64,000 nucleotides of DNA from Cytophagaceae bacterium (GTDB taxonomy: Bacteria > Bacteroidota > Bacteroidia > Cytophagales > Flexibacteraceae), in contig JAIXYP010000013.1 of assembly GCA_027490155.1 (NCBI GenBank), positions 1 to 64,000 on the forward strand, in the 5' to 3' direction. This document shows positions 1 through 64,000 of this stretch, piece after piece. Under the pieces are notes generated by a model. The model was not told the origin of the DNA. It saw only the letters and a list, made by a program, of their open reading frames with translations, and did no database searches. How positions within the stretch are numbered: the first letter of the stretch is position 1; every line of letters starts with the position of its first letter. A program made the position numbers and the translations under genes.

Positions 1-342
1 AACAACGACACCACCTTAGTTTATCGGTACGATGGCTACACGCCATCTACATACCTATGGCCAGCTTTTGTAGCCTCGCCACTGCCTGTGGTGTCTGTAA
101 ATCCATCACCAAGCAATAGTGATCATGACACCCATATTCCTGCTAAGATTGAGTACTTCTATGTCGATTGTTTTAGCACACGCACAGGGCCATTCTTTAA
201 GTATATGGAGGAGGTCAACACCTTCACTAATACAAATTCAAGTGGCTGTTTGAATGGATATACACGAACAGTAACCATAAACCCTAATGCCTGTGTCATA
301 TTTAGCGAAAACTCAACCAGTGTCTATGAGTTTGGCTATTAG
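1..342 (+). CDS. 3' end of an unrecognised protein, cut by the left window edge
   Basis: Frame 1 is open from the first base to the TAG at 340-342, so this is the C-terminal ~113 residues of a gene starting outside the window. The first in-window initiation codon (GTG at 88) is internal to this open stretch. The tail contains TNSSGC and ends in EFGY. I do not recognise the family. It is more AT-rich than the rest of the window. The fragment at 396-665 has the same TNSSGC block and the same GY ending at similar spacing, so the two are probably tandem paralogues. Possible role: a surface or secreted protein, but nothing here proves that. Confidence 0.6.
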   Translation, partial: NNDTTLVYRYDGYTPSTYLWPAFVASPLPVVSVNPSPSNSDHDTHIPAKIEYFYVDCFSTRTGPFFKYMEEVNTFTNTNSSGCLNGYTRTVTINPNACVIFSENSTSVYEFGY

Positions 343-346
343 TCGC

Positions 347-394
347 CATACCTGTCCTAAATGGATTCACATGAATCCATTTAGGACAGGTATG
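347..394. repeat. Perfect 23-bp inverted repeat with a 2-base spacer
   Basis: Arms 347-369 and 372-394 are exactly complementary, separated only by CA at 370-371. The element starts four bases after the stop codon of the preceding partial gene, so it could form a terminator-like hairpin, but no T-run follows. The arms are much longer than those of the ordinary terminators in this window (8-15 bp). Alternatives are a small foldback mobile element, a recombination scar, or an assembly artefact. Confidence 0.85.
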
Positions 395-395
395 A

Positions 396-665
396 TTCAA
401 TACTAACTTCAGCATTGACTTCTATATCTACCCGACCGATGATGCCAATAATCAACTGAAGTTTATTCCTAACACGATTTCCTTTTTCCGATATGGTAAT
501 TGCGGAACCACTGTGGGATTTTATCTAGAATTAAAAAACTATACTGACATCGATGGTACCAATAGCTCTGGCTGCATCACCCGCATGAAGGGCCGAAATG
601 AATACTATGACTGCTCCGGAACAATGATTTATAGATCGTCTGGCGATATTACGTTAGGGTATTAG
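396..665 (+). pseudogene. Start-less paralogous gene fragment
   Basis: The frame ending at TAG 663-665 is open from 396 to the stop (89 codons) and reads as protein-like sequence, but it has no initiation codon near its beginning. A TGA at 393-395, within or next to the right arm of the inverted repeat, closes the frame. It includes TNSSGC and ends LGY, matching the end of the upstream gene (TNSSGC, ending FGY), with cysteines and aromatics similarly spaced between. I read it as the 3' remnant of a tandem duplicate whose 5' part was lost. An internal ATG at about 588 would give only ~25 residues. Function unknown. Confidence 0.55.
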
Positions 666-672
666 GTCCTGA

Positions 673-2217
673 CTAATACCCCTTCAGCACCTGCCTCATA
701 AAGGACATCATCTTGCCCCTGACACCTGGCAGGATGTGGTGTCCGTCTTTATAGACTAGCACCTCTTTTTGTTGTGCCATGGTGTTGTACCAAGCAAAAG
801 CACCGTCTGGTGGGCAAGTCATATCCTGTAGCCCAACGGCCATAAATATCTTGGCCTTGCAGCCGATGGCTAGGTTGGCTGGGTCAAAATAGCTGAGGGT
901 GTTCAGGACCTTTTCCATCTTACGGTTAGCTGGGTCCTCGTTCACCCATGCCTGGAAGTCACGTTTGGGCCATGGAGCAGTGACAAAATAGCGGCTCCAG
1001 TTGCACATAAAGGGCACAGAGACAGCCATTGCCTTAATGCTGCTATCGAGGCATGCAGTCATCGAGGCAAGCCCTCCACCTTGGCTGACACCCATCACCC
1101 CAATGCGCTTTGCATCAATCTGCTGCAGGGATTTCAGGAAACGGACCGCAGCAAGGCAATCTTGCACCACCCCACGATAAATATAGTCCTCTTCATTTGG
1201 CAGGCCATAAGTCATGAAACCGGGAAAGCCCGGGTTGATGGGTTTGCGGCTGCGTCCATGTCCTCGGACATCGAGGCGGAGGACTGCCATATCTCGGGTC
1301 TCAAGGTCCGGCCGCATGGAGTTGCCATAAGGCGGCAGCTCTAGAATTACAGGATGGGCACCACTAGCTTTGGGCATCGTGAGCCAACCATGGAGCATAA
1401 CACCATCTGTGCTCGGTATAGAAACGGAGAAAACCTGCATACTTGGCCAACGGTGACGAGGGCCAGGTTTCATCTTGACCTCAGTGCTGACGACATCAAG
1501 GTCCAGCTTGGCCAAAAGCCAAAACTGTTTGATGTCAGCTGGTGGGGTAAAGGCGGGGAAAAACCATTGAGGTTGGTATCCTGCCTTCTTGAGCTGGTAG
1601 GCTAATAATTTGCCTTTGTGATAGAGCTCGGACTGGAGCCAAAAAAATCCAGGCTCACGTGGCTTAAACCGGAACTTAACCTCATCACCTACTTCTACGA
1701 TGGCTGATGTGTCCCAATGCACTCTGCTGGACATACTGTCAGACCGTACCGAAAGCCGAACCCTAACGCTATCATACCCAGGGTGTCGATCAAATTGGGG
1801 GATCAGATTCACGACCATGGCCGAGTCCCAAAAGATGCCATCCTCAGACTCGATATCAAGCTGAATATCTACTTTGCCGCGTTTGGGTTTAGGAGGCTCA
1901 GCCTTGGCAATAGCTTCGAGGTTGGCTTCGGGTTTATCTTCTAGCTTTTCGCTGGCATTCCGGACGTTACCTGATCGATTGCGACCTCGGCTCGATCGAC
2001 TGTTGCGTTTAGCACTACGTTTTTTGCGCTTACGTTGTGCAGCCAAGTTAGAGGTCGGGACCAAGGCTGTACCTGTTACGATACTGGCCAAGTCCAATTG
2101 CTCAAGGGGTATTTTCGCCTCTAATTTGTAGCCAAAAACATCAGCAACTAAAGTGGCTAGCAGCAATATGGTGGCAAACGTAATCCTAAAATACTGGCTG
2201 ATGGTGCTACTGGGCAT
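673..2217 (-). CDS. Acetylxylan esterase / AXE1-type alpha/beta hydrolase, exported
   Basis: This 514-residue predicted hydrolase probably deacetylates xylan-type or other acetylated sugars outside the cytoplasm. The serine nucleophile is in GVSQGG (about residue 378), followed by Asp in GLQD (about 465) and His in DGHH (about 493). RLDVRGHGRS precedes the nucleophile. This order fits the AXE1/cephalosporin-C deacetylase family. The N-terminus has a hydrophobic export segment (TFATILLLATLVADVF). An Arg/Lys/Ser-rich stretch of about 30 residues and then a beta-rich region separate it from the catalytic domain. I chose the ATG at 2217. A TTG at 2253 in the same frame would add 12 residues ahead of the signal. 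The protein is longer than typical AXE1 enzymes (~320) because of the N-terminal region. Confidence 0.75.
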   Translation of the reverse strand: MPSSTISQYFRITFATILLLATLVADVFGYKLEAKIPLEQLDLASIVTGTALVPTSNLAAQRKRKKRSAKRNSRSSRGRNRSGNVRNASEKLEDKPEANLEAIAKAEPPKPKRGKVDIQLDIESEDGIFWDSAMVVNLIPQFDRHPGYDSVRVRLSVRSDSMSSRVHWDTSAIVEVGDEVKFRFKPREPGFFWLQSELYHKGKLLAYQLKKAGYQPQWFFPAFTPPADIKQFWLLAKLDLDVVSTEVKMKPGPRHRWPSMQVFSVSIPSTDGVMLHGWLTMPKASGAHPVILELPPYGNSMRPDLETRDMAVLRLDVRGHGRSRKPINPGFPGFMTYGLPNEEDYIYRGVVQDCLAAVRFLKSLQQIDAKRIGVMGVSQGGGLASMTACLDSSIKAMAVSVPFMCNWSRYFVTAPWPKRDFQAWVNEDPANRKMEKVLNTLSYFDPANLAIGCKAKIFMAVGLQDMTCPPDGAFAWYNTMAQQKEVLVYKDGHHILPGVRGKMMSFMRQVLKGY

Positions 2218-2296
2218 AGATACAAAATAGGGGCCTAGGTACTGGTTTTGCAAACCATGACCCCAATAATGGTCAATTCGTCTTGCTGGGATATAC

Positions 2297-2956
2297 TTAA
2301 CGGTTATTCATCTCGATCGATGGGTGAATCTGAGTGCCCGATTTGCCATGGGCAAGGCTTCGCTCCATCATCTGGACCATGTAGGATGCCACTTTTTCGG
2401 CCTTAATGGGTCGGTATTGCCTCAACGGACCAAGCGTGAGGAAACTCAAGGCCCCCATAATGGTCTCGCCAAGGCGGGGGTTTGCACGCTGCCCCAGCAA
2501 CAACGAAGGCTGGTAGATATGGAAAGAAGGCACTTTGAGGGCTTCAATGTCGCGTTCAATCTCGCCTTTGGTCCTCGAATAAAAGATGCTGCTATCTGGA
2601 TTAGCCCCCAAAGCAGAAACTAAATGGATGGCATTAACCCCAGCCTCAGCTGCTTTGGTGGCGAAGTATAGTGGCAGGTCATAGTCCACCCATCGGAATG
2701 CTTGTTGGCTTCCTGCGTCCTTAATGGTGGTACCTAAGCAGATAAATAGCTGAAAGGGCGTTTCAGGAAATGTAATATCAGGAAGGCTATCTAGTGGATG
2801 TTTTTGCTCTATCAGCTTTTCTAGGTTGGTCAGACCTTCGCGCTGGATAGGACGGCGGGCCACTACGGTCACCTTCAACACTGCTGGGTGTGCCAAAAGC
2901 AAGTGTAGTAAATGAGACCCTACCAAGCCAGTGGCACCTACTAACAATACGTTCAT
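2297..2956 (-). CDS. NAD(P)-binding Rossmann-fold oxidoreductase (HTATIP2/TIP30-like)
   Basis: The 219-residue protein begins with a Rossmann dinucleotide-binding motif, GATGLVGSHLL, at residues 7-17. It has a conserved middle section (FICLGTTIKDAGSQ) and a YSRTKGEIE element that resembles the YxxxK catalytic pair of extended short-chain dehydrogenases. This pattern matches the atypical SDR family containing human HTATIP2 and many bacterial proteins annotated NAD-dependent epimerase or semialdehyde-dehydrogenase NAD-binding. Substrate unknown. It ends 43 bases upstream of... no partner operon is obvious: the esterase follows on the same strand 80 bases downstream and may be co-transcribed. 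Confidence 0.7.
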   Translation of the reverse strand: MNVLLVGATGLVGSHLLHLLLAHPAVLKVTVVARRPIQREGLTNLEKLIEQKHPLDSLPDITFPETPFQLFICLGTTIKDAGSQQAFRWVDYDLPLYFATKAAEAGVNAIHLVSALGANPDSSIFYSRTKGEIERDIEALKVPSFHIYQPSLLLGQRANPRLGETIMGALSFLTLGPLRQYRPIKAEKVASYMVQMMERSLAHGKSGTQIHPSIEMNNR

Positions 2957-3034
2957 AATGTTCGGGAGATATATCTGAGAAAATGATGCTGATGCATCTG
3001 CAACGAGGGTGGCAAAGGCAGCGTCTTGTATTTT

Positions 3035-3976
3035 TTACTTACCAGCCTTTTCGTATGCCCCAATGATATCACGTACCAGACGGTGGCGAACCACATCGGC
3101 AGCATCTAGCTTAACAACCCCAATGCCTTTAACCTCCTTCAGGATTTCGAGCGCCTCAACTAGGCCACTGTGCTGGTGCCTTGGCAGGTCAATCTGGCTC
3201 GTATCACCTGTGATGATAGCCTTGCTGTCATTCCCCATGCGGGTCAGGAACATTTTAATCTGGCTAGGGGTAGTGTTTTGTGCCTCGTCAAGCAAAATGA
3301 AGGCTGACTGCAAGGTCCGGCCACGCATATAGGCCAATGGCGCAATCTCGATGATGCGGTTCTCCTGATAAAACTTGAGCTTTTCGGGCGGTACCATGTC
3401 ATCCAGCGCATCATAGATTGGCCTGAGGTAGGGATCTACTTTTTCCTTTAGGTCACCTGGCAAAAAACCAAGACTTTCTCCCGCCTCCACTGCAGGACGG
3501 GTGATGATGATTTTTTTGACTTCCTTGTTTTTAAGGGCTCGGACGGCAAGCGCAACAGATATGTAAGTCTTTCCGGTACCTGCTGGGCCAAGGGCAATCA
3601 CCAAATCATGGGCTTTTGCGGCATTGACCAGGCGTTGCTGGTTGGCCGTTTTAGCCTTGACGACGACCCCACGTGTGCCAAACAAGATAACGTCTTCGCG
3701 CTCATGGCGTTCATGTCGTTCCTCGTCTTGGTTGAGGTAACTGGCTACATTTTCTTCGGTTAGGCGGCCAAATTGCTGAAAGTGCTCTATCAGGGCATGA
3801 AACAGTTGGTTGACCTTTACAATTTCCTCTGGCTGGCCCTTGATCCGGATTTCGTCACCTCGGGAGACGATACGGCTTTGTGGGAATGCTGCAGCTATTG
3901 CGTTAATGTTACGATTTTCCACCCCTAGGAACTCTGCTAGGGGGATATTTTCTAGCGTTATGACTTTCTCTACCAA
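3035..3976 (-). CDS. phoH: PhoH family ATPase
   Basis: A 313-residue cytoplasmic PhoH-type P-loop ATPase, a family linked to RNA metabolism and ribosome maturation (YbeZ). Walker A is GPAGTGKT (about residue 131) and Walker B is FILLDEAQN (about 226-234). An N-terminal KH-like region precedes the ATPase domain, as usual for the ~320-residue PhoH class. The start is TTG: translating from it gives MVEKVITLENI, the usual N-terminus of Bacteroidota PhoH proteins, and no ATG or GTG lies between it and the upstream in-frame stop at 4028-4030. The gene stands alone, 79 bases upstream of the Rossmann oxidoreductase on the same strand. Confidence 0.93.
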   Translation of the reverse strand: MVEKVITLENIPLAEFLGVENRNINAIAAAFPQSRIVSRGDEIRIKGQPEEIVKVNQLFHALIEHFQQFGRLTEENVASYLNQDEERHERHEREDVILFGTRGVVVKAKTANQQRLVNAAKAHDLVIALGPAGTGKTYISVALAVRALKNKEVKKIIITRPAVEAGESLGFLPGDLKEKVDPYLRPIYDALDDMVPPEKLKFYQENRIIEIAPLAYMRGRTLQSAFILLDEAQNTTPSQIKMFLTRMGNDSKAIITGDTSQIDLPRHQHSGLVEALEILKEVKGIGVVKLDAADVVRHRLVRDIIGAYEKAGK

Positions 3977-4295
3977 GTGCTGATGACCAAATATGGTGTT
4001 GATGGTTGTGTGATAGTGGTATGGCAGCTACATAGTCCAAGGTAGGGAAGCCCAAAATCAAATACGAGGCTAACAAGGACCCTATGTACTTGCCGGGCCA
4101 AAAGGTAGGAATAATTGGCGATGGATATTTTAGCGCACCAAAAAAATAACACTGCAATCAGCATCTTGGTTCCTGAAGGATCCTAGCACTTACATTTTTG
4201 CCAGTAAAGACCCAGTGTAATGCCAAAAATCGTACTTTGGAGCACCTTACAGGATTTTCCTTTTCGGGATTCATCAACCTTACTTTTTAACTGAC
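3977..4295. other. Non-coding gap between divergent phoH and the VOC gene
   Basis: About 320 bases separate phoH (minus) and the VOC gene (plus). Two overlapping short minus-strand open frames of 64 and 82 codons exist here, but they overlap each other in different frames, the larger runs into phoH, and neither resembles a known protein, so I do not call them. The gap must hold promoters for both flanking genes, but I found no clean TTG/TAnnTTTG pair. Confidence 0.5.
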
Positions 4296-4715
4296 ATGGC
4301 AAGTTTGTTAGCCTCTATCGGAGGCGTTTTTCTCTACAGTGCAGATCCACCTGCTTTGGCCAAATGGTATAAGGAGCATCTGCAGCTCACTTTTGACTTT
4401 CAGCAAGAGGGCAGCCACTATGGCAAAGCTTTTGCTTATGTCCCCCTAGGTGAGGACCTAGCGCAATCGGCCATTGTATGGTCGATCGGAAAACTGGAGG
4501 ATGACATGGTTGGTACTGGCAGGCAGCGGGCAACTGTCAACTATCGGGTACATGACATGGCAGCCGTCAAGGCGCACTTTGAGTCTTTAGGAACAGCGCT
4601 TGAACCTAAGCACTACCCTGGTGAGGGATACTTCGCCCACGTGCACGATCCTGATGGCAACAAGCTGGAACTCTGGCAGGACCAGTTCGTCTATGAGGAT
4701 CATATTAAAGCCTAA
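4296..4715 (+). CDS. VOC superfamily (glyoxalase/bleomycin-resistance-like) protein
   Basis: A 139-residue single-domain protein with the vicinal oxygen chelate fold signature. It starts GGVFLYSADPPALAKWYKEHL (first beta-alpha unit) and ends HVHDPDGNKLELWQ, the standard C-terminal VOC strand with the metal-ligand Glu. Such proteins bind a divalent metal and act as small-molecule lyases, isomerases, dioxygenases or resistance proteins. Nothing indicates which substrate applies here. The ATG at 4296 gives the expected N-terminus. It is monocistronic and ends at a shared terminator hairpin with the convergent barrel gene. Confidence 0.85.
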   Translation: MASLLASIGGVFLYSADPPALAKWYKEHLQLTFDFQQEGSHYGKAFAYVPLGEDLAQSAIVWSIGKLEDDMVGTGRQRATVNYRVHDMAAVKAHFESLGTALEPKHYPGEGYFAHVHDPDGNKLELWQDQFVYEDHIKA

Positions 4716-4849
4716 TTCTCGTTGTTTACTCTGACCCAAACAGCCATGCGACATATTTGGGTCCGTGGTGTTAGAAAAATCGATATTCAAACAAGTGCCT
4801 TGACGATTGCCAAGTTTTACAAGGCATATTATCCCACGTCCAAAACAAA

Positions 4850-4888
4850 CAAAAGCCAATCACCCAAAATAGTGGTGATTGGCTTTTG
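4850..4888. terminator. Bidirectional rho-independent terminator
   Basis: Arms 4850-4864 and 4874-4888 are perfectly complementary over 15 bases (core GCCAATCACC / GGTGATTGGC), with a 9-base loop. AAAA and TTTT at the base of the stem give a U-tract in both directions. It lies between the convergent VOC gene and the minus-strand barrel gene. Confidence 0.85.
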
Positions 4889-4942
4889 GCATTCTCATGG
4901 CTAAGGTACTACACACTGTGGAGGCTAATCAGTACCAAAGGT

Positions 4943-5443
4943 TTAGAGTTTGATCCTGATCCCAATTCCACCACCAAAATAAATACCACCCGGGATAAGG
5001 TCCACACCAGGGTTGAGCTCACCAAAAATCTGGATCGGCGAACTAGGTATGACGTACTCCAGACCAAGCGCACCTAGGATGGCAAATTGATAGAAATCAT
5101 CACGATACTCATCCTTCCAGTAGTAGTAGTTGCTGCGCCCTACGCTTGCGCCAAGGCCATAATACCAATCAAGACCAGTTGTGTTGGTCCGCTTAATCCA
5201 CTGATAGTCAGCAGATAATGAATAACCGTAGAGATTACGGTCTCCATTGCGCTCGCGGCCACCATAGTTTAGGCCCACGATTACGTCAATGGCGTTAGAT
5301 TTGCCGGTGTAAAACTTGGCGGTGATACCACTGGGGTTACCACCACGGATACCAACGGCTACTTGGGCCTGCGCAGTGTTAAGATTAGTAATAAAAAGTA
5401 GACTGGCGGCAATGCCAATCAATAGGTGTCTTAATCGAAACAT
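4943..5443 (-). CDS. Small outer-membrane beta-barrel-like protein
   Basis: From the ATG at 5443 the protein has 166 residues and starts with a typical signal peptide (MFRLRHLLIGIAASLLFITN, cleavage around AQAQV). A longer frame to 5497 would start upstream of the signal peptide and is less likely. The mature part is rich in alternating aromatic/glycine strands (FYTGKSNAIDVIVGLNYGG; YYGLGASVG) and ends in FGGGIGIRIKL, which suggests a small 8-stranded barrel or porin-like protein. No specific function can be assigned. It shares the terminator at 4850-4888 with the VOC gene. Confidence 0.7.
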   Translation of the reverse strand: MFRLRHLLIGIAASLLFITNLNTAQAQVAVGIRGGNPSGITAKFYTGKSNAIDVIVGLNYGGRERNGDRNLYGYSLSADYQWIKRTNTTGLDWYYGLGASVGRSNYYYWKDEYRDDFYQFAILGALGLEYVIPSSPIQIFGELNPGVDLIPGGIYFGGGIGIRIKL

Positions 5444-5695
5444 GATAAGATAGAGGTGGAGAGTTGAAAATTCAATACTAAAGGCAGTAACGCACATACC
5501 GTGCCAACAAAATTTATATCAAGAATCTGATCTTAGGGACTCAAAGGATCCTGCAAGCAGCTAATACAAAATAGAAAATCTGAGATCTGATCTTTTCCTA
5601 CTTTATTCCAAAATAAAATATCATCTATAACCAATCAACAACAGCACCAAATGGCTAACATGGAATAACCACGATCAAGTATCCTCCAAAAGAGA

Positions 5696-6517
5696 TCAAA
5701 ACATGGTTGGTTTATCATATTCAATTTCAGTGATATGAAACTGGGCATAGCTAAAATCGCCTGCTGGGAGGCGCCATAACACATCAAAGACCGTCGGGAC
5801 CAACAAATCCTGATGGACCTCATAGTCACCCATCGAAATTACCCACCGTTCGATACGATTAATCTCCATGGCACGGTCGGCCTCAATGCGGATAATCTGG
5901 GCATTTTCATCAAAAAAGACCATCATCTCTAATGTCATACCATGATGAACAAAGATTAGCTTAGCCGTTAGGCGATCAATCGGGGACCATCGCAGTCGGT
6001 CGCTAGGCAAGAGGTTGGTGGGATAAAGTACACTTTCAGCAAGCCAACGTATAAGCTCCGCCTGATCGTAAGCTGGACCTTCCGCATCTACAATACTAAC
6101 AAGTGACAATAATGAGACGACCAATCTCCCTTTATGGGCGATGTACTGATCACGAGCCGTGAACATCAACGTTGTGCCCAACCAAATAAACCCTGGCGAC
6201 TTAGTCGTAGCATATTGCTCACCACGGATAGGCATCCAGTCCTTTTCGAAACCAGCCTTGAACCTTCCTTTATGTTTGATCCGGACATAACTTATGTACG
6301 GCTGATCAGGCTTAAGGGCAATCTCAAAGTAACGCTGTACAGGTTGCGGCAAGCCTGCTAGCCGGACCGGAGTATAGGTTAGACTACCCACGGGATCCGA
6401 GCTGTCAAACAAAGCAGTAACCTGTTGCTCAAACTGATGGCGCAGCCATAGCCTTCCGACTAGGAGGGTCGAAGCAACACCCACAATAAGCGCCGAAACA
6501 ATAATTATAATGACCAT
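5696..6517 (-). CDS. DUF6920/DUF6544 family protein, membrane-anchored
   Basis: From the ATG at 6517 this is a 273-residue protein with one N-terminal hydrophobic helix (MVIIIIVSALIVGVASTLLV). The body carries signatures I associate with DUF6920 (formerly DUF6544): LPQPVQRYFEIAL, KHKGRFKAG and the PGFIWLGT block, followed by a C-terminal region about replacing or modifying a surface lipid-like ligand whose role is unknown. The open frame extends to 6580, but that would bury the membrane helix. It is monocistronic. Biochemical function is not known to me. Confidence 0.7.
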   Translation of the reverse strand: MVIIIIVSALIVGVASTLLVGRLWLRHQFEQQVTALFDSSDPVGSLTYTPVRLAGLPQPVQRYFEIALKPDQPYISYVRIKHKGRFKAGFEKDWMPIRGEQYATTKSPGFIWLGTTLMFTARDQYIAHKGRLVVSLLSLVSIVDAEGPAYDQAELIRWLAESVLYPTNLLPSDRLRWSPIDRLTAKLIFVHHGMTLEMMVFFDENAQIIRIEADRAMEINRIERWVISMGDYEVHQDLLVPTVFDVLWRLPAGDFSYAQFHITEIEYDKPTMF

Positions 6518-6883
6518 AGCAGGAGATATAAGTTGTAAGCCGCAGCATAAATCAAAATTCAGACAAGGCTCTAAAGCCAACTACCCTTAATCAAAAATAC
6601 TGCCACGATCCAGAAGGTATTTGCCTCCAGCGATAGTCAGAATAGCAATGACACTAAATCAGAATTAGCGCCAATTGCTACAAGGATATTTAATGAATAA
6701 CAAAGCATATCCCTCGAAATAAAATAGACCAAATATCAAATAAAATTTAATTTTATACACACCTAATTGCACACCTATATTTCCTTATTGAACTGGTAGA
6801 AAGCTCAATTAGGTACCCAGAAGGTAGAAAAAAACCACCTCACATATAGTAAGGTGGCTTGGCAAATTTAATGGAGAAGCAGA
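6518..6883. other. AT-rich non-coding gap containing one terminator
   Basis: This 366-base stretch between the M20 peptidase and the DUF6920 gene (both minus) holds no credible gene. It contains the M20 terminator (6828-6858), a TATTTTTG-like -7 element on the minus strand at 6592-6599 without a matching -33 box, and an AT-only palindrome at 6740-6756. Confidence 0.5.
6828..6858 (-). terminator. Rho-independent terminator of the M20 peptidase gene
   Basis: CCACCT at 6835-6840 and AGGTGG at 6852-6857 form a short stem. On the minus strand the stem is followed directly by seven T residues (A-run 6828-6834). It starts 26 bases after the M20 stop codon. Confidence 0.75.
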
Positions 6884-8245
6884 CTATTTACTCAGTTCAG
6901 CATAGTGCTTAAAGAACAATGGGATGGTCTCAATTCCCTTTAGGTAGTTGAAGATGCCATAGTGCTCGTTTGGCGAGTGGATGGCATCACTATTGAGGCC
7001 AAAGCCCATCAGGACGGACTTAAGGCCTAGCTCCCGCTCAAACAGAGCGACGATTGGGATAGATCCACCCTCACGCATCGGGATTGGTGTTTTGCCCCAA
7101 GCCTCCTCGAAAGCCATGGCTGCAGCCTTATAGGCTACGGAGTCCGTTGGGGTGACAGCTGGCTGCCCTCCGTGGTGGTAGCCGACTTTGACCTTGACAC
7201 TATTAGGTGCAATAGACTCAAAGTGTTTCTGGAAGAGTTGGCTAATCTCGGCAGAGTCTTGGTGAGGGACTAGGCGCATGCTAATCTTGGCATATGCTTT
7301 AGAAGCAATGACCGTTTTGCTGCCTTCGCCTGTATAGCCACCCCAAATGCCGTTGACGTCAAGGGTCGGGCGGATGCTTACACGCTCATGTGCTGAGTAG
7401 CCAGTTTCGCCTGCAAGACCATCGACACCTAGATCACGAGCGAACTCTGCCTCGTCAAATGGCGCCTTGGCCATCTCTGCACGTTCCTCGATAGAGACAT
7501 CCTCTACTTTGTCATAAAAGCCAGGGATCGTGATTTTGCCATCCTGATCGACCAATTGACTAATCATATTGCATAGAACATTGATCGGATTGCCGACGGC
7601 GCCACCATAGATACCTGAGTGTAAGTCGCGGTTCGGGCCCGTAACCTCGACTTCCATATAGCTAAGGCCACGCAGACCAACTGTGATGCTCGGGTTCTCG
7701 TTACTCAAGATAGCGGTATCCGATATCAAGATTACATCAGCCTTTAACCGTTCGACGTTCTGAGCCACAAACCATCCAAGGTTAGCTGAGCCAACCTCTT
7801 CTTCACCTTCGATCATGAACTTGACATTACAAGGCAAGCCAGTAGTCTGCATCATGACCTCTAGGGCCTTGATGTGCATAAACATCTGCCCCTTATCGTC
7901 ACTGCTACCTCGGGCATATATCCTACCATCCTTGACCACAGGCTCAAATGGTGGCGAGGTCCAGAGCTCTATCGGATCAGCTGGCTGCACATCATAATGG
8001 CCATAGACCAACACGGTCGGCAAGGCAGGATCTATGATGGTTTCGCCATAGACGATGGGATAACCAGGGGTTTGGCAGACTTCGGCATGTGTTACACCTG
8101 CTTTGAGTAGGGCATCTTTCACCCAGTCTGCAGCAGTATGGACATGGTCCGCAAACTTGGCATCAGCACTGACAGAAGGGATGCGTAAGAGGGCAAATAG
8201 CTCTTCTAGGAACCGGCTTTCGTTGGCAACTATGTAAGGATTCAT
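6884..8245 (-). CDS. M20 family metallodipeptidase (CNDP-type)
   Basis: A 453-residue M20/M25/M40 peptidase, close in length and motif order to cytosolic dipeptidases of the CNDP/PepV-like group. Metal-ligand motifs are GHYDVQP (about residue 83), ARGSSDDKGQ (about 112-121) and EGEEEVGS (about 147-154). The dimerisation region contains RDLHSGIYGG and the C-terminus has the late His ligand in DAIHSPNE. Likely role: hydrolysis of di- or tripeptides in the cytoplasm; no signal peptide is seen. It follows the M16-like gene by 122 bases on the same strand and may be co-transcribed with it. Confidence 0.9.
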   Translation of the reverse strand: MNPYIVANESRFLEELFALLRIPSVSADAKFADHVHTAADWVKDALLKAGVTHAEVCQTPGYPIVYGETIIDPALPTVLVYGHYDVQPADPIELWTSPPFEPVVKDGRIYARGSSDDKGQMFMHIKALEVMMQTTGLPCNVKFMIEGEEEVGSANLGWFVAQNVERLKADVILISDTAILSNENPSITVGLRGLSYMEVEVTGPNRDLHSGIYGGAVGNPINVLCNMISQLVDQDGKITIPGFYDKVEDVSIEERAEMAKAPFDEAEFARDLGVDGLAGETGYSAHERVSIRPTLDVNGIWGGYTGEGSKTVIASKAYAKISMRLVPHQDSAEISQLFQKHFESIAPNSVKVKVGYHHGGQPAVTPTDSVAYKAAAMAFEEAWGKTPIPMREGGSIPIVALFERELGLKSVLMGFGLNSDAIHSPNEHYGIFNYLKGIETIPLFFKHYAELSK

Positions 8246-8367
8246 GTTTGGTGATAGGGGGGGGTAATGGTGTTAGAGGTGTTTGTAATTAGGTAGTCAT
8301 TGGGGTTGGATTGCATGCCTTTAGTTATAGGCCATTTCAACTTATCTAACAATGCAATCGACCAATG

Positions 8368-9663
8368 TTATACTGGTTGATCCAGGCCAGCAACAACTGT
8401 TAGGAGTTGCTCCGGCTGCCAATGTTCGTAGGCTGCCTGCATAACTTGCTCGGGCGTTAGGGCCAAAAGTTGCGCGTAAAAGGTGTCTAGATAGCTGGTG
8501 TCTAGCCCTGCAAGATTAAGGGCCTTAACCTTATCCAATACATCAAAAGGGGTGTTAATGCTACCGAGATAGCCACCAAGTTTATAGTTTTTGACAGTTT
8601 CGAGCTCGTCAGTAGGGACGGGTTCAGTGCGCATCCGTTGCATCTCGAATCTGATTTCGTCCAGCGTTGACTGGGTGGCCTCTGCCTTTACATCGGTACC
8701 GATCACAAACATTGACGCCTGCCTAAAATGCACCAATTGGCTGCTGATGCCGTAGGTATAACCTTTGTCCTCACGGATATTGGCCATCAGGCGAGAGCCA
8801 AAATAGCCACCAAATATCTCGTTGGCCATGCGGTAGGCTGGGTAGTCAGGATGCTTCTGGTTGATGGACCTCGTACCCTGTCGAATGCTGGTCTGGAGTT
8901 TGTTGGCACCTGGTACGTAGTGCGAGGTTGCCGTTAGCAATGGCTGTTCACTCAGTGTCACAAGCCTATTACTGATCCCCTCCCACTGGCCAAGGTATTG
9001 ATTAAGGGCAGGCAGGACAACCTCAGGATTGGCACCAGCGACGTAGATAGACATGGAGGCTGTGCGCATGTTTTCGTAATACCAAATACGGGCGTCCTCT
9101 CGTGTACATTGGCTGGCTTTTTCGGACGTTAGACTAGTGCCGTAGGGGTGGCCCTTGAACAGAATGTGCCTAAACGTGGTACTTGCAAGGTGGGAATTCT
9201 TTTGCTCCTGGACACTTAGTTGCTGAACAGTTTGTGCTTTTAGCCGTTCGAAGTCGGTGTGGCCAAAGGCAGGTGCATAAAGCATCTCGGCAACAAGGGC
9301 CAAGACTGGCTCTGCCATTTTCTCGAGGCAATGGATGGATACACCAAGACCATCGCTAGAGTAGTCAATGTCAAGAAATGCCCCCAAAGAGGCTACGGCC
9401 TCTGCAAACCGGGCTGAAGACTTAGTGGTGGTGCCCTCTAGTAGCATCTTGGCCGCATAACTACCGATGCCAGGGATAGAGTTAGTATGCCCTGCCGTGT
9501 TAAGCAGAATATTGATACCAACCACTGGTTGCACTCCCGACTTAACAGTCCAGACTGGCACCGTTGGCGATAGCATAATTTGCTCGGCCTTCGGCAAGGA
9601 CATCATCCGTAGAGGATGAGAGGTAGGTGGCGTCGTACGATCTAGCGTGGGTATTGTGGTCAT
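8368..9663 (-). CDS. M16 (pitrilysin) family protein lacking the zinc motif
   Basis: A 431-residue protein with the two-domain M16 layout. The N-terminal half ends in HILFKGHPYGTS and the C-terminal half carries YRMANEIFGGYFGSRLMANIREDKGYTYG in pieces typical of the family. At the position of the catalytic HxxEH the sequence is SYAAK (in GIGSYAAKMLLEGT), so zinc ligands and the catalytic Glu are absent. In other bacteria such proteins pair with an active M16 subunit as the non-catalytic, substrate-binding half. No active partner is present in this window. No clear signal peptide. It lies between porV and the M20 peptidase on the same strand, but is separated from porV by a terminator. Confidence 0.85.
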   Translation of the reverse strand: MTTIPTLDRTTPPTSHPLRMMSLPKAEQIMLSPTVPVWTVKSGVQPVVGINILLNTAGHTNSIPGIGSYAAKMLLEGTTTKSSARFAEAVASLGAFLDIDYSSDGLGVSIHCLEKMAEPVLALVAEMLYAPAFGHTDFERLKAQTVQQLSVQEQKNSHLASTTFRHILFKGHPYGTSLTSEKASQCTREDARIWYYENMRTASMSIYVAGANPEVVLPALNQYLGQWEGISNRLVTLSEQPLLTATSHYVPGANKLQTSIRQGTRSINQKHPDYPAYRMANEIFGGYFGSRLMANIREDKGYTYGISSQLVHFRQASMFVIGTDVKAEATQSTLDEIRFEMQRMRTEPVPTDELETVKNYKLGGYLGSINTPFDVLDKVKALNLAGLDTSYLDTFYAQLLALTPEQVMQAAYEHWQPEQLLTVVAGLDQPV

Positions 9664-9713
9664 CAGGTAGGTTGCAGCTAGTGGCTGGGTTGCAATTTAG
9701 AGCCTAGCGACAT

Positions 9714-9747
9714 AAAAAAAACCTACTAGTTTAAACTAGTAGGTTTT
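9714..9747 (-). terminator. Rho-independent terminator downstream of porV
   Basis: A perfect palindrome at 9718-9747 (arms ending in CTAGTTT / AAACTAG, 15 bases each) is followed, on the minus strand, by a T-run (A-run 9714-9721). It lies 43 bases beyond the porV stop codon and separates porV from the M16-like gene. Confidence 0.85.
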
Positions 9748-9790
9748 ATTCTGATAGGTTATCACTGATCATTGTTAAGAGGTGGGTCCC

Positions 9791-10966
9791 CTACTCCACG
9801 ATCGACTCTTCTTTGATTTTCTGCGCCTTGGTATCTGATAACGAGAAGTGCAGCGAAAAGCGTAGGGTCTCGTTAAGTGGATGGTTGACATCTGTGGCGA
9901 TAACATAGGCTAGATCAAGACCAAATACTTGGTAGTGTAGTCCTATGCCTGTTGTAAAATATCGACGATTTCCTTTCTCTCTGTCCTCGTGAAAGTAGCC
10001 ACCGCGCACTGCGAAAAGGTTATCGTACCAATACTCGAGTCCTACGCCCCACTGGATCTCACTCAGTTTTTCAGAACCACCACCAGGTGCCGAATAAAGG
10101 GACTGAAACATTCCTTGGAACAAGGGGATATTATCAGGGACTGTCCCATTGACAGGAGTGGGCACCATCAGCTTATTGGCATCGACAGCGACAGTGAACT
10201 TGTTGAATTCGTCAATCTCGGTCGTGAGAGAGGTGCCAAGGCGCAAGTTGGTCGGAATAAAGTCCGCCCGCTGGTTGTTGCTATAGGACACTTTGGGGCC
10301 GATGTTAGATATCGAACCTCCAAAGGCGAGCTCGCTTGGGTTGCCAGCGATGGATAACTCGGTCTTGTAATAGGCTCCTAGATCAACACTGGCTGAGTTG
10401 ACAGCCTGAGCCTGTACCCCTGTCGAGTTGGAAAAATTGCCAGAAAGGTCAGAGTTAATGTAGCGAAGCGTGGCACCTACGCCAAAGTTTTCGCTCAGGG
10501 CACGGCTATAAGTGGCATAAAGGGAAAGCTCACGTGGATTGAAGGTTGCAACTGCACCTCCGTTCACATCCGTAAACTGAAGGCTTCCTAACGAAAAGTA
10601 GGTAAAGCCCATCGCAACAGCATCTTGTTTGCTAAGCTTGTAATATCCAGATAAGTTACTGAGGTACACATCGTTAGCCAGCTTGCGGAGCCAAGGAGTG
10701 AAGTTAACGTTGACACCGTATGCCTTCTGGACAAAATTGAGCTTACCAGGGTTCCAGAAAGCAGAGTTACCGTCTGGGCTGGTGGCAGCACCTACATCGC
10801 CCATCGCACCAGCTCTTGCGTCTGGGGTGATGGTAAGGAAGGGTACTGCTGTGATTATCGTTTTATTGTCTCCACCGGACACAATGGCTGTGTTTTGCGC
10901 AACTGCGGATTGCTGAAGGCAAAATGTAGCACCAAGGGCTAGTAGAATCTGTTGTCCTTTTGTCAT
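9791..10966 (-). CDS. porV: Type IX secretion system outer membrane protein PorV (LptO)
   Basis: A 391-residue outer-membrane barrel of the FadL-like PorV/PorQ family. In T9SS, PorV shuttles sorted cargo from the SprA translocon to the PorU sortase. The N-terminal signal peptide (LLALGATFCLQQSAVAQ) is followed by the diagnostic block TAVPFLTITPDARAGAMGD and then SAFWNPGKL. Repeated amphipathic strands continue to the C-terminus. It lies 240 bases downstream of porU on the same strand, the usual porU-porV arrangement. A terminator follows it. Confidence 0.95.
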   Translation of the reverse strand: MTKGQQILLALGATFCLQQSAVAQNTAIVSGGDNKTIITAVPFLTITPDARAGAMGDVGAATSPDGNSAFWNPGKLNFVQKAYGVNVNFTPWLRKLANDVYLSNLSGYYKLSKQDAVAMGFTYFSLGSLQFTDVNGGAVATFNPRELSLYATYSRALSENFGVGATLRYINSDLSGNFSNSTGVQAQAVNSASVDLGAYYKTELSIAGNPSELAFGGSISNIGPKVSYSNNQRADFIPTNLRLGTSLTTEIDEFNKFTVAVDANKLMVPTPVNGTVPDNIPLFQGMFQSLYSAPGGGSEKLSEIQWGVGLEYWYDNLFAVRGGYFHEDREKGNRRYFTTGIGLHYQVFGLDLAYVIATDVNHPLNETLRFSLHFSLSDTKAQKIKEESIVE

Positions 10967-11206
10967 GAACTGGAAACTGTGATTGCGAGCTTAAACTAAT
11001 TGATCATCACCATAAGACCAAAAAGGGACCCCTAGATGCTACTAGGCGCGTCTTTTGAGCATATAGACCTGTGTAAAATTAACTCATGCAACCGTCGGGG
11101 GGGTGGTATCGCTACCTGTAAAGAGGGGCAAAATACTAAATGACTGTCAATAACCCACACCTAGTCCGAATAAAATCGGCCAAGGAGGGCCAAGTATAAC
11201 TTATTG

Positions 11207-14200
11207 TTATGGCAATACAACAACCCTGATGACAGCATTGGTGGACTGCCCAGCCTCGCCAGTGACCTTGAGCTTGGCAAAATAGGTGCCACCTGTCAGA
11301 ACTTGGCCAGAGGCAATGGTCAGGTCCCAAGTCAGCTCGCCATTTGCTCCAAGCGTACTGGCGGCATTTTCGGAGATATAGCTGATATTATTAATTAAGC
11401 GACCTGCGGCATCGGAAATCTCGATTTCGGACTTGACAGTTTGGCCTGCAAGCGTATGACTGTAGACAAAGTTAAGTACACCACCTCGGACAATTGGGTT
11501 AGGGTAAGTTGAGAACTTCTCGATCTTAACATCTGCCTCTTTTGCTCCAACCACGAAGTCTAGGTTGCGGACGGAACTATTATTATGAGTATCCCAAACA
11601 ATTAGCTTGGCCGTATGTCTGCCAACCGCAAGGTCTGTAAGCGGGAAATTGAGCCATCCAGACTTGAATGTATTAGGCTCTGACACAAAGTAGTTACTGA
11701 CCACGTAGGTCTTATTTGGATCTTCATCAATCGTTAGCATCATTTCGTGCCCTATGCCAGATGTAGCGAGGTTAATGCCATTTTCGTCACTAATGTGTGC
11801 CAAGTAGGTGCTATTGACGCCTGCCAGTCCACCATTTTGAAACGTAGTGTCATTGATATAGGGCTTGATGGTTGGTGGTAGGGCATCAATGGCTGAACTC
11901 TCGTTGCTACCACCAATTTTGAAGCTAATGTCATTACCAACAGCATCAGTCAGGAGGTTGATATCCTTGGCGTAAAGGCTAATTTTGCCATTGCCGACCA
12001 GGTAGTTGATGTCAAGCGGGGTCACGAAGGAGATTGAAAACTGGCCATTGGTAACGGTAGCAGTCCCACTGTAGATGATGCTGTTGCGAACCAAAAAGCT
12101 AGTATTGATCGAGCCCTCTGATATGTTAATCCGAGTTGGTTTGTCATAGACAGTGCAAAAGAGCTCCCCATTGAAGTTGCGCATAACGCTATCTTCATCA
12201 TTTAGGACAGAGCCATTGATCCTGACCATATCAAGCGCCCTGATAGTATCAGTCCGCACACCATTTTGGTTTGTGATGCTATTAATCGTAATCGGATAGC
12301 GCGGATAGGCCAACCGCATACTCGGGTCACCCAAAAGAGCAAAGCTGCGGTTACCCGGGGCGTCCGATCCTGGTGGAGTATATACTACACTAGAGTTTTT
12401 ACAGGTTCGGACAGCATCACCGAGGCGTGGGTAGAACTTGCCCGTTTTGGTATAAAGCGCATTAACCAAGGCCCTATTGAGCGTTAAGTTATTGTTGGCA
12501 TAGACTGGCCTTGTGGTGGTCACGAGGCCAATACCACACTTGTTTTGGCTCAGAAGGATAAACTCCCCTCCACTAACCAAAGTTGGGTCATCATATCGCC
12601 CGAAGTCGCAAGTTGCGGTCACGAACAGGGGCAGGTTATTAGGGTTGTTCCAGTTGCGTTTGATCCCGTCAATGGTCAGTAGCTGCTCTGAAGCCCACTG
12701 GAACTCGTTGCCATGACCTGCGTAGTCGACCACCAAAGAGCCCTGATTAACAGATGCATTGAGCGCAGCGGTTGCCGCAGGACTAACAGAGCCAAGTGGT
12801 GAGCTCTGGACCGGATAGGCGGCAACGTATATCTTACTCACATTGAAGTCCGAAAAACGAGACTCGAAGGGTGATACGACTTGCTCAGCATCAAAGAAGT
12901 GTAGACCACCATCACCATTATCAGCCGCCATCGTGAACCTTGTACGCCAATTACCTAGGTTGAGCGGAGTGTTACGGTAGCCCATCAGTTTGTCAACAAC
13001 ATCAGTTGCCTCGGACGCAGACTTAACAACCAAGCGCCCAACACTGACATCAATAAGATCCAGTTGCGACTCAAGCCACTGCCCTTCTCGATCGTCCATA
13101 AAGGCTATGTAGTCATCCGATCCGTAGGAGTTGATTGGGTTCAGGACGTTAGCAGACTGAAAAATCGGGACGTAGTTGGTGTTGTTCAGGATGCGTTGTT
13201 TGTAGTCAAAACTACAGTCGCCAAACAGTAAGACGTATTTAAGCTTTGACGGATCCTTGAAGTAAAGCGAGCGTAAAAAATCACGAATGGCACCAAGGTC
13301 CTGCTTGCCACTACTGTACTCGGCATAGATTTGGGCAGTGGTTACTGTCTGGACCGTAAGCCCGTCATTGTTACGACGGAAGGCAGCCAGTCGCTGAGCT
13401 TGGTCGCTGAAGACGGAGGCCGTGATTATAATCAAGTCCGGTGTTGTCATACCATGCAAGTCTTGATTCTGCTGCTGCCCGAGGTAACGCGGAGAGGAAA
13501 AGTTGTTACCACCAAAGGCTACAAAGCGCTTGAGTTGGTCACTTGCAAAATCAAAAGTGGCAGTACCGCCGTTGCTACTTACGGTCTGGCGCTCTGGGGA
13601 TGATGGGTTGGTGACATCCCAAACCTGTATATCGCTGGCTGCATTGCCAATTTGATAAGTTGAGATCTGCTGGTTTGTGGACTCGAATGAAAATAGCTCT
13701 AGGTAGTTGTTCCGAAGCTGCACTGATCGTTTGGTCTGGACCTCGATCCAGTTCAGGTAGCCAACAGCCTCATTAAACCCTGCTTTTTTGTAGGTCAAGC
13801 CAAGGTTAATGCCACCAGAGGTTGGTGCATTTACATTGAAGGTGCTATTGACATTGGTACCGAGGACCGCCAGACTATAAGGGCAGTTATGAGCCTGGGT
13901 GATTCTTCCTATACTGTCTTGGTTGAAGGCCACGGTGAATGTAGACCTATGCGAACACCGAAGGCCCGTTGCTAAAGTCTGGAGGCGAATTTGGGCCTGC
14001 GTACCAGTCAGGATACCATCTGTACTGAAATTATAGTTGCGGTTGGTGACAAAGTCAAAGTTGTCACCATACCACTCACGGCCAGATTTGAGGAGATTAA
14101 ACTGGTCAACCTCCCAAAATTCGAGGTGATCTACTGTAGTAAGAGTTTGGGTACCTGGGCTAATGCTAGGTACATCCTGAATGCGAAGACCAGGCGAAGA

Positions 14201-15091
14201 ACCGACCGTTAGGTAGTAATAGGCTGTGTCAGCATAGATATTTAGCCGATGACCTAGCCTTTGATTCTGGTTATCTGCCGTGATCTCGGTGGTGCCTTGA
14301 CCATAAAACAGCAAATAATCATTGGCATCTAACCGGCCATCAATTTCGCCACTCACCCAGACAGGTACTTGTGGGATGTCTGTTGGGCGCAAGGTAGCAT
14401 TTGGGCTAGGCAGAGGTAAACCTCCGTGGCCATAAACTTGAATATTACGAGGGTCGATTCCGTTAGCATCAAGGCCAAGGACACCAGCCAAATATGACCG
14501 GTCAAGTTTGTAGATGCCAGTAGTGGTGATCCCTAATTTGTACCAAGTGCCCTGAGAAAGAACTGAACTAGGGGCCCATTGCTGGGCACTCTGTATATTA
14601 TTAGTACCGCTAGTACCTCTGGCTTTGGCTGCCGCCTCAGCAGCATGGGTGGTTACCCAACGATAGCTGTAATTGGTTAGCTTTACGAAACCTGTAGCGC
14701 TACGTTTAAAGGGGTGAATCGTGATATGATGTTGTATTAGCCCACGTGCAATGCCTGACTCTTGTTTGATATTAACTACCGGTTTGATCTCTGTGGTATC
14801 AAGCAGGCTAAGTTCAGTCTTAGTGAGGGATTGGTAGCTACAGTTGCGCAGCTCAAAGTTTCCGCTGACGGTATGGTCAAAACTGAGATTAACCGTTGGA
14901 TTAAACCCAAACTGGGGTGTATGGCTAGCCTCTTGAAAAGTAAGCCTAGATACTGGTGCCGCACCTGTCGTGATCGTGATAGCAGATTGCCAAACGATCC
15001 GGTGTGGTTTGGAGATAGGTCCGACTTTAGTTGCCATGACCTGCGGAGCGAAAACCACAGTCCCTATCACCAATAAAAGGAGGTGGAACAT
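11207..15091 (-). CDS. porU: Type IX secretion system sortase PorU
   Basis: A ~1294-residue C25 (gingipain-like) cysteine peptidase that removes the C-terminal sorting domain of T9SS cargo at the cell surface and attaches cargo to LPS. The catalytic His is in DYAGHGNEFQW (about residue 793) and the catalytic Cys in FVTATCDFGRYDDP (about 827). A C-terminal CTD-like region begins STYPNPIVRGG and ends VIRVVVLP. The chosen ATG at 15091 puts the signal peptide (FHLLLLVIGTVVFAPQVMA) at the N-terminus. In-frame starts at 15145 and 15229 would extend it without obvious benefit. PorV follows downstream. Confidence 0.95.
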   Translation of the reverse strand: MFHLLLLVIGTVVFAPQVMATKVGPISKPHRIVWQSAITITTGAAPVSRLTFQEASHTPQFGFNPTVNLSFDHTVSGNFELRNCSYQSLTKTELSLLDTTEIKPVVNIKQESGIARGLIQHHITIHPFKRSATGFVKLTNYSYRWVTTHAAEAAAKARGTSGTNNIQSAQQWAPSSVLSQGTWYKLGITTTGIYKLDRSYLAGVLGLDANGIDPRNIQVYGHGGLPLPSPNATLRPTDIPQVPVWVSGEIDGRLDANDYLLFYGQGTTEITADNQNQRLGHRLNIYADTAYYYLTVGSSPGLRIQDVPSISPGTQTLTTVDHLEFWEVDQFNLLKSGREWYGDNFDFVTNRNYNFSTDGILTGTQAQIRLQTLATGLRCSHRSTFTVAFNQDSIGRITQAHNCPYSLAVLGTNVNSTFNVNAPTSGGINLGLTYKKAGFNEAVGYLNWIEVQTKRSVQLRNNYLELFSFESTNQQISTYQIGNAASDIQVWDVTNPSSPERQTVSSNGGTATFDFASDQLKRFVAFGGNNFSSPRYLGQQQNQDLHGMTTPDLIIITASVFSDQAQRLAAFRRNNDGLTVQTVTTAQIYAEYSSGKQDLGAIRDFLRSLYFKDPSKLKYVLLFGDCSFDYKQRILNNTNYVPIFQSANVLNPINSYGSDDYIAFMDDREGQWLESQLDLIDVSVGRLVVKSASEATDVVDKLMGYRNTPLNLGNWRTRFTMAADNGDGGLHFFDAEQVVSPFESRFSDFNVSKIYVAAYPVQSSPLGSVSPAATAALNASVNQGSLVVDYAGHGNEFQWASEQLLTIDGIKRNWNNPNNLPLFVTATCDFGRYDDPTLVSGGEFILLSQNKCGIGLVTTTRPVYANNNLTLNRALVNALYTKTGKFYPRLGDAVRTCKNSSVVYTPPGSDAPGNRSFALLGDPSMRLAYPRYPITINSITNQNGVRTDTIRALDMVRINGSVLNDEDSVMRNFNGELFCTVYDKPTRINISEGSINTSFLVRNSIIYSGTATVTNGQFSISFVTPLDINYLVGNGKISLYAKDINLLTDAVGNDISFKIGGSNESSAIDALPPTIKPYINDTTFQNGGLAGVNSTYLAHISDENGINLATSGIGHEMMLTIDEDPNKTYVVSNYFVSEPNTFKSGWLNFPLTDLAVGRHTAKLIVWDTHNNSSVRNLDFVVGAKEADVKIEKFSTYPNPIVRGGVLNFVYSHTLAGQTVKSEIEISDAAGRLINNISYISENAASTLGANGELTWDLTIASGQVLTGGTYFAKLKVTGEAGQSTNAVIRVVVLP

Positions 15092-15289
15092 GCCTATTCG
15101 TTCAATGTTGGATGGCAACAAGCCTAAGCCAGAGTTGGTCAGCATATTGGTACGGACGGAGGTGGACTTCTGAAGATGGATAACCAAGGTTGTACCCTGA
15201 TGTTTCGTAGGCGCCGTTAGGCAGGACACAAACGAAGCTCATGCCATTGGTTCTGTGCGTAAAATCTACATCATATACCAGTGCCTTAA

Positions 15290-15550
15290 TTAAGCAAGGA
15301 CAACTTCTTGAACCGTATAGCTATAATCCTCCATAATCAAGTTGGCCAACAGTTTTTTGCAGGCCGTATCAACTGCTGCCTCAGCAATCGCTTGGCTATC
15401 TGCAGAGAGGTGAAGGACGATATGTTTGCCAACACGAACATCCTCTACATTAGCGATGCCAAGGTTGGCTAGCCCTAGTGCCACAGCTTTTCCCTGCGGA
15501 TCTAAGATTTCGGCTATCGGCATAACGGTGATTTTAGCTTCAAATTGCAT
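15290..15550 (-). CDS. purS: Phosphoribosylformylglycinamidine synthase subunit PurS
   Basis: An 86-residue protein starting MQFEAKITVMP, with DPQGKAVALGLANLG and VEDVRVGKHI, the standard PurS sequence pattern. PurS is the small bridging subunit of the PurSQL complex, which converts FGAR to FGAM in purine biosynthesis. The open frame runs further upstream to 15622, but that adds a basic leader absent from PurS proteins, so the ATG at 15550 is preferred. purQ and purL are not in the window. A minus-strand -7 element lies at 15620-15627. Confidence 0.88.
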   Translation of the reverse strand: MQFEAKITVMPIAEILDPQGKAVALGLANLGIANVEDVRVGKHIVLHLSADSQAIAEAAVDTACKKLLANLIMEDYSYTVQEVVLA

Positions 15551-15619
15551 ACCTGTTTCTGTTTTTTTACGCTTTTTGGGTGGTATTGAGCCAGACCTGA
15601 TTGCCTGACAATCTAGTAA

Positions 15620-15627
15620 CAAAAGTA
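15620..15627 (-). promoter_or_regulatory. Candidate -7 promoter element for purS
   Basis: Read on the minus strand this is TACTTTTG, matching the Bacteroidota -7 consensus TAnnTTTG. It lies about 70 bases upstream of the purS ATG. No TTG is present at the expected 17-19-base spacing, so it is only half a promoter match. Confidence 0.35.
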
Positions 15628-15748
15628 GCTACGAAGGGATCAGGTTTGCTAACAATGTACGTCCAACAGGTGCAAAAAAAATTGCGGCTATAGCATTAAG
15701 ACCAAGATTCAGTCCTTGGGGTTGCCCGCAGTGCGAATAAAATCCAGA

Positions 15749-16459
15749 TTAAGCCTTAGCCTTTTGCGGAAGTGCTAATAAACTCAGGAACACATAGCCA
15801 CCAATTATAGGTGCCAATGCCATAAGGCCGAGCCAAGCAAACAAAACGAGTCCCAAAAGTATCAAGAGAGCAGGCCAACGATTGGCCATAATGCCCCCAG
15901 GTCTGAATTTTAGGCTTAACATGGGTACCTCAGCATGTAGCATCGCTGCTGACACCAAAACCAAAAACTGCCACCCTAAGCGTACAAACTCTGGGCCAAT
16001 CTGCCAAAGGAACGGTGTTGGCTGGAGCCCCCAAACCAAGATCCCGGCCCAAAGCAAGGTATTGGCTGGTGTAGGCATCCCGACAAACCCTAATGTTTGG
16101 CGATTGTCATGGTTGAACTTAGCCAGGCGTAAGGCGGAGGCAGGTGCGATCAAAAAACCGACCCAATGGAAACCTGGTGCCAACAACATGGTATGGTCTA
16201 ATCCCGCCATCAAGGAGGTCGCCCAAAGGGCAGGCACAACACCAAAGGTAACCACGTCAGCAAGGCTATCGAGATCCTTACCGATAGGGCTACTGACCTT
16301 CAGCATACGGGCGGCCGCACCATCAAGCACGTCGAAGGCACCACCCGCTAGCACCCAATAAACTGAGTGTAAATATTGTCCCTGCACACAACAAATGAGG
16401 GCTATTAAGCCACAGACTAGGTTGAGGCAGGTAAGAAGATTCGGGATGTGTCGTTTCAA
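15749..16459 (-). CDS. pssA: CDP-diacylglycerol--serine O-phosphatidyltransferase
   Basis: A 236-residue integral membrane enzyme that makes phosphatidylserine, the precursor of phosphatidylethanolamine. The CDP-alcohol phosphotransferase signature DG-x2-AR-x8-G-x3-D-x3-D is seen as LDGAAARMLKVSSPIGKDLD followed by SLAD (about residues 45-68). Six or more hydrophobic segments follow. The start is TTG at 16459: no ATG or GTG lies between it and the upstream in-frame stop, and it gives the family N-terminus MKRHIPNLLT. Confidence 0.93.
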   Translation of the reverse strand: MKRHIPNLLTCLNLVCGLIALICCVQGQYLHSVYWVLAGGAFDVLDGAAARMLKVSSPIGKDLDSLADVVTFGVVPALWATSLMAGLDHTMLLAPGFHWVGFLIAPASALRLAKFNHDNRQTLGFVGMPTPANTLLWAGILVWGLQPTPFLWQIGPEFVRLGWQFLVLVSAAMLHAEVPMLSLKFRPGGIMANRWPALLILLGLVLFAWLGLMALAPIIGGYVFLSLLALPQKAKA

Positions 16460-16944
16460 GCAAACAGAATGGAGGCGAAAGGCTGTGTAAATGTAGTCAG
16501 CTCAAAACTCTTCCTGATCACTAAGCAATGTAGCTTTGATATCTAAGGTCAGACAATCGGGCTTTCTAGGAAGGACCTGTAGACCAATCACATGCAGGGC
16601 TTAAATCAGGAGCAGTAAGAAGATTTTGAGAGCGGGGTGCAAAATTAGTTGAAAGTACGCAACCACCTGTTATGCCAAAATTATATTCGGGAAAACAACA
16701 CGATATAACACCAAATCCCTTGCATCTCTAGCCATATAGATATAGATTTATGGCCAAAATGACGAATAGACGGCTGGCTTTAAATGTGTTGAAGTCTCGT
16801 ACCATTCGGCGTAACTGGACTGAAGGTACACGATTGTAAACCTTGAGCGTTGGCCTACTAGGGTACCAGAAACGATCCTTATAAGTAGTGACAACCAAAT
16901 AGCATCGACAGATATAGCATAACGTTTAGCCAGAGCCCGAACCC
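16460..16944. other. Intergenic region between divergent pssA and the HNH gene
   Basis: This 485-base stretch has no protein-like open frame and no recognisable RNA gene. A minus-strand -7-like TAATTTTG (plus 16640-16647) could serve pssA with a ~175-base leader, but lacks a well-spaced -33 box. A weak GCCATA/TATGGC hairpin is present around 16731-16754. I see no other structure. Confidence 0.45.
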
Positions 16945-17475
16945 ATGAGTAGTGGTGGTATAAGTCATAGTAGCAGAGTTTTAGTCCTCAATGCCGACTA
17001 TAGCGCATTGACTATCTGTAGCATCTACAAGGCGTTTCTGCTCATTTACACCCACAAAGCCGAGCTTGTGAGTCAGGGAGATGGCCCACTTAGGTCAGTA
17101 AGCAAAGCTTATCCGATGCCTTCCATCATCCGGCTGCATAAGTATATCAATATGCCCTTTAGGGGTGGTGTGGTCCTGAACAGGCATAATATTTTCAAAC
17201 GAGACGGCCATAGCTGCCAATATTGTGGCAACACCCGCGACCTTACGCTGGACCATGTTTGGCCCAGATCAAGAGGAGGAAAAACCAGCTGGGAAAACTT
17301 GGTCACAGCATGCAAAGGCTGCAACAACCGTAAAGGCGACCTCACCCCAGACGAGGCGAGCATGCCCCTTAACATGCGGCCATATAAACCTTCGTTCGTT
17401 ATGTTCTTAAGGGACCTTAGTGGACGTGTCAGTGATGATTGGTTAACGTACCTAGGCCAACGTAAAGCTAGCTAG
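16945..17475 (+). CDS. HNH endonuclease
   Basis: A 176-residue HNH protein of the stand-alone type common in Bacteroidota. The zinc/HNH core is CQYCG...LTLDHVWPRSRGG...WENLVTACKGCNNRKG (about residues 91-138), with both CxxC pairs and the DH and N residues present. An N-terminal domain (VLVLNADYSALTICS) of the type shared by housekeeping HNH proteins precedes the nuclease. The biological role of this group is not established. No mobile-element genes surround it, so homing is unlikely. Confidence 0.88.
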   Translation: MSSGGISHSSRVLVLNADYSALTICSIYKAFLLIYTHKAELVSQGDGPLRSVSKAYPMPSIIRLHKYINMPFRGGVVLNRHNIFKRDGHSCQYCGNTRDLTLDHVWPRSRGGKTSWENLVTACKGCNNRKGDLTPDEASMPLNMRPYKPSFVMFLRDLSGRVSDDWLTYLGQRKAS

Positions 17476-17671
17476 CTGGTTGATTTAAGGTAGCAAATGA
17501 GGCTAGTGAGGAGTGGCACAGATCGGCAATGGAAGCATAATGTGCAACAAATGCTGATTTGTGATGCCGATTTGATGCCTATATTGGCCCTCTGATTACC
17601 CCTCTGACACAAACTCTGTGGGTTACCTGCATTAATTGCTTTAGACAGGCAACCGGCGACGATATCGACCA

Positions 17672-18901
17672 ATGACCAAAACCCAACAACGTATCGTCAC
17701 GCCAGCAGTAATTGTGGCAGCCTTAGGCTATTTTGTCGATATCTACGACCTATTGCTCTTTAGCATTGTCCGGAAAGCCAGCCTAGAGTCTTTAGGCTTT
17801 TCGGGTGCTGAGCTGGAGTCAAACGGAATCTTGTTGCTGAACCTCCAGATGGCTGGTATGCTGATAGGAGGGGTACTTTGGGGTGTGTTGGGAGATAAAA
17901 AAGGGCGACTTTCTGTTCTGTTTGGTTCCATCTTTTTGTATTCGGTAGCAAACGTGGCCAATGGTTTTGTTGGCAGCATCGAGAGTTACGGGTTTTGGCG
18001 CTTTGTTGCTGGCATTGGCCTAGCAGGCGAGCTGGGTGCAGGCATTACCCTCGTGACCGAGATTATGCCCAAAGAAACACGTGGATATGGTACCACCATT
18101 GTCGCAAGTATTGGCATTGCAGGTGCTGTTGTTGGAGGTGTATTAGCTGACATATTTGACTGGCGAACTTGTTACTTTATCGGTGGTGGGCTTGGCCTAG
18201 CCTTGTTACTGCTACGGGTAGGTGTTACAGAATCTGGGATGTATGCGCAGGTGCAAGAGGACAGCAAGGTGGAAAAGGGGAACTTTTTAGCCTTATTCAC
18301 CAACTGGAAACTTTTTGGTCGTTACCTAGGCTTCATTTGTATCGGACTGCCAATCTGGTACGTAGTCGGTATCCTAGTGACATTTTCGCCCGAGCTCGGT
18401 GCCTTACTAGGCACCGAAGGGATTAAGGCTGGCAAGGCGGTGATGTTCTGCTATGGCGGTATGGTGATCGGCGACATCCTTAGTGGTGTGTTGAGCCAAG
18501 TGCTTAAATCCCGCAAAAAAGTCCTTTGGGGATTCTGGATATTGGCCTTGGTGAGCATCGCGGTCTATTTTGGACTATCGGGTGTCACTGTTGGTCAGTT
18601 CTATGCCATTTGCTTGCTTTGCGGCATAGGTATCGGAAGCTGGGTTGTGTTTATGACGGCAGCTGCAGAGCAGTTTGGCACCAATATCCGGGCCACCGTC
18701 ACAACCACTGTGCCTAACTTCGTCCGTGGGGCAGTCATCCCGATGACATCTATGTATGCTGGGTTTGCGACCATCAATGGCCTAGGTTCGGTTGGTAGTG
18801 CCATGATCACGGGCACGCTAGTGATGTTACTAGCGGCTTGGGGCATCCATAACCTAAAAGAAACATTCGGCGAAAACATGGACTTCACGGAGTCCGTCTA
18901 G
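17672..18901 (+). CDS. Major facilitator superfamily transporter
   Basis: A 409-residue MFS permease with 12 predicted hydrophobic segments. The loop-2 signature GVLGDKKGRLSVLFGS is clear, as is the TM4-5 region with RFVAGIGLAGELGAGI and PKETRGYGTTI, which resembles the sugar/metabolite:H+ symporter branch. It is followed 43 bases later by a ROK kinase gene on the same strand, which suggests that it imports a sugar that the kinase phosphorylates. Substrate not determinable from sequence alone. Confidence 0.85.
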   Translation: MTKTQQRIVTPAVIVAALGYFVDIYDLLLFSIVRKASLESLGFSGAELESNGILLLNLQMAGMLIGGVLWGVLGDKKGRLSVLFGSIFLYSVANVANGFVGSIESYGFWRFVAGIGLAGELGAGITLVTEIMPKETRGYGTTIVASIGIAGAVVGGVLADIFDWRTCYFIGGGLGLALLLLRVGVTESGMYAQVQEDSKVEKGNFLALFTNWKLFGRYLGFICIGLPIWYVVGILVTFSPELGALLGTEGIKAGKAVMFCYGGMVIGDILSGVLSQVLKSRKKVLWGFWILALVSIAVYFGLSGVTVGQFYAICLLCGIGIGSWVVFMTAAAEQFGTNIRATVTTTVPNFVRGAVIPMTSMYAGFATINGLGSVGSAMITGTLVMLLAAWGIHNLKETFGENMDFTESV

Positions 18902-18944
18902 CCAGCAAAACACCAACTTACCATATCTGACTTTAGATTTTAGA

Positions 18945-19883
18945 ATGGCCTCGAAAAAACAAAAACCAGTGGCAGCCACAGCCCTATGGGGCATAGATCT
19001 TGGCGGAACCAAGATTGAAGGCGTTGTACTCGAAAGTGCTGCCAATCCTCTGATTCTGGCACGTCTGCGCCTGCCCACTGAAGCTGTCAAGGGGTATCAA
19101 CACATCTTGGGCCAGATTAAGTTGGTCGTAGAGCAACTTCAAGCCGAGGTCGGATTTGATCCTCTGGAGATTGGCGTTGGCACCCCCGGTACACGTGACC
19201 CTAAATCTGGACTTCAGAAAAACAGCAATACCGTCTGCCTTAATGGTCATGACCTGCAAGCAGACCTGACTGCAATACTAGGTGTGCCTACCAAGCTCGC
19301 CAATGATGCCAACTGCTTCGCACTGGCAGAAGACCGCATGGGCATTGTTCCTGATATAGTACCAAATGCAAAACTCACCTTTGGCATCATCATGGGGACT
19401 GGTGTCGGCGGAGGATTGGTCATGAATGGCCAGGTCTGGAATGGTGGCCATGGCATTGGTGGCGAATGGGGCCATAATTTCTTAGACGAGAATGGTGGGC
19501 CTTGTTACTGCGGCTTAACAGGTTGCATCGAAACGGTAATCTCAGGCCCATCGCTAGAACGATATTATAGAGAGCTGAGCGGCAAAGCCAAACCATTAGC
19601 TACCATCGTGCAGGACCATGAGGCAGGGCATGACCGCATCGCAACCAAAACTGTAGAACGGCTACTGGTTAACTTTGGCAAGGCTGTGGCTTCATTGGTC
19701 AATATCCTAGACCCAGATGCCTTGGTGATTGGCGGTGGGGTAGGCAATATCGACCTACTTTACACCGAGGGGCCTAGGTACATTGTCCAGCATCTGTTCA
19801 ATAACGAGTTCAACACCCCGCTCCTGAAACCCAAGTTGGGTGATAGTGCAGGCGTATTTGGGGCGGCTTATCTGGTTGGCTAA
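18945..19883 (+). CDS. ROK family sugar kinase
   Basis: A 312-residue ROK protein. The N-terminal ATP phosphate-binding loop is GIDLGGTKIEG, the zinc-binding motif is CYCGLTGCIE (about residues 186-195), and the sugar-binding GGEWGHN precedes it. There is no N-terminal winged helix, so it is a kinase (glucokinase, fructokinase or similar) and not a ROK repressor. It probably forms a transcription unit with the upstream MFS gene and would phosphorylate the imported sugar. Confidence 0.9.
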   Translation: MASKKQKPVAATALWGIDLGGTKIEGVVLESAANPLILARLRLPTEAVKGYQHILGQIKLVVEQLQAEVGFDPLEIGVGTPGTRDPKSGLQKNSNTVCLNGHDLQADLTAILGVPTKLANDANCFALAEDRMGIVPDIVPNAKLTFGIIMGTGVGGGLVMNGQVWNGGHGIGGEWGHNFLDENGGPCYCGLTGCIETVISGPSLERYYRELSGKAKPLATIVQDHEAGHDRIATKTVERLLVNFGKAVASLVNILDPDALVIGGGVGNIDLLYTEGPRYIVQHLFNNEFNTPLLKPKLGDSAGVFGAAYLVG

Positions 19884-20035
19884 TCTATCACTGGTCAATA
19901 CAAACTCAATTCTCAAGCTGAGATTCTATGCCTTGGCTGACGCCCAGCTCGAGAGTCAAGCGCTAGGCCATTGGCCCAGGTGGCAAATCTGGTACGAAAA
20001 ACTGTAAGCATAGACCCCATCATACGCCTTTGCCT

Positions 20036-20043
20036 TACCTTTG
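20036..20043 (+). promoter_or_regulatory. -7 promoter element immediately upstream of the pseudouridine synthase start
   Basis: TACCTTTG matches the Bacteroidota -7 consensus TAnnTTTG and ends eight bases before the ATG at 20051, so the transcript would have almost no leader. It argues against the upstream ATG at 20030, which would lie before the promoter. No TTG at ideal -33 spacing. Confidence 0.5.
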
Positions 20044-20050
20044 TGTTTCC

Positions 20051-20800
20051 ATGACTATAGACCCATTAAGGTCCAGCACATCCTTGAAGAACAAAGTATT
20101 AGATATTCTATTCGAGAATGACGATTATTTCGTCGTCAATAAGCCTCCTCACATATCCACACTGGACGAGCGCACCGAAGGTGGTGCCCCTGGCATGATC
20201 AGGCTAGCCAAGGACTATATTGAGGACGCACAAGCTTGCCATCGGCTAGACAAAGAAACGAGCGGTGCCTTGCTCTTTGCAAAACACCCCGAGGCCTACC
20301 GTAATGCCGCTATGCAGTTCGAGCATCGGGAGGTAACCAAAATATACCATGCCGTAGTAGGTGGTGTGCAGGACCTGCAAGGTGTCAATGTCTTTTTGCC
20401 GATCCTTCAGCTTAAACACGGAGTAGTCAAGATTGACAAGCTCGAAGGCAAAATGGCCGAAACATTGGTCCAGACCAAACAAGTCTATCGGGCTCATACC
20501 TTGGTCGAGTGTTTCCCGGTCACGGGTCGGATGCACCAAATCCGGATCCACCTCAGCTGCCTGGATGCACCTATCGTTGCAGACGATACCTATGGTGGCA
20601 AGCCGATCTATCTATCCGAGATCAAACGAAAGTTCAACCTCAAACAAGAGACTGACGAAAAGCCGCTGATTTCGCGTGTAGCCCTCCATGCCTACTCATT
20701 AACGTTTGCTGGAATGGAAGGCGAAGAAATCAAAGTGGTTGCCCCCTACCCCAAAGACTTTAGAGCGCTAATTACTCAGCTCGAAAAACATAGTAAGTAG
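20051..20800 (+). CDS. RluA family pseudouridine synthase
   Basis: A 249-residue RluA/RsuA-like pseudouridine synthase that isomerises uridine in rRNA or tRNA. The catalytic Asp is in the motif HRLDKETSG (about residue 64); downstream are KIYHAVVGG and the C-terminal RMHQIRIHL, both RluA hallmarks. There is no N-terminal S4 domain. The frame has an alternative ATG at 20030, but the -7 element at 20036-20043 favours 20051. Target base unknown. Confidence 0.9.
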   Translation: MTIDPLRSSTSLKNKVLDILFENDDYFVVNKPPHISTLDERTEGGAPGMIRLAKDYIEDAQACHRLDKETSGALLFAKHPEAYRNAAMQFEHREVTKIYHAVVGGVQDLQGVNVFLPILQLKHGVVKIDKLEGKMAETLVQTKQVYRAHTLVECFPVTGRMHQIRIHLSCLDAPIVADDTYGGKPIYLSEIKRKFNLKQETDEKPLISRVALHAYSLTFAGMEGEEIKVVAPYPKDFRALITQLEKHSK

Positions 20801-20858
20801 TTTCCTAGGCCTCTGCCACTACCATAATCCACCCTTAACACCTAGCCACAGAAATAGC

Positions 20859-22082
20859 ATGAGACTTTGGCTCCTGATTGCCCGACGCTATTTCTTCAGC
20901 CGCCAGAAGCGGAACTTCATCAACATCCTGTCCATCATTAGTTTGTTGGGGGTTGCGGTAGGCACTGCTGCTTTGGTGATTGTGCTTTCGGCCTTTAATG
21001 GGATGCGTGATGTGGCAAGGGAGATGTATCAGGTGTTTGACCCGACATTAAAGGTGGTGCCAGCTAGTGGTAAGTGGCTGTTAGTCTCCCCTACCCTACT
21101 TGGACAAGTTCGGTCAGTGCCCACAGTGGCCGAGGTGAGCGAAGCCTTAGAGGATAATGTCTTATTAATGCATGGTGGTGACCAAGCCATTGTAAGGCTG
21201 AAGGCGATCTCAGCCAGCAAAAACCTCAGTGACCGTCTCAAACCAGCCATGATCGCAGGCCAGTCCAACCTAAGTGACCATGAGCGCAGCTTTGCATTGG
21301 TTGGAGTAGGCATCGTCCAGTCGCTAAAGATTGACCCTCAAAGTGGCCTAGACGACATCCAACTCTGGTATCCGAAGAACAAAAAAAGCCAAAGCCTGAA
21401 CCCCGAAAATGCGTTCAACAAACGCTACATCACAGTCGGTGGTACTTTCGGCATCGAGGCTAGCTTTGATAATCAGTACGTCATGGCCCCGATTGCCTTT
21501 GGGGTAGAGCTAATGGGAGCTGGCGACAACCGAAGTTATCTGGAGGTAGCCCTCCAGCCGAACGCTGATGTGGCCAAAACCAAAGACCAGCTTCACGACC
21601 TTCTTGGTGACAAATATGTCGTCCAGGATGGAGATGACCAACATGCAGATTTGATCAAGATTCTACGGCTGGAAAAGCTCTTTGTGTTCATAGCCCTAAG
21701 CTTCATTTTGCTGATTGCCTCGTTCAATATATATGTGTCGCTCAGCATGCTGGCAGTGGACAAACAAGCGGATCTTACCATCCTGCGGGCAATGGGCGCA
21801 GACGATGCCTTAATGCGGCGGATATTTATGGCCGTTGGTAGTTTTATTGCTATCACAGGGGCGATTATTGGGCTTGGGATCGGGATAGCGGTATGTATGG
21901 CCCAACAGACTTATGGCATCGTTGGCATGGGGATAACAAATGCTCTGGTGGATGCCTACCCTGTCACGATCGATCCCAATGACCTGATTGCGATCGCATT
22001 GGTGATCGTGATAATCACCCTGCTGTCATCGATAGGGCCAGCGCTCAAGGCTATGAGGATCGGAACCAGGGTTGAGGTATAG
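20859..22082 (+). CDS. ABC transporter permease, LolC/LolE-FtsX family
   Basis: A 407-residue permease with the typical layout: one N-terminal membrane helix after LIARRYFFSRQKRNFINILS, a large periplasmic domain (residues ~45-265), and three C-terminal helices with FNIYVSLSMLAVDKQADLTILRAMGA between. This fits lipoprotein-releasing permeases of the Lol system. The partner ATPase LolD is not adjacent. It starts 58 bases after the pseudouridine synthase gene on the same strand. Confidence 0.87.
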   Translation: MRLWLLIARRYFFSRQKRNFINILSIISLLGVAVGTAALVIVLSAFNGMRDVAREMYQVFDPTLKVVPASGKWLLVSPTLLGQVRSVPTVAEVSEALEDNVLLMHGGDQAIVRLKAISASKNLSDRLKPAMIAGQSNLSDHERSFALVGVGIVQSLKIDPQSGLDDIQLWYPKNKKSQSLNPENAFNKRYITVGGTFGIEASFDNQYVMAPIAFGVELMGAGDNRSYLEVALQPNADVAKTKDQLHDLLGDKYVVQDGDDQHADLIKILRLEKLFVFIALSFILLIASFNIYVSLSMLAVDKQADLTILRAMGADDALMRRIFMAVGSFIAITGAIIGLGIGIAVCMAQQTYGIVGMGITNALVDAYPVTIDPNDLIAIALVIVIITLLSSIGPALKAMRIGTRVEV

Positions 22083-22117
22083 CTAACAAAATCTCAAGGC
22101 AAGACGTTTTGGTTTGG

Positions 22118-22142
22118 CCAAAAGCTCCTGGCTTTTGGTTTG
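22118..22142 (+). terminator. Probable terminator after the Lol-type permease
   Basis: CCAAAAGC at 22118-22125 and GCTTTTGG at 22131-22138 form an 8-bp stem with a 5-base loop, followed by TTTGGGTTT. The U-tract is interrupted, so the call is moderate. Confidence 0.5.
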
Positions 22143-22237
22143 GGTTTAGACGCTGGATTGGTTATCATTGTCTGGGTCAAGGCAGGTTAACCTTACTTTA
22201 GCTACTTACACATCCAACTATTAATCAAAACTTTAGG

Positions 22238-25200
22238 ATGAATCAGTTGATAACACGTCTACTAAAGGGGGTCTTGCCACTGCTTTGCGCTCTCATGCCC
22301 TGTTTGCCAGGTTTGGCACAACCAAATAGCACAGCCGTAACTGGCTACGGATACGGCTCTGGCTATAATAGTATACTGAACCTATCTGACGGGACTATAT
22401 TGGTGGCAGGAGGAGGCACATCCCTAAGCTGGGTGCCTATAGGGATACCCGTTGACACACTAAGCATCCCGCAAACTCGCAGGTCAGCTGCTGATACCAC
22501 CAAGTTCGGGATCGTATCCTCAGCGCCAGGTCAAATTGGCTACTTGCTACACCTCAGTGGCGATTTTCAGCGTCTGATCCGCGTAACGGCCATGCCGCCA
22601 GGGCTTGTGCCTGATATTGTGAAGATCAGGGCGACCAACCTGCCTGGGGCTGCCTCAGGGCAGATTTACATCAGTGGCCGAAGGAACGACCCCAATGTCA
22701 AGGGCTATTACATTGCGAAACTTAATGGCAATTATGTTAACAACCCTCCCACTGCTGCTGACTGGACTTTTGACGTTAGGAGCCTAGATCGCAGGCACAA
22801 CATGGGGGCAGCCTCGCCATTCCCAGCTGGGGTAGAGTCCGACGTCAGAAAATACCAACCTTGGGATGTTGGTGCAGATGGAAAGGTCTATTTTGTACTA
22901 GATCGTGAGTTTTCGGATGACTGGTGCGCAATCCATCGACTGAGGGCAAACGGCACCCTTGATGTGGTCGAAAACTGGCGCGTTCACTGGACGGGAGATG
23001 GCACACAATCTTTCAACCGTGGGCCTTCAATGCGGCTCACACCAGCCTCAAGCTACAGCGGCCCTGGCCAAATCACCTCAAGTGGCATTATCCTGAAGCT
23101 CAACCGCAATGGTCACCTGCGCTCCGCCACTCAAGCAGAGTTTGATAGTCTCAGCATGGACGATAATGGCAACCTTGGTCGGAAAGGTGCCTACCCAGAT
23201 GACATACTTTTTGACGGACCTTTAGCCTTTTCGGCTGGTAATTTTGCCCCTGCCTCTGCAGGTGGGCAAACAGGTATGCTACCAAACCTAAACGGGGGCA
23301 ATACGCCAACACCAAGGTGCGTGGCCTTGACCGTGGATAGATCTACTGGAGATTTTGTGTTCGGCTATAGTGTCTATAGTACCTCGCCTAACTCTGGCGT
23401 GCATGATTTCGAGCCAGCAATTGTCTGCATGGACAGCTCCGGACGGATGAAATGGTGGGCGCGCTGCTACCAAACAACCGCCCAGAATAGCAATGCCCAA
23501 CAACATATTGACCACCTCGCTATTGACTATTACAACCGTCGAGTGGTGGTTGCTGGCCGAACTTATGGCGACTGTGCCAACAACTTTTGGGCAGGTAATC
23601 AGCTATCTTGGAATCTTGGCGGCACTGGTTTCCTCAATCGGTTCACCGGGCCAAGCCATAGCAACTATATTAGTTGGATTGGGGCACTAGGTATGACTGG
23701 CAATGTCATTGAGGGCAAAATCCTGAGGGCAACTTACGTTGGTGAGGCTGCCGACACCCTAGTCGGGACTCCGTATGCCAATCGGTTATACAATGGGTTC
23801 CCAAACATCAATACCGCCAATGTCCCTCTGGCAAATACCGAAACGGAGGATCTTTATGTTCTAGAGGATGGGCGAGTGGTCTGGGCTGGCAAAACCAACC
23901 GCGCCATGACAACCAAAGGGGCATTGCACCCAATGCTAAAGTTTGGCGAAGGTTATGTCAGGCCACAAAGTTTGGTAAGGGTCTATTCAGCAGATCTTGA
24001 TACTGTGATATACTCGTCAATGGTTGCTACTTGCTGGAACGAATTGATCAAGTCCAGCAGCCAACCATTAGGAAACCTTCGTGTTTTTGCCAAGCAACAA
24101 GGACCAGACCTATCTATCCTAGCTGTCGGCACTCAATACGAAGCTGGGAATATTGGCCTATTGCGTAAGCCTCAATGGGCTGACTCCGTTGCAAGGGTAC
24201 AGACTAGCAGCGCACCGATATTTGCCATGCTCCCGGTGCATAAACAAAATTCGATAGCCGCGGAGCTACCACGTCCTGATACGATTTTTGCAACGTCTGT
24301 TCCAGGGACTTGTGCTGGTACACTTGATACCTTTAGGGTAAGGCGAGTGCCTGGTATGAAGTCCGTCATTTGGTCATTAGGTACAGGGTGGGTAGGTTTT
24401 AGTCAGGACACAATTTTGGTTGCTCGCAGCCTTCCGACAACCTCAACCATAAGCTATATAACTGTCGCCTACCAAGACTCCTTCTCCAGATCTAAACAGC
24501 TGACGATTGTCTTGCCCGCACCGATCCGTACTGCCAATGTATCGCAGCTATTGCCAAGGCCCACAACTAATTTACTTTGTGTAGGACAGCCTTTCACCTT
24601 GTCAAGTGTTCGGTCTGGCAGCATTACTCGCTTTGATTTCACATCCTCTGTTGCAGGATGGGTTCCGCAATCTGGTACTGATACCTCGGCAACCTATATC
24701 GTCCCTGCCCTAGCGGACACAAGTGCCATTTTCGTCAGGGCGATCAATAGCTGTGGGCCAGGTGCTTGGCGCAAGTTGCCACTCCCACGCCCAGTGGCCA
24801 AACCTACAAAACCAACCATCATCGACTCTTCCGGTTTTTTGGTAAGCTCGGTATCGGGTGGTATCCAGTGGTACCGAAACGGCAGCATCTTGACAGGATC
24901 TACCAATCGTCGCCTTCCTATCACCACCTCAACTTCAGGATCATTCACTGTAATTGCTACCAACCGTTGTGGAGCTGATACCAGTGCTGCCTTCGTTGTT
25001 GTTGGATTACCAAACAGCATAACTTCTCAACTTAGCCTATACCCTAACCCAACTAATACGGGGTTTGTCAAAATCACTGGTGATCAGGCAATTCTGCAAG
25101 TCCAGATCCTGAATAGTCTAGGTCAAGTCGTGCTGGTGGGCCAACCAAATGGCGAAGGCGACCTTGACCTTGCTGGGTTAACCCAAGGCACCTATTGGCT

Positions 25201-25243
25201 CAGGGTGGATGGCCATCGCCCGATGGTTTTGGTCAACCATTAA
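22238..25243 (+). CDS. Large secreted T9SS cargo protein, probable beta-propeller
   Basis: A 1001-residue protein with an N-terminal signal peptide (LLKGVLPLLCALMPCLPGLAQ) and a C-terminal T9SS type A sorting domain starting LSLYPNPTNTGFVKI and ending with GLTQGTYWLRVDG. The bulk contains repeated strand-turn elements such as DGTILVAGGG, GQIYISGRR, DGKVYFVLDRE, RRVVVAGRTYGD and DGRVVWAGKT, which suggest a beta-propeller or delta-60-like repeat fold. Before the sorting domain is an Ig-like module with IQWYRNG and CGADTSAAFVV, similar in style to the one in the amylase at 42301. Enzyme activity is not recognisable. Likely surface-attached or released. Confidence 0.75.
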   Translation: MNQLITRLLKGVLPLLCALMPCLPGLAQPNSTAVTGYGYGSGYNSILNLSDGTILVAGGGTSLSWVPIGIPVDTLSIPQTRRSAADTTKFGIVSSAPGQIGYLLHLSGDFQRLIRVTAMPPGLVPDIVKIRATNLPGAASGQIYISGRRNDPNVKGYYIAKLNGNYVNNPPTAADWTFDVRSLDRRHNMGAASPFPAGVESDVRKYQPWDVGADGKVYFVLDREFSDDWCAIHRLRANGTLDVVENWRVHWTGDGTQSFNRGPSMRLTPASSYSGPGQITSSGIILKLNRNGHLRSATQAEFDSLSMDDNGNLGRKGAYPDDILFDGPLAFSAGNFAPASAGGQTGMLPNLNGGNTPTPRCVALTVDRSTGDFVFGYSVYSTSPNSGVHDFEPAIVCMDSSGRMKWWARCYQTTAQNSNAQQHIDHLAIDYYNRRVVVAGRTYGDCANNFWAGNQLSWNLGGTGFLNRFTGPSHSNYISWIGALGMTGNVIEGKILRATYVGEAADTLVGTPYANRLYNGFPNINTANVPLANTETEDLYVLEDGRVVWAGKTNRAMTTKGALHPMLKFGEGYVRPQSLVRVYSADLDTVIYSSMVATCWNELIKSSSQPLGNLRVFAKQQGPDLSILAVGTQYEAGNIGLLRKPQWADSVARVQTSSAPIFAMLPVHKQNSIAAELPRPDTIFATSVPGTCAGTLDTFRVRRVPGMKSVIWSLGTGWVGFSQDTILVARSLPTTSTISYITVAYQDSFSRSKQLTIVLPAPIRTANVSQLLPRPTTNLLCVGQPFTLSSVRSGSITRFDFTSSVAGWVPQSGTDTSATYIVPALADTSAIFVRAINSCGPGAWRKLPLPRPVAKPTKPTIIDSSGFLVSSVSGGIQWYRNGSILTGSTNRRLPITTSTSGSFTVIATNRCGADTSAAFVVVGLPNSITSQLSLYPNPTNTGFVKITGDQAILQVQILNSLGQVVLVGQPNGEGDLDLAGLTQGTYWLRVDGHRPMVLVNH

Positions 25244-25273
25244 CAGCTCCAAGCCTAGGAGCTTATACCAACC

Positions 25274-25318
25274 AAAACACCCTGTCTGAGGCTCAAAAGG
25301 CCATAGACAGGGTGTTTT
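25274..25318. terminator. Bidirectional rho-independent terminator
   Basis: A perfect 14-bp stem, arms 25274-25287 and 25305-25318 (core ACACCCTGTCT / AGACAGGGTGT), with U-tracts in both directions. It serves the T9SS cargo gene and the convergent glycosyltransferase. Confidence 0.85.
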
Positions 25319-25361
25319 TAGTTTAGCATTTGAAGTCAACAGAAAATTGGCAACACCCTCA

Positions 25362-26303
25362 TTACGACTCTAGTATCTTTTCCTCGTCAACTATGTAAAG
25401 AGGACGATTTTTGACGTTTTGGCTTAGGCGACCAATGTACTCGCCAATGATACCGATCGTGACCAACTGGACACCTCCCAAGAATAAGATTGAGACCATG
25501 AGGCTAGCCCAACCGTCAACAGTGGTGTGAGATACTAGTTTACCATAGAGTGCATAAATCAGCACAAGTGCTGCTACACCACTGATGGTAAAGCCAGTGA
25601 AGGTAGCCAACTTAAGCGGGAAGTCCGAAAAGGAAGTGATGCCATCCATCGCAAACTTAATCATCTTGGCATAGGTATAGCCAGTGACTCCACCTGCACG
25701 CTCCTGGCGGTCATACTCTATGTAGGTTTGCCGAAACCCAATCCAGCTGATTTGGCCTCGCAAAAACTTATGTTGCTCAGGCATCAACTTCAGATAGTGT
25801 ACCACTTTGGCATCCATCAAGCGGAAGTCCCCAGTATCCACTGGGATGGAAACGGATGTAATGCTGGCCAATAGTCGATAAAACACCTTGGCAGTCAGTA
25901 GCTTGAGCCAACTTTCACCTGGGCGTTTTCGCCGTCGGGCATATACAACCTCGAAGCCATCATCCATCTTGTTCCAAAGGTCAGCAATCAACTCCGGCGG
26001 GTCTTGAAGATCTGCATCAATAATCGCAACCCTGCCTCCAAGTGCCCGATCCAGACCAGCACTGACTGCTATCTGGTGCCCAAAGTTGCGACTCAAAATC
26101 ACATACCGGACTGCAGTATCTGCCATGGCTAGGGCCTTCATCAAATCAGCAGATTTGTCTCTGCTACCGTCGTTAACGAAGATCAGCTCGTAGGACACGC
26201 CCAAATCTTGTGACACCATGGTCAACCGCTGATACAAGGCTGGCAGGTTGGCCTCCTCGTTATAGATCGGGATGATGACAGATAGGTCAATGGCTGGAGA
26301 CAT
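25362..26303 (-). CDS. Family 2 glycosyltransferase, GtrB/DPM1-like
   Basis: A 313-residue GT2 enzyme that probably transfers a sugar from a nucleotide donor to undecaprenyl or dolichyl phosphate. The N-terminal GT-A domain has SVIIPIYNEE, VNDGSRDKS and the DxD-type motif IIDADLQDPPE (about residue 96). Two C-terminal membrane helices (about residues 230-255 and 268-292) and the terminal region IGIIGEYIGRL are typical of GtrB-like membrane enzymes. It stands alone and converges on the T9SS cargo gene. Confidence 0.9.
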   Translation of the reverse strand: MSPAIDLSVIIPIYNEEANLPALYQRLTMVSQDLGVSYELIFVNDGSRDKSADLMKALAMADTAVRYVILSRNFGHQIAVSAGLDRALGGRVAIIDADLQDPPELIADLWNKMDDGFEVVYARRRKRPGESWLKLLTAKVFYRLLASITSVSIPVDTGDFRLMDAKVVHYLKLMPEQHKFLRGQISWIGFRQTYIEYDRQERAGGVTGYTYAKMIKFAMDGITSFSDFPLKLATFTGFTISGVAALVLIYALYGKLVSHTTVDGWASLMVSILFLGGVQLVTIGIIGEYIGRLSQNVKNRPLYIVDEEKILES

Positions 26304-26713
26304 TAGGTGGGCTACTTTGGAGGTGTTTGGTCAGTCGTTGGCCATGTTATACTATTACATTGGCTATCCTGAGCAGGGTCAGAAGGTGCCAAAATTAGCT
26401 GGACTAGGCATACAAAACTAGTCCTTGAGGCCTGTCGACAACGTACCTCACGCAAAATGGGTATCATAATTGCCCAATATTTGGTAATCTTGCCAGCTAG
26501 GTCAGTTTACTACCCATCCTTAACTTTGGCAACATAGTTGCATACGGTGAGGGGATATGCTTATTACTGTGAAGACCTAAAGGGTAATAACTTAGCTTGA
26601 GCAAGCGTGTAAATTGGGCCCAATAATTTTGCCATTAGTGTTTTAAGCCCAAGGCCGATCCTTAACCAATAATCAATACCACCCAATCACCTCAACAGAG
26701 GCAATATCTCGAT
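26304..26713. other. Intergenic region between the GT2 gene and the cytoplasmic GH13 gene
   Basis: 410 bases between divergent genes. A minus-strand -7 element TAATTTTG (plus 26390-26397), with TTTG on the minus strand 15 bases further upstream, could drive the glycosyltransferase. On the plus strand TAACTTTG at 26521-26528 could serve the GH13 gene with a long leader. I see no RNA gene. Confidence 0.4.
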
Positions 26714-28465
26714 ATGACAGTATCCACCCAGTTCAAACCCCTTGTCTATCAGCTATTTGTTCGGCAGTTTGGCAACAAAAACCCAACAGCCAAACAATTT
26801 GGCACACTAGCCGAAAACGGGTGTGGAACCTTTAATGACATCAATGACGCAGTCATTAACAGCCTGCGCGAACTGAATGTTTCTCATGTTTGGCTCACTG
26901 GTGTGCTGGAGCATGCCAGCTTAACGGCCTATCCTAAAAGCAAAATATCAGCCGACCATCCTGAGGTAGTGAAGGGCATCGCTGGGTCACCATACGCAAT
27001 CCGGGACTATTATGATATATGCCCTGACTTGGCCTCAAGCCCATCTAAAAGACTACCCGAGTTCAAAGCCTGTCTAAAAAGGCTTCAAGATGCTGGGCTT
27101 AAGGTGATAATTGACTTTGTACCCAACCATGTAGCCCGCCAATACGTCACCGATGCCTTGCCAAAAGGGCACCAATCCCTTGGCGCAGAGGATGACCACA
27201 CAAGGGCATTCGACCTTCAGAATAACTTCTACTACCTGCCAAGCACGGAGTTCGTCACTCCTAATGGCCATAATGCACATCAATACGGCATCAAGTTCGA
27301 GTCCAGCTACCAAGAAGTGCCTGCCAAGGCTACAGGCGATGATCGTTTTGAGCCACAACCTAGTGCCGATAGCTGGTTCGAGACCATCAAGCTGAATTAC
27401 GGCTACTTGCCTGGCACGAAGACTTTTGTTGGCGACCTTAATTCGCCACCAGACACTTGGCACAAAATGTATAACATCCTGAGCTATTGGGTAGGACTTG
27501 GGGTAGATGGATTCCGTTGTGATATGGTTGAGCTTGTCCCAGACCAATTCTGGACCTGGGTGATCAACAAACTCAAAACAAATAAAGCAGACTTGGTCTG
27601 GATTGGCGAAGTATACGATCCCAATAAGTATGAGCTCTACTTGCGTCAATGTGGCTTCGATTGGCTCTATGACAAAGTCGGAATGTATGACCTGGACTTA
27701 GCCCTGGCAAAGGGAGAACCAAGGGCCAATGATTGGGATAGCGCATTAGATCAAACCAAGGCGTTTCATGGAAGTTTATTACGCTTTGTCGAGAACCATG
27801 ACGAGGTCCGGATCGCAGGTAAGTCTGGAGCAATGAGCCCCCAAGCTGGCCTGCCCGCTTTGCTACTGGCAGGTGCTGCCTCTGGAGGACCGATCATGAT
27901 CTACAATGGCCAAGAAGTAGGTGAGCCTGCTGATGGCGCCAGTGGCTACAGCGGAGATGATGGCAAAACCTCCATCTTTGACTACGGTTGTATGCCTGCA
28001 GTCCAACGTTGGTATAATGATGGGCTAGCAGATGGTGGTCATTCTACCGTAGCCGAAAGGGTCTTACGTCAAGACTACATACAATTGCTCCAGACCCTTA
28101 CAACGCAACCTTTGTTGGAAACTGGTCTGTACTATGGCCTTCAATATGCAAACAAGGGTAACAGCTGGGACTATGATGATCGGCATATCCTGAGTTTCCT
28201 GCGCCATGATAAAGAAGGTAAGGCTGTGCTAGTGGTCGTGAGCATGATGGACAGGACCATGACTCCGCATGTTAAAATTCCGTGGGAAGCATGGGATGCC
28301 ATTGGTCTCCACCCTGAGCGTAACTTCCTACTTAGGGACCTGATTTCAACCGAGTATATCAACTTCTCTGGCTTTGACGTACTCGATTTGAGAAATACCC
28401 AAGCAGGTGTGCCAATCCCGATGCAGCCATGGCAAGGCCGAATATTTGAGATTGTTGCTGTCTAG
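26714..28465 (+). CDS. GH13 alpha-amylase family enzyme, cytoplasmic
   Basis: A 583-residue glycoside hydrolase family 13 enzyme without a signal peptide. The four conserved regions are present: DFVPNH (region I), DGFRCDMVE with nucleophile Asp ~270 (II), WIGEVYD with acid/base Glu ~299 (III) and FVENHDEVR with Asp ~363 (IV). The barrel starts VYQLFVRQFG. It probably trims maltooligosaccharides or glycogen in the cytoplasm, complementing the two exported GH13 enzymes further right. Exact specificity is not evident. Monocistronic. Confidence 0.9.
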   Translation: MTVSTQFKPLVYQLFVRQFGNKNPTAKQFGTLAENGCGTFNDINDAVINSLRELNVSHVWLTGVLEHASLTAYPKSKISADHPEVVKGIAGSPYAIRDYYDICPDLASSPSKRLPEFKACLKRLQDAGLKVIIDFVPNHVARQYVTDALPKGHQSLGAEDDHTRAFDLQNNFYYLPSTEFVTPNGHNAHQYGIKFESSYQEVPAKATGDDRFEPQPSADSWFETIKLNYGYLPGTKTFVGDLNSPPDTWHKMYNILSYWVGLGVDGFRCDMVELVPDQFWTWVINKLKTNKADLVWIGEVYDPNKYELYLRQCGFDWLYDKVGMYDLDLALAKGEPRANDWDSALDQTKAFHGSLLRFVENHDEVRIAGKSGAMSPQAGLPALLLAGAASGGPIMIYNGQEVGEPADGASGYSGDDGKTSIFDYGCMPAVQRWYNDGLADGGHSTVAERVLRQDYIQLLQTLTTQPLLETGLYYGLQYANKGNSWDYDDRHILSFLRHDKEGKAVLVVVSMMDRTMTPHVKIPWEAWDAIGLHPERNFLLRDLISTEYINFSGFDVLDLRNTQAGVPIPMQPWQGRIFEIVAV

Positions 28466-28596
28466 TTTGGGCAATCGGTGCCAACTTTGTGGTCACCAAT
28501 GGTGTTAATATCAGAGGTATTAGGTCAAACATAGACCCAAAACCTTGATTAGGTTGTTTGTGCTTTACTGGCTGAATCCTGAGCAATTGTCAACCA

Positions 28597-30627
28597 TTGA
28601 CTACAATCGTGACCAACCCGCTCCTAATTGTTGTCTGGATTGCTGCACTACCTTTTTTGGTGGGTATCATGCTTTTGCCGATCCCTACACGGATAACTCG
28701 GTCATACAACAAAGCTAAATTAGTAGCTGGCAGTACTTTAGTTCAGCTGCCGCTGATGATATGGATCATTTTGGCGTTTCTGCCGAAGGATCAAAAGTCA
28801 GCCTTTCAGTGGTTGACCTTGCCTTCTGGGGCAGGCAGCTTGATGCCTGTGTTTTACCAAATGGCACCATCGTCAGCGAACCTAATACTCGTTTTATTTG
28901 TGTCCGTGATCGCATCAGCTGTGCATGGATTTAGCCTGATTTATATCCGCAAATCAGAACAGCCGATCAAGTTCCAGATTTATGTTGCTGGCTTTACCTT
29001 CATGATGGTCAACCTCATCTTGGCCGGAAACCTATTGCAACTTTTCATGGCATGGGAGCTGGTCGGTTTGATGAGTTGGCTGCTAATCGGTTATGATTGG
29101 AAGCATAACAAAAGTGGAAAAGCAGCCATAGTTGCCTTTTTGACCAACCGAGTAGCCGACCTAGGGCTGATGTTAGCACTCGCTATTTGTTGGGTACAAT
29201 TCGGCAGTTGGGATATTGATCAACTGTCAGGGCAAGACCTTGGTGACTTCCTTGATGGTGGTACAGGATTGCTCCTAGGTCTGTGTCTCTTGATTGGAGC
29301 GATGGGCAAAAGTGCCCAATTACCTTTTCAACATTGGTTGCCAGCTGCTATGGCAGGCCCTACCCCAGCAAGTGCCTTGATCCATGCCGCGACCATGGTG
29401 ACGGCTGGGATCTTCTTGCTTATGCGAGTGGATTTTCTACTTTCAGGCTCCGTGCATAGCATAATGTTCGTGATTGGCTGCCTGACAGCACTCAGTGCAG
29501 GCTATTGGGCCATTCGGCATCATGACCTCAAAACAACCTTAGCCTATAGCACAATCTCCCAATTAGGGTTCTTGATGATGGGGCTAGGGACTGGACATAG
29601 CGAGGCAACCATGTTCCATTTGATGGTCCACGGCATAGCAAAGGCGGGGTTGTTCTTGGCGGCTGGCAGCATAATCCTTCAGGTAAGGAGGCACCTATTT
29701 GATTTACGCCATACCTATCCTGACCTAGCTGCGGACCATCACTCCGGTCAGGATCTTCGCATCATTGGTGGGCTATGGACTAGCCTACCCTTCACGATGG
29801 GTGCTATGGTTATCAGTGCAGCTAGTCTGATGGGGCTACCCTTGTTGGTAGGTTTTCTATCCAAAGATCTGCTACTTGAAGGGATGTTACATCCGGTCCA
29901 AAATGTCGAATTTGGAACTATAATGGCAGCATTTGGTTTGCTGGTCGCTGTCCTGACTAGTACCTACCTCACACGACTGATCGGCCTGCTGCTATTGCCT
30001 GCCTTATTACGGCTTGACAGGGGATGGGAGCATCATAGCTATATTTTGTGGAGCATTCCGCTTGGGCTCGCAGCTGGTGGTGTCTTTATCCTACACAGTA
30101 GCAACCCATTTGGTCTCCAGCTTTTTTGGTTGACTGTGCATCAACAAGATCTCCCAACACTGGTACCAATGCCACTTTTGGCAATCATAGCATCTGGTAT
30201 CGGTATTGTCGTCGGCCTGCTCCTAGCACGAAAAGATCGATTTGGTTGGTGGCAGCTCGTGAAGGAGTCCAATGCCCAAGGCTTAACTATCCTACCCAAT
30301 CCAGACCCCGATCTTAACCAACAATGGTTAAAAGCCGTTACCAATTTGGCAAACTATATAGGTCAGCAAATCAGTCCGGTATTTGCTAAGGCTGACACCA
30401 TAGGCATTGACTACATCGTCAACCAAACCAGCAAAGGCACCATTATGCTTGCCCGCCTCCTCAACTTTCTGGAGCGCTATGTGATCGATGGCATTGTCGT
30501 CGCGTGCCAATGGCTAGCTATTACTGCTGGTAAAGAGGTTAGCCTAGTTGGTGGGCGCAAGGTTCAAGGCTATCTGGGCGCCACAATGTTGGTCGGGGCA
30601 ATTGCAGCAGCTATTTGGCTTTGGTGA
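28597..30627 (+). CDS. nuoL: NADH-quinone oxidoreductase subunit L (proton-pumping antiporter-like)
   Basis: A ~676-residue polytopic membrane protein of the NuoL/Mrp antiporter-like family. Conserved pieces are FMAWELVGLMSWLLIG (TM5 Glu), AMGKSAQLPFQHWLPAAMAGPTP split over the TM7 region with the key Lys, and SALIHAATMVTAGIF (TM8). The long C-terminal part fits NuoL with its lateral helix. No ATG is available at the 5' end: the frame begins with TTG at 28597 or GTG at 28609. Other nuo genes are absent nearby; nuoN is at 55200. Confidence 0.85.
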   Translation: MTTIVTNPLLIVVWIAALPFLVGIMLLPIPTRITRSYNKAKLVAGSTLVQLPLMIWIILAFLPKDQKSAFQWLTLPSGAGSLMPVFYQMAPSSANLILVLFVSVIASAVHGFSLIYIRKSEQPIKFQIYVAGFTFMMVNLILAGNLLQLFMAWELVGLMSWLLIGYDWKHNKSGKAAIVAFLTNRVADLGLMLALAICWVQFGSWDIDQLSGQDLGDFLDGGTGLLLGLCLLIGAMGKSAQLPFQHWLPAAMAGPTPASALIHAATMVTAGIFLLMRVDFLLSGSVHSIMFVIGCLTALSAGYWAIRHHDLKTTLAYSTISQLGFLMMGLGTGHSEATMFHLMVHGIAKAGLFLAAGSIILQVRRHLFDLRHTYPDLAADHHSGQDLRIIGGLWTSLPFTMGAMVISAASLMGLPLLVGFLSKDLLLEGMLHPVQNVEFGTIMAAFGLLVAVLTSTYLTRLIGLLLLPALLRLDRGWEHHSYILWSIPLGLAAGGVFILHSSNPFGLQLFWLTVHQQDLPTLVPMPLLAIIASGIGIVVGLLLARKDRFGWWQLVKESNAQGLTILPNPDPDLNQQWLKAVTNLANYIGQQISPVFAKADTIGIDYIVNQTSKGTIMLARLLNFLERYVIDGIVVACQWLAITAGKEVSLVGGRKVQGYLGATMLVGAIAAAIWLW

Positions 30628-30668
30628 CCGACCATAAATCAGGGTCTACATTCAGCCTAGGCTAAAAC

Positions 30669-31976
30669 TTATTTCCAGGTAAGGGTCAGTACCTCTTGGC
30701 TAGCGATATCAGACGGTATATTGACAGTGACTCCATTAGCATCCTGACGGAATGTAATAGCAGCATTGCTCTTTGCATTGCGGACAATGCTAACTACCTT
30801 TTTTCCTGTTAGTGGCAGGTACACACGACCATCTTCTGGCTTAAAGATGTGCATCAAAATTTGGTTTTCCTTTTGCGTTGTAACACCCCATGAGCGAGTA
30901 ATGCCGCCACGGGTGCCATAGATGGTCGGCCCGTTGAGCTTCATCCAGCTACCAATTTTACTGAGGGTGTCAATGAACTCAGGCTGCAAAGGTCCATTGC
31001 TCATAGGCCCTACATTGAGCAACAGATTCGCATCGGCAGCGGCACATTGGGTCAGGAGCTTGGTGAGGCTTGCAGAGGACTTGAATTTATTATCATTGAG
31101 TTTAAAACCCCAAGAGCCATTCATGGTCTCACACATCTCGAGTGGTAGGTCTTTGGCGACATCTGCAGCATGGCTGGCCCATCCGTGCGAATTTTGGCCA
31201 GGCAGGTCTTTCTCGAACATCTGGAAATCCTCACCAGGTCGGACATTGGCATGATGATTATTGCCGATTAGGCAAGCCGGTTGGGCCTTATGGATTGCAC
31301 GGTAGATTTTATCAAACTCCCAGTTGGCTGATTTGTTCTCCCACTCACCGTCAAACCAAATGGCGCCGATTGGGCCATAATTGGTCAAGATTTCGGTCAG
31401 CTGTCCACACATATAGTCAACATACTTACTAAAGTCAGCATTGGCACGGCCACCCATGAAACCTAATTTACCATGGTTACCGGTGGTGAGGTAGTCTGGG
31501 TGATGCCAGTCGAGCAGGGAATAATAAAGGCATAGGGTGATGCCATGGCGTTTGCAAGCCTCTGCCATTTCCTTAATGATATCCCGTTTAAACGGAGTTG
31601 CATCGATGACATCAAATGCGGTGAGTTTGCTATCCCAAAGACAGAAACCGTCATGGTGTTTGGTTGTGATCGTGATGTACTTCATGCCAGCACTTTTGGC
31701 TGCAAGCACAATGGCATCAGCACTAAACTGGGTAGGGTTGAACTGACCAGCTAGCTTTTCGTAGGTCTTGTGTGGGATTTTCCAGTCGTGCTGGACCCAC
31801 TCTCCACTGCCGAGCTGGCTATATAGGCCCCAGTGAATAAACATACCGAACCTATCAGTCCTGAATTGCTCACGGACACGGAGGTTCTCAGGGGTAGGCG
31901 TGTAAGTTTGGGCTTGCAAGCCTGCGGATGCCAGCAGAAAACAAACAAAAAAGGTCAGTAGGCTAAAGCGCTTCAT
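30669..31976 (-). CDS. Alpha-L-fucosidase (GH29), exported
   Basis: A 435-residue GH29 enzyme that releases terminal L-fucose from glycans. The N-terminal signal peptide is RFSLLTFFVCFLLASAGLQAQ. Family motifs include RFGMFIHWGLYS, ITTKHHDGFCLWDSK and the nucleophile region IWFDGEW with Asp ~209. The C-terminal beta-sandwich is short. The start is the ATG at 31976, since the upstream frame to 32042 precedes the signal peptide. A -7 element TAGCTTTG on the minus strand lies at 32085-32092. It is the last gene of the fucose operon candidate (lactonase, FucP, fucosidase). Confidence 0.93.
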   Translation of the reverse strand: MKRFSLLTFFVCFLLASAGLQAQTYTPTPENLRVREQFRTDRFGMFIHWGLYSQLGSGEWVQHDWKIPHKTYEKLAGQFNPTQFSADAIVLAAKSAGMKYITITTKHHDGFCLWDSKLTAFDVIDATPFKRDIIKEMAEACKRHGITLCLYYSLLDWHHPDYLTTGNHGKLGFMGGRANADFSKYVDYMCGQLTEILTNYGPIGAIWFDGEWENKSANWEFDKIYRAIHKAQPACLIGNNHHANVRPGEDFQMFEKDLPGQNSHGWASHAADVAKDLPLEMCETMNGSWGFKLNDNKFKSSASLTKLLTQCAAADANLLLNVGPMSNGPLQPEFIDTLSKIGSWMKLNGPTIYGTRGGITRSWGVTTQKENQILMHIFKPEDGRVYLPLTGKKVVSIVRNAKSNAAITFRQDANGVTVNIPSDIASQEVLTLTWK

Positions 31977-32084
31977 ATTCGATTGATTGGTTAAAATGGG
32001 TAATGCGATCGGGGCAAGAGGCAATCTCGACTTTGTTGGCATGGACTAACAACCAAATCCCTCAGGGTTTGAAGTAGTGAAATG

Positions 32085-32092
32085 CAAAGCTA
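32085..32092 (-). promoter_or_regulatory. Candidate -7 element for the alpha-L-fucosidase
   Basis: TAGCTTTG on the minus strand matches TAnnTTTG and lies ~109 bases upstream of the fucosidase ATG. No -33 TTG at standard spacing, so confidence is limited. Confidence 0.35.
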
Positions 32093-32098
32093 AAAGGC

Positions 32099-33367
32099 TT
32101 AGGCTAACTTCTGACCTACTTTGTGGCCTACAAGTCCGTAGTAGAATACGTAACCATAACATGCAGCAGCAGCCCAAAGGCCAACACCCATACTAGTAAG
32201 ATCAACAACCTTACCTATGACCGCAGGCAAAATTGCACCACCAAGCACAGCCATAAACAAGAAGCTGCTGGCTTTTTTAGTGGCGTCACCAAGGCCTTTA
32301 ATTGCTAAGGAGAAGATGTTACCAAAACATAAGGCATCAAAGACGCCCATCAAGGCAAATAGATAAGGTGCTGCACTTCCTGGCATTAGCTGGACGGCAG
32401 CAATTGTCCCGATCATACCTGCTGCAGACAAAGCCAACAATCCACCAGCAGCATAGCGGGTCATCAGGGCAGAGCCACCAAAACGACCAAGCATCTGGAG
32501 GACAAAGAAATAGCTAAGGTAAGTTGAGGCTTCGGTAGCTGTTAGGCCAGCTTTTTCTTGTAAGTAAGGCAAGAAAAACAAATTAATGACCCCGATTTGG
32601 CCACCCATGTAAATGAAGATACCGACGATACCTAGGATCAACCATGGGTAGTTGCTAAGGCTAAATGGCTCAGCAGCAGCGGTGTTGATGCCCTTCATCT
32701 CGGGCAACTTCATTGCGCTAAAGACAAAAGCTAGGACCAAGAAAATTGCTGCAACCACCAAAAACGGAACCTGAACTATACTCGCCTTTTCAAGGAGTTG
32801 TGCAGGAGAGAGGGCTGCTGTTACCTTGACATTTAGCTCATCAGACAAAAACAAGGCACTGCCAATTTTAGGGGCTAAAATGGCACCAAGAGCGGTACAA
32901 CCATTTGCTAAGGAGACACGTGCAGCTGCAGAACTTTCGGGACCCAAAACCGCCACATATGGATTGATACCCACCTGCAAAGTAGCAACCCCGATGCCAA
33001 GCACACAGACCGAACCCAAGAAGGCCCAGTATTGCAACAATTGACTAGCAGGGATAAACAAGGCTGCACCCAAAGCGCAAATCACCAAACCAACCACAAT
33101 GCCGCGTTTGTATCCGTATCCAGATAGTAAACGCTCGGCAGGTAAGGCCATCAGGAAATATGCTGCAAAAAAGGCTAAGGAGATTAGCTGGGCTTCAAAA
33201 TTGGTAAGGCTAAACAAACCCTGGAGGTAGCTAACCATGATCCCGGTCATGAACTGCGAAAAGCCGACCATCAAAAAAATGCCACAGACCGACACAAAGG
33301 CGGCTGTTAGGCTTTGGCTGGGTTGGCCCTGAGCTTGAAGCTGGGCTGCGTCGTTGTTGGTAGACAT
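32099..33367 (-). CDS. fucP: L-fucose:H+ symporter FucP-type MFS permease
   Basis: A 422-residue, 12-helix permease of the FucP branch of the MFS. Characteristic features are FSQFMTGIMVSYLQGLFSL in helix 1, the AYFLMALPAERLL segment, VGINPYVAVLGP in helix 5 and the late FLFMAVLGGAILPAVIG. The ATG at 33367 is preferred over the upstream TTG/longer frame starting at 33472, which would add a charged leader before the normal FucP N-terminus. The context (fucosidase downstream, lactonase upstream) supports L-fucose as substrate, although FucP relatives also carry glucose, galactose or GlcNAc. Confidence 0.88.
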   Translation of the reverse strand: MSTNNDAAQLQAQGQPSQSLTAAFVSVCGIFLMVGFSQFMTGIMVSYLQGLFSLTNFEAQLISLAFFAAYFLMALPAERLLSGYGYKRGIVVGLVICALGAALFIPASQLLQYWAFLGSVCVLGIGVATLQVGINPYVAVLGPESSAAARVSLANGCTALGAILAPKIGSALFLSDELNVKVTAALSPAQLLEKASIVQVPFLVVAAIFLVLAFVFSAMKLPEMKGINTAAAEPFSLSNYPWLILGIVGIFIYMGGQIGVINLFFLPYLQEKAGLTATEASTYLSYFFVLQMLGRFGGSALMTRYAAGGLLALSAAGMIGTIAAVQLMPGSAAPYLFALMGVFDALCFGNIFSLAIKGLGDATKKASSFLFMAVLGGAILPAVIGKVVDLTSMGVGLWAAAACYGYVFYYGLVGHKVGQKLA

Positions 33368-33522
33368 ACTAAAGCGTGCAGACCCTGGTGAGTTGGGTCC
33401 TGTTTCTGGTAATTTTTGGTAGGTGTAGACTAATCTGTCTTGGTCTTGAGTCCTAGCAGGCAAAAGATGCAAAACAGACCTGTTGACTACAAATAACAGA
33501 TATAGGAAATCAGAATCAAAAC

Positions 33523-34362
33523 CTAGAGGCCATAAAAGGCTCTCGCAGTTAGCTCATAGACATGCCGTTGGTCTTGCTCGTTAAGCAATGTATTGATCAC
33601 AGTTTTGTATTGTGCCCATGTGTATTGGTAGTTGCCTGCCAAGAGGGCAACAGGCCAGTCGCCACCCAGCATACAGCGTTGTGAACCAAAGGCTGCAAGG
33701 GCAAGGCTGATGAATGGCTTGAGCATATCTGCGTCCCAGTCAGCGTTGTTGGCAGTCAGGCCTAAGCCGCTGATTTTAACAAGCAGATTCTGGTTGAGGG
33801 CAGATTCCTCTAACAACTGTCCCCACTCTCCAAATTTGCGATCAGGGATGGGAGGCTGGTTGAGATGATCCAGTACCATTTTGAGTTCTGGAACCTCAGT
33901 TGATAAGGTCAAGACACATTTGAGGTGATCTAGTTTGGTACCAACTACATCATAGGTGTACCCATGAGCTGCCAAAATGCGGAGACTTTCGATAACAGGC
34001 TCTTGAAGAAGCCATTTGGTATTGCGTTCGTCATGTATCAGATGTCTGAAACCCTTGATCATAGGGTTGGATTTATAGGCTTCAATGGCCCTTAGGGTGG
34101 CATCAGGATCTAGCAAGGGCACCCAGCCAACAACTCCCATGATCCAGGGATTAAGTGCAGCTGTTTTGAGCATCCAATCCGTTTCTTCAGCATTGTTAGC
34201 AGCTTGCACAAGCACACCACCTGTTATCCCGACGGCATCTTTGTCAGCTTGTAGCTGGTCGAGTGCGTAGGTTTTATTCAGGAGGCTGGTGTTGCCTTCT
34301 AACCAGCTATAAGAGACCATGTCAAGGTCCCAGACGTGGATATGAGTATCGATGATCGCCAT
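33523..34362 (-). CDS. Amidohydrolase of the L-fucono-/L-rhamnono-lactonase family (COG3618)
   Basis: A 279-residue amidohydrolase-2 protein. It begins MAIIDTHIHVWDL, with the HxH metal pair, and has FRHLIHDE, KMVLDHLNQPP and the late Asp in CMLGGDWPVAL. This set is typical of COG3618, whose members hydrolyse sugar lactones such as L-fucono-1,5-lactone in the oxidative (non-phosphorylated) L-fucose pathway. Its position directly before fucP and the fucosidase supports that use. The pathway's dehydrogenase and dehydratase are not in the window. Confidence 0.85.
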   Translation of the reverse strand: MAIIDTHIHVWDLDMVSYSWLEGNTSLLNKTYALDQLQADKDAVGITGGVLVQAANNAEETDWMLKTAALNPWIMGVVGWVPLLDPDATLRAIEAYKSNPMIKGFRHLIHDERNTKWLLQEPVIESLRILAAHGYTYDVVGTKLDHLKCVLTLSTEVPELKMVLDHLNQPPIPDRKFGEWGQLLEESALNQNLLVKISGLGLTANNADWDADMLKPFISLALAAFGSQRCMLGGDWPVALLAGNYQYTWAQYKTVINTLLNEQDQRHVYELTARAFYGL

Positions 34363-34391
34363 TGGCTTCTAACTTATTTGGGAAAGTAGGC

Positions 34392-34399
34392 CAAAATTA
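34392..34399 (-). promoter_or_regulatory. Candidate -7 element of the fucose operon
   Basis: On the minus strand this reads TAATTTTG, matching TAnnTTTG, with an expected start of transcription ~20-25 bases before the lactonase ATG at 34362. No well-spaced TTG is seen, which would fit an activator-dependent promoter. Confidence 0.4.
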
Positions 34400-34508
34400 G
34401 ATAAATGTTTGGCCCTAACGGTACATTTGACCAATAATCTCACTTTCTGAATCCTGAAGTTGACACTTAAATTACGCTAGTTGATCATCAATGCTAACAA
34501 TTTTTGAT

Positions 34509-34526
34509 ATACCGCATTTGCGGTAT
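34509..34526. promoter_or_regulatory. 18-bp palindrome in the fucose/GH10 divergent gap, candidate operator
   Basis: ATACCGCA and TGCGGTAT are perfect inverted repeats separated by TT. The site lies between the minus-strand fucose genes and the plus-strand GH10 gene. Its right half overlaps a TTG at 34518-34520 that stands 20 bases upstream of a TAnnTTTG-like CATATTTG (34541-34548), so a bound protein could block or shape GH10 transcription. The size and symmetry fit LacI or GntR-type sites, but no regulator gene of these families lies nearby. Confidence 0.5.
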
Positions 34527-34611
34527 TGCCCCAAATAAACCATATTTGTCATGCATTCCTTAGTATAAGGACGCTTTAGACACCCCGATTAGTTAACTAA
34601 ACAAGTGCAGC

Positions 34612-36090
34612 ATGATGCACCGACGCAAATTTATGCGCGGTGCTGCTCTCCTCAGCTCTGCGGGTTTAATTCCCCAGCTGCTGCATGGGCAGTCCCTTCA
34701 GCATGAAAAGGAGGGATACGCCTTCGATACACCGACCAATAAGTCAGTCACTGCAGGTATGCCTCTGACAGATGAAGAGGCACTTGATTGGGCGAAGTCG
34801 AACATTGCCTCAGTCCGTCAACCTAGAATTGAGCTCTACTTAATCGACCGTAAAGGCAAACCACTTGCTGGCCTCAAGGTTAAGTTAATCCAGACGCAAT
34901 CGGAGTTTTTGTTTGGTGACAACAACTACAGCATGGATCACCATGCACAAAATGGCACGTGGGATACCTTGTGCGCAGAAGCTGGACGTGAAGCTTATTC
35001 TGGCCTCTTCAATGCCTTAAACAACACCTGCTACTGGACCGAAAAGTCAGCAAATAGCATGAAGCGGGTGGAAGAGCATCAAGGCGACATCAGACTAGAG
35101 TCCTTTGCCAAGGTAGTGGACTGGGCTGTATCTAATGGCATCACCTGCAAAGGTCATCCTCTTTTTTGGCCAATTGATAAGGCCATACCTAAATGGCTGA
35201 GGCATTATGACTATGACACCCAGCTCAAATTCCTTGAAGTGCGCATTCGGTCGATGGTGAGTAGGTTCAAAACCAAAGTACCAATCTGGGACATGGTCAA
35301 CGAAATGATGTGGGAGCCAGCCTTGGTAAACATCAACAAACGCAACTGGCCCCACCTCGAGTCTGAAGAAAACCTAGTCGCCTATATTTCCATGATTCTC
35401 CGATGGGCGAAAGAGGAAGACCCAACCGGAACGTTCTTACTTAACGAGTATGGAGTTGAGAATGACGAGAAGGTCGGACTCAAAGATCAGTTTGGTACCC
35501 CTGTCACAGCTGCTTCGCAACGGAAGCGCTACATCAGTTTGATCCAAGCCCTCCAAAAGGCAGGTACCCCTGTTGATGGTATCGGATTGCAGTCCCACAG
35601 TGGGCGGATGCTAACACCGTTAGAGCAATACAAAGTCTATCAGGAGGTTGGGGCCACCGGAATACCTATACATATCACAGAGTTTTGGGTACAGTCCGAC
35701 CATGGGCATGAACCTGACGAACAAACTAGGCAGGATGCCGCCAAACAAGACCAAATCGCTAACAAAATCGTTGACTATGTCACTATGGCGTTTGGGCACC
35801 AAGAGGTTGATGCATTTATGGGTTGGGGCCTAACAAAGCATTGTTACCAGATAGACAAAGACGGTAGCTATGACCTCTATGCGTCCTACCATCGTCTTAA
35901 GGACTTAACCCAAAAGCAATGGCGAACAAATTTGGAGGCCAAAACTGATAGCAATGGCAAACTGTCATTTAATGGCTTTGAGGGCGCTTACCAACTCACC
36001 TTTCCTGACGGCAAGATCCTAAAAGGCATCAGGTTTGACCATAAAAAAGGCATAAAACTGCAGCAGCTCAGCCTACCAATCACGACGTAG
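34612..36090 (+). CDS. GH10 family glycoside hydrolase (endo-1,4-beta-xylanase-like), probably Tat-exported
   Basis: A 492-residue GH10 enzyme. The acid/base Glu is in WDMVNEM (about residue 231) and the nucleophile Glu in HITEFW (about 357); GIGLQSH and FLLNEYG are also family features. The N-terminus MMHRRKFMRGAALLSS has a twin-arginine pattern, implying folded export through Tat, as for some other Bacteroidota glycosidases. A module before the barrel (residues ~55-125, with YLIDRKGKPLAGLKVKL) looks like a small beta-sandwich. The divergent position next to fucose genes suggests action on a fucose-containing hemicellulose or a joint regulon. Confidence 0.87.
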   Translation: MMHRRKFMRGAALLSSAGLIPQLLHGQSLQHEKEGYAFDTPTNKSVTAGMPLTDEEALDWAKSNIASVRQPRIELYLIDRKGKPLAGLKVKLIQTQSEFLFGDNNYSMDHHAQNGTWDTLCAEAGREAYSGLFNALNNTCYWTEKSANSMKRVEEHQGDIRLESFAKVVDWAVSNGITCKGHPLFWPIDKAIPKWLRHYDYDTQLKFLEVRIRSMVSRFKTKVPIWDMVNEMMWEPALVNINKRNWPHLESEENLVAYISMILRWAKEEDPTGTFLLNEYGVENDEKVGLKDQFGTPVTAASQRKRYISLIQALQKAGTPVDGIGLQSHSGRMLTPLEQYKVYQEVGATGIPIHITEFWVQSDHGHEPDEQTRQDAAKQDQIANKIVDYVTMAFGHQEVDAFMGWGLTKHCYQIDKDGSYDLYASYHRLKDLTQKQWRTNLEAKTDSNGKLSFNGFEGAYQLTFPDGKILKGIRFDHKKGIKLQQLSLPITT

Positions 36091-36121
36091 TTAAACTACT
36101 TCAATTATAGACAGCGGGTGA

Positions 36122-36151
36122 TTGATATGGCCCCTCTCTGCTTTATATTTG
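36122..36151 (+). promoter_or_regulatory. Promoter upstream of the mutarotase gene
   Basis: TTG at 36122-36124 and TATATTTG at 36144-36151 are separated by 19 bases, a good match to the Bacteroidota -33/-7 promoter pattern. It lies ~98 bases upstream of the mutarotase ATG. Confidence 0.55.
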
Positions 36152-36248
36152 GCCATATTGCGCACCAGCCAAGTAATAAAAGGCTAGGCTGATGCCCACT
36201 AACCAACAGAAAATTCACAGTCCTCTATAACCATCACCAATTTAAATC

Positions 36249-36584
36249 ATGGCAGTCAAAAGAGTAGGTAGTGTGCTGCGCGTCAGGCCAGAACATTTTG
36301 AAGAATACAAACGCCTCCATGCTGCAGTCTGGCCAGGAGTATTGGCCCAGATCCAGAAGGCAAACATGCGCAACTATAGCATCTTCGAGAAAGATGGCTA
36401 CCTGTTCAGCTATTACGAATACATCGGCACAGACTTTGACGGGGATATGGCGCGTATAGGCGAAGACGAAGAAACGCGGCGCTGGTGGGCAGTTGTTGGC
36501 CCGATGCAGGACCCACTCGAGACCCGCAAAGACGGCGAATGGTGGGCCGAAATGGAAGAAGTTTTCCACTTTGATGGAGAATAA
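36249..36584 (+). CDS. L-rhamnose/L-fucose mutarotase (RhaM/YiiL family)
   Basis: A 111-residue protein of COG3254, which interconverts alpha and beta anomers of L-rhamnose or L-fucose. Recognisable parts are FEEYKRLHAAVWPGV near the N-terminus with the active-site His, NYSIFEKDGYLFSYYEY, and the C-terminal RRWWAVVGPMQ. Both sugars are used by members of the family. Given FucP, GH29 and COG3618 in the same cluster, L-fucose is more likely here. The 3' end overlaps the next glycosyltransferase start by 11 bases. Confidence 0.88.
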   Translation: MAVKRVGSVLRVRPEHFEEYKRLHAAVWPGVLAQIQKANMRNYSIFEKDGYLFSYYEYIGTDFDGDMARIGEDEETRRWWAVVGPMQDPLETRKDGEWWAEMEEVFHFDGE

Positions 36585-37671
36585 TCAGACACAAAATACC
36601 GATCACAAACTAGGCAAATCTGGAAGTCAGAATCTGCCTGAGGTCACAATATGGGTAGCCGCACGGGATGAAGCCGAGCGGCTTCCCCTTTTATTGGCAT
36701 CGCTCTTGGCGCAGGACTATCCAACCGAAAGGCTCCAGATCCTGATCGGTAATGACCAAAGTACGGACCAAACGGCCGGGATCGTGACCGAGATCAGTCA
36801 GTCTTTTACACAGATCAAACTGGTGGATATTCCAAACTACAATACCCACCTGCGGTCCAAAAGCCGAGTACTGAACTATCTAGCTGGCCTCACGAACACA
36901 GACTATGTGCTCATTACGGATGCGGATATAGTATTACCACCAACATGGGTACGTGCGATGATCACCGAATTGTTGGACCCAGCCAATGGGCAGCCGGTTC
37001 ATTTAGTTTCGGGCATTACAACTATGCTAGGCACCTCTGTATACAGCCGCATACAGGGTTTGGATTGGTTGACGGCACTTTTTACGGTTAGTTTGCTGGA
37101 CAAAGTGAATGTTGGGGTCACGGCGCTAGGAAACAATATGGCATTTGACTTCCGAGCCTATCAGACAATTGGGGGCTATGCAGCCTTGCCAGCTAGTATC
37201 GTTGAGGATTTTCAGCTTTATATGGCCTTCCGAGATGGAGGGTTCCAAACGGCTAATCGGTATTCGGGACACCTATTGGCTACCACCTTTGCGCCTGAGA
37301 CTTGGTCCGGTTACATTAAACAACGGGTGCGATGGCTTTCGGGTGGTTTACAAACTGATGCTGTTGTGCGGACCATCTTTTTTGCACAGTTTGGATGGTA
37401 TCCTGTGTTGGGTATTGTTGCTCTGTCTGGTATGGGAACGTTGAGCACTATTGCGGCTCTACTGGTCATAGTCAGGTACTTATCCATAACGACCCTCTGC
37501 TATTTCGCGATCCTGAAAGCAGACAACCCACGTAACAATCTGATATCTCAGTTTTGGGCCTTGCCATGGCTGTTTGAGCTCTACTTTATAGTCGGGTATG
37601 TTTCGACCATCTATGCCTATTATGCTAACCCAGTTGTGGATTGGAAAGGCCGTACTTACCCCCAAAAATAA
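36574..37671 (+). CDS. Membrane-bound family 2 glycosyltransferase
   Basis: A 365-residue GT2 enzyme. Motifs are VTIWVAARDEAERLPLLLAS at the N-terminus, the DxD motif in LITDADIVLPPTW, VEDFQLYMAF and the QRVRWLSGG (QxxRW) motif before the C-terminal membrane helices. It resembles processive or cell-envelope GT2 enzymes. The ATG at 36574 overlaps the mutarotase stop by 11 bases, indicating translational coupling; the longer frame from 36493 would overlap by 92 and lacks family similarity. Acceptor unknown. Confidence 0.85.
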   Translation: MENNQTQNTDHKLGKSGSQNLPEVTIWVAARDEAERLPLLLASLLAQDYPTERLQILIGNDQSTDQTAGIVTEISQSFTQIKLVDIPNYNTHLRSKSRVLNYLAGLTNTDYVLITDADIVLPPTWVRAMITELLDPANGQPVHLVSGITTMLGTSVYSRIQGLDWLTALFTVSLLDKVNVGVTALGNNMAFDFRAYQTIGGYAALPASIVEDFQLYMAFRDGGFQTANRYSGHLLATTFAPETWSGYIKQRVRWLSGGLQTDAVVRTIFFAQFGWYPVLGIVALSGMGTLSTIAALLVIVRYLSITTLCYFAILKADNPRNNLISQFWALPWLFELYFIVGYVSTIYAYYANPVVDWKGRTYPQK

Positions 37672-37726
37672 CCCAAACTCATGCAGCCTAAGGGGTTGAA
37701 CTTGGGCATAGCTATCCGCAAAACCA

Positions 37727-37734
37727 TACCTTTG
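37727..37734 (+). promoter_or_regulatory. -7 element four bases before the WD40 start codon
   Basis: TACCTTTG fits TAnnTTTG and ends at 37734, with the ATG at 37739. Transcription would start at or next to the A of the ATG, which implies a leaderless transcript. The nearest upstream TTG (37702-37704) is 22 bases away. Confidence 0.5.
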
Positions 37735-37738
37735 CAGC

Positions 37739-38683
37739 ATGTTATCACCAATGATTGGGGTCGAAAAAGTAGCTACACTGGCAGGCCATGCAGACGCGGT
37801 CTATGCTGTCTGTGGTGCCGATGCTGACCACAAAATCATCAGCACCGGAGGGGATGGCATGGTAGCTATGTGGGACCTCCGGATGCCTGACCTAGGCCAC
37901 CTAGTGGCACAGATACCAAGCTCCAGCTATGCCTTGGCTTTTGACCAAAGCCGCCAACTATTGGCCCTAGGGCATAACTATGATGGTATCCATGTCATCG
38001 ATTGGGCCACCAAGGCTGAGGTTGGCAGCTTGAGTTTTACGAAACACCAGATTTTTAGCCTCCTGATCCAGGATGAGACCCTGTTTGCAGCCACCGCAGA
38101 CGGCATTCTGCATACCATTCGGTGGCCCGATCTAGTCCTTGGACCGAGCTGGATCCTAAGTGACAAAAGTTTGCGCAAAATAGCCCAGCACCCCACGACT
38201 AATCAGTTGGCAATTGGTAGCTCGGATGGATGGATAACAGTGCTTGACCTAAAGTACAAAACCATACTCAAAAGGTGGCAGGCCCATCAAAACTCGGTTT
38301 TTGCCCTAGCCTACAGTCCTGATGGGAAGCAATTGGTTTCTGGCAGCCGCGATGCCCATCTCAAAAGTTGGGATTCCACAGCCGACTATACTGCGCTGGA
38401 GTCGGTTGTTGCCCACAATTATGCCATCAATGCAATTGCTTTCAGCCCCGATGGGCAGTATATTGCCTCAGTCAGCATGGACAAGGCCATCAAGATTTGG
38501 CACTATCCGACCCTGAAATTGCTCAAAGTGATTGACAAAGCAAGGCACGCAGGACACGGAACATCGGTAAATGCTGTATATTGGTCCCCATTTAACAACC
38601 AGTTGGTAACGGCAAGCGACGACCGTATGCTATCAGTCTGGGAAATCAACTTAGAACTTTTGCGCCAGAGGGCATCGCTATAA
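37739..38683 (+). CDS. WD40 repeat protein
   Basis: A 314-residue protein consisting entirely of WD40 repeats. GH-WD landmarks include LAGHADAVYAV...GGDGMVAMWDL, HQNSVFALAYSPDGKQLVSGSRDAHLKSWD and HNYAINAIAFSPDGQYIASVSMDKAIKIW, about seven blades. No signal peptide or enzyme domain. Such propellers are usually protein-interaction scaffolds. It is separated by only three bases from the DivIVA-domain gene on the same strand, so the two probably work together. Confidence 0.88.
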   Translation: MLSPMIGVEKVATLAGHADAVYAVCGADADHKIISTGGDGMVAMWDLRMPDLGHLVAQIPSSSYALAFDQSRQLLALGHNYDGIHVIDWATKAEVGSLSFTKHQIFSLLIQDETLFAATADGILHTIRWPDLVLGPSWILSDKSLRKIAQHPTTNQLAIGSSDGWITVLDLKYKTILKRWQAHQNSVFALAYSPDGKQLVSGSRDAHLKSWDSTADYTALESVVAHNYAINAIAFSPDGQYIASVSMDKAIKIWHYPTLKLLKVIDKARHAGHGTSVNAVYWSPFNNQLVTASDDRMLSVWEINLELLRQRASL

Positions 38684-38686
38684 ATC

Positions 38687-39760
38687 ATGAAGATTACGCC
38701 GCTTGATATCCGTCAAAAATCGTTTAACAAGAAGTTTTTTCAAGGCTATGATCCGGATGAAGTTTCGGCCTTTATGAACTCCTTATCCCAAGCTTGGGAG
38801 CGTGTACTTGAGGAAAATCGCGAGTTAAGATACCGGCTTGAAAGTGCCGAGCGCGATGCAAGTCAGTTTCGCGAGGTCCAGAATGGACTCTATAAAGCCA
38901 TTCAGGCAGCTGATGACAAGTATGCCGAGCTGATTGAGAATGGGAACCAACAAGCCAATTTCTTGATCAGGGAGGCTAAGGCAAATGCAGACAGCACCAT
39001 AAAGGATGCCGAGTGGCGCAGCAAAACCGTAATCGAGGAAGCAGAGCAACAAGCCCGCAATACTTGGCTCGAGCTCCGCAACCATGTCAATGCCCTCAAG
39101 ACTGAGTATACGCAGCTCGAAGGAATGAGGCAATTGTTGCTCAGCGAGATCAAAAACTTCAGTAATGAGTTGCTGGAGCGCGTGGATCGTGTCGCTATCA
39201 ACCACAAAACTGTGAGCTTTGAGCTGCCACCGATGCCTAGCCATCTACTTGCTAATCCTGCAGAAAAGAAACCAGAAGATCCAACCCAAGGCACCAACGA
39301 AGGCGCCAAAAAGCCAGCTCCGCGTGAGGCCCAGCCAGATGCCGGTCAGCCTTCTCAAGGTCGCCCCTTTATCAGGTTATCTGCCCAACAAAGTAAACAA
39401 ACGAGTCGCAACCCTAACCCAACCCCGCCACCGACAAGTAACGAGGTTCCACCTACTGGAAATGGCGGTCAAGGATCTACACCATCAGCATCGACCACAC
39501 AGTCTGTTCGGCCTGAAGCGATGCAGGAACGGACCAAACAAAGCCCGAGTGCCCAGAGGCCCACTCCATCTTCGACGGTTGCGGAGCCAATTAGGCAATC
39601 GCAGGTCAGGTCAGAGCTTGATCAGGCCTTAAATCAGCAACAGATCGACCGCCCATTGGCAGCCCCCTCTAAACCACCGATTGACTATAAGCCACAACAA
39701 ATTACAAACAGCGAGACTAATTCTACGGCAAAAGGCGGGTCTTTTTTTGACAATATCTAG
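38687..39760 (+). CDS. DivIVA-domain coiled-coil protein
   Basis: A 357-residue protein. Residues ~1-60 match the DivIVA/GpsB N-terminal domain: ITPLDIRQKSFNKKFFQGYD, PDEVSAFMNSLSQAWERVL. A long coiled coil (~60-165, e.g. ANADSTIKDAEWRSKTVIEE) follows, then a Pro/Gln/Ser-rich, probably disordered tail (~175-357). DivIVA-type proteins bind curved membrane or organise cell poles and division in other phyla; the role in Bacteroidota is less clear. It lies three bases after the WD40 gene and ~50 bases before folB. Confidence 0.85.
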   Translation: MKITPLDIRQKSFNKKFFQGYDPDEVSAFMNSLSQAWERVLEENRELRYRLESAERDASQFREVQNGLYKAIQAADDKYAELIENGNQQANFLIREAKANADSTIKDAEWRSKTVIEEAEQQARNTWLELRNHVNALKTEYTQLEGMRQLLLSEIKNFSNELLERVDRVAINHKTVSFELPPMPSHLLANPAEKKPEDPTQGTNEGAKKPAPREAQPDAGQPSQGRPFIRLSAQQSKQTSRNPNPTPPPTSNEVPPTGNGGQGSTPSASTTQSVRPEAMQERTKQSPSAQRPTPSSTVAEPIRQSQVRSELDQALNQQQIDRPLAAPSKPPIDYKPQQITNSETNSTAKGGSFFDNI

Positions 39761-39808
39761 GTGCTTCGTCTAGGCTGACGTCAATAAAAACATAGTATTT
39801 CCATTGAA

Positions 39809-40195
39809 ATGAAAGGTACCATCGACAAAACCATCAAGTCCTGCTGGGTGGGCCTTTCTGACGTGCTGATCAACGCACCTGTCGGAGTGCATGATTTTGA
39901 GCGAGAACAGGGTAATCAGTTTATTGTCGATTTCGAAGTCAAGCTCAAATATGTCCATAGTGTCCGGACTGATGAGCTAGATCATACAATCGACTACAGT
40001 ATGCTCTTTGAAGCAATCCAGAAAGGATTTGCCGAACCAGCCTTCTTGCTAGAGTTTGTTGCAGGGCGTATCCTGACAGAGGTACGTGCCTATTTGCCGG
40101 ACCATCAATACAAACTCTGTATCCGGAAACTGACTCCTGCTATCCCTAATGCCCAAATTGGCCAAAGCGTTGTCCGGCTTAAGGGTAAATTCTGA
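39809..40195 (+). CDS. folB: Dihydroneopterin aldolase
   Basis: A 128-residue FolB protein, which cleaves 7,8-dihydroneopterin in folate synthesis. Recognisable are VHDFEREQGNQFIVD (pterin-binding N-terminal part), LDHTIDYSMLFE, LLEFVAGRILTEV with the conserved Glu, and CIRKLTPAI with the catalytic Lys. Length matches the family (~120). It probably shares a transcript with the WD40 and DivIVA genes (48-base gap). Its stop is 60 bases from the convergent murF stop. Confidence 0.92.
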   Translation: MKGTIDKTIKSCWVGLSDVLINAPVGVHDFEREQGNQFIVDFEVKLKYVHSVRTDELDHTIDYSMLFEAIQKGFAEPAFLLEFVAGRILTEVRAYLPDHQYKLCIRKLTPAIPNAQIGQSVVRLKGKF

Positions 40196-40255
40196 GCATT
40201 TTCCTCAGGATTTCCAATTTGCACCTATACCTACAACAGAGCACCTCTAGTTAGG

Positions 40256-41575
40256 CTAAAGAGCGGGTAGGAGTCGTTCCATTGCCATGCCGCGGCTCCC
40301 CTTGAGAAGGACAAAGTGATCCTGTAAAGGATTATCTTGAAGCCAAGCCTCTGCCTCAGCACGTGTCTCAAAGTGATAACTATCTGGGCATTGCTCATGG
40401 GCTGACTTCATGAAACTACCTACAAAAACCGGAACTTTGATACTAGCGAGACCAGAAACCAGAATACCTATTGCAGCATGTTCGGCCTCTGCTTCTGGTC
40501 CTAGCTCGAACATATCACCCACAAATAGAGCCTTGGGTTTTCCCCGCCAAGTCATCGCAGCAAAATTCTGAATAGCAAGTACCATACTACTAGGGTTAGC
40601 ATTATAGGCATCGAGCAAGATTGTGTTCTGGTATTGGGATTGCCCCAACACGATCTGGGAACGCATATTGCCTGGTTGATAACTAGTTACTGCCTCGGCA
40701 GCATCATCAGGATCGACCCCATAATAATGGCCAATAGCAAGTGCGGTCGCTACATTGCCAAAGTTGTAGGCCCCGACAAGTTGGGTACCAAATGTCCTGC
40801 CTGTTGCATCTTTTATCTTGATATAGCTGTCTGCTGAGACCAAAGAACATGTATAGTCATCCTGCGGACCAGGATAGGTGAATGCTGATCCGTATTGGGA
40901 CACTAGCACCTTCACTTCAAGCTCTTGGGTGTTACAGAACAACTGGCCATTATGTGCTATCAAGTAGTCAAACAACTCGGCATTAGCCCTAGCCACACCC
41001 TCTACTGAGCCGAAACCCTCTAGGTGGTCCTTGCCTATATTGGTAATGAACCCCGCATCAGGCTTAGCTATCTCACAAAGTAAGGCGATTTCGTCTGGGC
41101 CATTCGCACCAAGCTCCAGGACCGCAACCTCATGCGAGGGATTAAGCTTAAGGATGCTGAGTGGCACGCCGATATGGTTATTGAGGTTCCCTGGGGTAGC
41201 AAACGTATCGTACTTGGTCGAAAGAACGAGGGAAAGCAACTCCTTGGTAGTGGTTTTTCCATTGCTGCCACAGACTGCTATGACCTTGAGACCGAGTGCG
41301 ATCCTATGATGGGTCGCCAATTGTTGGAGGGCCTCCAAACTATCAGGCACAACTTGATATCCTTCTGCTGAGGTTCGATCCTGATGAAGTTCGCTATCCA
41401 CGACAACTGCCAAAGCCCCTGCATCTAGGGCCTGCTGGGCGAAGAGGTTGGCATCATAATTAGCCCCTCTTAGGCAGAAGAACAAGCATCCTTTGGTGAT
41501 CTTGCGGGTATCGGTACAGATGCCTGATGATTTGAGGTATAGGCCATAAAGTGCTTGGGTATCTGTCATTGCCAT
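40256..41575 (-). CDS. murF: UDP-N-acetylmuramoyl-tripeptide--D-alanyl-D-alanine ligase
   Basis: A ~439-residue Mur ligase that adds D-Ala-D-Ala to the UDP-MurNAc-tripeptide in peptidoglycan synthesis. The ATP-binding loop is CGSNGKTTTKE (about residue 103), followed by LELGANGPDEI, NIGKDHLEGFG and LLDAYNANPSSM, all MurF signatures. Starts at 41575 (MAMTDTQ) or 41569 are both ATG; the frame extends to a TTG at 41596 that I do not prefer. It converges on folB. It lies outside a dcw cluster, as is common in this phylum. Confidence 0.93.
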   Translation of the reverse strand: MAMTDTQALYGLYLKSSGICTDTRKITKGCLFFCLRGANYDANLFAQQALDAGALAVVVDSELHQDRTSAEGYQVVPDSLEALQQLATHHRIALGLKVIAVCGSNGKTTTKELLSLVLSTKYDTFATPGNLNNHIGVPLSILKLNPSHEVAVLELGANGPDEIALLCEIAKPDAGFITNIGKDHLEGFGSVEGVARANAELFDYLIAHNGQLFCNTQELEVKVLVSQYGSAFTYPGPQDDYTCSLVSADSYIKIKDATGRTFGTQLVGAYNFGNVATALAIGHYYGVDPDDAAEAVTSYQPGNMRSQIVLGQSQYQNTILLDAYNANPSSMVLAIQNFAAMTWRGKPKALFVGDMFELGPEAEAEHAAIGILVSGLASIKVPVFVGSFMKSAHEQCPDSYHFETRAEAEAWLQDNPLQDHFVLLKGSRGMAMERLLPAL

Positions 41576-41684
41576 TGGGATAATTGTAAGGTGCAAGATG
41601 CAACTTCAGGATGCGGAACGCAAGTGCATAAAGAAGGCCATTTGCTATATGTTGTGCTAAGAAGTTATGTTAGGCTGGTAAAAC

Positions 41685-41711
41685 AAAAAAAGTCAAGGAG
41701 ACCTTGACTTT
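41685..41711 (-). terminator. Terminator downstream of the small exported protein
   Basis: AAAGTCAAGG at 41689-41698 and CCTTGACTTT at 41702-41711 form a 10-bp stem with a 3-base loop. On the minus strand it is followed by a U-tract (A-run at 41685-41691). Confidence 0.8.
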
Positions 41712-41747
41712 GGAGTTTTATGAAAAAAAGGGAAACCTAACTAACCA

Positions 41748-42098
41748 CTAATGAGCTAGCTCATGGCTGTTGATAGTTGCTGACCTGTTCCAGACTGGCC
41801 TGAATAAAGACCAAATGGTCCCACCAATCGGCATGATGTGGTCAGTTGTGTCGACCACCTTATTGGTAGGGTTTTTGACGGCAATCTTCTTGGCTGATTG
41901 CTCCTTGACAGGGCCAACAGCGTCAGTTGGCGGTATCAATACCAACTCAGGCATAATCGACGCACCCGCCGTGGTAGTGGTCGAGACGACATGCTGGGCT
42001 GACTTGGCTTGGGCCATAACTGCCGAGCCAAGTAGACCTGCAAAGGAAAAAAATGCAATGACAACAATGTTGGTATTCAGGTTCAGTATGCGATTCAT
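41748..42098 (-). CDS. Small exported protein of unknown function
   Basis: A 116-residue protein starting at the ATG 42098 (an upstream TTG at 42110 would add four residues). The N-terminus is a signal peptide (NIVVIAFFSFAGLLGSAVMAQA). The mature part is short, Thr/Ala/Lys-rich (STTTTAGASIMPEL; KKIAVKNPTNKVV) and ends WSLFRPVWNRSATINSHELAH. I recognise no family. A good terminator directly follows, and the coding frame is free of stops, which supports a real gene. Confidence 0.55.
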   Translation of the reverse strand: MNRILNLNTNIVVIAFFSFAGLLGSAVMAQAKSAQHVVSTTTTAGASIMPELVLIPPTDAVGPVKEQSAKKIAVKNPTNKVVDTTDHIMPIGGTIWSLFRPVWNRSATINSHELAH

Positions 42099-42233
42099 TA
42101 GGCTTGCCAACCAGACTTTACAGCTTGACGTTACAAGTTTATGATTTAGTTTGAATTGTTAGGTTACCACTCATCCGCTTTAAGAACACTTTAACACAAA
42201 TTCCACCCATTGATTGATCTATCAGCCAAATAA

Positions 42234-42272
42234 AAGGCCCAATCCGGTCCACATACGGGAGAATTGGGCCTT
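42234..42272 (-). terminator. Terminator of the large secreted GH13 gene
   Basis: AAGGCCCAAT at 42234-42243 and ATTGGGCCTT at 42263-42272 form a perfect 10-bp stem with a 19-base loop. On the minus strand the stem ends in a short U-tract (AAAA at 42232-42235). It starts 29 bases after the GH13 stop. Confidence 0.75.
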
Positions 42273-42300
42273 CGGATTTAATGCTGACCTGATTAAAACG

Positions 42301-45189
42301 TTAGTCGATCATGACCTTTACGGTGGTGCGGCTCTTGGAATCTGAAAGCTGCAATAAGTACAAGCCTTTCGCAAAATAAGAGACATTAATGGGATCGCTG
42401 GTACCAGCATCGTCAAGCTGAAGTTGGCCCGATGACACCAAGCGTCCGTTGCTACTAAGGAGGTTGTAATGCAATTGCTGCAGGCCAGAGTTCGGAAGGC
42501 TAACACGAAAGAATCCACTCGACGGGTTTGGAAAGACGGATAGAGCAGATTTGGTCAGGGCCTCCTCGAGCGAGTTAACAATAACAGCTGCACTTGTCAC
42601 ACGGCAACCAGCTGAAGTTGTGATTGTAACGGTATAGTTTCCTGTTTGGAGTGGTACAAAGACACTGTCGGTAGCGGATGCTACTGGAACTCCATTGCGT
42701 GACCATTGATAAGTAAGCGAACCGAGTGTACTAATCGGATTCAGGAATAGACTGTCATTACGTTGGGTGATTACTGGAAGTACCAATTGCTGAATACCAA
42801 GGATGTTAACCTCATCAGTGGCAGAGCATCCGCTGGCATTGCTAGTGACACGAATGCGATAGGTACCCGGGGCTGCAACTGTAATGGTCGAAACACTACT
42901 CAGAATAGTGCCGTTGGCGTCGGTCCACTGATAGGTAAAGTTGTTATCAATGAAACCATTAAGGACCCGGGCGTTGCTGCAAAGCTCACGATCTGGGCCA
43001 AGGTTGGCCGATGCCGGGACAAAACTAGGTTTTGCACGGGCATCAACGGTCTGAGGCGCGGTGTAGCTAACATTGATCCAGACACGTTGCTCACGGCTAT
43101 TGGTGTCGCTTGTGTTGCGAGCCCTGACCTGATACCAACCTTCGGAAGGCACCAAAACTGTCCGCGTTAGCGTACCTGTGCCAACGATGCTATCCAAAAC
43201 ACGGCCACAAGGGTCGGTTAGCAAGGCAGTAAGATTAGTATTGTTAAAGCTAGGGTACAAGATGTAGGTCAAGGATGTATTAGCCGCTACATAAACCTTT
43301 CCTGCACTCCGGAGGGCTTTGCTACGTGCGGGAATAGCCCCACCTTGTTGTAATGATTTTGGATGAGAATCACCAAGATCATTAGATAGCTCCCACTCTT
43401 GCACAGTCGGGATGGTCCGGATGCTGACAGGTGCGTCAAAGTTGGTACCGACTGGTGCCCAAACCGAAATGCCACGACGAGCAGCGCTGCCATTGCATGG
43501 CGGGGTGCTAATCTGGACCCTACCATCAGCTGCCACAGTCCGGATGTCGGTTGCGGCGCTGCTGCCGCCGTAGTCAATCAGGCGAGTGCCAGGGGCGAAT
43601 GTGGTAGTGATCCAGCTACTTTGCCATGTTGTCCAGTTGTCAGACATACCAATGATGGCACGTTGGCGGCGCTCGACCACAAGATGATCAGGCGTAGAAA
43701 CAGGTACGAGATAGGCCCCAGCCTTGAAGTCAAATACTTTATGTGCTTTGATTATGAAGGCTACATCTGACCGGGTGCGGAGCGCGGCAGTGTCAGTAGG
43801 GATGTGAGTGAACCTGACATTACGCGAACCTAGATCAAAAAGATCCTCAATAAATACGCCTGGGTTGCCATCTAGTGCAGCCACTACTGCATATGCAACA
43901 GCTAGGCGAGGCTCCCTTGGGTCAATATTTGGGGCAAGCTCAGACGAGCTCTGCCAGCGTTGCGGATTGCCTGTGGCATCAACCGGATAGTTGCCATTGA
44001 TATCTAGCCCTCGGAAACCGGTGGCTGGTTGATTAGGTCGAAAGGTATCATGATTATTAACAAAAGGAACAGTGCGATCGCGACGTGCTTGTTGCAGACC
44101 TGGCAGGTTGCTCATGTCGTAATTGCCGAGTCCATATACAAGCCCTACAAGACCAGGACCATTGGCGTAACCATGGAGTTGGAAATCAAAGGTGCCAGCA
44201 CGGCCCTGGACAGCATCTACCCAAGCATCCATTTCGGTAGCTCCACCGACCCACTCGCCTACTGCAAACATATTGTTGCCACCACTAGCAAAGGCAGCAT
44301 TGTTTTGGGTATTAAATAGGATGTCTTCAGACACTGCCGCTGGAAAGTGTTTTATGGCATCCAATCGCCAGCCATCTACTCCAGTTTGTTTTTTCATCCA
44401 GACCATCCAGTCGCGTGAGTTGTTACGCATGTAGTTAGGTGTCTGGACCGGATTAAATCCGCCTCGGGTTGCCTGTCCGAAGGAATTGGCATAAAAAGCA
44501 TTGTCTGGGCCGAAGGTAAGTCTGGTTGGATCATCGCCAGTGTAGCGGTTATCACCAGGGCCTGGGTTAAAATTTTGCCAGTTTTTTGGCCAGCGACCAT
44601 TACGATTCAGGTATTCGGTTGCAGACTCATCACCTACAGGGGTTCCGAAACATGCGTATCTAAACGTTTTAAACCCGTTGGTTGGGTCATTTGCAATATC
44701 TTGGTAATTGGCCAATGGCAAGTTAGTACGGTAAAACCTGATGGCGGCACTATCCTGACCACCAGCACCAGAAGCACTGCCAGCACCGTCGGTATGGTTG
44801 AGCACAACATCCTGAACAACCTCGATGCCGTTGGCATGCATTACTGCTACCATCCGCAAGAACTCGTCCTTATCACCAAATGGGGTCTTGAGATTGTTCT
44901 TCTGGAACTTATCACCCAAGTCATAATGGTCAAAAGGCGAGTAGCCATTACTCATTGGGTTAGCATTTTTGCTGCTAACTGGCACCCAAACTGCCTCGAC
45001 ACCCAGCTCCCGAAGTCGTGGAGCCATATCGACTAGATAGTTGGACCATCCCTGAGGGTAGTTATTGTTCTTAAAATCCCACCAAAAAGCCTGCAACACT
45101 GTGCGTCGGCTAGGTTGGGCATAGCTTGTGAGACTTGGAAGCATCAGTAGCAAAAGGACTGAAGCTAAGAGTGGTAATTTCCGGATCAT
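42301..45189 (-). CDS. T9SS-exported GH13 alpha-amylase family enzyme with Ig-like modules
   Basis: A 962-residue secreted enzyme with a signal peptide (LLASVLLLLMLPSLTSYAQ). The GH13 barrel starts LQAFWWDF and has VVLNH (region I), DGWRLDAIKH with nucleophile Asp ~277 (II), AVGEWVGG with acid/base Glu ~312 (III) and NNHDTFR with Asp ~381 (IV). After the catalytic part come beta-sandwich and Ig/PKD-like modules (FTYQWTDANGTI; YQWSRNGVPV), then a T9SS type A sorting domain starting LSVFPNPSSGFFRVSL. Likely role: hydrolysis of starch or related alpha-glucans at the cell surface. Confidence 0.92.
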   Translation of the reverse strand: MIRKLPLLASVLLLLMLPSLTSYAQPSRRTVLQAFWWDFKNNNYPQGWSNYLVDMAPRLRELGVEAVWVPVSSKNANPMSNGYSPFDHYDLGDKFQKNNLKTPFGDKDEFLRMVAVMHANGIEVVQDVVLNHTDGAGSASGAGGQDSAAIRFYRTNLPLANYQDIANDPTNGFKTFRYACFGTPVGDESATEYLNRNGRWPKNWQNFNPGPGDNRYTGDDPTRLTFGPDNAFYANSFGQATRGGFNPVQTPNYMRNNSRDWMVWMKKQTGVDGWRLDAIKHFPAAVSEDILFNTQNNAAFASGGNNMFAVGEWVGGATEMDAWVDAVQGRAGTFDFQLHGYANGPGLVGLVYGLGNYDMSNLPGLQQARRDRTVPFVNNHDTFRPNQPATGFRGLDINGNYPVDATGNPQRWQSSSELAPNIDPREPRLAVAYAVVAALDGNPGVFIEDLFDLGSRNVRFTHIPTDTAALRTRSDVAFIIKAHKVFDFKAGAYLVPVSTPDHLVVERRQRAIIGMSDNWTTWQSSWITTTFAPGTRLIDYGGSSAATDIRTVAADGRVQISTPPCNGSAARRGISVWAPVGTNFDAPVSIRTIPTVQEWELSNDLGDSHPKSLQQGGAIPARSKALRSAGKVYVAANTSLTYILYPSFNNTNLTALLTDPCGRVLDSIVGTGTLTRTVLVPSEGWYQVRARNTSDTNSREQRVWINVSYTAPQTVDARAKPSFVPASANLGPDRELCSNARVLNGFIDNNFTYQWTDANGTILSSVSTITVAAPGTYRIRVTSNASGCSATDEVNILGIQQLVLPVITQRNDSLFLNPISTLGSLTYQWSRNGVPVASATDSVFVPLQTGNYTVTITTSAGCRVTSAAVIVNSLEEALTKSALSVFPNPSSGFFRVSLPNSGLQQLHYNLLSSNGRLVSSGQLQLDDAGTSDPINVSYFAKGLYLLQLSDSKSRTTVKVMID

Positions 45190-45366
45190 ATTGGGTTAAT
45201 GTTGGTGTGGAGCCTAGGCAAACATGAAACCATGAAGCCTACCTTCGATTCAGGAGTAAGACAGCAGTTTTGTCTAAATCGTTGTAAAGATACGGGCAAG
45301 TCGCAAATTTTTATGTCAACTTAACTATTTTCGAGGTGAACTAAAAAAAATTAACTGCCAATTGTT

Positions 45367-45395
45367 TTTGTTTTCTGTGAGACTCACTATCTTTG
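45367..45395 (+). promoter_or_regulatory. Strong promoter of the small T9SS protein
   Basis: TTTG at 45367-45370 and TATCTTTG at 45388-45395 are separated by 17 bases: a full Bacteroidota -33/-7 promoter. Transcription would begin near 45400, leaving a ~23-base A-rich leader before the ATG at 45423. This rules out the upstream TTG in the same frame at 45393 as start codon. Confidence 0.65.
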
Positions 45396-45422
45396 GAGCA
45401 CAGAATTAACCCTAAAAAGAAA

Positions 45423-46220
45423 ATGAAAGTACGCATACTCTTCGCAGGTGTTTTGGCATCATTGCTGAGCACTGCCGCTATGGCTCAAGTTGACGGCATC
45501 ACAGTTGGCCCTGCTGGCGCCACCTTTAATGACCCGATCACGATCACCGTTTATCCAGATCAAACCTGTCCCCTTCCTTCTGCTGATCCCAACAAATCCC
45601 TATCAGGTGCCTCTATTATCCGTATTCACGGTGGTGTTACACTAGGGACTACTGCTTGGCAAAACGTAGTAGACGCTGGCAATGGCGCAACTGACGCTAT
45701 TACAGGTTTCACACAAGATCCAGTTACTGGGTACTGGAGCAAAACCATTACACCTAATGCTTATTGGACTGGCACTGGTGGTGCTCCTCTAATTGGTGTA
45801 ACAGGACTAAACTTTGTATTGAACGGTGGCCCAGCTGGCACCCAGTGGGACAAAGAAGGTAAGGGTTCCACCCCTGCTGGCGGTACCGCATGTGCAGATT
45901 ATGCTGTTGTCCTTCCGCTTAGCGGCCCAATCACCGAGATCCCGAACAACATCCTGTCAGCGCGTGGCAAGATGATCAAAACCATTGCCCCGAACCCAGT
46001 TGTTGGTGCTACCACAATCAAGTACATGTTAGCCAAAACTGGTAACGTTTCTGTCAAGGTATATAACGCCATTGGTACCGAAGTCGCTACCCTTGTGCAA
46101 GAAAACCAAGAAGCTGGTGACCATAGCATTACTTGGAACGCCAACGTGACCGCTGGAATCTATCATGTTAGCGTTTCGGCAAACGGCCTGAGCGATGCCA
46201 TGAAGGTTATTGTCAAGTAA
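45423..46220 (+). CDS. Small T9SS-exported protein with a domain like that of the adjacent amylase
   Basis: A 265-residue secreted protein: signal peptide (RILFAGVLASLLSTAAMAQ), one ~150-residue beta-rich domain, and a T9SS type A sorting domain starting IAPNPVVGATTIKYMLAKTG and ending GIYHVSVSANG. There is no enzyme motif. The middle domain (ITITVYPDQ, ASIIRIHGGVT, TAWQNVV, GLNFVLNGG) aligns in order with the N-terminal domain of the GH13 enzyme at 46551 (IAITYNATEG, DTVYIHTGLV, ATGWTNVQG, RLGMVFRN). It may be a starch-binding or accessory surface protein. It has its own strong promoter and a terminator. Confidence 0.8.
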   Translation: MKVRILFAGVLASLLSTAAMAQVDGITVGPAGATFNDPITITVYPDQTCPLPSADPNKSLSGASIIRIHGGVTLGTTAWQNVVDAGNGATDAITGFTQDPVTGYWSKTITPNAYWTGTGGAPLIGVTGLNFVLNGGPAGTQWDKEGKGSTPAGGTACADYAVVLPLSGPITEIPNNILSARGKMIKTIAPNPVVGATTIKYMLAKTGNVSVKVYNAIGTEVATLVQENQEAGDHSITWNANVTAGIYHVSVSANGLSDAMKVIVK

Positions 46221-46261
46221 TTATCCCTGCATGCGTTCTCGCAACACCCATTAGTATAGAG

Positions 46262-46291
46262 AGCGTCTCCGGAGATGGGGACGCTTTTTTT
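46262..46291 (+). terminator. Rho-independent terminator of the small T9SS protein gene
   Basis: AGCGTCTCC at 46262-46270 and GGGGACGCT at 46277-46285 pair over 9 bases with one G-U pair, followed by a T-run at 46285-46291. Confidence 0.85.
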
Positions 46292-46550
46292 ATGCCCCAT
46301 TATGCGCCTAAGATTGCCAAAGACACAATAATCTACACAAAAGAAACCTGTGACTTTAGATCCGATGCAACTGATTTTGGGCATTGCTTGTCTTATTGAA
46401 AATACCACCTGATACCCAAGGCTGCTGGTTGTAAACCTGGCTAAGCAGCAGTAGCCCAATTGGACAAAACGGATTGGTAAGTGCCCTTGCCCACAAGCCA
46501 ATCGCTAGTTCTTTTTTTGCCTACGAATCACGACCGATTTAACCGAACCA

Positions 46551-49430
46551 ATGAAAACCTACCTCCACCACAAAGCCGTATCTAGGCTGCTCAAAGCACT
46601 AGTATTTTCGCTAACCATCTTTAGCCTTGCCAATACCACGCAAGCACAAGTAGTAACCTGGCTACCCTACTTTCCATCTGTTTCTGACTCGATCGCGATC
46701 ACCTACAATGCCACCGAAGGCAATGCTGGTGTATTAGGGCTTGATACAGTCTATATCCATACGGGTCTTGTAACCACCTCGGCTACTGCCACAGGCTGGA
46801 CCAATGTCCAAGGCGTTTGGGGAACCCGTGATAGAAGGGTCCGGATGCGCCCACTTGGGAATAACCTACACTACATCAAGATAGGAATACGCCAGTTTTA
46901 TAATTACCCGGCTGGTAACGCCTTCCGTCTCGGTATGGTGTTCCGGAACTTTGACGGGTCACGCGTTGGCCGATCTTCCTCAGGGACAGACATTTTTGTT
47001 CCTCTATATCAAGCAGGTCAGATTGCCGTTCGGTTTGTACAACCGAGCCAAACAGTTGTAAATGTCGAGCAAGGCCAACCCGTGCCGATCGAATTAAGAT
47101 CATCCATTTCTGCTAATCTTAGCATCACGAGCAATGGCAACCTGATTGCTGTCAATAATGGCACCTCGATCATGCAGAACGTTACGTTCAACACACCAGG
47201 TTACGCATGGGTCAAAGCTGAAGCTGAACTTGGAGGTCCAGTTTTGGCCAAGGATTCGTTCCGAGTCTTCGTTCGGAAAACGCAACCAATCCAGGATATG
47301 CCCGCTGGGGTCGAATATGGCATAACATACCTGCCTAACGGCACCAGCGCAATTCTGGCCCTATATGCCCCGCTAAAGCAGTACGTCTATTGCCTTGGTG
47401 ACTTTAATAACTTTGACCTCAACAATGACTACCTCATGAACCGTAGTCAGGATGGCAACAGCTACTGGATTCAGCTTGACAACCTGCCGAGTACAGAGGT
47501 CGCCTTTCAGTATTTCGTAGATGGTAGTATCCGTATCGGAGATCCATATTCGGATATAATACTAGACCCAAATAACGATCAGTTTATCCCACGGTCCACA
47601 TACGCTGGGCTCAGAACCTACCCTGCACGGGCACAAGGCATTGTTTCTATCCTGCAATGTAACCAGCAGCCGTATAACTGGATAAACCCGAACTTTACAA
47701 AGCCCGCCAAAACCGATCTAGTTGTCTATGAGCTGTTGGTGCGTGATTTCACGACGGACCGCAATTACCAAAGGATGACTGACTCGTTGAAATACCTTAA
47801 GCGATTGGGCATCAACTGTATCGAGATCATGCCTGTTAACGAGTTTGATGGCAATATCTCTTGGGGCTATAATCCGTCCTACCACAACGCAATTGACAAG
47901 GCATACGGTAGCCGCAATAATTTCAAAGCCTTTGTGGATGCCTGCCACGGATATGGCATTGCGGTGGTGGTCGATATGGTTTTCAATCACGGGACTGGCC
48001 AAAACCCAATGGCTGCGCTCTACTGGAACTCGGCAACCAACAAACCTGCTGCCAATAGTCCTTACTACAATCAGGATGCGAGACATCCTTTCAATGTCTA
48101 TAACGACTTCAATCACGAAAGCGCGGCCACACAATATTATATGGACCGAGTTAACAAACATTTCCTGACTGAGTATCGGGTGGACGGCTTTCGGTTTGAC
48201 CTCAGCAAAGGTTTTACTCAGGTAAACAGTGGTAGCAATGTAGGAGCTTGGAGTGCCTACGATGCTAGCCGTGTTAGGTTATTGCAGCGCATGGCAGATA
48301 AAATCTGGCAGACGTCGCCCAATGCTTATGTTATCTTGGAGCACCTAGCAGATAACAGCGAAGAGACCGTCCTAGCCAACTATGGCATGATGCTATGGGG
48401 CAACATAAACGGAGCCTATCAAGAAGCAACAGAAGGCAACACAGCCGGAAGCGACATCAGCTGGGGATTCTACCGTAACCGTGGCTGGCAACAACCCAAC
48501 CTCCTGAGCTACATGGAAAGTCATGACGAAGAGCGTCTAATGGTAAATGCACGGAACAACGGCGTTTTGTTCAACCCTAACCACAATCCACGAAATACAG
48601 ACATCGCACTACACAGGATGAAGTTGGCCTCGACTTTCTTCTTCACGATCCCTGGCCCTAAAATGATCTGGCAGTTTGGCGAAATGGGCTACGATTTCAG
48701 CATCAATTATTGCCCTAATGGTACAGTCAATGGCAATTGCCGCACCGATAGTAAGCCCATTCGCTGGGATTACTTGCAAGATGCGAACCGCAAAAATCTC
48801 TGGAAAGCATATCAGGCCCTAATCAAACTCAAGAATGAGGAGCCGATTTTCCAGAACTCAACCCCAGTACTTACTTTAGGTGGCACTAGCTATAAGTTCA
48901 TTAAAAACACACTAAATGGCCAGCATGTTGTGGTCGTAGGCAACTTTGCCGTGAGCAATAACAACTTGGTACCTGGCTTTCAGCAAACAGGCAAGTGGTA
49001 TGAGTTTTTTACTGGGGATAGCATCACGGTGACTAATGTAAATATGCAGCTAGCGATGAGCCCAAGTGAGTTCAGGATCTATAGCACCAAAAAGTTCTTC
49101 ACCCCAGACCGTAATATCCTCACAGCCCTAGACCCTGAACTGGGCATCGTTGGCAATGGCGGAGAGGTACTTGCCTACCCCAACCCAAGTAATGGCATGA
49201 TCAATATCCGGATTCCCGTAACAGAAGCAGGACAAGTATCATTCCGTATTTATGATATGATGGGCAAAGAGGTGTTTGGCCAAACTGATGGTGTGCAGCC
49301 AGTCGGCACCCATAGCACAACTTGGACTGGCCTCAGCCAACTTGGCCAACCAGTACCAAATGGGCAGTATATGATCAGGATCCAGACGGGAAACAACGTC
49401 AAAACCACCCGGGTGACTGTAGGCAGGTAG
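46551..49430 (+). CDS. T9SS-exported GH13 enzyme with N-terminal binding domains
   Basis: A 959-residue secreted enzyme with a signal peptide (ALVFSLTIFSLANTTQAQ). Order: beta-rich domain (~33-155) shared with the 265-residue neighbour, linker, CBM48-like domain (~275-345, YCLGDFNNFDLNNDYLMN), then a GH13 barrel with VVDMVFNHG (I), DGFRFDLSKG with Asp ~550 (II), ILEHLAD with Glu ~597 (III) and ESHDEERL with Asp ~659 (IV). The C-terminal T9SS domain starts VLAYPNPSNGMINIRIP and ends GQYMIRIQTG. The CBM48-plus-GH13 architecture fits debranching, branching or pullulanase-type enzymes; exact specificity is open. Confidence 0.92.
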   Translation: MKTYLHHKAVSRLLKALVFSLTIFSLANTTQAQVVTWLPYFPSVSDSIAITYNATEGNAGVLGLDTVYIHTGLVTTSATATGWTNVQGVWGTRDRRVRMRPLGNNLHYIKIGIRQFYNYPAGNAFRLGMVFRNFDGSRVGRSSSGTDIFVPLYQAGQIAVRFVQPSQTVVNVEQGQPVPIELRSSISANLSITSNGNLIAVNNGTSIMQNVTFNTPGYAWVKAEAELGGPVLAKDSFRVFVRKTQPIQDMPAGVEYGITYLPNGTSAILALYAPLKQYVYCLGDFNNFDLNNDYLMNRSQDGNSYWIQLDNLPSTEVAFQYFVDGSIRIGDPYSDIILDPNNDQFIPRSTYAGLRTYPARAQGIVSILQCNQQPYNWINPNFTKPAKTDLVVYELLVRDFTTDRNYQRMTDSLKYLKRLGINCIEIMPVNEFDGNISWGYNPSYHNAIDKAYGSRNNFKAFVDACHGYGIAVVVDMVFNHGTGQNPMAALYWNSATNKPAANSPYYNQDARHPFNVYNDFNHESAATQYYMDRVNKHFLTEYRVDGFRFDLSKGFTQVNSGSNVGAWSAYDASRVRLLQRMADKIWQTSPNAYVILEHLADNSEETVLANYGMMLWGNINGAYQEATEGNTAGSDISWGFYRNRGWQQPNLLSYMESHDEERLMVNARNNGVLFNPNHNPRNTDIALHRMKLASTFFFTIPGPKMIWQFGEMGYDFSINYCPNGTVNGNCRTDSKPIRWDYLQDANRKNLWKAYQALIKLKNEEPIFQNSTPVLTLGGTSYKFIKNTLNGQHVVVVGNFAVSNNNLVPGFQQTGKWYEFFTGDSITVTNVNMQLAMSPSEFRIYSTKKFFTPDRNILTALDPELGIVGNGGEVLAYPNPSNGMINIRIPVTEAGQVSFRIYDMMGKEVFGQTDGVQPVGTHSTTWTGLSQLGQPVPNGQYMIRIQTGNNVKTTRVTVGR

Positions 49431-49488
49431 TCCTGATTTTAAATGATGATGTGTTAAATGATTAAGCGCTTAACATTCTGATTTCCTC

Positions 49489-49517
49489 AAAGGCCCAACA
49501 GTAATTTTGGGCCTTTT
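49489..49517 (+). terminator. Terminator of the CBM48-GH13 gene
   Basis: AAAGGCCCAA at 49489-49498 and TTGGGCCTTT at 49507-49516 form a perfect 10-bp stem with an 8-base loop, followed by T. Confidence 0.8.
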
Positions 49518-49568
49518 CTATTTAGCACGTGGGCTCATTTGGCTGATTAGTTTCTGCCCATTTAAATG

Positions 49569-49604
49569 CGATCAGCCATCTGGCCTAAACCGGATGGCTG
49601 ATCG
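49569..49604 (-). terminator. Hairpin, probable terminator of the TonB-dependent receptor gene
   Basis: Arms 49569-49583 and 49590-49604 pair at 14 of 15 positions (core CGATCAGCCATC), with a 6-base loop. It lies 49 bases beyond the receptor stop codon on the minus strand. The U-tract is weak, so it may also stabilise the mRNA end. Confidence 0.6.
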
Positions 49605-49652
49605 TTCGAAGTGGTCGATATAGTTGCAATACGATAGTTAAACCTCCTTCTG

Positions 49653-52106
49653 CTAGAACACAACTCGATAGTTAACGTTCGGGAACAAGCCAAGCTGCGG
49701 GATGGTTGACTCTCTGTTTTTCTCTATATTCCAGGTTTTACTGAATGGATTTTGGCGGTTTGTGATGTTCTGGATATCAACAAAGAACTCATGAGTCACG
49801 CGGCCGACATTGGCCCGCAAAGTGGTCTTGAAGTCGATCCGGAAGTAGTCCTCAAAGCGTTTGCCATAAGCATTGGCATCGTCCTGGATTCCGGAACGGG
49901 CGATGGTGCTGGCCGTAACGTCAAACGGCGTGTAATACCGACCACCACCTGTCGTGACCTTGGTGTCAAAGGCAAGGACGAAAGTTTTGCTGAGCTTAAC
50001 CTCATAGCCGCCTAGTACATTTACCAACCAATTGCTGTTGAAGGCCGTATTGCGCCATACATTATCACTGCCCTGATAACGGCTATCATAAACGGAGGTG
50101 GTGATCAGGAAATAATACCCATTGCTGAAGGTGCGCTCAAGCGTTGCCTCGATGCCAAAGGTGCGACCACGACCAGTACTCTGGAGGCTATCGCCTGTTG
50201 GGTAGTTAAAGTCAGCCCCGTAGTTTAGCATGGAGTAAGAGGTAGGACGTGCCTCAACAGGAGCATTGTAAAGCTCCTGCAAATAGGCCTCGGTCCTCAG
50301 ACGTGTATGGCTGCCAAAGACCCTATTATAGCCCAGAACGAGGTGGTGTGACTGGGTAAACTTGAGGTCTTTGTTAGTCAGTTCAGCACTACCATCAGCT
50401 GCAACCGTACGGCGGAAATAGGTAGCAAGTGGTTGAGCTTGGCTATGTAGCCCATAGCCAAAACTGATATTACTAAGCTCGTCAAGTAGGTAGCGTGCAC
50501 CGATCCTAGGCTCAATCGCAACTTGGTTGTTGAGCGAAATATTCTGGATATGGAGCCCAGCATTGGCCGTTAGGCGATCTGAGAACTTGTATTGGTACTG
50601 GCCATAGGCTTGGTATAGCATCGTGCTGCCGTCCGAAGTACGCAAAGGGCGCATATAGGTCTGGCGAGGAACCCCTACGCCTGTAGCCGGCAAATAGGTC
50701 AAGACACTATCATTGAAACTAAAGCCTTGATAGTCGATCATGGTACCGAAGTTGAGCGTCGATTGGCTGCTGAACTTATGGCTAAGGTTGTAACGTAGGC
50801 TGGTGCGGCTGGTGGAGGTTTTGTCCCGATAAAGCTTAATTTTTTGGCTATAATCTTGGCCCGCCAGGGAGTCATTGATGGCACTAACAGTATTACCTGA
50901 CATACCAAAGGTTAGTTTGCCATAGGTTTTAGGGCTCCAGAAATGGATATAGTTGGCGCCAACCACACCCATACTAGTACGATAGGTCAAGTCTTGACGA
51001 TCCCCAGAATACAGAGAGGTTGTGTCTGCCTCTTTTCCGTTAAAGAAAATATCGCTAAAGCCGCCCATGCCAAACACCTCAACCCTACCCGACTTACCGA
51101 CATCATAACTGAGTTTGAAGGTCAAGTCTTGATAGTTTGGCACAGCAGCACCAGTCCCAACATTGAGTCCAAGTTTTGAAACCAATCCAAGGGTGCTATA
51201 CCGGTAATTGGCCAAAAAGCTACCCTTTTTGTTTTTCCCTAATGGTCCTTCGGCCCCTGCCTCAAAGCCATTGAAGCCTACCTGTCCCAAGAACTCGTAC
51301 TTGTCGCGATTGCCTTGACGCATATTGAGGTCAAAAGCACCGCTATAAGCATTGCCAAACTCAGCAGGGAAGGCACCTGTGAAGAAGTCACTTTTGGCTA
51401 ATACGTTGTTGTTCAGGATAGAGACCGGACCACCCGTGGCACCTGCAGCGCCAAAGTGGCTTGGGTTCGGGATATCTAGCCCCTCGAACCTCCATAACAT
51501 CCCTGACGGCGAGTTGCCCCTGATGATAATGTCATTGCGTCCGTCATTGTTGATCTGGACACCTGCAAAGTTGGAGGCCATGCGGCTAGGGTCATTCCGT
51601 GAGCCTGCATACCGCATCGTCTCTTCGATGTTGAAGCCTCGCCCACTGACGTAGCTCATTTCATTTTTAACCTCAGTGGCAGCTAGGCGTGGATTTTTGT
51701 TGTCTGCCACAACTTCTACAGTGGCACTCTGGGTGACCATTTCTTCCATTGTGATGTCGAGGACGACCTCTTTGCCAGCGGTGACCAAAACGTTCTGGAT
51801 TACACGCGGACCATAACCAATGGAGGTAATACGTAGGATTTGGCGCCCAAGAGGTACCCCCTCGAGCCTGAAGTAACCCTGATCGTCGGATTGCTTGGCT
51901 ATGTTGCTACCCTGAAGAACAAGGCTAATGACAGCACCGGGGATGGGGTATTTACTATCAGCATCCAGGACTCGGCCTTTGACAACCTGGGTAGATCCCG
52001 TTTTAACCTCGGAGGACTGCTGTGCATAAGCAGACGAAATGGGCCCGAAAAGTGGCAACGCAAGGAAAGCCAAAGCAGCTGCCAGAAGTTTGGAAAATGT
52101 GATCAT
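49653..52106 (-). CDS. TonB-dependent outer membrane receptor
   Basis: An 817-residue receptor: signal peptide (LLAAALAFLALPLFGPISSAYAQ), a carboxypeptidase-regulatory-like domain (~40-120, VVKGRVLDADSKYPIPGAVISL), a plug domain (~150-235, including NNDGRNDIIIRGNSPSGMLW), then a 22-stranded-type barrel ending in NVNYRVVF with the terminal Phe. It is shorter than SusC receptors (~1000) and there is no SusD partner, so it belongs to the non-SusC class. Its position next to two exported amylases suggests import of alpha-glucan breakdown products, but this is by context only. Confidence 0.9.
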   Translation of the reverse strand: MITFSKLLAAALAFLALPLFGPISSAYAQQSSEVKTGSTQVVKGRVLDADSKYPIPGAVISLVLQGSNIAKQSDDQGYFRLEGVPLGRQILRITSIGYGPRVIQNVLVTAGKEVVLDITMEEMVTQSATVEVVADNKNPRLAATEVKNEMSYVSGRGFNIEETMRYAGSRNDPSRMASNFAGVQINNDGRNDIIIRGNSPSGMLWRFEGLDIPNPSHFGAAGATGGPVSILNNNVLAKSDFFTGAFPAEFGNAYSGAFDLNMRQGNRDKYEFLGQVGFNGFEAGAEGPLGKNKKGSFLANYRYSTLGLVSKLGLNVGTGAAVPNYQDLTFKLSYDVGKSGRVEVFGMGGFSDIFFNGKEADTTSLYSGDRQDLTYRTSMGVVGANYIHFWSPKTYGKLTFGMSGNTVSAINDSLAGQDYSQKIKLYRDKTSTSRTSLRYNLSHKFSSQSTLNFGTMIDYQGFSFNDSVLTYLPATGVGVPRQTYMRPLRTSDGSTMLYQAYGQYQYKFSDRLTANAGLHIQNISLNNQVAIEPRIGARYLLDELSNISFGYGLHSQAQPLATYFRRTVAADGSAELTNKDLKFTQSHHLVLGYNRVFGSHTRLRTEAYLQELYNAPVEARPTSYSMLNYGADFNYPTGDSLQSTGRGRTFGIEATLERTFSNGYYFLITTSVYDSRYQGSDNVWRNTAFNSNWLVNVLGGYEVKLSKTFVLAFDTKVTTGGGRYYTPFDVTASTIARSGIQDDANAYGKRFEDYFRIDFKTTLRANVGRVTHEFFVDIQNITNRQNPFSKTWNIEKNRESTIPQLGLFPNVNYRVVF

Positions 52107-52187
52107 TGTAGTGAGTAATTACTTAGTGGATAGGATGTTTTGTGTGATAGGGCCTTTCTGATTAAGAACACAACATGGCAATGCCGG

Positions 52188-52205
52188 GATCCGCCAAAGC
52201 GGATC
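52188..52205 (-). other. Hairpin in the leader region of the TonB receptor gene
   Basis: GATCCGC at 52188-52194 and GCGGATC at 52199-52205 pair perfectly with a 4-base CAAA loop, ~82 bases upstream of the receptor ATG. There is no following U-tract. It could be a leader structure or a protein-binding palindrome. The rest of the 289-base gap between the receptor and tetR shows nothing else. Confidence 0.4.
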
Positions 52206-52395
52206 AAGCCTTTAGATTGACGAGAGAGTAGGCTAGTATCTATTGTTCAAAGGCAACTAATGGGCAAGAAATCCACACTAAAAGCATAAGGATAATCTTG
52301 ACCTCGCATTTGACCAAATAGGAATGGGCAATGAATGACCTAGGAACCCAAAACCATGGCTTGGGAATCAGGTAATGGACTTAAAAGAATCGAGA

Positions 52396-53055
52396 TTAGT
52401 CTAAGAAGATAGACGAACTAATACCATCTACAGCATGATGGATCATGATCTGGAGGTAGTCGGGCGGATACATCTGAAGAAACCCACGGATGTGTAAAGC
52501 CACAATGCCATGGACTAAGGACCAAGCCAAAAGGGTCGAAGTATGTAGGTCATACCTCGGCTGCCTGCCGCTCTGGATGGCTAACTGAATTGCCTCCTGC
52601 ATGTACTGGAATGACCCATCATCTTGAGCAGATTCGACCTTTTTGCCAGTTTCAGCATCAAAACAATCGACCTCTGGTGAGACATCTGGCAAGTTTTTTT
52701 CAAGCCTTTCATGATTCATCAAGAACATCAACTCATAATGCTCAGGATTCTGCAGCGCAAAGTCGATATAGGCCCTCCCGATTGCAGTCAGTCTATTGGT
52801 TGACTCTACAGCCTCACCTGCAGTACGTATGGCAATATTGAGTTCATCAAAAAACTGATGGAACAAAGCATTCAGGATCTCCTGTTTGTCCTTGAAGTAG
52901 GTATAGATTGTCCCGGGGCTGTATTCGATCTCACTTGCAATTGCTCGGATGGTCGTCTTCGGAAAACCTTCGGTCACGAAAAGATGCGCCGCAGCCTGCA
53001 GAATGCCTTGCCTCATTTCCTGACGTTCTCGTTCCTTCCGATCTGCGATACTCAT
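52396..53055 (-). CDS. TetR/AcrR family transcriptional regulator
   Basis: A 219-residue regulator. The N-terminal helix-turn-helix runs ILQAAAHLFVTEGFPKTTIRAI and then SEIEYSPGTIYTYFKDKQEIL (~residues 18-62), a standard TetR DNA-binding domain. The C-terminal ligand domain is of the group with HYELMFLMNHER and AWSLVHGIVALHIRG. Target genes are unknown: it lies upstream of the TonB receptor on the same strand (289-base gap). Two AAACAATGTT repeats in the region upstream of its own start are candidate autoregulatory sites. Confidence 0.9.
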   Translation of the reverse strand: MSIADRKERERQEMRQGILQAAAHLFVTEGFPKTTIRAIASEIEYSPGTIYTYFKDKQEILNALFHQFFDELNIAIRTAGEAVESTNRLTAIGRAYIDFALQNPEHYELMFLMNHERLEKNLPDVSPEVDCFDAETGKKVESAQDDGSFQYMQEAIQLAIQSGRQPRYDLHTSTLLAWSLVHGIVALHIRGFLQMYPPDYLQIMIHHAVDGISSSIFLD

Positions 53056-53165
53056 TTTGACAATTGCTAATTTAGTAAAGGACCTGGCTCATTTGTTACA
53101 ACTGAACTACAACATCAGTTTGCTTCTGAACCGATGCAAACATAGTGAACAAATACACAAACAAC

Positions 53166-53212
53166 AAACAATGTTTAGTGAATTAATTTTTGATCAGACA
53201 TTAAACAATGTT
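53166..53212. repeat. Direct repeat AAACAATGTT upstream of the TetR gene
   Basis: AAACAATGTT occurs at 53166-53175 and 53203-53212, start to start 37 bases. The first copy extends to a symmetric AAACA-A-TGTTT. The stretch is AT-rich, so chance recurrence is possible, but TetR proteins commonly bind short palindromes upstream of their own genes. Confidence 0.35.
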
Positions 53213-53254
53213 CATTATGTTGGCTTCATTACCTGTGACTCTGTGAAAAATGGG

Positions 53255-53974
53255 CTAAACAGTAGCTAATAACAGGAAAACAGCCGGAATTTTGTTGATC
53301 TTAGGTGGGTCGACCTGTTGCCAGTCGCGGACTAACCGGGTCGAGATATACTCGTCAGGACCTGTTAGGCCAGCTGCCACGCAAAGCATAGTATCTGGGT
53401 TCAAGACCTTGAGCATGGTCTGCCAAAGAGAGATATTGCGGTAGGGTGTATCCATAAATAGCTGGGTTCGGCTCAGTTTGCGGCTTTCGTCCTCCAACTT
53501 CTTGAGGGCAGCCACGCGCTCCGTTTCATTGATAGGCAGGTAACCAGAAAAGGTAAAGGACTGACCATTGAGGCCACTTGCCATCAGGGCCAAAACAAAA
53601 GAGGATGGGCCTGTAATTGGTGCCACCCGAAACCGAGCCTGATGGGCAGCCGCCACCAACAGGGCACCTGGGTCTGCAATGCCCGGGCAGCCTGCCTCGC
53701 TAATTACTGCTAAGTCATGACCGTCACGAAGGGCCTTTAGCATTGGCTTTAGCTCTTCGGGTTTGCTGTTTTTAGTAAGCGTATAAAAAGTGGAATCATC
53801 TATCGGGAAATCACGAACTACTCCACGCAAAAGCCTCCTGGCACTCCTTATCTCCTCGACTGCAAAATACCGAATGGGCCTAATGGTATCAGCCACTGTA
53901 GATGCCATGACGTTGGCAGCGGTGCCATCAGCCAATATATTCGGTATTAGATAGAGAATGCCAGCAGTGGCCAT
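53255..53974 (-). CDS. SAM-dependent methyltransferase, tetrapyrrole methylase/RsmI-like
   Basis: A 239-residue protein from the ATG at 53974 (the frame to 54073 adds a non-homologous leader overlapping the next gene). It has LYLIPNILADG at the N-terminus, YFAVEEIRSARRLLR, VISEAGCPGIADPGALLV and ITGPSSFVLALMASGLNGQ, the pattern of RsmI-related SAM-dependent methyltransferases. RsmI methylates 16S rRNA C1402; this Bacteroidota subgroup lacks the usual N-terminal GTP-like motif order, so the substrate is uncertain. Confidence 0.85.
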   Translation of the reverse strand: MATAGILYLIPNILADGTAANVMASTVADTIRPIRYFAVEEIRSARRLLRGVVRDFPIDDSTFYTLTKNSKPEELKPMLKALRDGHDLAVISEAGCPGIADPGALLVAAAHQARFRVAPITGPSSFVLALMASGLNGQSFTFSGYLPINETERVAALKKLEDESRKLSRTQLFMDTPYRNISLWQTMLKVLNPDTMLCVAAGLTGPDEYISTRLVRDWQQVDPPKINKIPAVFLLLATV

Positions 53975-54038
53975 AGTGGAGGTGTTAGGAAATGGGGAAT
54001 AAGTGGCCTCTACAGATGAGATGACCCAAATGACTTTT

Positions 54039-55028
54039 TTAGAACACTGGGTTGACATAGAGCCCGAGCCCAACCCACATCACCTTGCCACCCCACTCTT
54101 CTGTAGGATAAGTAGGAACAGGATTGATATAGACAGGACCTACCTTTTCGTTCTGCCCATAAGGCAAGTTGCCAGCATAGGCCTCTAGCAAGAGTGCCAC
54201 GGTGGTATGCCTCCCTTCGCCATAACCGATGCCTGCTGCGGCCTTTAGGCTTGGGTTATAACCGAGATATTGCCAACCCTTAACATCAAACCCAGCCAGC
54301 ATGTGGAAGGGAGAGTTACCTTGGCTGAAATGACGGTTGAATAGCATCCCGAACTGGTACATAAACTGCTCGCGGGGGCTGTTGACCCTTGCAATTGCAC
54401 CTAGACCAGCATAGAACCTAAAAGGTCCCATGTAGCGGGTGGCCACAAAGTCGATCATTTCGTAGTTGGCCGGTGAGGCAGTATAGCTTTGGAAGTTGGA
54501 CACGCCCCTTCTTATGAAAACATCATCCCCAAGGTGGCTGCTGAGGTGGTACCAACGTGCCCGAAAGGACCAATCGTTATGACCAAACTGGTATTGAAAC
54601 CCCACCTTATAGTCTGCATTAAGCATATTGCGTTGCCGTTCGCCTTTTACGACTAGCCACTCGAACTGTGTAAAGTTCGTGAGCTCGACATTGATCTGGT
54701 GGTGCCAACCCTTGGTACTTGTCCGGTGCCAAATGCCTTTGCTGAAGCCGATCCCGAACGGAACATAAAGGTCATCCCCTAATTTGGATCCTTGATTGGC
54801 CATTCGGTTGATCGAACCATAGCTTTGGGCCTCTAGCGGATCAAGGATCAAAGGTTCGAAGACTTGTGTGCGTGGGAACCATGTCGTTTGGCCTGTTGCA
54901 TGGGTAATATCCGAACCATGGTCCGAGTCTGATGTCTGGGCCCAAATGGAAGTGGAGCTGACCAAAGCAAAGACAATGGCCAAAACCATAACCTGCCAAT
55001 CTGGCACTGAAACAACTGACCTAGACAT
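54039..55028 (-). CDS. DUF1207 family protein, exported
   Basis: A ~329-residue protein from the ATG at 55028 with an N-terminal signal peptide (VMVLAIVFALVSSTSIWAQ). The body has WFPRTQVFEPLILDPLEA, GDDLYVPFGIGFSKGIW and WYHLSSHLGDDVF, which I associate with DUF1207. It probably forms an outer-membrane beta-barrel. Function unknown. The frame up to 55082 starts with TTG and precedes the signal. It is divergent from nuoN. Confidence 0.78.
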   Translation of the reverse strand: MSRSVVSVPDWQVMVLAIVFALVSSTSIWAQTSDSDHGSDITHATGQTTWFPRTQVFEPLILDPLEAQSYGSINRMANQGSKLGDDLYVPFGIGFSKGIWHRTSTKGWHHQINVELTNFTQFEWLVVKGERQRNMLNADYKVGFQYQFGHNDWSFRARWYHLSSHLGDDVFIRRGVSNFQSYTASPANYEMIDFVATRYMGPFRFYAGLGAIARVNSPREQFMYQFGMLFNRHFSQGNSPFHMLAGFDVKGWQYLGYNPSLKAAAGIGYGEGRHTTVALLLEAYAGNLPYGQNEKVGPVYINPVPTYPTEEWGGKVMWVGLGLYVNPVF

Positions 55029-55174
55029 CTTTGTTGAGTTTTCGGGTGGTAGGGTGAGCGGACAAGGGTGATGAAAAACCAAAGACCGATCGCTAAAACT
55101 ACTGCATTCGGCCTAGTCCGCAAAAGTCCACCCATCACAACGCAAGATTATAGTCCCAGCTTGACAATCTAATA

Positions 55175-55182
55175 TAACTTTG
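55175..55182 (+). promoter_or_regulatory. Candidate -7 element of nuoN
   Basis: TAACTTTG fits TAnnTTTG and ends 17 bases before the ATG at 55200, giving a ~13-base leader. A TTG at 55161-55163 is too close (11 bases) for a standard -33 box. Confidence 0.4.
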
Positions 55183-55199
55183 CCACCAGACAATCTGGT

Positions 55200-56804
55200 A
55201 TGCCCTTCACTACCATCATGCCCTCCCCTACCAGCCCTGAGCTATCGGCCCTGATCCAGAATCAGGATCTGATGCCATGGTTGTTGCCGGAGGTGATCCT
55301 ACTTATCGGCAGCCTATTGTTATTGCTATTGGGCATGATAAGCCCTAAGGTCAGGCGTGGTGAACATGGCAAACTCCAGCTAGTCATCGCCTGTTTGTTT
55401 GTAGGTGCAAGCTCGGTTGCAAGCATTAGCTTGGTTCCAGCCCAAACGCTCAACTTGGCAAATGGGATGCTCCAGATAAGCCCATTTGCGGCTGGTATCC
55501 GGACCTTGACAGCCATGGCTGTGATGCTCAGTATGTTCTTAGTACGCCCAAGGGAAGAGCTAGGCCGCCACATTACTGAAAAGCTATACCTCATGCTCAG
55601 CATGGGGCTTGGCCTAAATTTACTTTGCCTGAGTAGTCATTTCTTGACCGCATACATTGGTCTTGAGATTGCAAGTATATCAGCTTGGATACTGACAGGC
55701 TTCAGCTGGACAGGACAGGCCAAACAAGCAGCGCTAAAGTACTTTGTATTTGGTGCGGTGGCTAGTGCCTGCATGCTCTATGGTGCCAGCTGGATTTATG
55801 GCTTAACAGGATCATTGCAGATGACAGACCCTGCCTTCCTCCAGCGGCTTTGGTCGGCGGATGAAGTAGTAGTCACGATGGCCTTTGGCTTGGTGCTGAG
55901 TGGCATCTTGTTCAAAATATCGGCAATCCCGCTGCACTTTTGGGCCCCTGATGTTTATGCAGCGGCCCCATTGCCTGTGGTTGCACTTTTCAGCACCGCA
56001 CCGAAGATTGCCGCCTTAGGGTTCCTTTGGCACTTGATATATGCCTTTGCACCCATCAGCAGTTGCTTTGGGCTATTGTGCTTGGTGGCAGGAACAACCC
56101 TCACAGTTGGCAATTTGGCAGCCCTTAGCCAGCAAAACTTCCGTAAACTAATGGCATGGTCATCGATCGGCCAGGGTGGATTTTTGATTAGCGCACTGCT
56201 TTGTGGCACCGAGATCGGGCGTGATGCGGCCTTGATCTACTCCTTATTCTATACTATCGCCAATGTCTGCGTGTTCGAGCTAATTAGGCTCGCGAGCAAG
56301 GATAAACAACACAATGCAGACTATTTACCATCATTGGCAGGACTAGGTTTACAAAACAAACAAGCACTGTATTGGGGCCTCCTGAGCTTAGTGGCCTTGC
56401 TGAGCTTGGTAGGTTTGCCACCAACAGGGGGATTTACGGCTAAGTTCATTGTCTTCACCGCCCTGCTAGAGCAATATGATCGGGGTGGTAACTGGTGGGT
56501 TATGGCCCTGTTGATATTAGGATTACTCAACACAGTACTCGCCTTATTCTACTACCTCCGGATACCCTACCTGCTGTTTATGCGGCCTGCACGAGTGTCG
56601 GGGCAAGCCTCCTTGATAGCTAACCCAGCCAAGATAGCCAAACCTGAATTACAACCATCCTTCTCAGCGAATCAGCAAGCAATAAACCTGACAATAAGGC
56701 TCAGAACCAATGGCTTGGTATTACTTTTGTGTATCCTGTTGGTAGTAGGATTTCTGAAAATCGACTGGATCTTGACCCTGTTGCAGCTCCGGATGCACGA
56801 ATAG
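55200..56804 (+). CDS. nuoN: NADH-quinone oxidoreductase subunit N
   Basis: A 534-residue polytopic membrane protein of complex I. Hallmarks are LTAYIGLEIASISAWILTGF (TM5 Glu), KYFVFGAVASACMLYG, LHFWAPDVYAAAPLPVVALF (TM7-8 region with the pumping Lys equivalent) and SLVGLPPTGGFTAKF near the end. It stands alone on its strand; nuoL is 25 kb away and other nuo genes are not in the window. An in-frame ATG at 55218 is an alternative start. Confidence 0.9.
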   Translation: MPFTTIMPSPTSPELSALIQNQDLMPWLLPEVILLIGSLLLLLLGMISPKVRRGEHGKLQLVIACLFVGASSVASISLVPAQTLNLANGMLQISPFAAGIRTLTAMAVMLSMFLVRPREELGRHITEKLYLMLSMGLGLNLLCLSSHFLTAYIGLEIASISAWILTGFSWTGQAKQAALKYFVFGAVASACMLYGASWIYGLTGSLQMTDPAFLQRLWSADEVVVTMAFGLVLSGILFKISAIPLHFWAPDVYAAAPLPVVALFSTAPKIAALGFLWHLIYAFAPISSCFGLLCLVAGTTLTVGNLAALSQQNFRKLMAWSSIGQGGFLISALLCGTEIGRDAALIYSLFYTIANVCVFELIRLASKDKQHNADYLPSLAGLGLQNKQALYWGLLSLVALLSLVGLPPTGGFTAKFIVFTALLEQYDRGGNWWVMALLILGLLNTVLALFYYLRIPYLLFMRPARVSGQASLIANPAKIAKPELQPSFSANQQAINLTIRLRTNGLVLLLCILLVVGFLKIDWILTLLQLRMHE

Positions 56805-56906
56805 TCACCCTGTAGATCAAACTAGGCCATTACTAGAGATCAGCATACGTTTCACCCTTGGCCCAAGCCATAGCCCAGATCCTTTTCACCGAGGGATGCA
56901 CCAACC

Positions 56907-58772
56907 ATGAGCGACGCAATCAAACACGAGTGCGGCATAGCCATCATCAGGCTGCGCAAGCCTTATGCCCACTATGTCGAAAAGTACCGCAACCCAAAGT
57001 GGGCCGCAGACAAGATGTACTTGCTGATGGAAAAGCAACACAACCGTGGCCAAGATGGCGCAGGTGTAGCCAACATCAAGCTAGCGGTGCAACCCGGGTC
57101 GCAATACATCTACAGGCAGCGCTCGGTCGAGTCCCAGCCCTTGGTGGACATCTTCAAACGGGTTGGGAAAAAATTCAAAAAGGCATGGGAAGAACATCCT
57201 GAGCTTTATCACGATGCCGATTGGCTGATGAAAAACGTGGACTACACGGGCGAAGTCTGGCTTGGGCACTTGCGGTACGGCACGCATAGTGCTAACTCAA
57301 TCGACAGTTGCCACCCTATGTTGCGGGCCAATAGCTGGCGAAGCCGCAACTTAGTCTTGGCTGGTAACTTCAACATGACGAACGTTGATGAGCTGTTTGC
57401 AAAACTCATTGAGCTAGGCCAACACCCCAAAGAACGTGTTGATACTGTCACGGTGATGGAAAAAATAGGCCATTTCTTGGACGAAGAGGCTCAGCGGCAG
57501 TTTGACTACCTAAAAGCTAACTTTCAAGAAGGTCCTGAACTAAGTGCCGCCATTGAGCGTGCTATTGACCTAGCAAGGGTTTTGCAACGGTCTTGCCGTG
57601 ACTTTGATGGTGGATATGCAATGGCTGGGTTAACAGGGTATGGAGCCGCCTTTGTGGCCCGTGACCCTAATGGCATCCGCCCCGCATATTATTATGCAAA
57701 TGACGAGGTCGTCGTTGTCGCAAGCGAAAAGCCTGCCATCAAAACTGCATTTGGCGCCAACTACGAGGAAATTATTGAGATCAAACCAGGGTATGCCCTA
57801 ATCATTGGCCATGACGGCAATTTTAGCCAACATCAGTTCATCGAGCCTAGACCCAAAAAGAGCTGCAGTTTCGAGCGGATCTACTTCAGCCGAGGTACCG
57901 ACCCAGAAATCTATCAGGAGCGCAAAAAACTAGGTGAGCTCTTAGGACCTCAAGTTTTGGAGGCCACCGACTATGACCTCGACAATACTGTCTTCAGTTA
58001 TATACCAAACACTGCCGAAACAGCCTACATGGGGCTAATCTCTGGCATTGATAACATCGTAGAGAAGGCAAAAGATGGTGACTTTGGTGGCCATAAGCTC
58101 CGTAGGCCAAGGGTCGAAAAGCTTGTGATCAAGGACGTCAAGATGCGCACATTCATCACCAACGACTCGGACAGGGATGACCTCGTAAGCCATGTCTATG
58201 ATACAACCTACGAAGTCATTAACAAACACGAGGACACCATAGTGGTAATTGATGATAGCATTGTGCGCGGAACCACCCTCGAAAAGTCTATCCTGACGAT
58301 GCTCAACAAGCTAGAGGCCAAACACATTATCATCGTTTCGTCGGCCCCACAAATACGGTATCCCGACTGTTATGGCATTGACATGAGTAGGATGAAGGAA
58401 TTCGTGGCCTTCCGGGCTGTGATCGCCTTACTGACAGAGCGTGGCCTAGACAGCCTCATTGACCAGACGTACGATGCCTGCCTAGCTGCAATCCATAACG
58501 AAACAAGTAAGGAAGAAAACTTGGTCAAACGGCTTTACGCTCCGTTCACCGACCAAGAGATTTCGGACAAAATCGCTGAAATCGTAACGCCTAAGCAAAT
58601 GAAGGCCAAAGTTTCTATCATCTTCCAGACGGTCGAAAATCTTCATAAGGCTTGCCCTAACCATACGGGGGATTGGTATTTCACAGGGGACTATCCAACA
58701 CCAGGAGGTAATAAGGTCGTAAACCAAGCCTTTGTTAACTATATGCAAGGCAAAACTGTACGTGCCTATTAG
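56907..58772 (+). CDS. Amidophosphoribosyltransferase-like protein, long (PurF family)
   Basis: A 621-residue class II glutamine amidotransferase fused to a phosphoribosyltransferase. The N-terminal nucleophile would be Cys9 in KHECGIAIIRL after removal of a short propeptide; LGHLRYGTHS and GNFNMTNVDEL follow. The PRPP motif is VVIDDSIVRGTT (about residue 450). It is ~120-150 residues longer than ordinary PurF (~470-500) because of internal insertions and a C-terminal extension ending GDYPTPGGNKVVNQAFVNY. It may act as PurF or as a paralogue of it. purS lies at 15290. Confidence 0.88.
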   Translation: MSDAIKHECGIAIIRLRKPYAHYVEKYRNPKWAADKMYLLMEKQHNRGQDGAGVANIKLAVQPGSQYIYRQRSVESQPLVDIFKRVGKKFKKAWEEHPELYHDADWLMKNVDYTGEVWLGHLRYGTHSANSIDSCHPMLRANSWRSRNLVLAGNFNMTNVDELFAKLIELGQHPKERVDTVTVMEKIGHFLDEEAQRQFDYLKANFQEGPELSAAIERAIDLARVLQRSCRDFDGGYAMAGLTGYGAAFVARDPNGIRPAYYYANDEVVVVASEKPAIKTAFGANYEEIIEIKPGYALIIGHDGNFSQHQFIEPRPKKSCSFERIYFSRGTDPEIYQERKKLGELLGPQVLEATDYDLDNTVFSYIPNTAETAYMGLISGIDNIVEKAKDGDFGGHKLRRPRVEKLVIKDVKMRTFITNDSDRDDLVSHVYDTTYEVINKHEDTIVVIDDSIVRGTTLEKSILTMLNKLEAKHIIIVSSAPQIRYPDCYGIDMSRMKEFVAFRAVIALLTERGLDSLIDQTYDACLAAIHNETSKEENLVKRLYAPFTDQEISDKIAEIVTPKQMKAKVSIIFQTVENLHKACPNHTGDWYFTGDYPTPGGNKVVNQAFVNYMQGKTVRAY

Positions 58773-58797
58773 GCTATCTTGGTTTATTGGTTTGCCT

Positions 58798-59253
58798 TTA
58801 CTTATCCGGACTAAGCTTGAACCTAAAGGGAATCAGGACGAAGTCTGGCACAAGTTGGCCTTTAGCATTATTTGCAGGTTTCCATGCTGGCATCAAACGA
58901 ACAATACGGAGAGCCTCCTCCCCTAGGGATTCTTCTGTTTGTTTACCACGTGAGTAGACTAATGATAGGCTGTCAAGACGACCGCTGGTTAACACACGTG
59001 CACGTACATAGACAATACCCTGCAACCCAGCCTGCTTAGCATCGTCAGGGTATTGTAAATTAGTTTGGATAAAGCGGATTAGGGCCTCTTGGCCTCCTTT
59101 GAAAGTCGGAGGAGCTGGATTTAGGTTTGGATCGGTTTGGTTTGGGGAGTAAACACAAGAGTATGAACCAGGGTTGGTCAGCGGAATTGGTAGCCCAACA
59201 GACTGACTTTGCAATCCAGAAGTCAATAAAATTAGGGAAATTAGGCTTTTCAT
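58798..59253 (-). CDS. TonB C-terminal domain protein (energy transducer-like)
   Basis: A 151-residue protein with a weak N-terminal hydrophobic segment (LISLILLTSGL) and a TonB C-terminal domain: PTFKGGQEALIRFIQTNL, QYPDDAKQAGLQGIVYVRAR, and RLMPAWKPA. There is no long membrane-anchoring helix and Pro-rich linker of full TonB, so it is a short exported TonB-domain protein. Convergent with the PurF-like gene (25-base gap). Confidence 0.8.
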   Translation of the reverse strand: MKSLISLILLTSGLQSQSVGLPIPLTNPGSYSCVYSPNQTDPNLNPAPPTFKGGQEALIRFIQTNLQYPDDAKQAGLQGIVYVRARVLTSGRLDSLSLVYSRGKQTEESLGEEALRIVRLMPAWKPANNAKGQLVPDFVLIPFRFKLSPDK

Positions 59254-59329
59254 ATCAGATCAGGGGCATGATGTACTACATTAGAGTGATCGTACCCATG
59301 CCCACGAAAACCGAATTTAACCTTTTCTA

Positions 59330-60022
59330 ATGAGTCAAGCAACATTCACCTCCTATTGGCGCAGGGCCAACAACATAACAATCGGTTTAATCAGCATCTG
59401 TTTAATGGGCTTTGGCCTTATTAGCTGCAGTGGTAACAAAAGTCAGAATGACGAGGATGTGGATGATAGCATTACAGAATTTAGACCTGGTACAGGATCG
59501 AATTATGTGGCCTACAAACTAGAAAATGATAGTGTTGAGTTCCTGAGCAATGAGGCTGTCAGCAACGAGTTCAAGATTCATGTATCCAAATTTGCAGACA
59601 GTAGACGCGCTCGCGAAGCCAACTACGAAACTGGACAGGACGCCGTCAACCCTAATTTTGCGATGGACTCTCTCAATTTCGCAAAGGTCTATCCACTAAA
59701 ATTAAATGCCCAAAACTGGTATTTGGTTGCTGAAGCTAAGCACCAAAACAATATCGAAAAAATGCTAATTGGAGTGAGCCTGGCCTGGAAAAAAGACAGC
59801 CTTATGATCGACCCAGCTGGCACACTTTACACCTGTCTGGTCAAAAACAGCTGCCCAGACCCGAAGTTCAAGATCGTAGAAGGCAAAATCAATGGGTTCG
59901 ACCTTGGCCAAGATCCCGCCGCGGCCAACTGTCAACCCTATATCTCAATCCAGACGCAAAACGCTGCAGAGGCCGAGCAAAAAGCCAAGGATGCAGCAAA
60001 AGTAGATCAGGAACGCTTTTAG
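59330..60022 (+). CDS. Lipoprotein of unknown function
   Basis: A 230-residue protein with a lipoprotein signal peptide: the lipobox LISC places Cys at about residue 33, followed by SGNKSQNDEDVDD, an acidic stretch. The C-terminus is charged and Ala/Glu-rich (AAEAEQKAKDAAKVDQERF). I recognise no family. It ends 15 bases before the deacetylase gene on the same strand and is probably in an operon with it. Confidence 0.7.
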   Translation: MSQATFTSYWRRANNITIGLISICLMGFGLISCSGNKSQNDEDVDDSITEFRPGTGSNYVAYKLENDSVEFLSNEAVSNEFKIHVSKFADSRRAREANYETGQDAVNPNFAMDSLNFAKVYPLKLNAQNWYLVAEAKHQNNIEKMLIGVSLAWKKDSLMIDPAGTLYTCLVKNSCPDPKFKIVEGKINGFDLGQDPAAANCQPYISIQTQNAAEAEQKAKDAAKVDQERF

Positions 60023-60037
60023 TATCCAAGGTTAGGA

Positions 60038-60691
60038 ATGGCATTTTATCCCCACCGTAATCCCCGCTGGCTGACTAGAATCATTTCGATGGTCAGGCCA
60101 GGATTTTGGTGGCACGGACCAGAGACTAAAAACAGTATCTACATCACATTTGATGATGGCCCAATCCCTGAGGTGACACCCTTTGTGCTGGCTCAATTGG
60201 CAACGCATAGCGCAAAGGCAACGTTTTTCTGCCTCGGCAAAAACGTTGATCAGAATCCTGACTTGTATAGGCAAATAGTAGCGGAAGGACATACGGTCGG
60301 CAGCCATACCTACAACCACCCCAATGGCCGCAAAGTGGACGTCCAGGCTTACCACCAAGAGGTAGAAATGGGCCAAGCCGCACAGGATCGACTTATACCA
60401 AGGTCTGATGCACCACTTTTGTTTAGGCCTCCTTATGGCAGGCTGCGAAGCAGTCAGGCAAAGTGGCTCAAGTCTAACGGATATCAAATTGTACTCTGGG
60501 AGGTCCTCAGTGGGGATTTTGACCTTAACCTATCTCCTGCTGATTGTGCAGCCAATACCTGCAAGGCAATCAGACCGGGTAGTATCATTGTGTTCCATGA
60601 TAGTCTAAAGGCCAAAGACAGGCTAGAGGTAGCCTTGCCAGCGGTCTTAGCCTATGCCGAACAACAGGGCTGGACAGTGGCTGCCTTATAG
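60038..60691 (+). CDS. Polysaccharide deacetylase family protein (NodB homology)
   Basis: A 217-residue CE4 domain protein. The five motifs are visible: TFDDGP (with catalytic Asp-Asp, ~residue 41), HTYNH (metal His pair, ~89-93), RPPYGR (~129), LWEVLSGDFD (~151) and VFHDS (~188). Such enzymes remove N- or O-acetyl groups from peptidoglycan, chitin or capsular sugars. No clear signal peptide, so it may be cytoplasmic or exported by another route. Downstream of the lipoprotein gene. Confidence 0.9.
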   Translation: MAFYPHRNPRWLTRIISMVRPGFWWHGPETKNSIYITFDDGPIPEVTPFVLAQLATHSAKATFFCLGKNVDQNPDLYRQIVAEGHTVGSHTYNHPNGRKVDVQAYHQEVEMGQAAQDRLIPRSDAPLLFRPPYGRLRSSQAKWLKSNGYQIVLWEVLSGDFDLNLSPADCAANTCKAIRPGSIIVFHDSLKAKDRLEVALPAVLAYAEQQGWTVAAL

Positions 60692-60746
60692 CTAGATCCG
60701 AAATCTGGATTATTATAATTCAGTATGTCAAGTGTTTAACTACCAA

Positions 60747-60781
60747 TAAGCCCTAGTTACAAAAACGGCAACTAGGGCTTA
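60747..60781. terminator. Terminator between the deacetylase and the Big2-type lipoprotein
   Basis: TAAGCCCTAGTT at 60747-60758 and AACTAGGGCTTA at 60770-60781 form a perfect 12-bp stem with an 11-base loop between convergent genes. U-tracts are short on both sides. Confidence 0.65.
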
Positions 60782-60824
60782 AATTGGGTGTTACTAGGAT
60801 GGCCTCAAAACGCAACTAAGGTGA

Positions 60825-62159
60825 CTATGGCAAAACTGTCACAGCGGTTATGCCAGGCTCCGTCCAATTAAGATCTTGTGGGTCAAAACTGATTACGAAA
60901 GTGGAGCCAACCGATGAGCTAGACTTTGGTTTGATCAGGACACTGGAGTTGGTTTTGGCACTAAGGTTCACGATATCAAATAGGTTATTGATCTCAGGAA
61001 TCTCAGGGAAGGTTGGTTTGAACCAGTCAAGCCCTGCAGGATTAGCCGTCAGGACTAGCATATTGTTGTAGTCCTTAGCGCGGTAGGCTTGTTTGTTGAT
61101 GGTATAGGTGCTGGCAGTGGCAGTGATTTCGGTAACGACACGCGGGTTAAACGGATCGCTATAGTCTGTACCTAGGGTGCCGTAGAATGGGTTATTAATA
61201 ATGACCTTATCTGGCAAAACTTCGGCTTCGACTTGAGTACTGATTCCTTTACATGTCACAATGATCGTAGCACTACCGACACGAACAGGTGTCACTAGAC
61301 CGGAAGAAGAAACCGTCACGATTGGGCCAGTTTCGGTATCGCTGGTGTCTTTATTGATAACTTCATAGGTAAAGGTTTCGCCAGTCAAGGCCGTGTTGCT
61401 GCCGTTGTAGGCTACTGGAGCCAAAGTTTGGGTCTCGTTCCGAAACAGAATGACAGGGTTGGGCGAACAGGCGACACGTGCTACAGGTAATGGTGCAGCA
61501 GGTGGACCAACGACCATAACAGGAACATCGACAGAAGTAGCCTTGCCGCCGATTGTTGTACTGACCCTGATGACGGCACTGCCATTTGAGTTGAATGAGA
61601 CATCACCAGTTGAGCTGACCGAAACGGCTGTGCCGCTTGTTACAGAATAGGTTATGGCACCAGGTGCTTGAGTGCCGAAATAAACAGTTTCGAGTTGGAT
61701 ATTGCCTGCCCCAGTTGACCACAGGATAGCACTTGGCGCAACATGGAAAAGGGCTTCAGCTGGAGCCACAACCACTGGTACTACAGACAAATAATCCACA
61801 CCATCAACGGTCATTGTTGCAGTGATGGTTCCGGTACCTTCAGCTCCGCCCGCAACAAAGACGCCATTAACAACAGCGCCCAAACCACTTGGCTGGACGA
61901 TATAGCTGATGCTACCAGGTGCTGCAACTACGGCTCCGTTGGCATCAATAACGGTGAGGTTGAGGTTGACTTTTTTGCCTTGCTGTATACTTTGTCCACC
62001 AGAGGCAATCTGGAAACCGTACTTAGGAGTGCCTGTCGGATTGGGGCTATCATCTTTTTTGGCACAACTGCTGGCTAGCAAAACCACCGATAGACCTAAG
62101 GCCCATACTGCCCTAGAGGTTCTGGACAGCAATTGTCCGATTGATAATCGTTTTTTCAT
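60825..62159 (-). CDS. Lipoprotein with bacterial Ig-like (Big2-type) repeats
   Basis: A 444-residue protein with a lipoprotein signal peptide (LGLSVVLLASSC, Cys ~32). The body shows repeated Big2-like units: GAVVNGVFVAGGAEGTGTIT, SVSSTGDVSFNSNGSAVIRV and VSSSGLVTPVRVGSATIIV, each with a GxxT/A-x-I strand pair. No catalytic domain. Probably a cell-surface adhesin or scaffold. It has a full -33/-7 promoter on the minus strand at 62209-62238. Confidence 0.8.
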   Translation of the reverse strand: MKKRLSIGQLLSRTSRAVWALGLSVVLLASSCAKKDDSPNPTGTPKYGFQIASGGQSIQQGKKVNLNLTVIDANGAVVAAPGSISYIVQPSGLGAVVNGVFVAGGAEGTGTITATMTVDGVDYLSVVPVVVAPAEALFHVAPSAILWSTGAGNIQLETVYFGTQAPGAITYSVTSGTAVSVSSTGDVSFNSNGSAVIRVSTTIGGKATSVDVPVMVVGPPAAPLPVARVACSPNPVILFRNETQTLAPVAYNGSNTALTGETFTYEVINKDTSDTETGPIVTVSSSGLVTPVRVGSATIIVTCKGISTQVEAEVLPDKVIINNPFYGTLGTDYSDPFNPRVVTEITATASTYTINKQAYRAKDYNNMLVLTANPAGLDWFKPTFPEIPEINNLFDIVNLSAKTNSSVLIKPKSSSSVGSTFVISFDPQDLNWTEPGITAVTVLP

Positions 62160-62208
62160 AACTAATTGGGATGAGGTTAAATAAGGCCCTATTGCCTTGT
62201 TAGTGCTC

Positions 62209-62238
62209 CAAATCTATAAGCAATTCCTTCACATCCAA
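62209..62238 (-). promoter_or_regulatory. Promoter of the Big2-type lipoprotein gene
   Basis: On the minus strand TTG (plus 62236-62238) and TAGATTTG (plus 62209-62216) are 19 bases apart, a full match to the Bacteroidota pattern. The leader would be ~45 bases. Confidence 0.6.
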
Positions 62239-62282
62239 TAGATTAAGGCTGAGCTTAACTACTAGCTAGGGACTTTAACAAC

Positions 62283-62333
62283 TGAACCCATCTGCACAAC
62301 AACCAATTAACGATTGATTTGCAAATGGGCTCA
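62283..62333 (-). terminator. Imperfect hairpin after the PQQ-type dehydrogenase
   Basis: Arms 62283-62296 and 62320-62333 pair at 12 of 14 positions with a 23-base loop, ~57 bases beyond the stop codon of the minus-strand dehydrogenase. The U-tract is weak (GTTAAAG region), so this is a possible terminator only. Confidence 0.4.
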
Positions 62334-62389
62334 GTAGTCACTTTTAGGTTAACAGACCTATTGTAGCCATCTGGAAAATGATAGGGTCA

Positions 62390-64000
62390 TTACTTTTTGA
62401 GCAGGACCCAGTCAAGCGCACCTAACATTTTTTTGTTTTGGTTGTTCGGATCATCATCTAGCCGAAGCACAAAATAGAGGTCATGCCGTCCTGTGACGGG
62501 CTTGAGGTTTGCAGTAGCAGTTTCAAAAATTGACCACTTTTTGGTGTTAGGCAAGGTTACTTCCCCAATAACTGGCCCTGTGGCTGAGTCAATCCGGACC
62601 TCGAGCACGCTTAGGTCCCGCTCAGCAGCAGTCCTGACTGTGAATGATCTAAAGTTGGTGAGATCTAGCTTGCGGTACATCAGCCACTCGCCATTGCCTT
62701 TGTATTGCATGCGGGTCGGAACAGAGTCGTCAGCCGTTGTTTGCCGTAGGGTGCCGCCTTTTTTGTCGTCGTAGGCCTCACCTTGGAGCCTAGGACTCCG
62801 CAATACTAATTGCGCCTCAGTTACCAATGAGCCAATACCTGGTGCACCCTTGTCCTGATAAGTCGAGGTCATTACATAGACCCCATCTTCTTTGGCCTGT
62901 TTACCTGCAAGGTTTAGGGTAACGGTTCCGATAGGAGGGATGGCATTGGCAGGCTTAGCTGGTTTGCCATAATCAAGAATAAAGGCAACCATTTCCTTGG
63001 CATCATCTAGGGATAGCTGTGGGTGTGCACTCATGCCATGGTCACCCCAGTTGCCTGCGCCACCCGTGATGACCTTGCGAGCGAGTTTACCCATGGCACC
63101 CTTTTCGTTGGCATACCGCTCAGCGATCATCCGATAAGAGGGACCTACAGATTTGACCTCTGGGTTGTGACAGGCTTTGCAGTCGCTTCCTTCGATCAGC
63201 GTTTCGGCGGGGGACTTGGCCAAAACGGCATTTTTATTGGCTTGGTGACCTTGGGCCACAACGGTCATATCCTTGCCAACAGGAACATAGGCTAAGGTGG
63301 TAACGATGCGGCTAGGATCAACACCAGTGCCTTTTTCATCTTCAAGATCAGTAACCTGTACGCGGTAGCTGAACTTCTGACCCTCGGTGAAGAAGGACAT
63401 ATTGTCTGTCGAGGTGATATTTACGACAGGCTCAGCATTACCAGCGCGAACTGTGAGCCCTGCTGTGCTGCTATTGCCTTTGCTATCGGTCACAATCAAG
63501 ACCACATTGTAGATGCCCGGTTTAGTGAATGTATGGGTAGGATTAGCCACACGTGCATCAGCTTTGTAGGGTGTCTCAATCCGCCATTCGTAGCTGAGGG
63601 TGTCGTGGGCATCATAGTCAAAGGTGCCTTTACTGCTGAATTTGACCGTCAAAGGCAATTTACCGATCGTAACTTCGGCTTCGGCCTTGGCGACTGGCAA
63701 TCTATTATCTGTGCTGTATTCTATCTTGACAAGGCGGGCATCGATGTTTTTGCTGAACCAAAGGCTACCATACTCTAATAGCCAAATAGAACCATCTGGT
63801 GCAAGCTCCATATCAATCACCCTATTGAGCGGCAGGGAGGTAAACATGGGATCCATGCGGGTGATCTGTCCTTTCTGGTCGACCTTCATCGCAAAGAATA
63901 GGTTCCGCATCCACTCGTACATAATGGTGCAGCCATCATAATATTTAGGCAACTTGACGGTACTCGCTAGGTTGTTGTCGAAATGATAGACTGGCCCAGC
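62390..64000 (-). CDS. PQQ-type sugar dehydrogenase fused to PKD, cytochrome c and CBM6-like domains (5' end outside window)
   Basis: The frame is open to the right edge, so the gene starts outside; 536 residues are visible. First comes the C-terminal part of a glucose/sorbosone dehydrogenase beta-propeller (YYDG, IYEWMRN-like TIMYEWMRN, RVIDMELAPDGSIWLLEYG). Then a PKD domain (DTLSYEWRIETP; THTFTKPGIYNVVLIVTD), a cytochrome c domain with the haem motif CKACH (DCKACHNPEVKSVGPSYR), and a C-terminal beta-sandwich of CBM6-like type (GEWLMYRKLDL; YFVLRLDDDPN). It would oxidise a sugar outside the cell and pass electrons to its own haem. Confidence 0.85.
   Translation of the reverse strand, partial: AGPVYHFDNNLASTVKLPKYYDGCTIMYEWMRNLFFAMKVDQKGQITRMDPMFTSLPLNRVIDMELAPDGSIWLLEYGSLWFSKNIDARLVKIEYSTDNRLPVAKAEAEVTIGKLPLTVKFSSKGTFDYDAHDTLSYEWRIETPYKADARVANPTHTFTKPGIYNVVLIVTDSKGNSSTAGLTVRAGNAEPVVNITSTDNMSFFTEGQKFSYRVQVTDLEDEKGTGVDPSRIVTTLAYVPVGKDMTVVAQGHQANKNAVLAKSPAETLIEGSDCKACHNPEVKSVGPSYRMIAERYANEKGAMGKLARKVITGGAGNWGDHGMSAHPQLSLDDAKEMVAFILDYGKPAKPANAIPPIGTVTLNLAGKQAKEDGVYVMTSTYQDKGAPGIGSLVTEAQLVLRSPRLQGEAYDDKKGGTLRQTTADDSVPTRMQYKGNGEWLMYRKLDLTNFRSFTVRTAAERDLSVLEVRIDSATGPVIGEVTLPNTKKWSIFETATANLKPVTGRHDLYFVLRLDDDPNNQNKKMLGALDWVLLKK

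Follow-up and report, generated by a model that had tools for sequence, protein, structure and literature searches.

Nearly precise excision of Tn10 removes the DNA between inverted repeats close to the two ends of the element and leaves behind a palindrome of about 50 bp. The process is mentioned in PMC5991714 as one that involves inverted repeats located internally. For the archaeon Haloquadratum walsbyi, PMC3119063 describes deletion-coupled insertions, in which unrelated sequences occupy the same place in two close genomes; 64 cases are given there, with breakpoints exact to the base and sizes from about 20 bp upwards, and a 52-bp version of an element consisting of its termini only is mentioned. 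Deletion-coupled insertion is the closest description of the exchange reported here, which likewise puts unrelated sequences at one place in close genomes with breakpoints fixed to the base, but which is a single case outside the archaea and has a perfect palindrome as its insert. The likeness to Tn10 excision lies in a palindrome of about such size, and the difference is that 726 bp of host DNA are missing as well.

The window, i.e. the whole stretch of 64,000 nucleotides that was analysed, is the first part (1-64000) of the 89,269-bp contig C17 and so begins at a contig edge. Its genome (G000) has 3.99 Mb and is rated 100% complete and 0.21% contaminated. The comparator was one genome of the same genus (G001). 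By comparison with it, the gene order in the window's own genome would be gene 1 (on contig C41), gene 2 (divided between C41 and C17), a remnant of gene 3, and an esterase gene. Gene 1, a complete paralogue of 358 aa (C41:366093-367166), precedes the head of gene 2 near the right end of C41 (367,648 bp), where the first 144 codons of gene 2 form an open frame (C41:367215-367646). The 3' end of gene 2 (113 codons and the stop) lies at 1-342 on the forward strand of the window, cut by the contig edge, with 312 of 342 nt identical to the comparator orthologue. The remnant of gene 3, a more distant paralogue (395-665, forward strand), comprises the last 89 codons and the stop plus one base before them, and in both genomes the convergent AXE1/alpha-beta hydrolase (esterase) gene (673-2253, reverse strand; PF05448, E 2.7e-51) adjoins the array on the right. 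C41 ends at what corresponds to position 742 of the comparator contig and the window starts at position 951, leaving about 208 bp of gene 2 absent from the assembly; a search of the window's own genome with comparator positions 720-980 returned only the start of C17 and one chance-level match. The sequence-only reading had proposed extension to the left and a profile search as checks, with tandem copies upstream counting as support, and both turn out in its favour. The end of C41 holds another tandem copy together with the 5' part of the partial gene: the 113-aa tail of gene 2, searched in its own genome, found gene 1, 36% identical over the tail.

The comparator carries the array on a 3,998-bp contig (C316). 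The end part of a paralogue (C316:3-287) precedes an intact 327-aa orthologue of gene 2 (C316:309-1292), which begins like the end of C41 and ends like window 1-342. It is followed by an intact gene 3 of 320 aa with an ATG start and a lipobox (C316:1332-2294), located between gene 2 and an esterase gene (C316:2302-3882) on the strand opposite to the array genes, whose match at C316:2305-3879 is 95% identical to the esterase of the window. The left flank agrees as well, since the end of comparator contig C348 is 90.8% identical, over 2270 bp, to the part of C41 that immediately precedes the array; C348 stops inside the gene upstream of the array, and the comparator array is therefore not closed on the left.

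Window 1-347 matches comparator positions 951-1297 and window 395-2369 matches positions 2024-3998, both ungapped, and these flanking matches fix the breakpoints of an exchange in which 47 bp (348-394) stand in place of 726 bp (G001:C316:1298-2023). The missing DNA carried the spacer and, of gene 3, the start, the signal peptide and about 231 codons. It was not found elsewhere in the window's own assembly, where a search returned six matches 17-29 bp long (best E 0.057). Window 395-665 is thus read, with a probability of roughly 0.86, as the 3' end left over from a dead gene, the last in a tandem array of fast-diverging putative lipoproteins. This reading is supported by the intact comparator orthologue, with its start and lipobox, between the same neighbours and by the fixed breakpoints. 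The remnant would make no protein and most likely does nothing itself. The event appears to be a loss in the window's lineage, and not a gain of the gene front in the comparator, because the other members are full length, including those in the window's own genome.

The details of the fragment agree with its earlier description as a start-less frame closed by a TGA beside a perfect inverted repeat. There is no start codon near the 5' end of the 396-662 frame; a GTG at 513-515 (residue 40 of 89) is the earliest candidate in frame, two ATGs come later, at 26 and 13 codons ahead of the stop, and none of these is the start used by the intact comparator relative. The TGA (393-395, forward strand) is formed by the last two bases of the palindrome and the first base of conserved gene 3 DNA. 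The two tails do end alike, frame 1-342 with TNSSGC...FGY and frame 396-662 with TNSSGC...LGY, with a TAG after each, and their resemblance in protein exceeds chance. A local alignment between them scored 55, a value attained by one shuffle in 2000 (by three in 2000 when gap costs were softer), and BLASTP gave E = 6e-4. A profile built without gene 3 gave 40.6 bits for the comparator gene 3 and 13.9 bits for the fragment, the highest score of 1000 shuffled sequences being 8.8 bits. Between the two tails no significant similarity of DNA was found (best E 1.7), and the duplication is therefore old. The frames had also been called AT-rich; this bias is mild, with 36-50% GC per 100 bp over 1-700, followed by one block of 48% and one of 54%.

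The intact proteins of the family, 320-358 aa long, have a hydrophobic N-terminal stretch and a lipobox (LTSC, LASC, LIGC) followed by KVADS or RVADS; inspection by eye placed the lipobox cysteine in LTSC, LASC, LIGC and IVSC across four intact members and the head of gene 2. Taken together with weak YD repeats and fast divergence, this suggests that the intact members are probably outer-membrane lipoproteins, and perhaps surface adhesins or binding proteins diversifying by duplication and divergence. The signal for surface export of lipoproteins in Capnocytophaga canimorsus is given as C-X-K-(D/E)2-X (PMC5080379). The members read CKVADS or CRVADS, and that of a further genome (G029) CKKETP, none of which matches this signal; other species have other export signals, so that the members may still be surface-exposed. 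The family shares with RHS/YD-repeat proteins that gene 1 passes the Pfam cutoff of PF05593 (23.2 vs 22 bits) and that the comparator gene 3 passes the NCBIfam YD-repeat cutoff (TIGR01643; 20.9 vs 15.8) while remaining under the Pfam RHS/YD cutoff (17.5 vs 22). It differs in that its members are of 320-358 aa with one or two weak repeats, and the window fragment has no repeat; neither gene 2, nor the G029 protein, nor the fragments reached the cutoffs of the RHS/YD models.

The C-terminal block is 19-35% identical among different members and 90-92% identical between orthologues. Gene 1 and gene 2 are related over their length (E = 5e-50) and gene 2 is related to the comparator gene 3 over the N-terminal part (BLASTP E = 9e-11), and genes 1 and 3 by themselves are marginal (E = 0.005). 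In a tree of the C-terminal block gene 3 alone was firmly separated, the other placements being on long branches. Of the earlier suggestion of a small expanding family, the tandem paralogues stood, and "expanding" held in part only, the copies being old, fast-diverging duplicates. The member that precedes gene 2 differs by species (16 of 81 residues identical between gene 1 and the partial comparator paralogue), which shows turnover and not growth as such. An 8-row profile had a match at E <= 0.001 in 14 of 291 genomes, the window's own included; its rows came from that genome, the comparator and G029, which score by construction, and the other 11 genomes matched at 6.0e-10 or weaker. Gene 1 as a single query had a match in 3 of 59 genomes, and the family gene of G029 has no neighbouring copy within its 3.7-kb locus. 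A single-protein search of the genome_contigs collection gave 28 pattern matches, none of which was confirmed, and the family profile had three matches among solved structures, the best at E 0.15. A structure model of the window tail, made from two sequences, was not usable (mean pLDDT 34.4), and a literature search judged by titles found no work on this lipoprotein family.

Over 395-665 the remnant shares 259 of 271 nt with the end of the intact comparator gene. Counted by sites, the gene 3 tail differs at 12 of 270, compared with 30 of 342 for the gene 2 tail and about 13% for the esterase. Changed codons, synonymous to non-synonymous, numbered 3 to 8 in the gene 3 tail, 44 to 29 in gene 2 (both ends) and 168 to 26 in the esterase; third positions differed in 6 of 90 codons of the gene 3 tail, the esterase having 177 of 527 (p = 1.7e-8). 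Few as the changes are, the codon types of the gene 3 tail are distinct from those of the esterase (p = 3e-5), and this non-synonymous excess was counted for the remnant reading. Gene 2 provides a weak contrast, with p = 0.037 when sites are compared and p = 0.053, not significant at the 0.05 level, when codon types are, and all these comparisons were picked after the sequences had been seen. The remnant is too little diverged for a long-dead gene; this counts against the remnant reading, which requires a recent loss of function or a recent exchange between lineages. Within the dead gene tail a tract of 108 bp (window 479-586) is identical in both species despite the difference of about 13% in the esterase, possibly through recent exchange between lineages.

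The 47 replacing bases are nearly the whole of a 48-bp perfect palindrome (347-394), made of two 23-nt arms (347-369 and 372-394) that are 100% complementary and a 2-nt loop; the inverted repeat that had been noted beside the fragment is thus real. No other perfect hairpin is as long in the 496,648 bp of its genome that were scanned, about an eighth of the total; the next has an arm of 16 (loop up to 12). The second-longest kind of perfect hairpin in the window is a perfect 15-bp dyad without a loop at 9718-9747 (AAAACCTACTAGTTTAAACTAGTAGGTTTT). A 19-base arm at up to 2 mismatches had no further copy in the window's own genome or five relatives, and among 390 genomes of the order a 30-base core, with as many as 3 mismatches allowed, turned up in the window's own and in 0 of the 389 others. 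No exact match to a 20-base arm was present in the genome_contigs or viral_contigs collections, the palindrome had no match among plasmids, and its seven records among phages were at chance level (E about 5, 31-40% of the query covered). When up to 3 mismatches were allowed, an 18-base arm end occurred at seven places in the window's own genome, two of them the palindrome itself, vs four for a reversed control, and at two places vs four in the comparator. The palindrome is absent from the comparator locus, where the best match to an arm is 14 of 23.

The palindrome would be the trace of the deletion event, in the manner of a deletion-coupled insertion. The cause that we prefer, though only tentatively, is that it consists of the collapsed ends of a mobile element with inverted repeats, which took out flanking DNA. 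The alignment shows no target duplication, which speaks against this step. No related element with the same ends was found, the searches for a parent having covered the window's own genome, five relatives, the 389 order genomes, plasmids and the contig collections, and the mobile-element cause is for this reason placed about level with an origin in repair. We know of no element with ends like these arms. In the repair explanation, fold-back or templated synthesis sealed a double-strand break with the loss of 726 bp and with no mobile element taking part; this is an equally tentative proposal, favoured by a sequence that is unique in the genome, by arms that match nothing in the searched collections and by the alignment, in which no target duplication is visible at the junction. 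The lack of a template for the arm in the comparator locus speaks against it, the search of the window's own genome having covered words of at least 18-19 bases. It is also conceivable, if quite unlikely, that the palindrome marks an undescribed element or mechanism of this lineage which swaps host DNA for its own fused inverted ends and so switches off a member of the surface-lipoprotein array.

Another explanation, compatible with the remnant reading, could be that the hairpin has a function as RNA or DNA, such as that of a terminator or processing site of gene 2, and was selected after or together with the loss of gene 3. The fold is very stable (-40.6 kcal/mol for the RNA of 335-420, z -10.7), and it starts four bases past the gene 2 stop, between convergent genes. 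This role is nevertheless unlikely, as the hairpin is absent from the comparator locus, where gene 2 is intact. An intrinsic terminator is unsupported, since there is no T-run and a terminator scan of window 1-1000 gave 0. No Rfam family reached its gathering score; five sub-threshold matches to microRNA hairpins (best E 0.0014) were far under theirs, and a known RNA family was likewise set aside.

An assembly artefact, with gene 3 intact in the chromosome and a misjoin at a hairpin near the contig edge, was also considered. The palindrome does lie 347 bp from that edge and the adjoining piece of gene 2 is missing from the assembly, but such a misjoin must invent 47 bp found nowhere else in the assembly, and the missing part of gene 3 is in no other contig of a genome with the completeness and contamination given above, which makes the artefact very improbable. 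That 396-665 and the adjacent upstream frame of the same family form one intact gene by frameshift or readthrough was rejected, given that the comparator has two separate complete genes, each with its own start and stop, that the two genomes share the TAG at which gene 2 ends, and that in this assembly the coding DNA that belongs in front of the fragment is absent from the locus and turned up in no other place.

The proposal of tandem paralogues, one of them reduced to a start-less fragment, is thus supported by the comparison of the two loci, and what is new here is the intact sister copy, the extension of gene 2 over two contigs, the exact exchange of 726 bp for 47 bp and the uniqueness of the palindrome. 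Apart from the scar, the locus looks like ordinary gene turnover and decay. With the gene kept whole in a sister genome for comparison, it illustrates cleanly the loss of one member from an array of putative surface proteins in tandem, and the base-exact junction with a perfect palindrome makes the mechanism of the deletion testable in sister strains.

Several further features were observed around the array. A search for the esterase in eight relatives at E <= 1e-30 found it in 1 of the 8, the comparator, and its protein carries a strongly basic stretch (RKRKKRSAKRNSRSSRGRNRSG, encoded at about 1960-2040) between the N-terminal hydrophobic part and the hydrolase domain. The product of the gene upstream of the array (L041:14343-15112 on C41 of the window's own genome; L075 on C348 of the comparator) is 100% identical over 256 residues, compared with 90.8% for the 2270 bp of DNA that contain the gene, which suggests strong purifying selection adjoining the fast-diverging array. 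Elsewhere in the window's own genome, open frames of 3812, 3275 and 4669 aa in L005 (C36), L006 (C31) and L007/L008 (C47), lying under chance-level matches, perhaps encode giant surface proteins.
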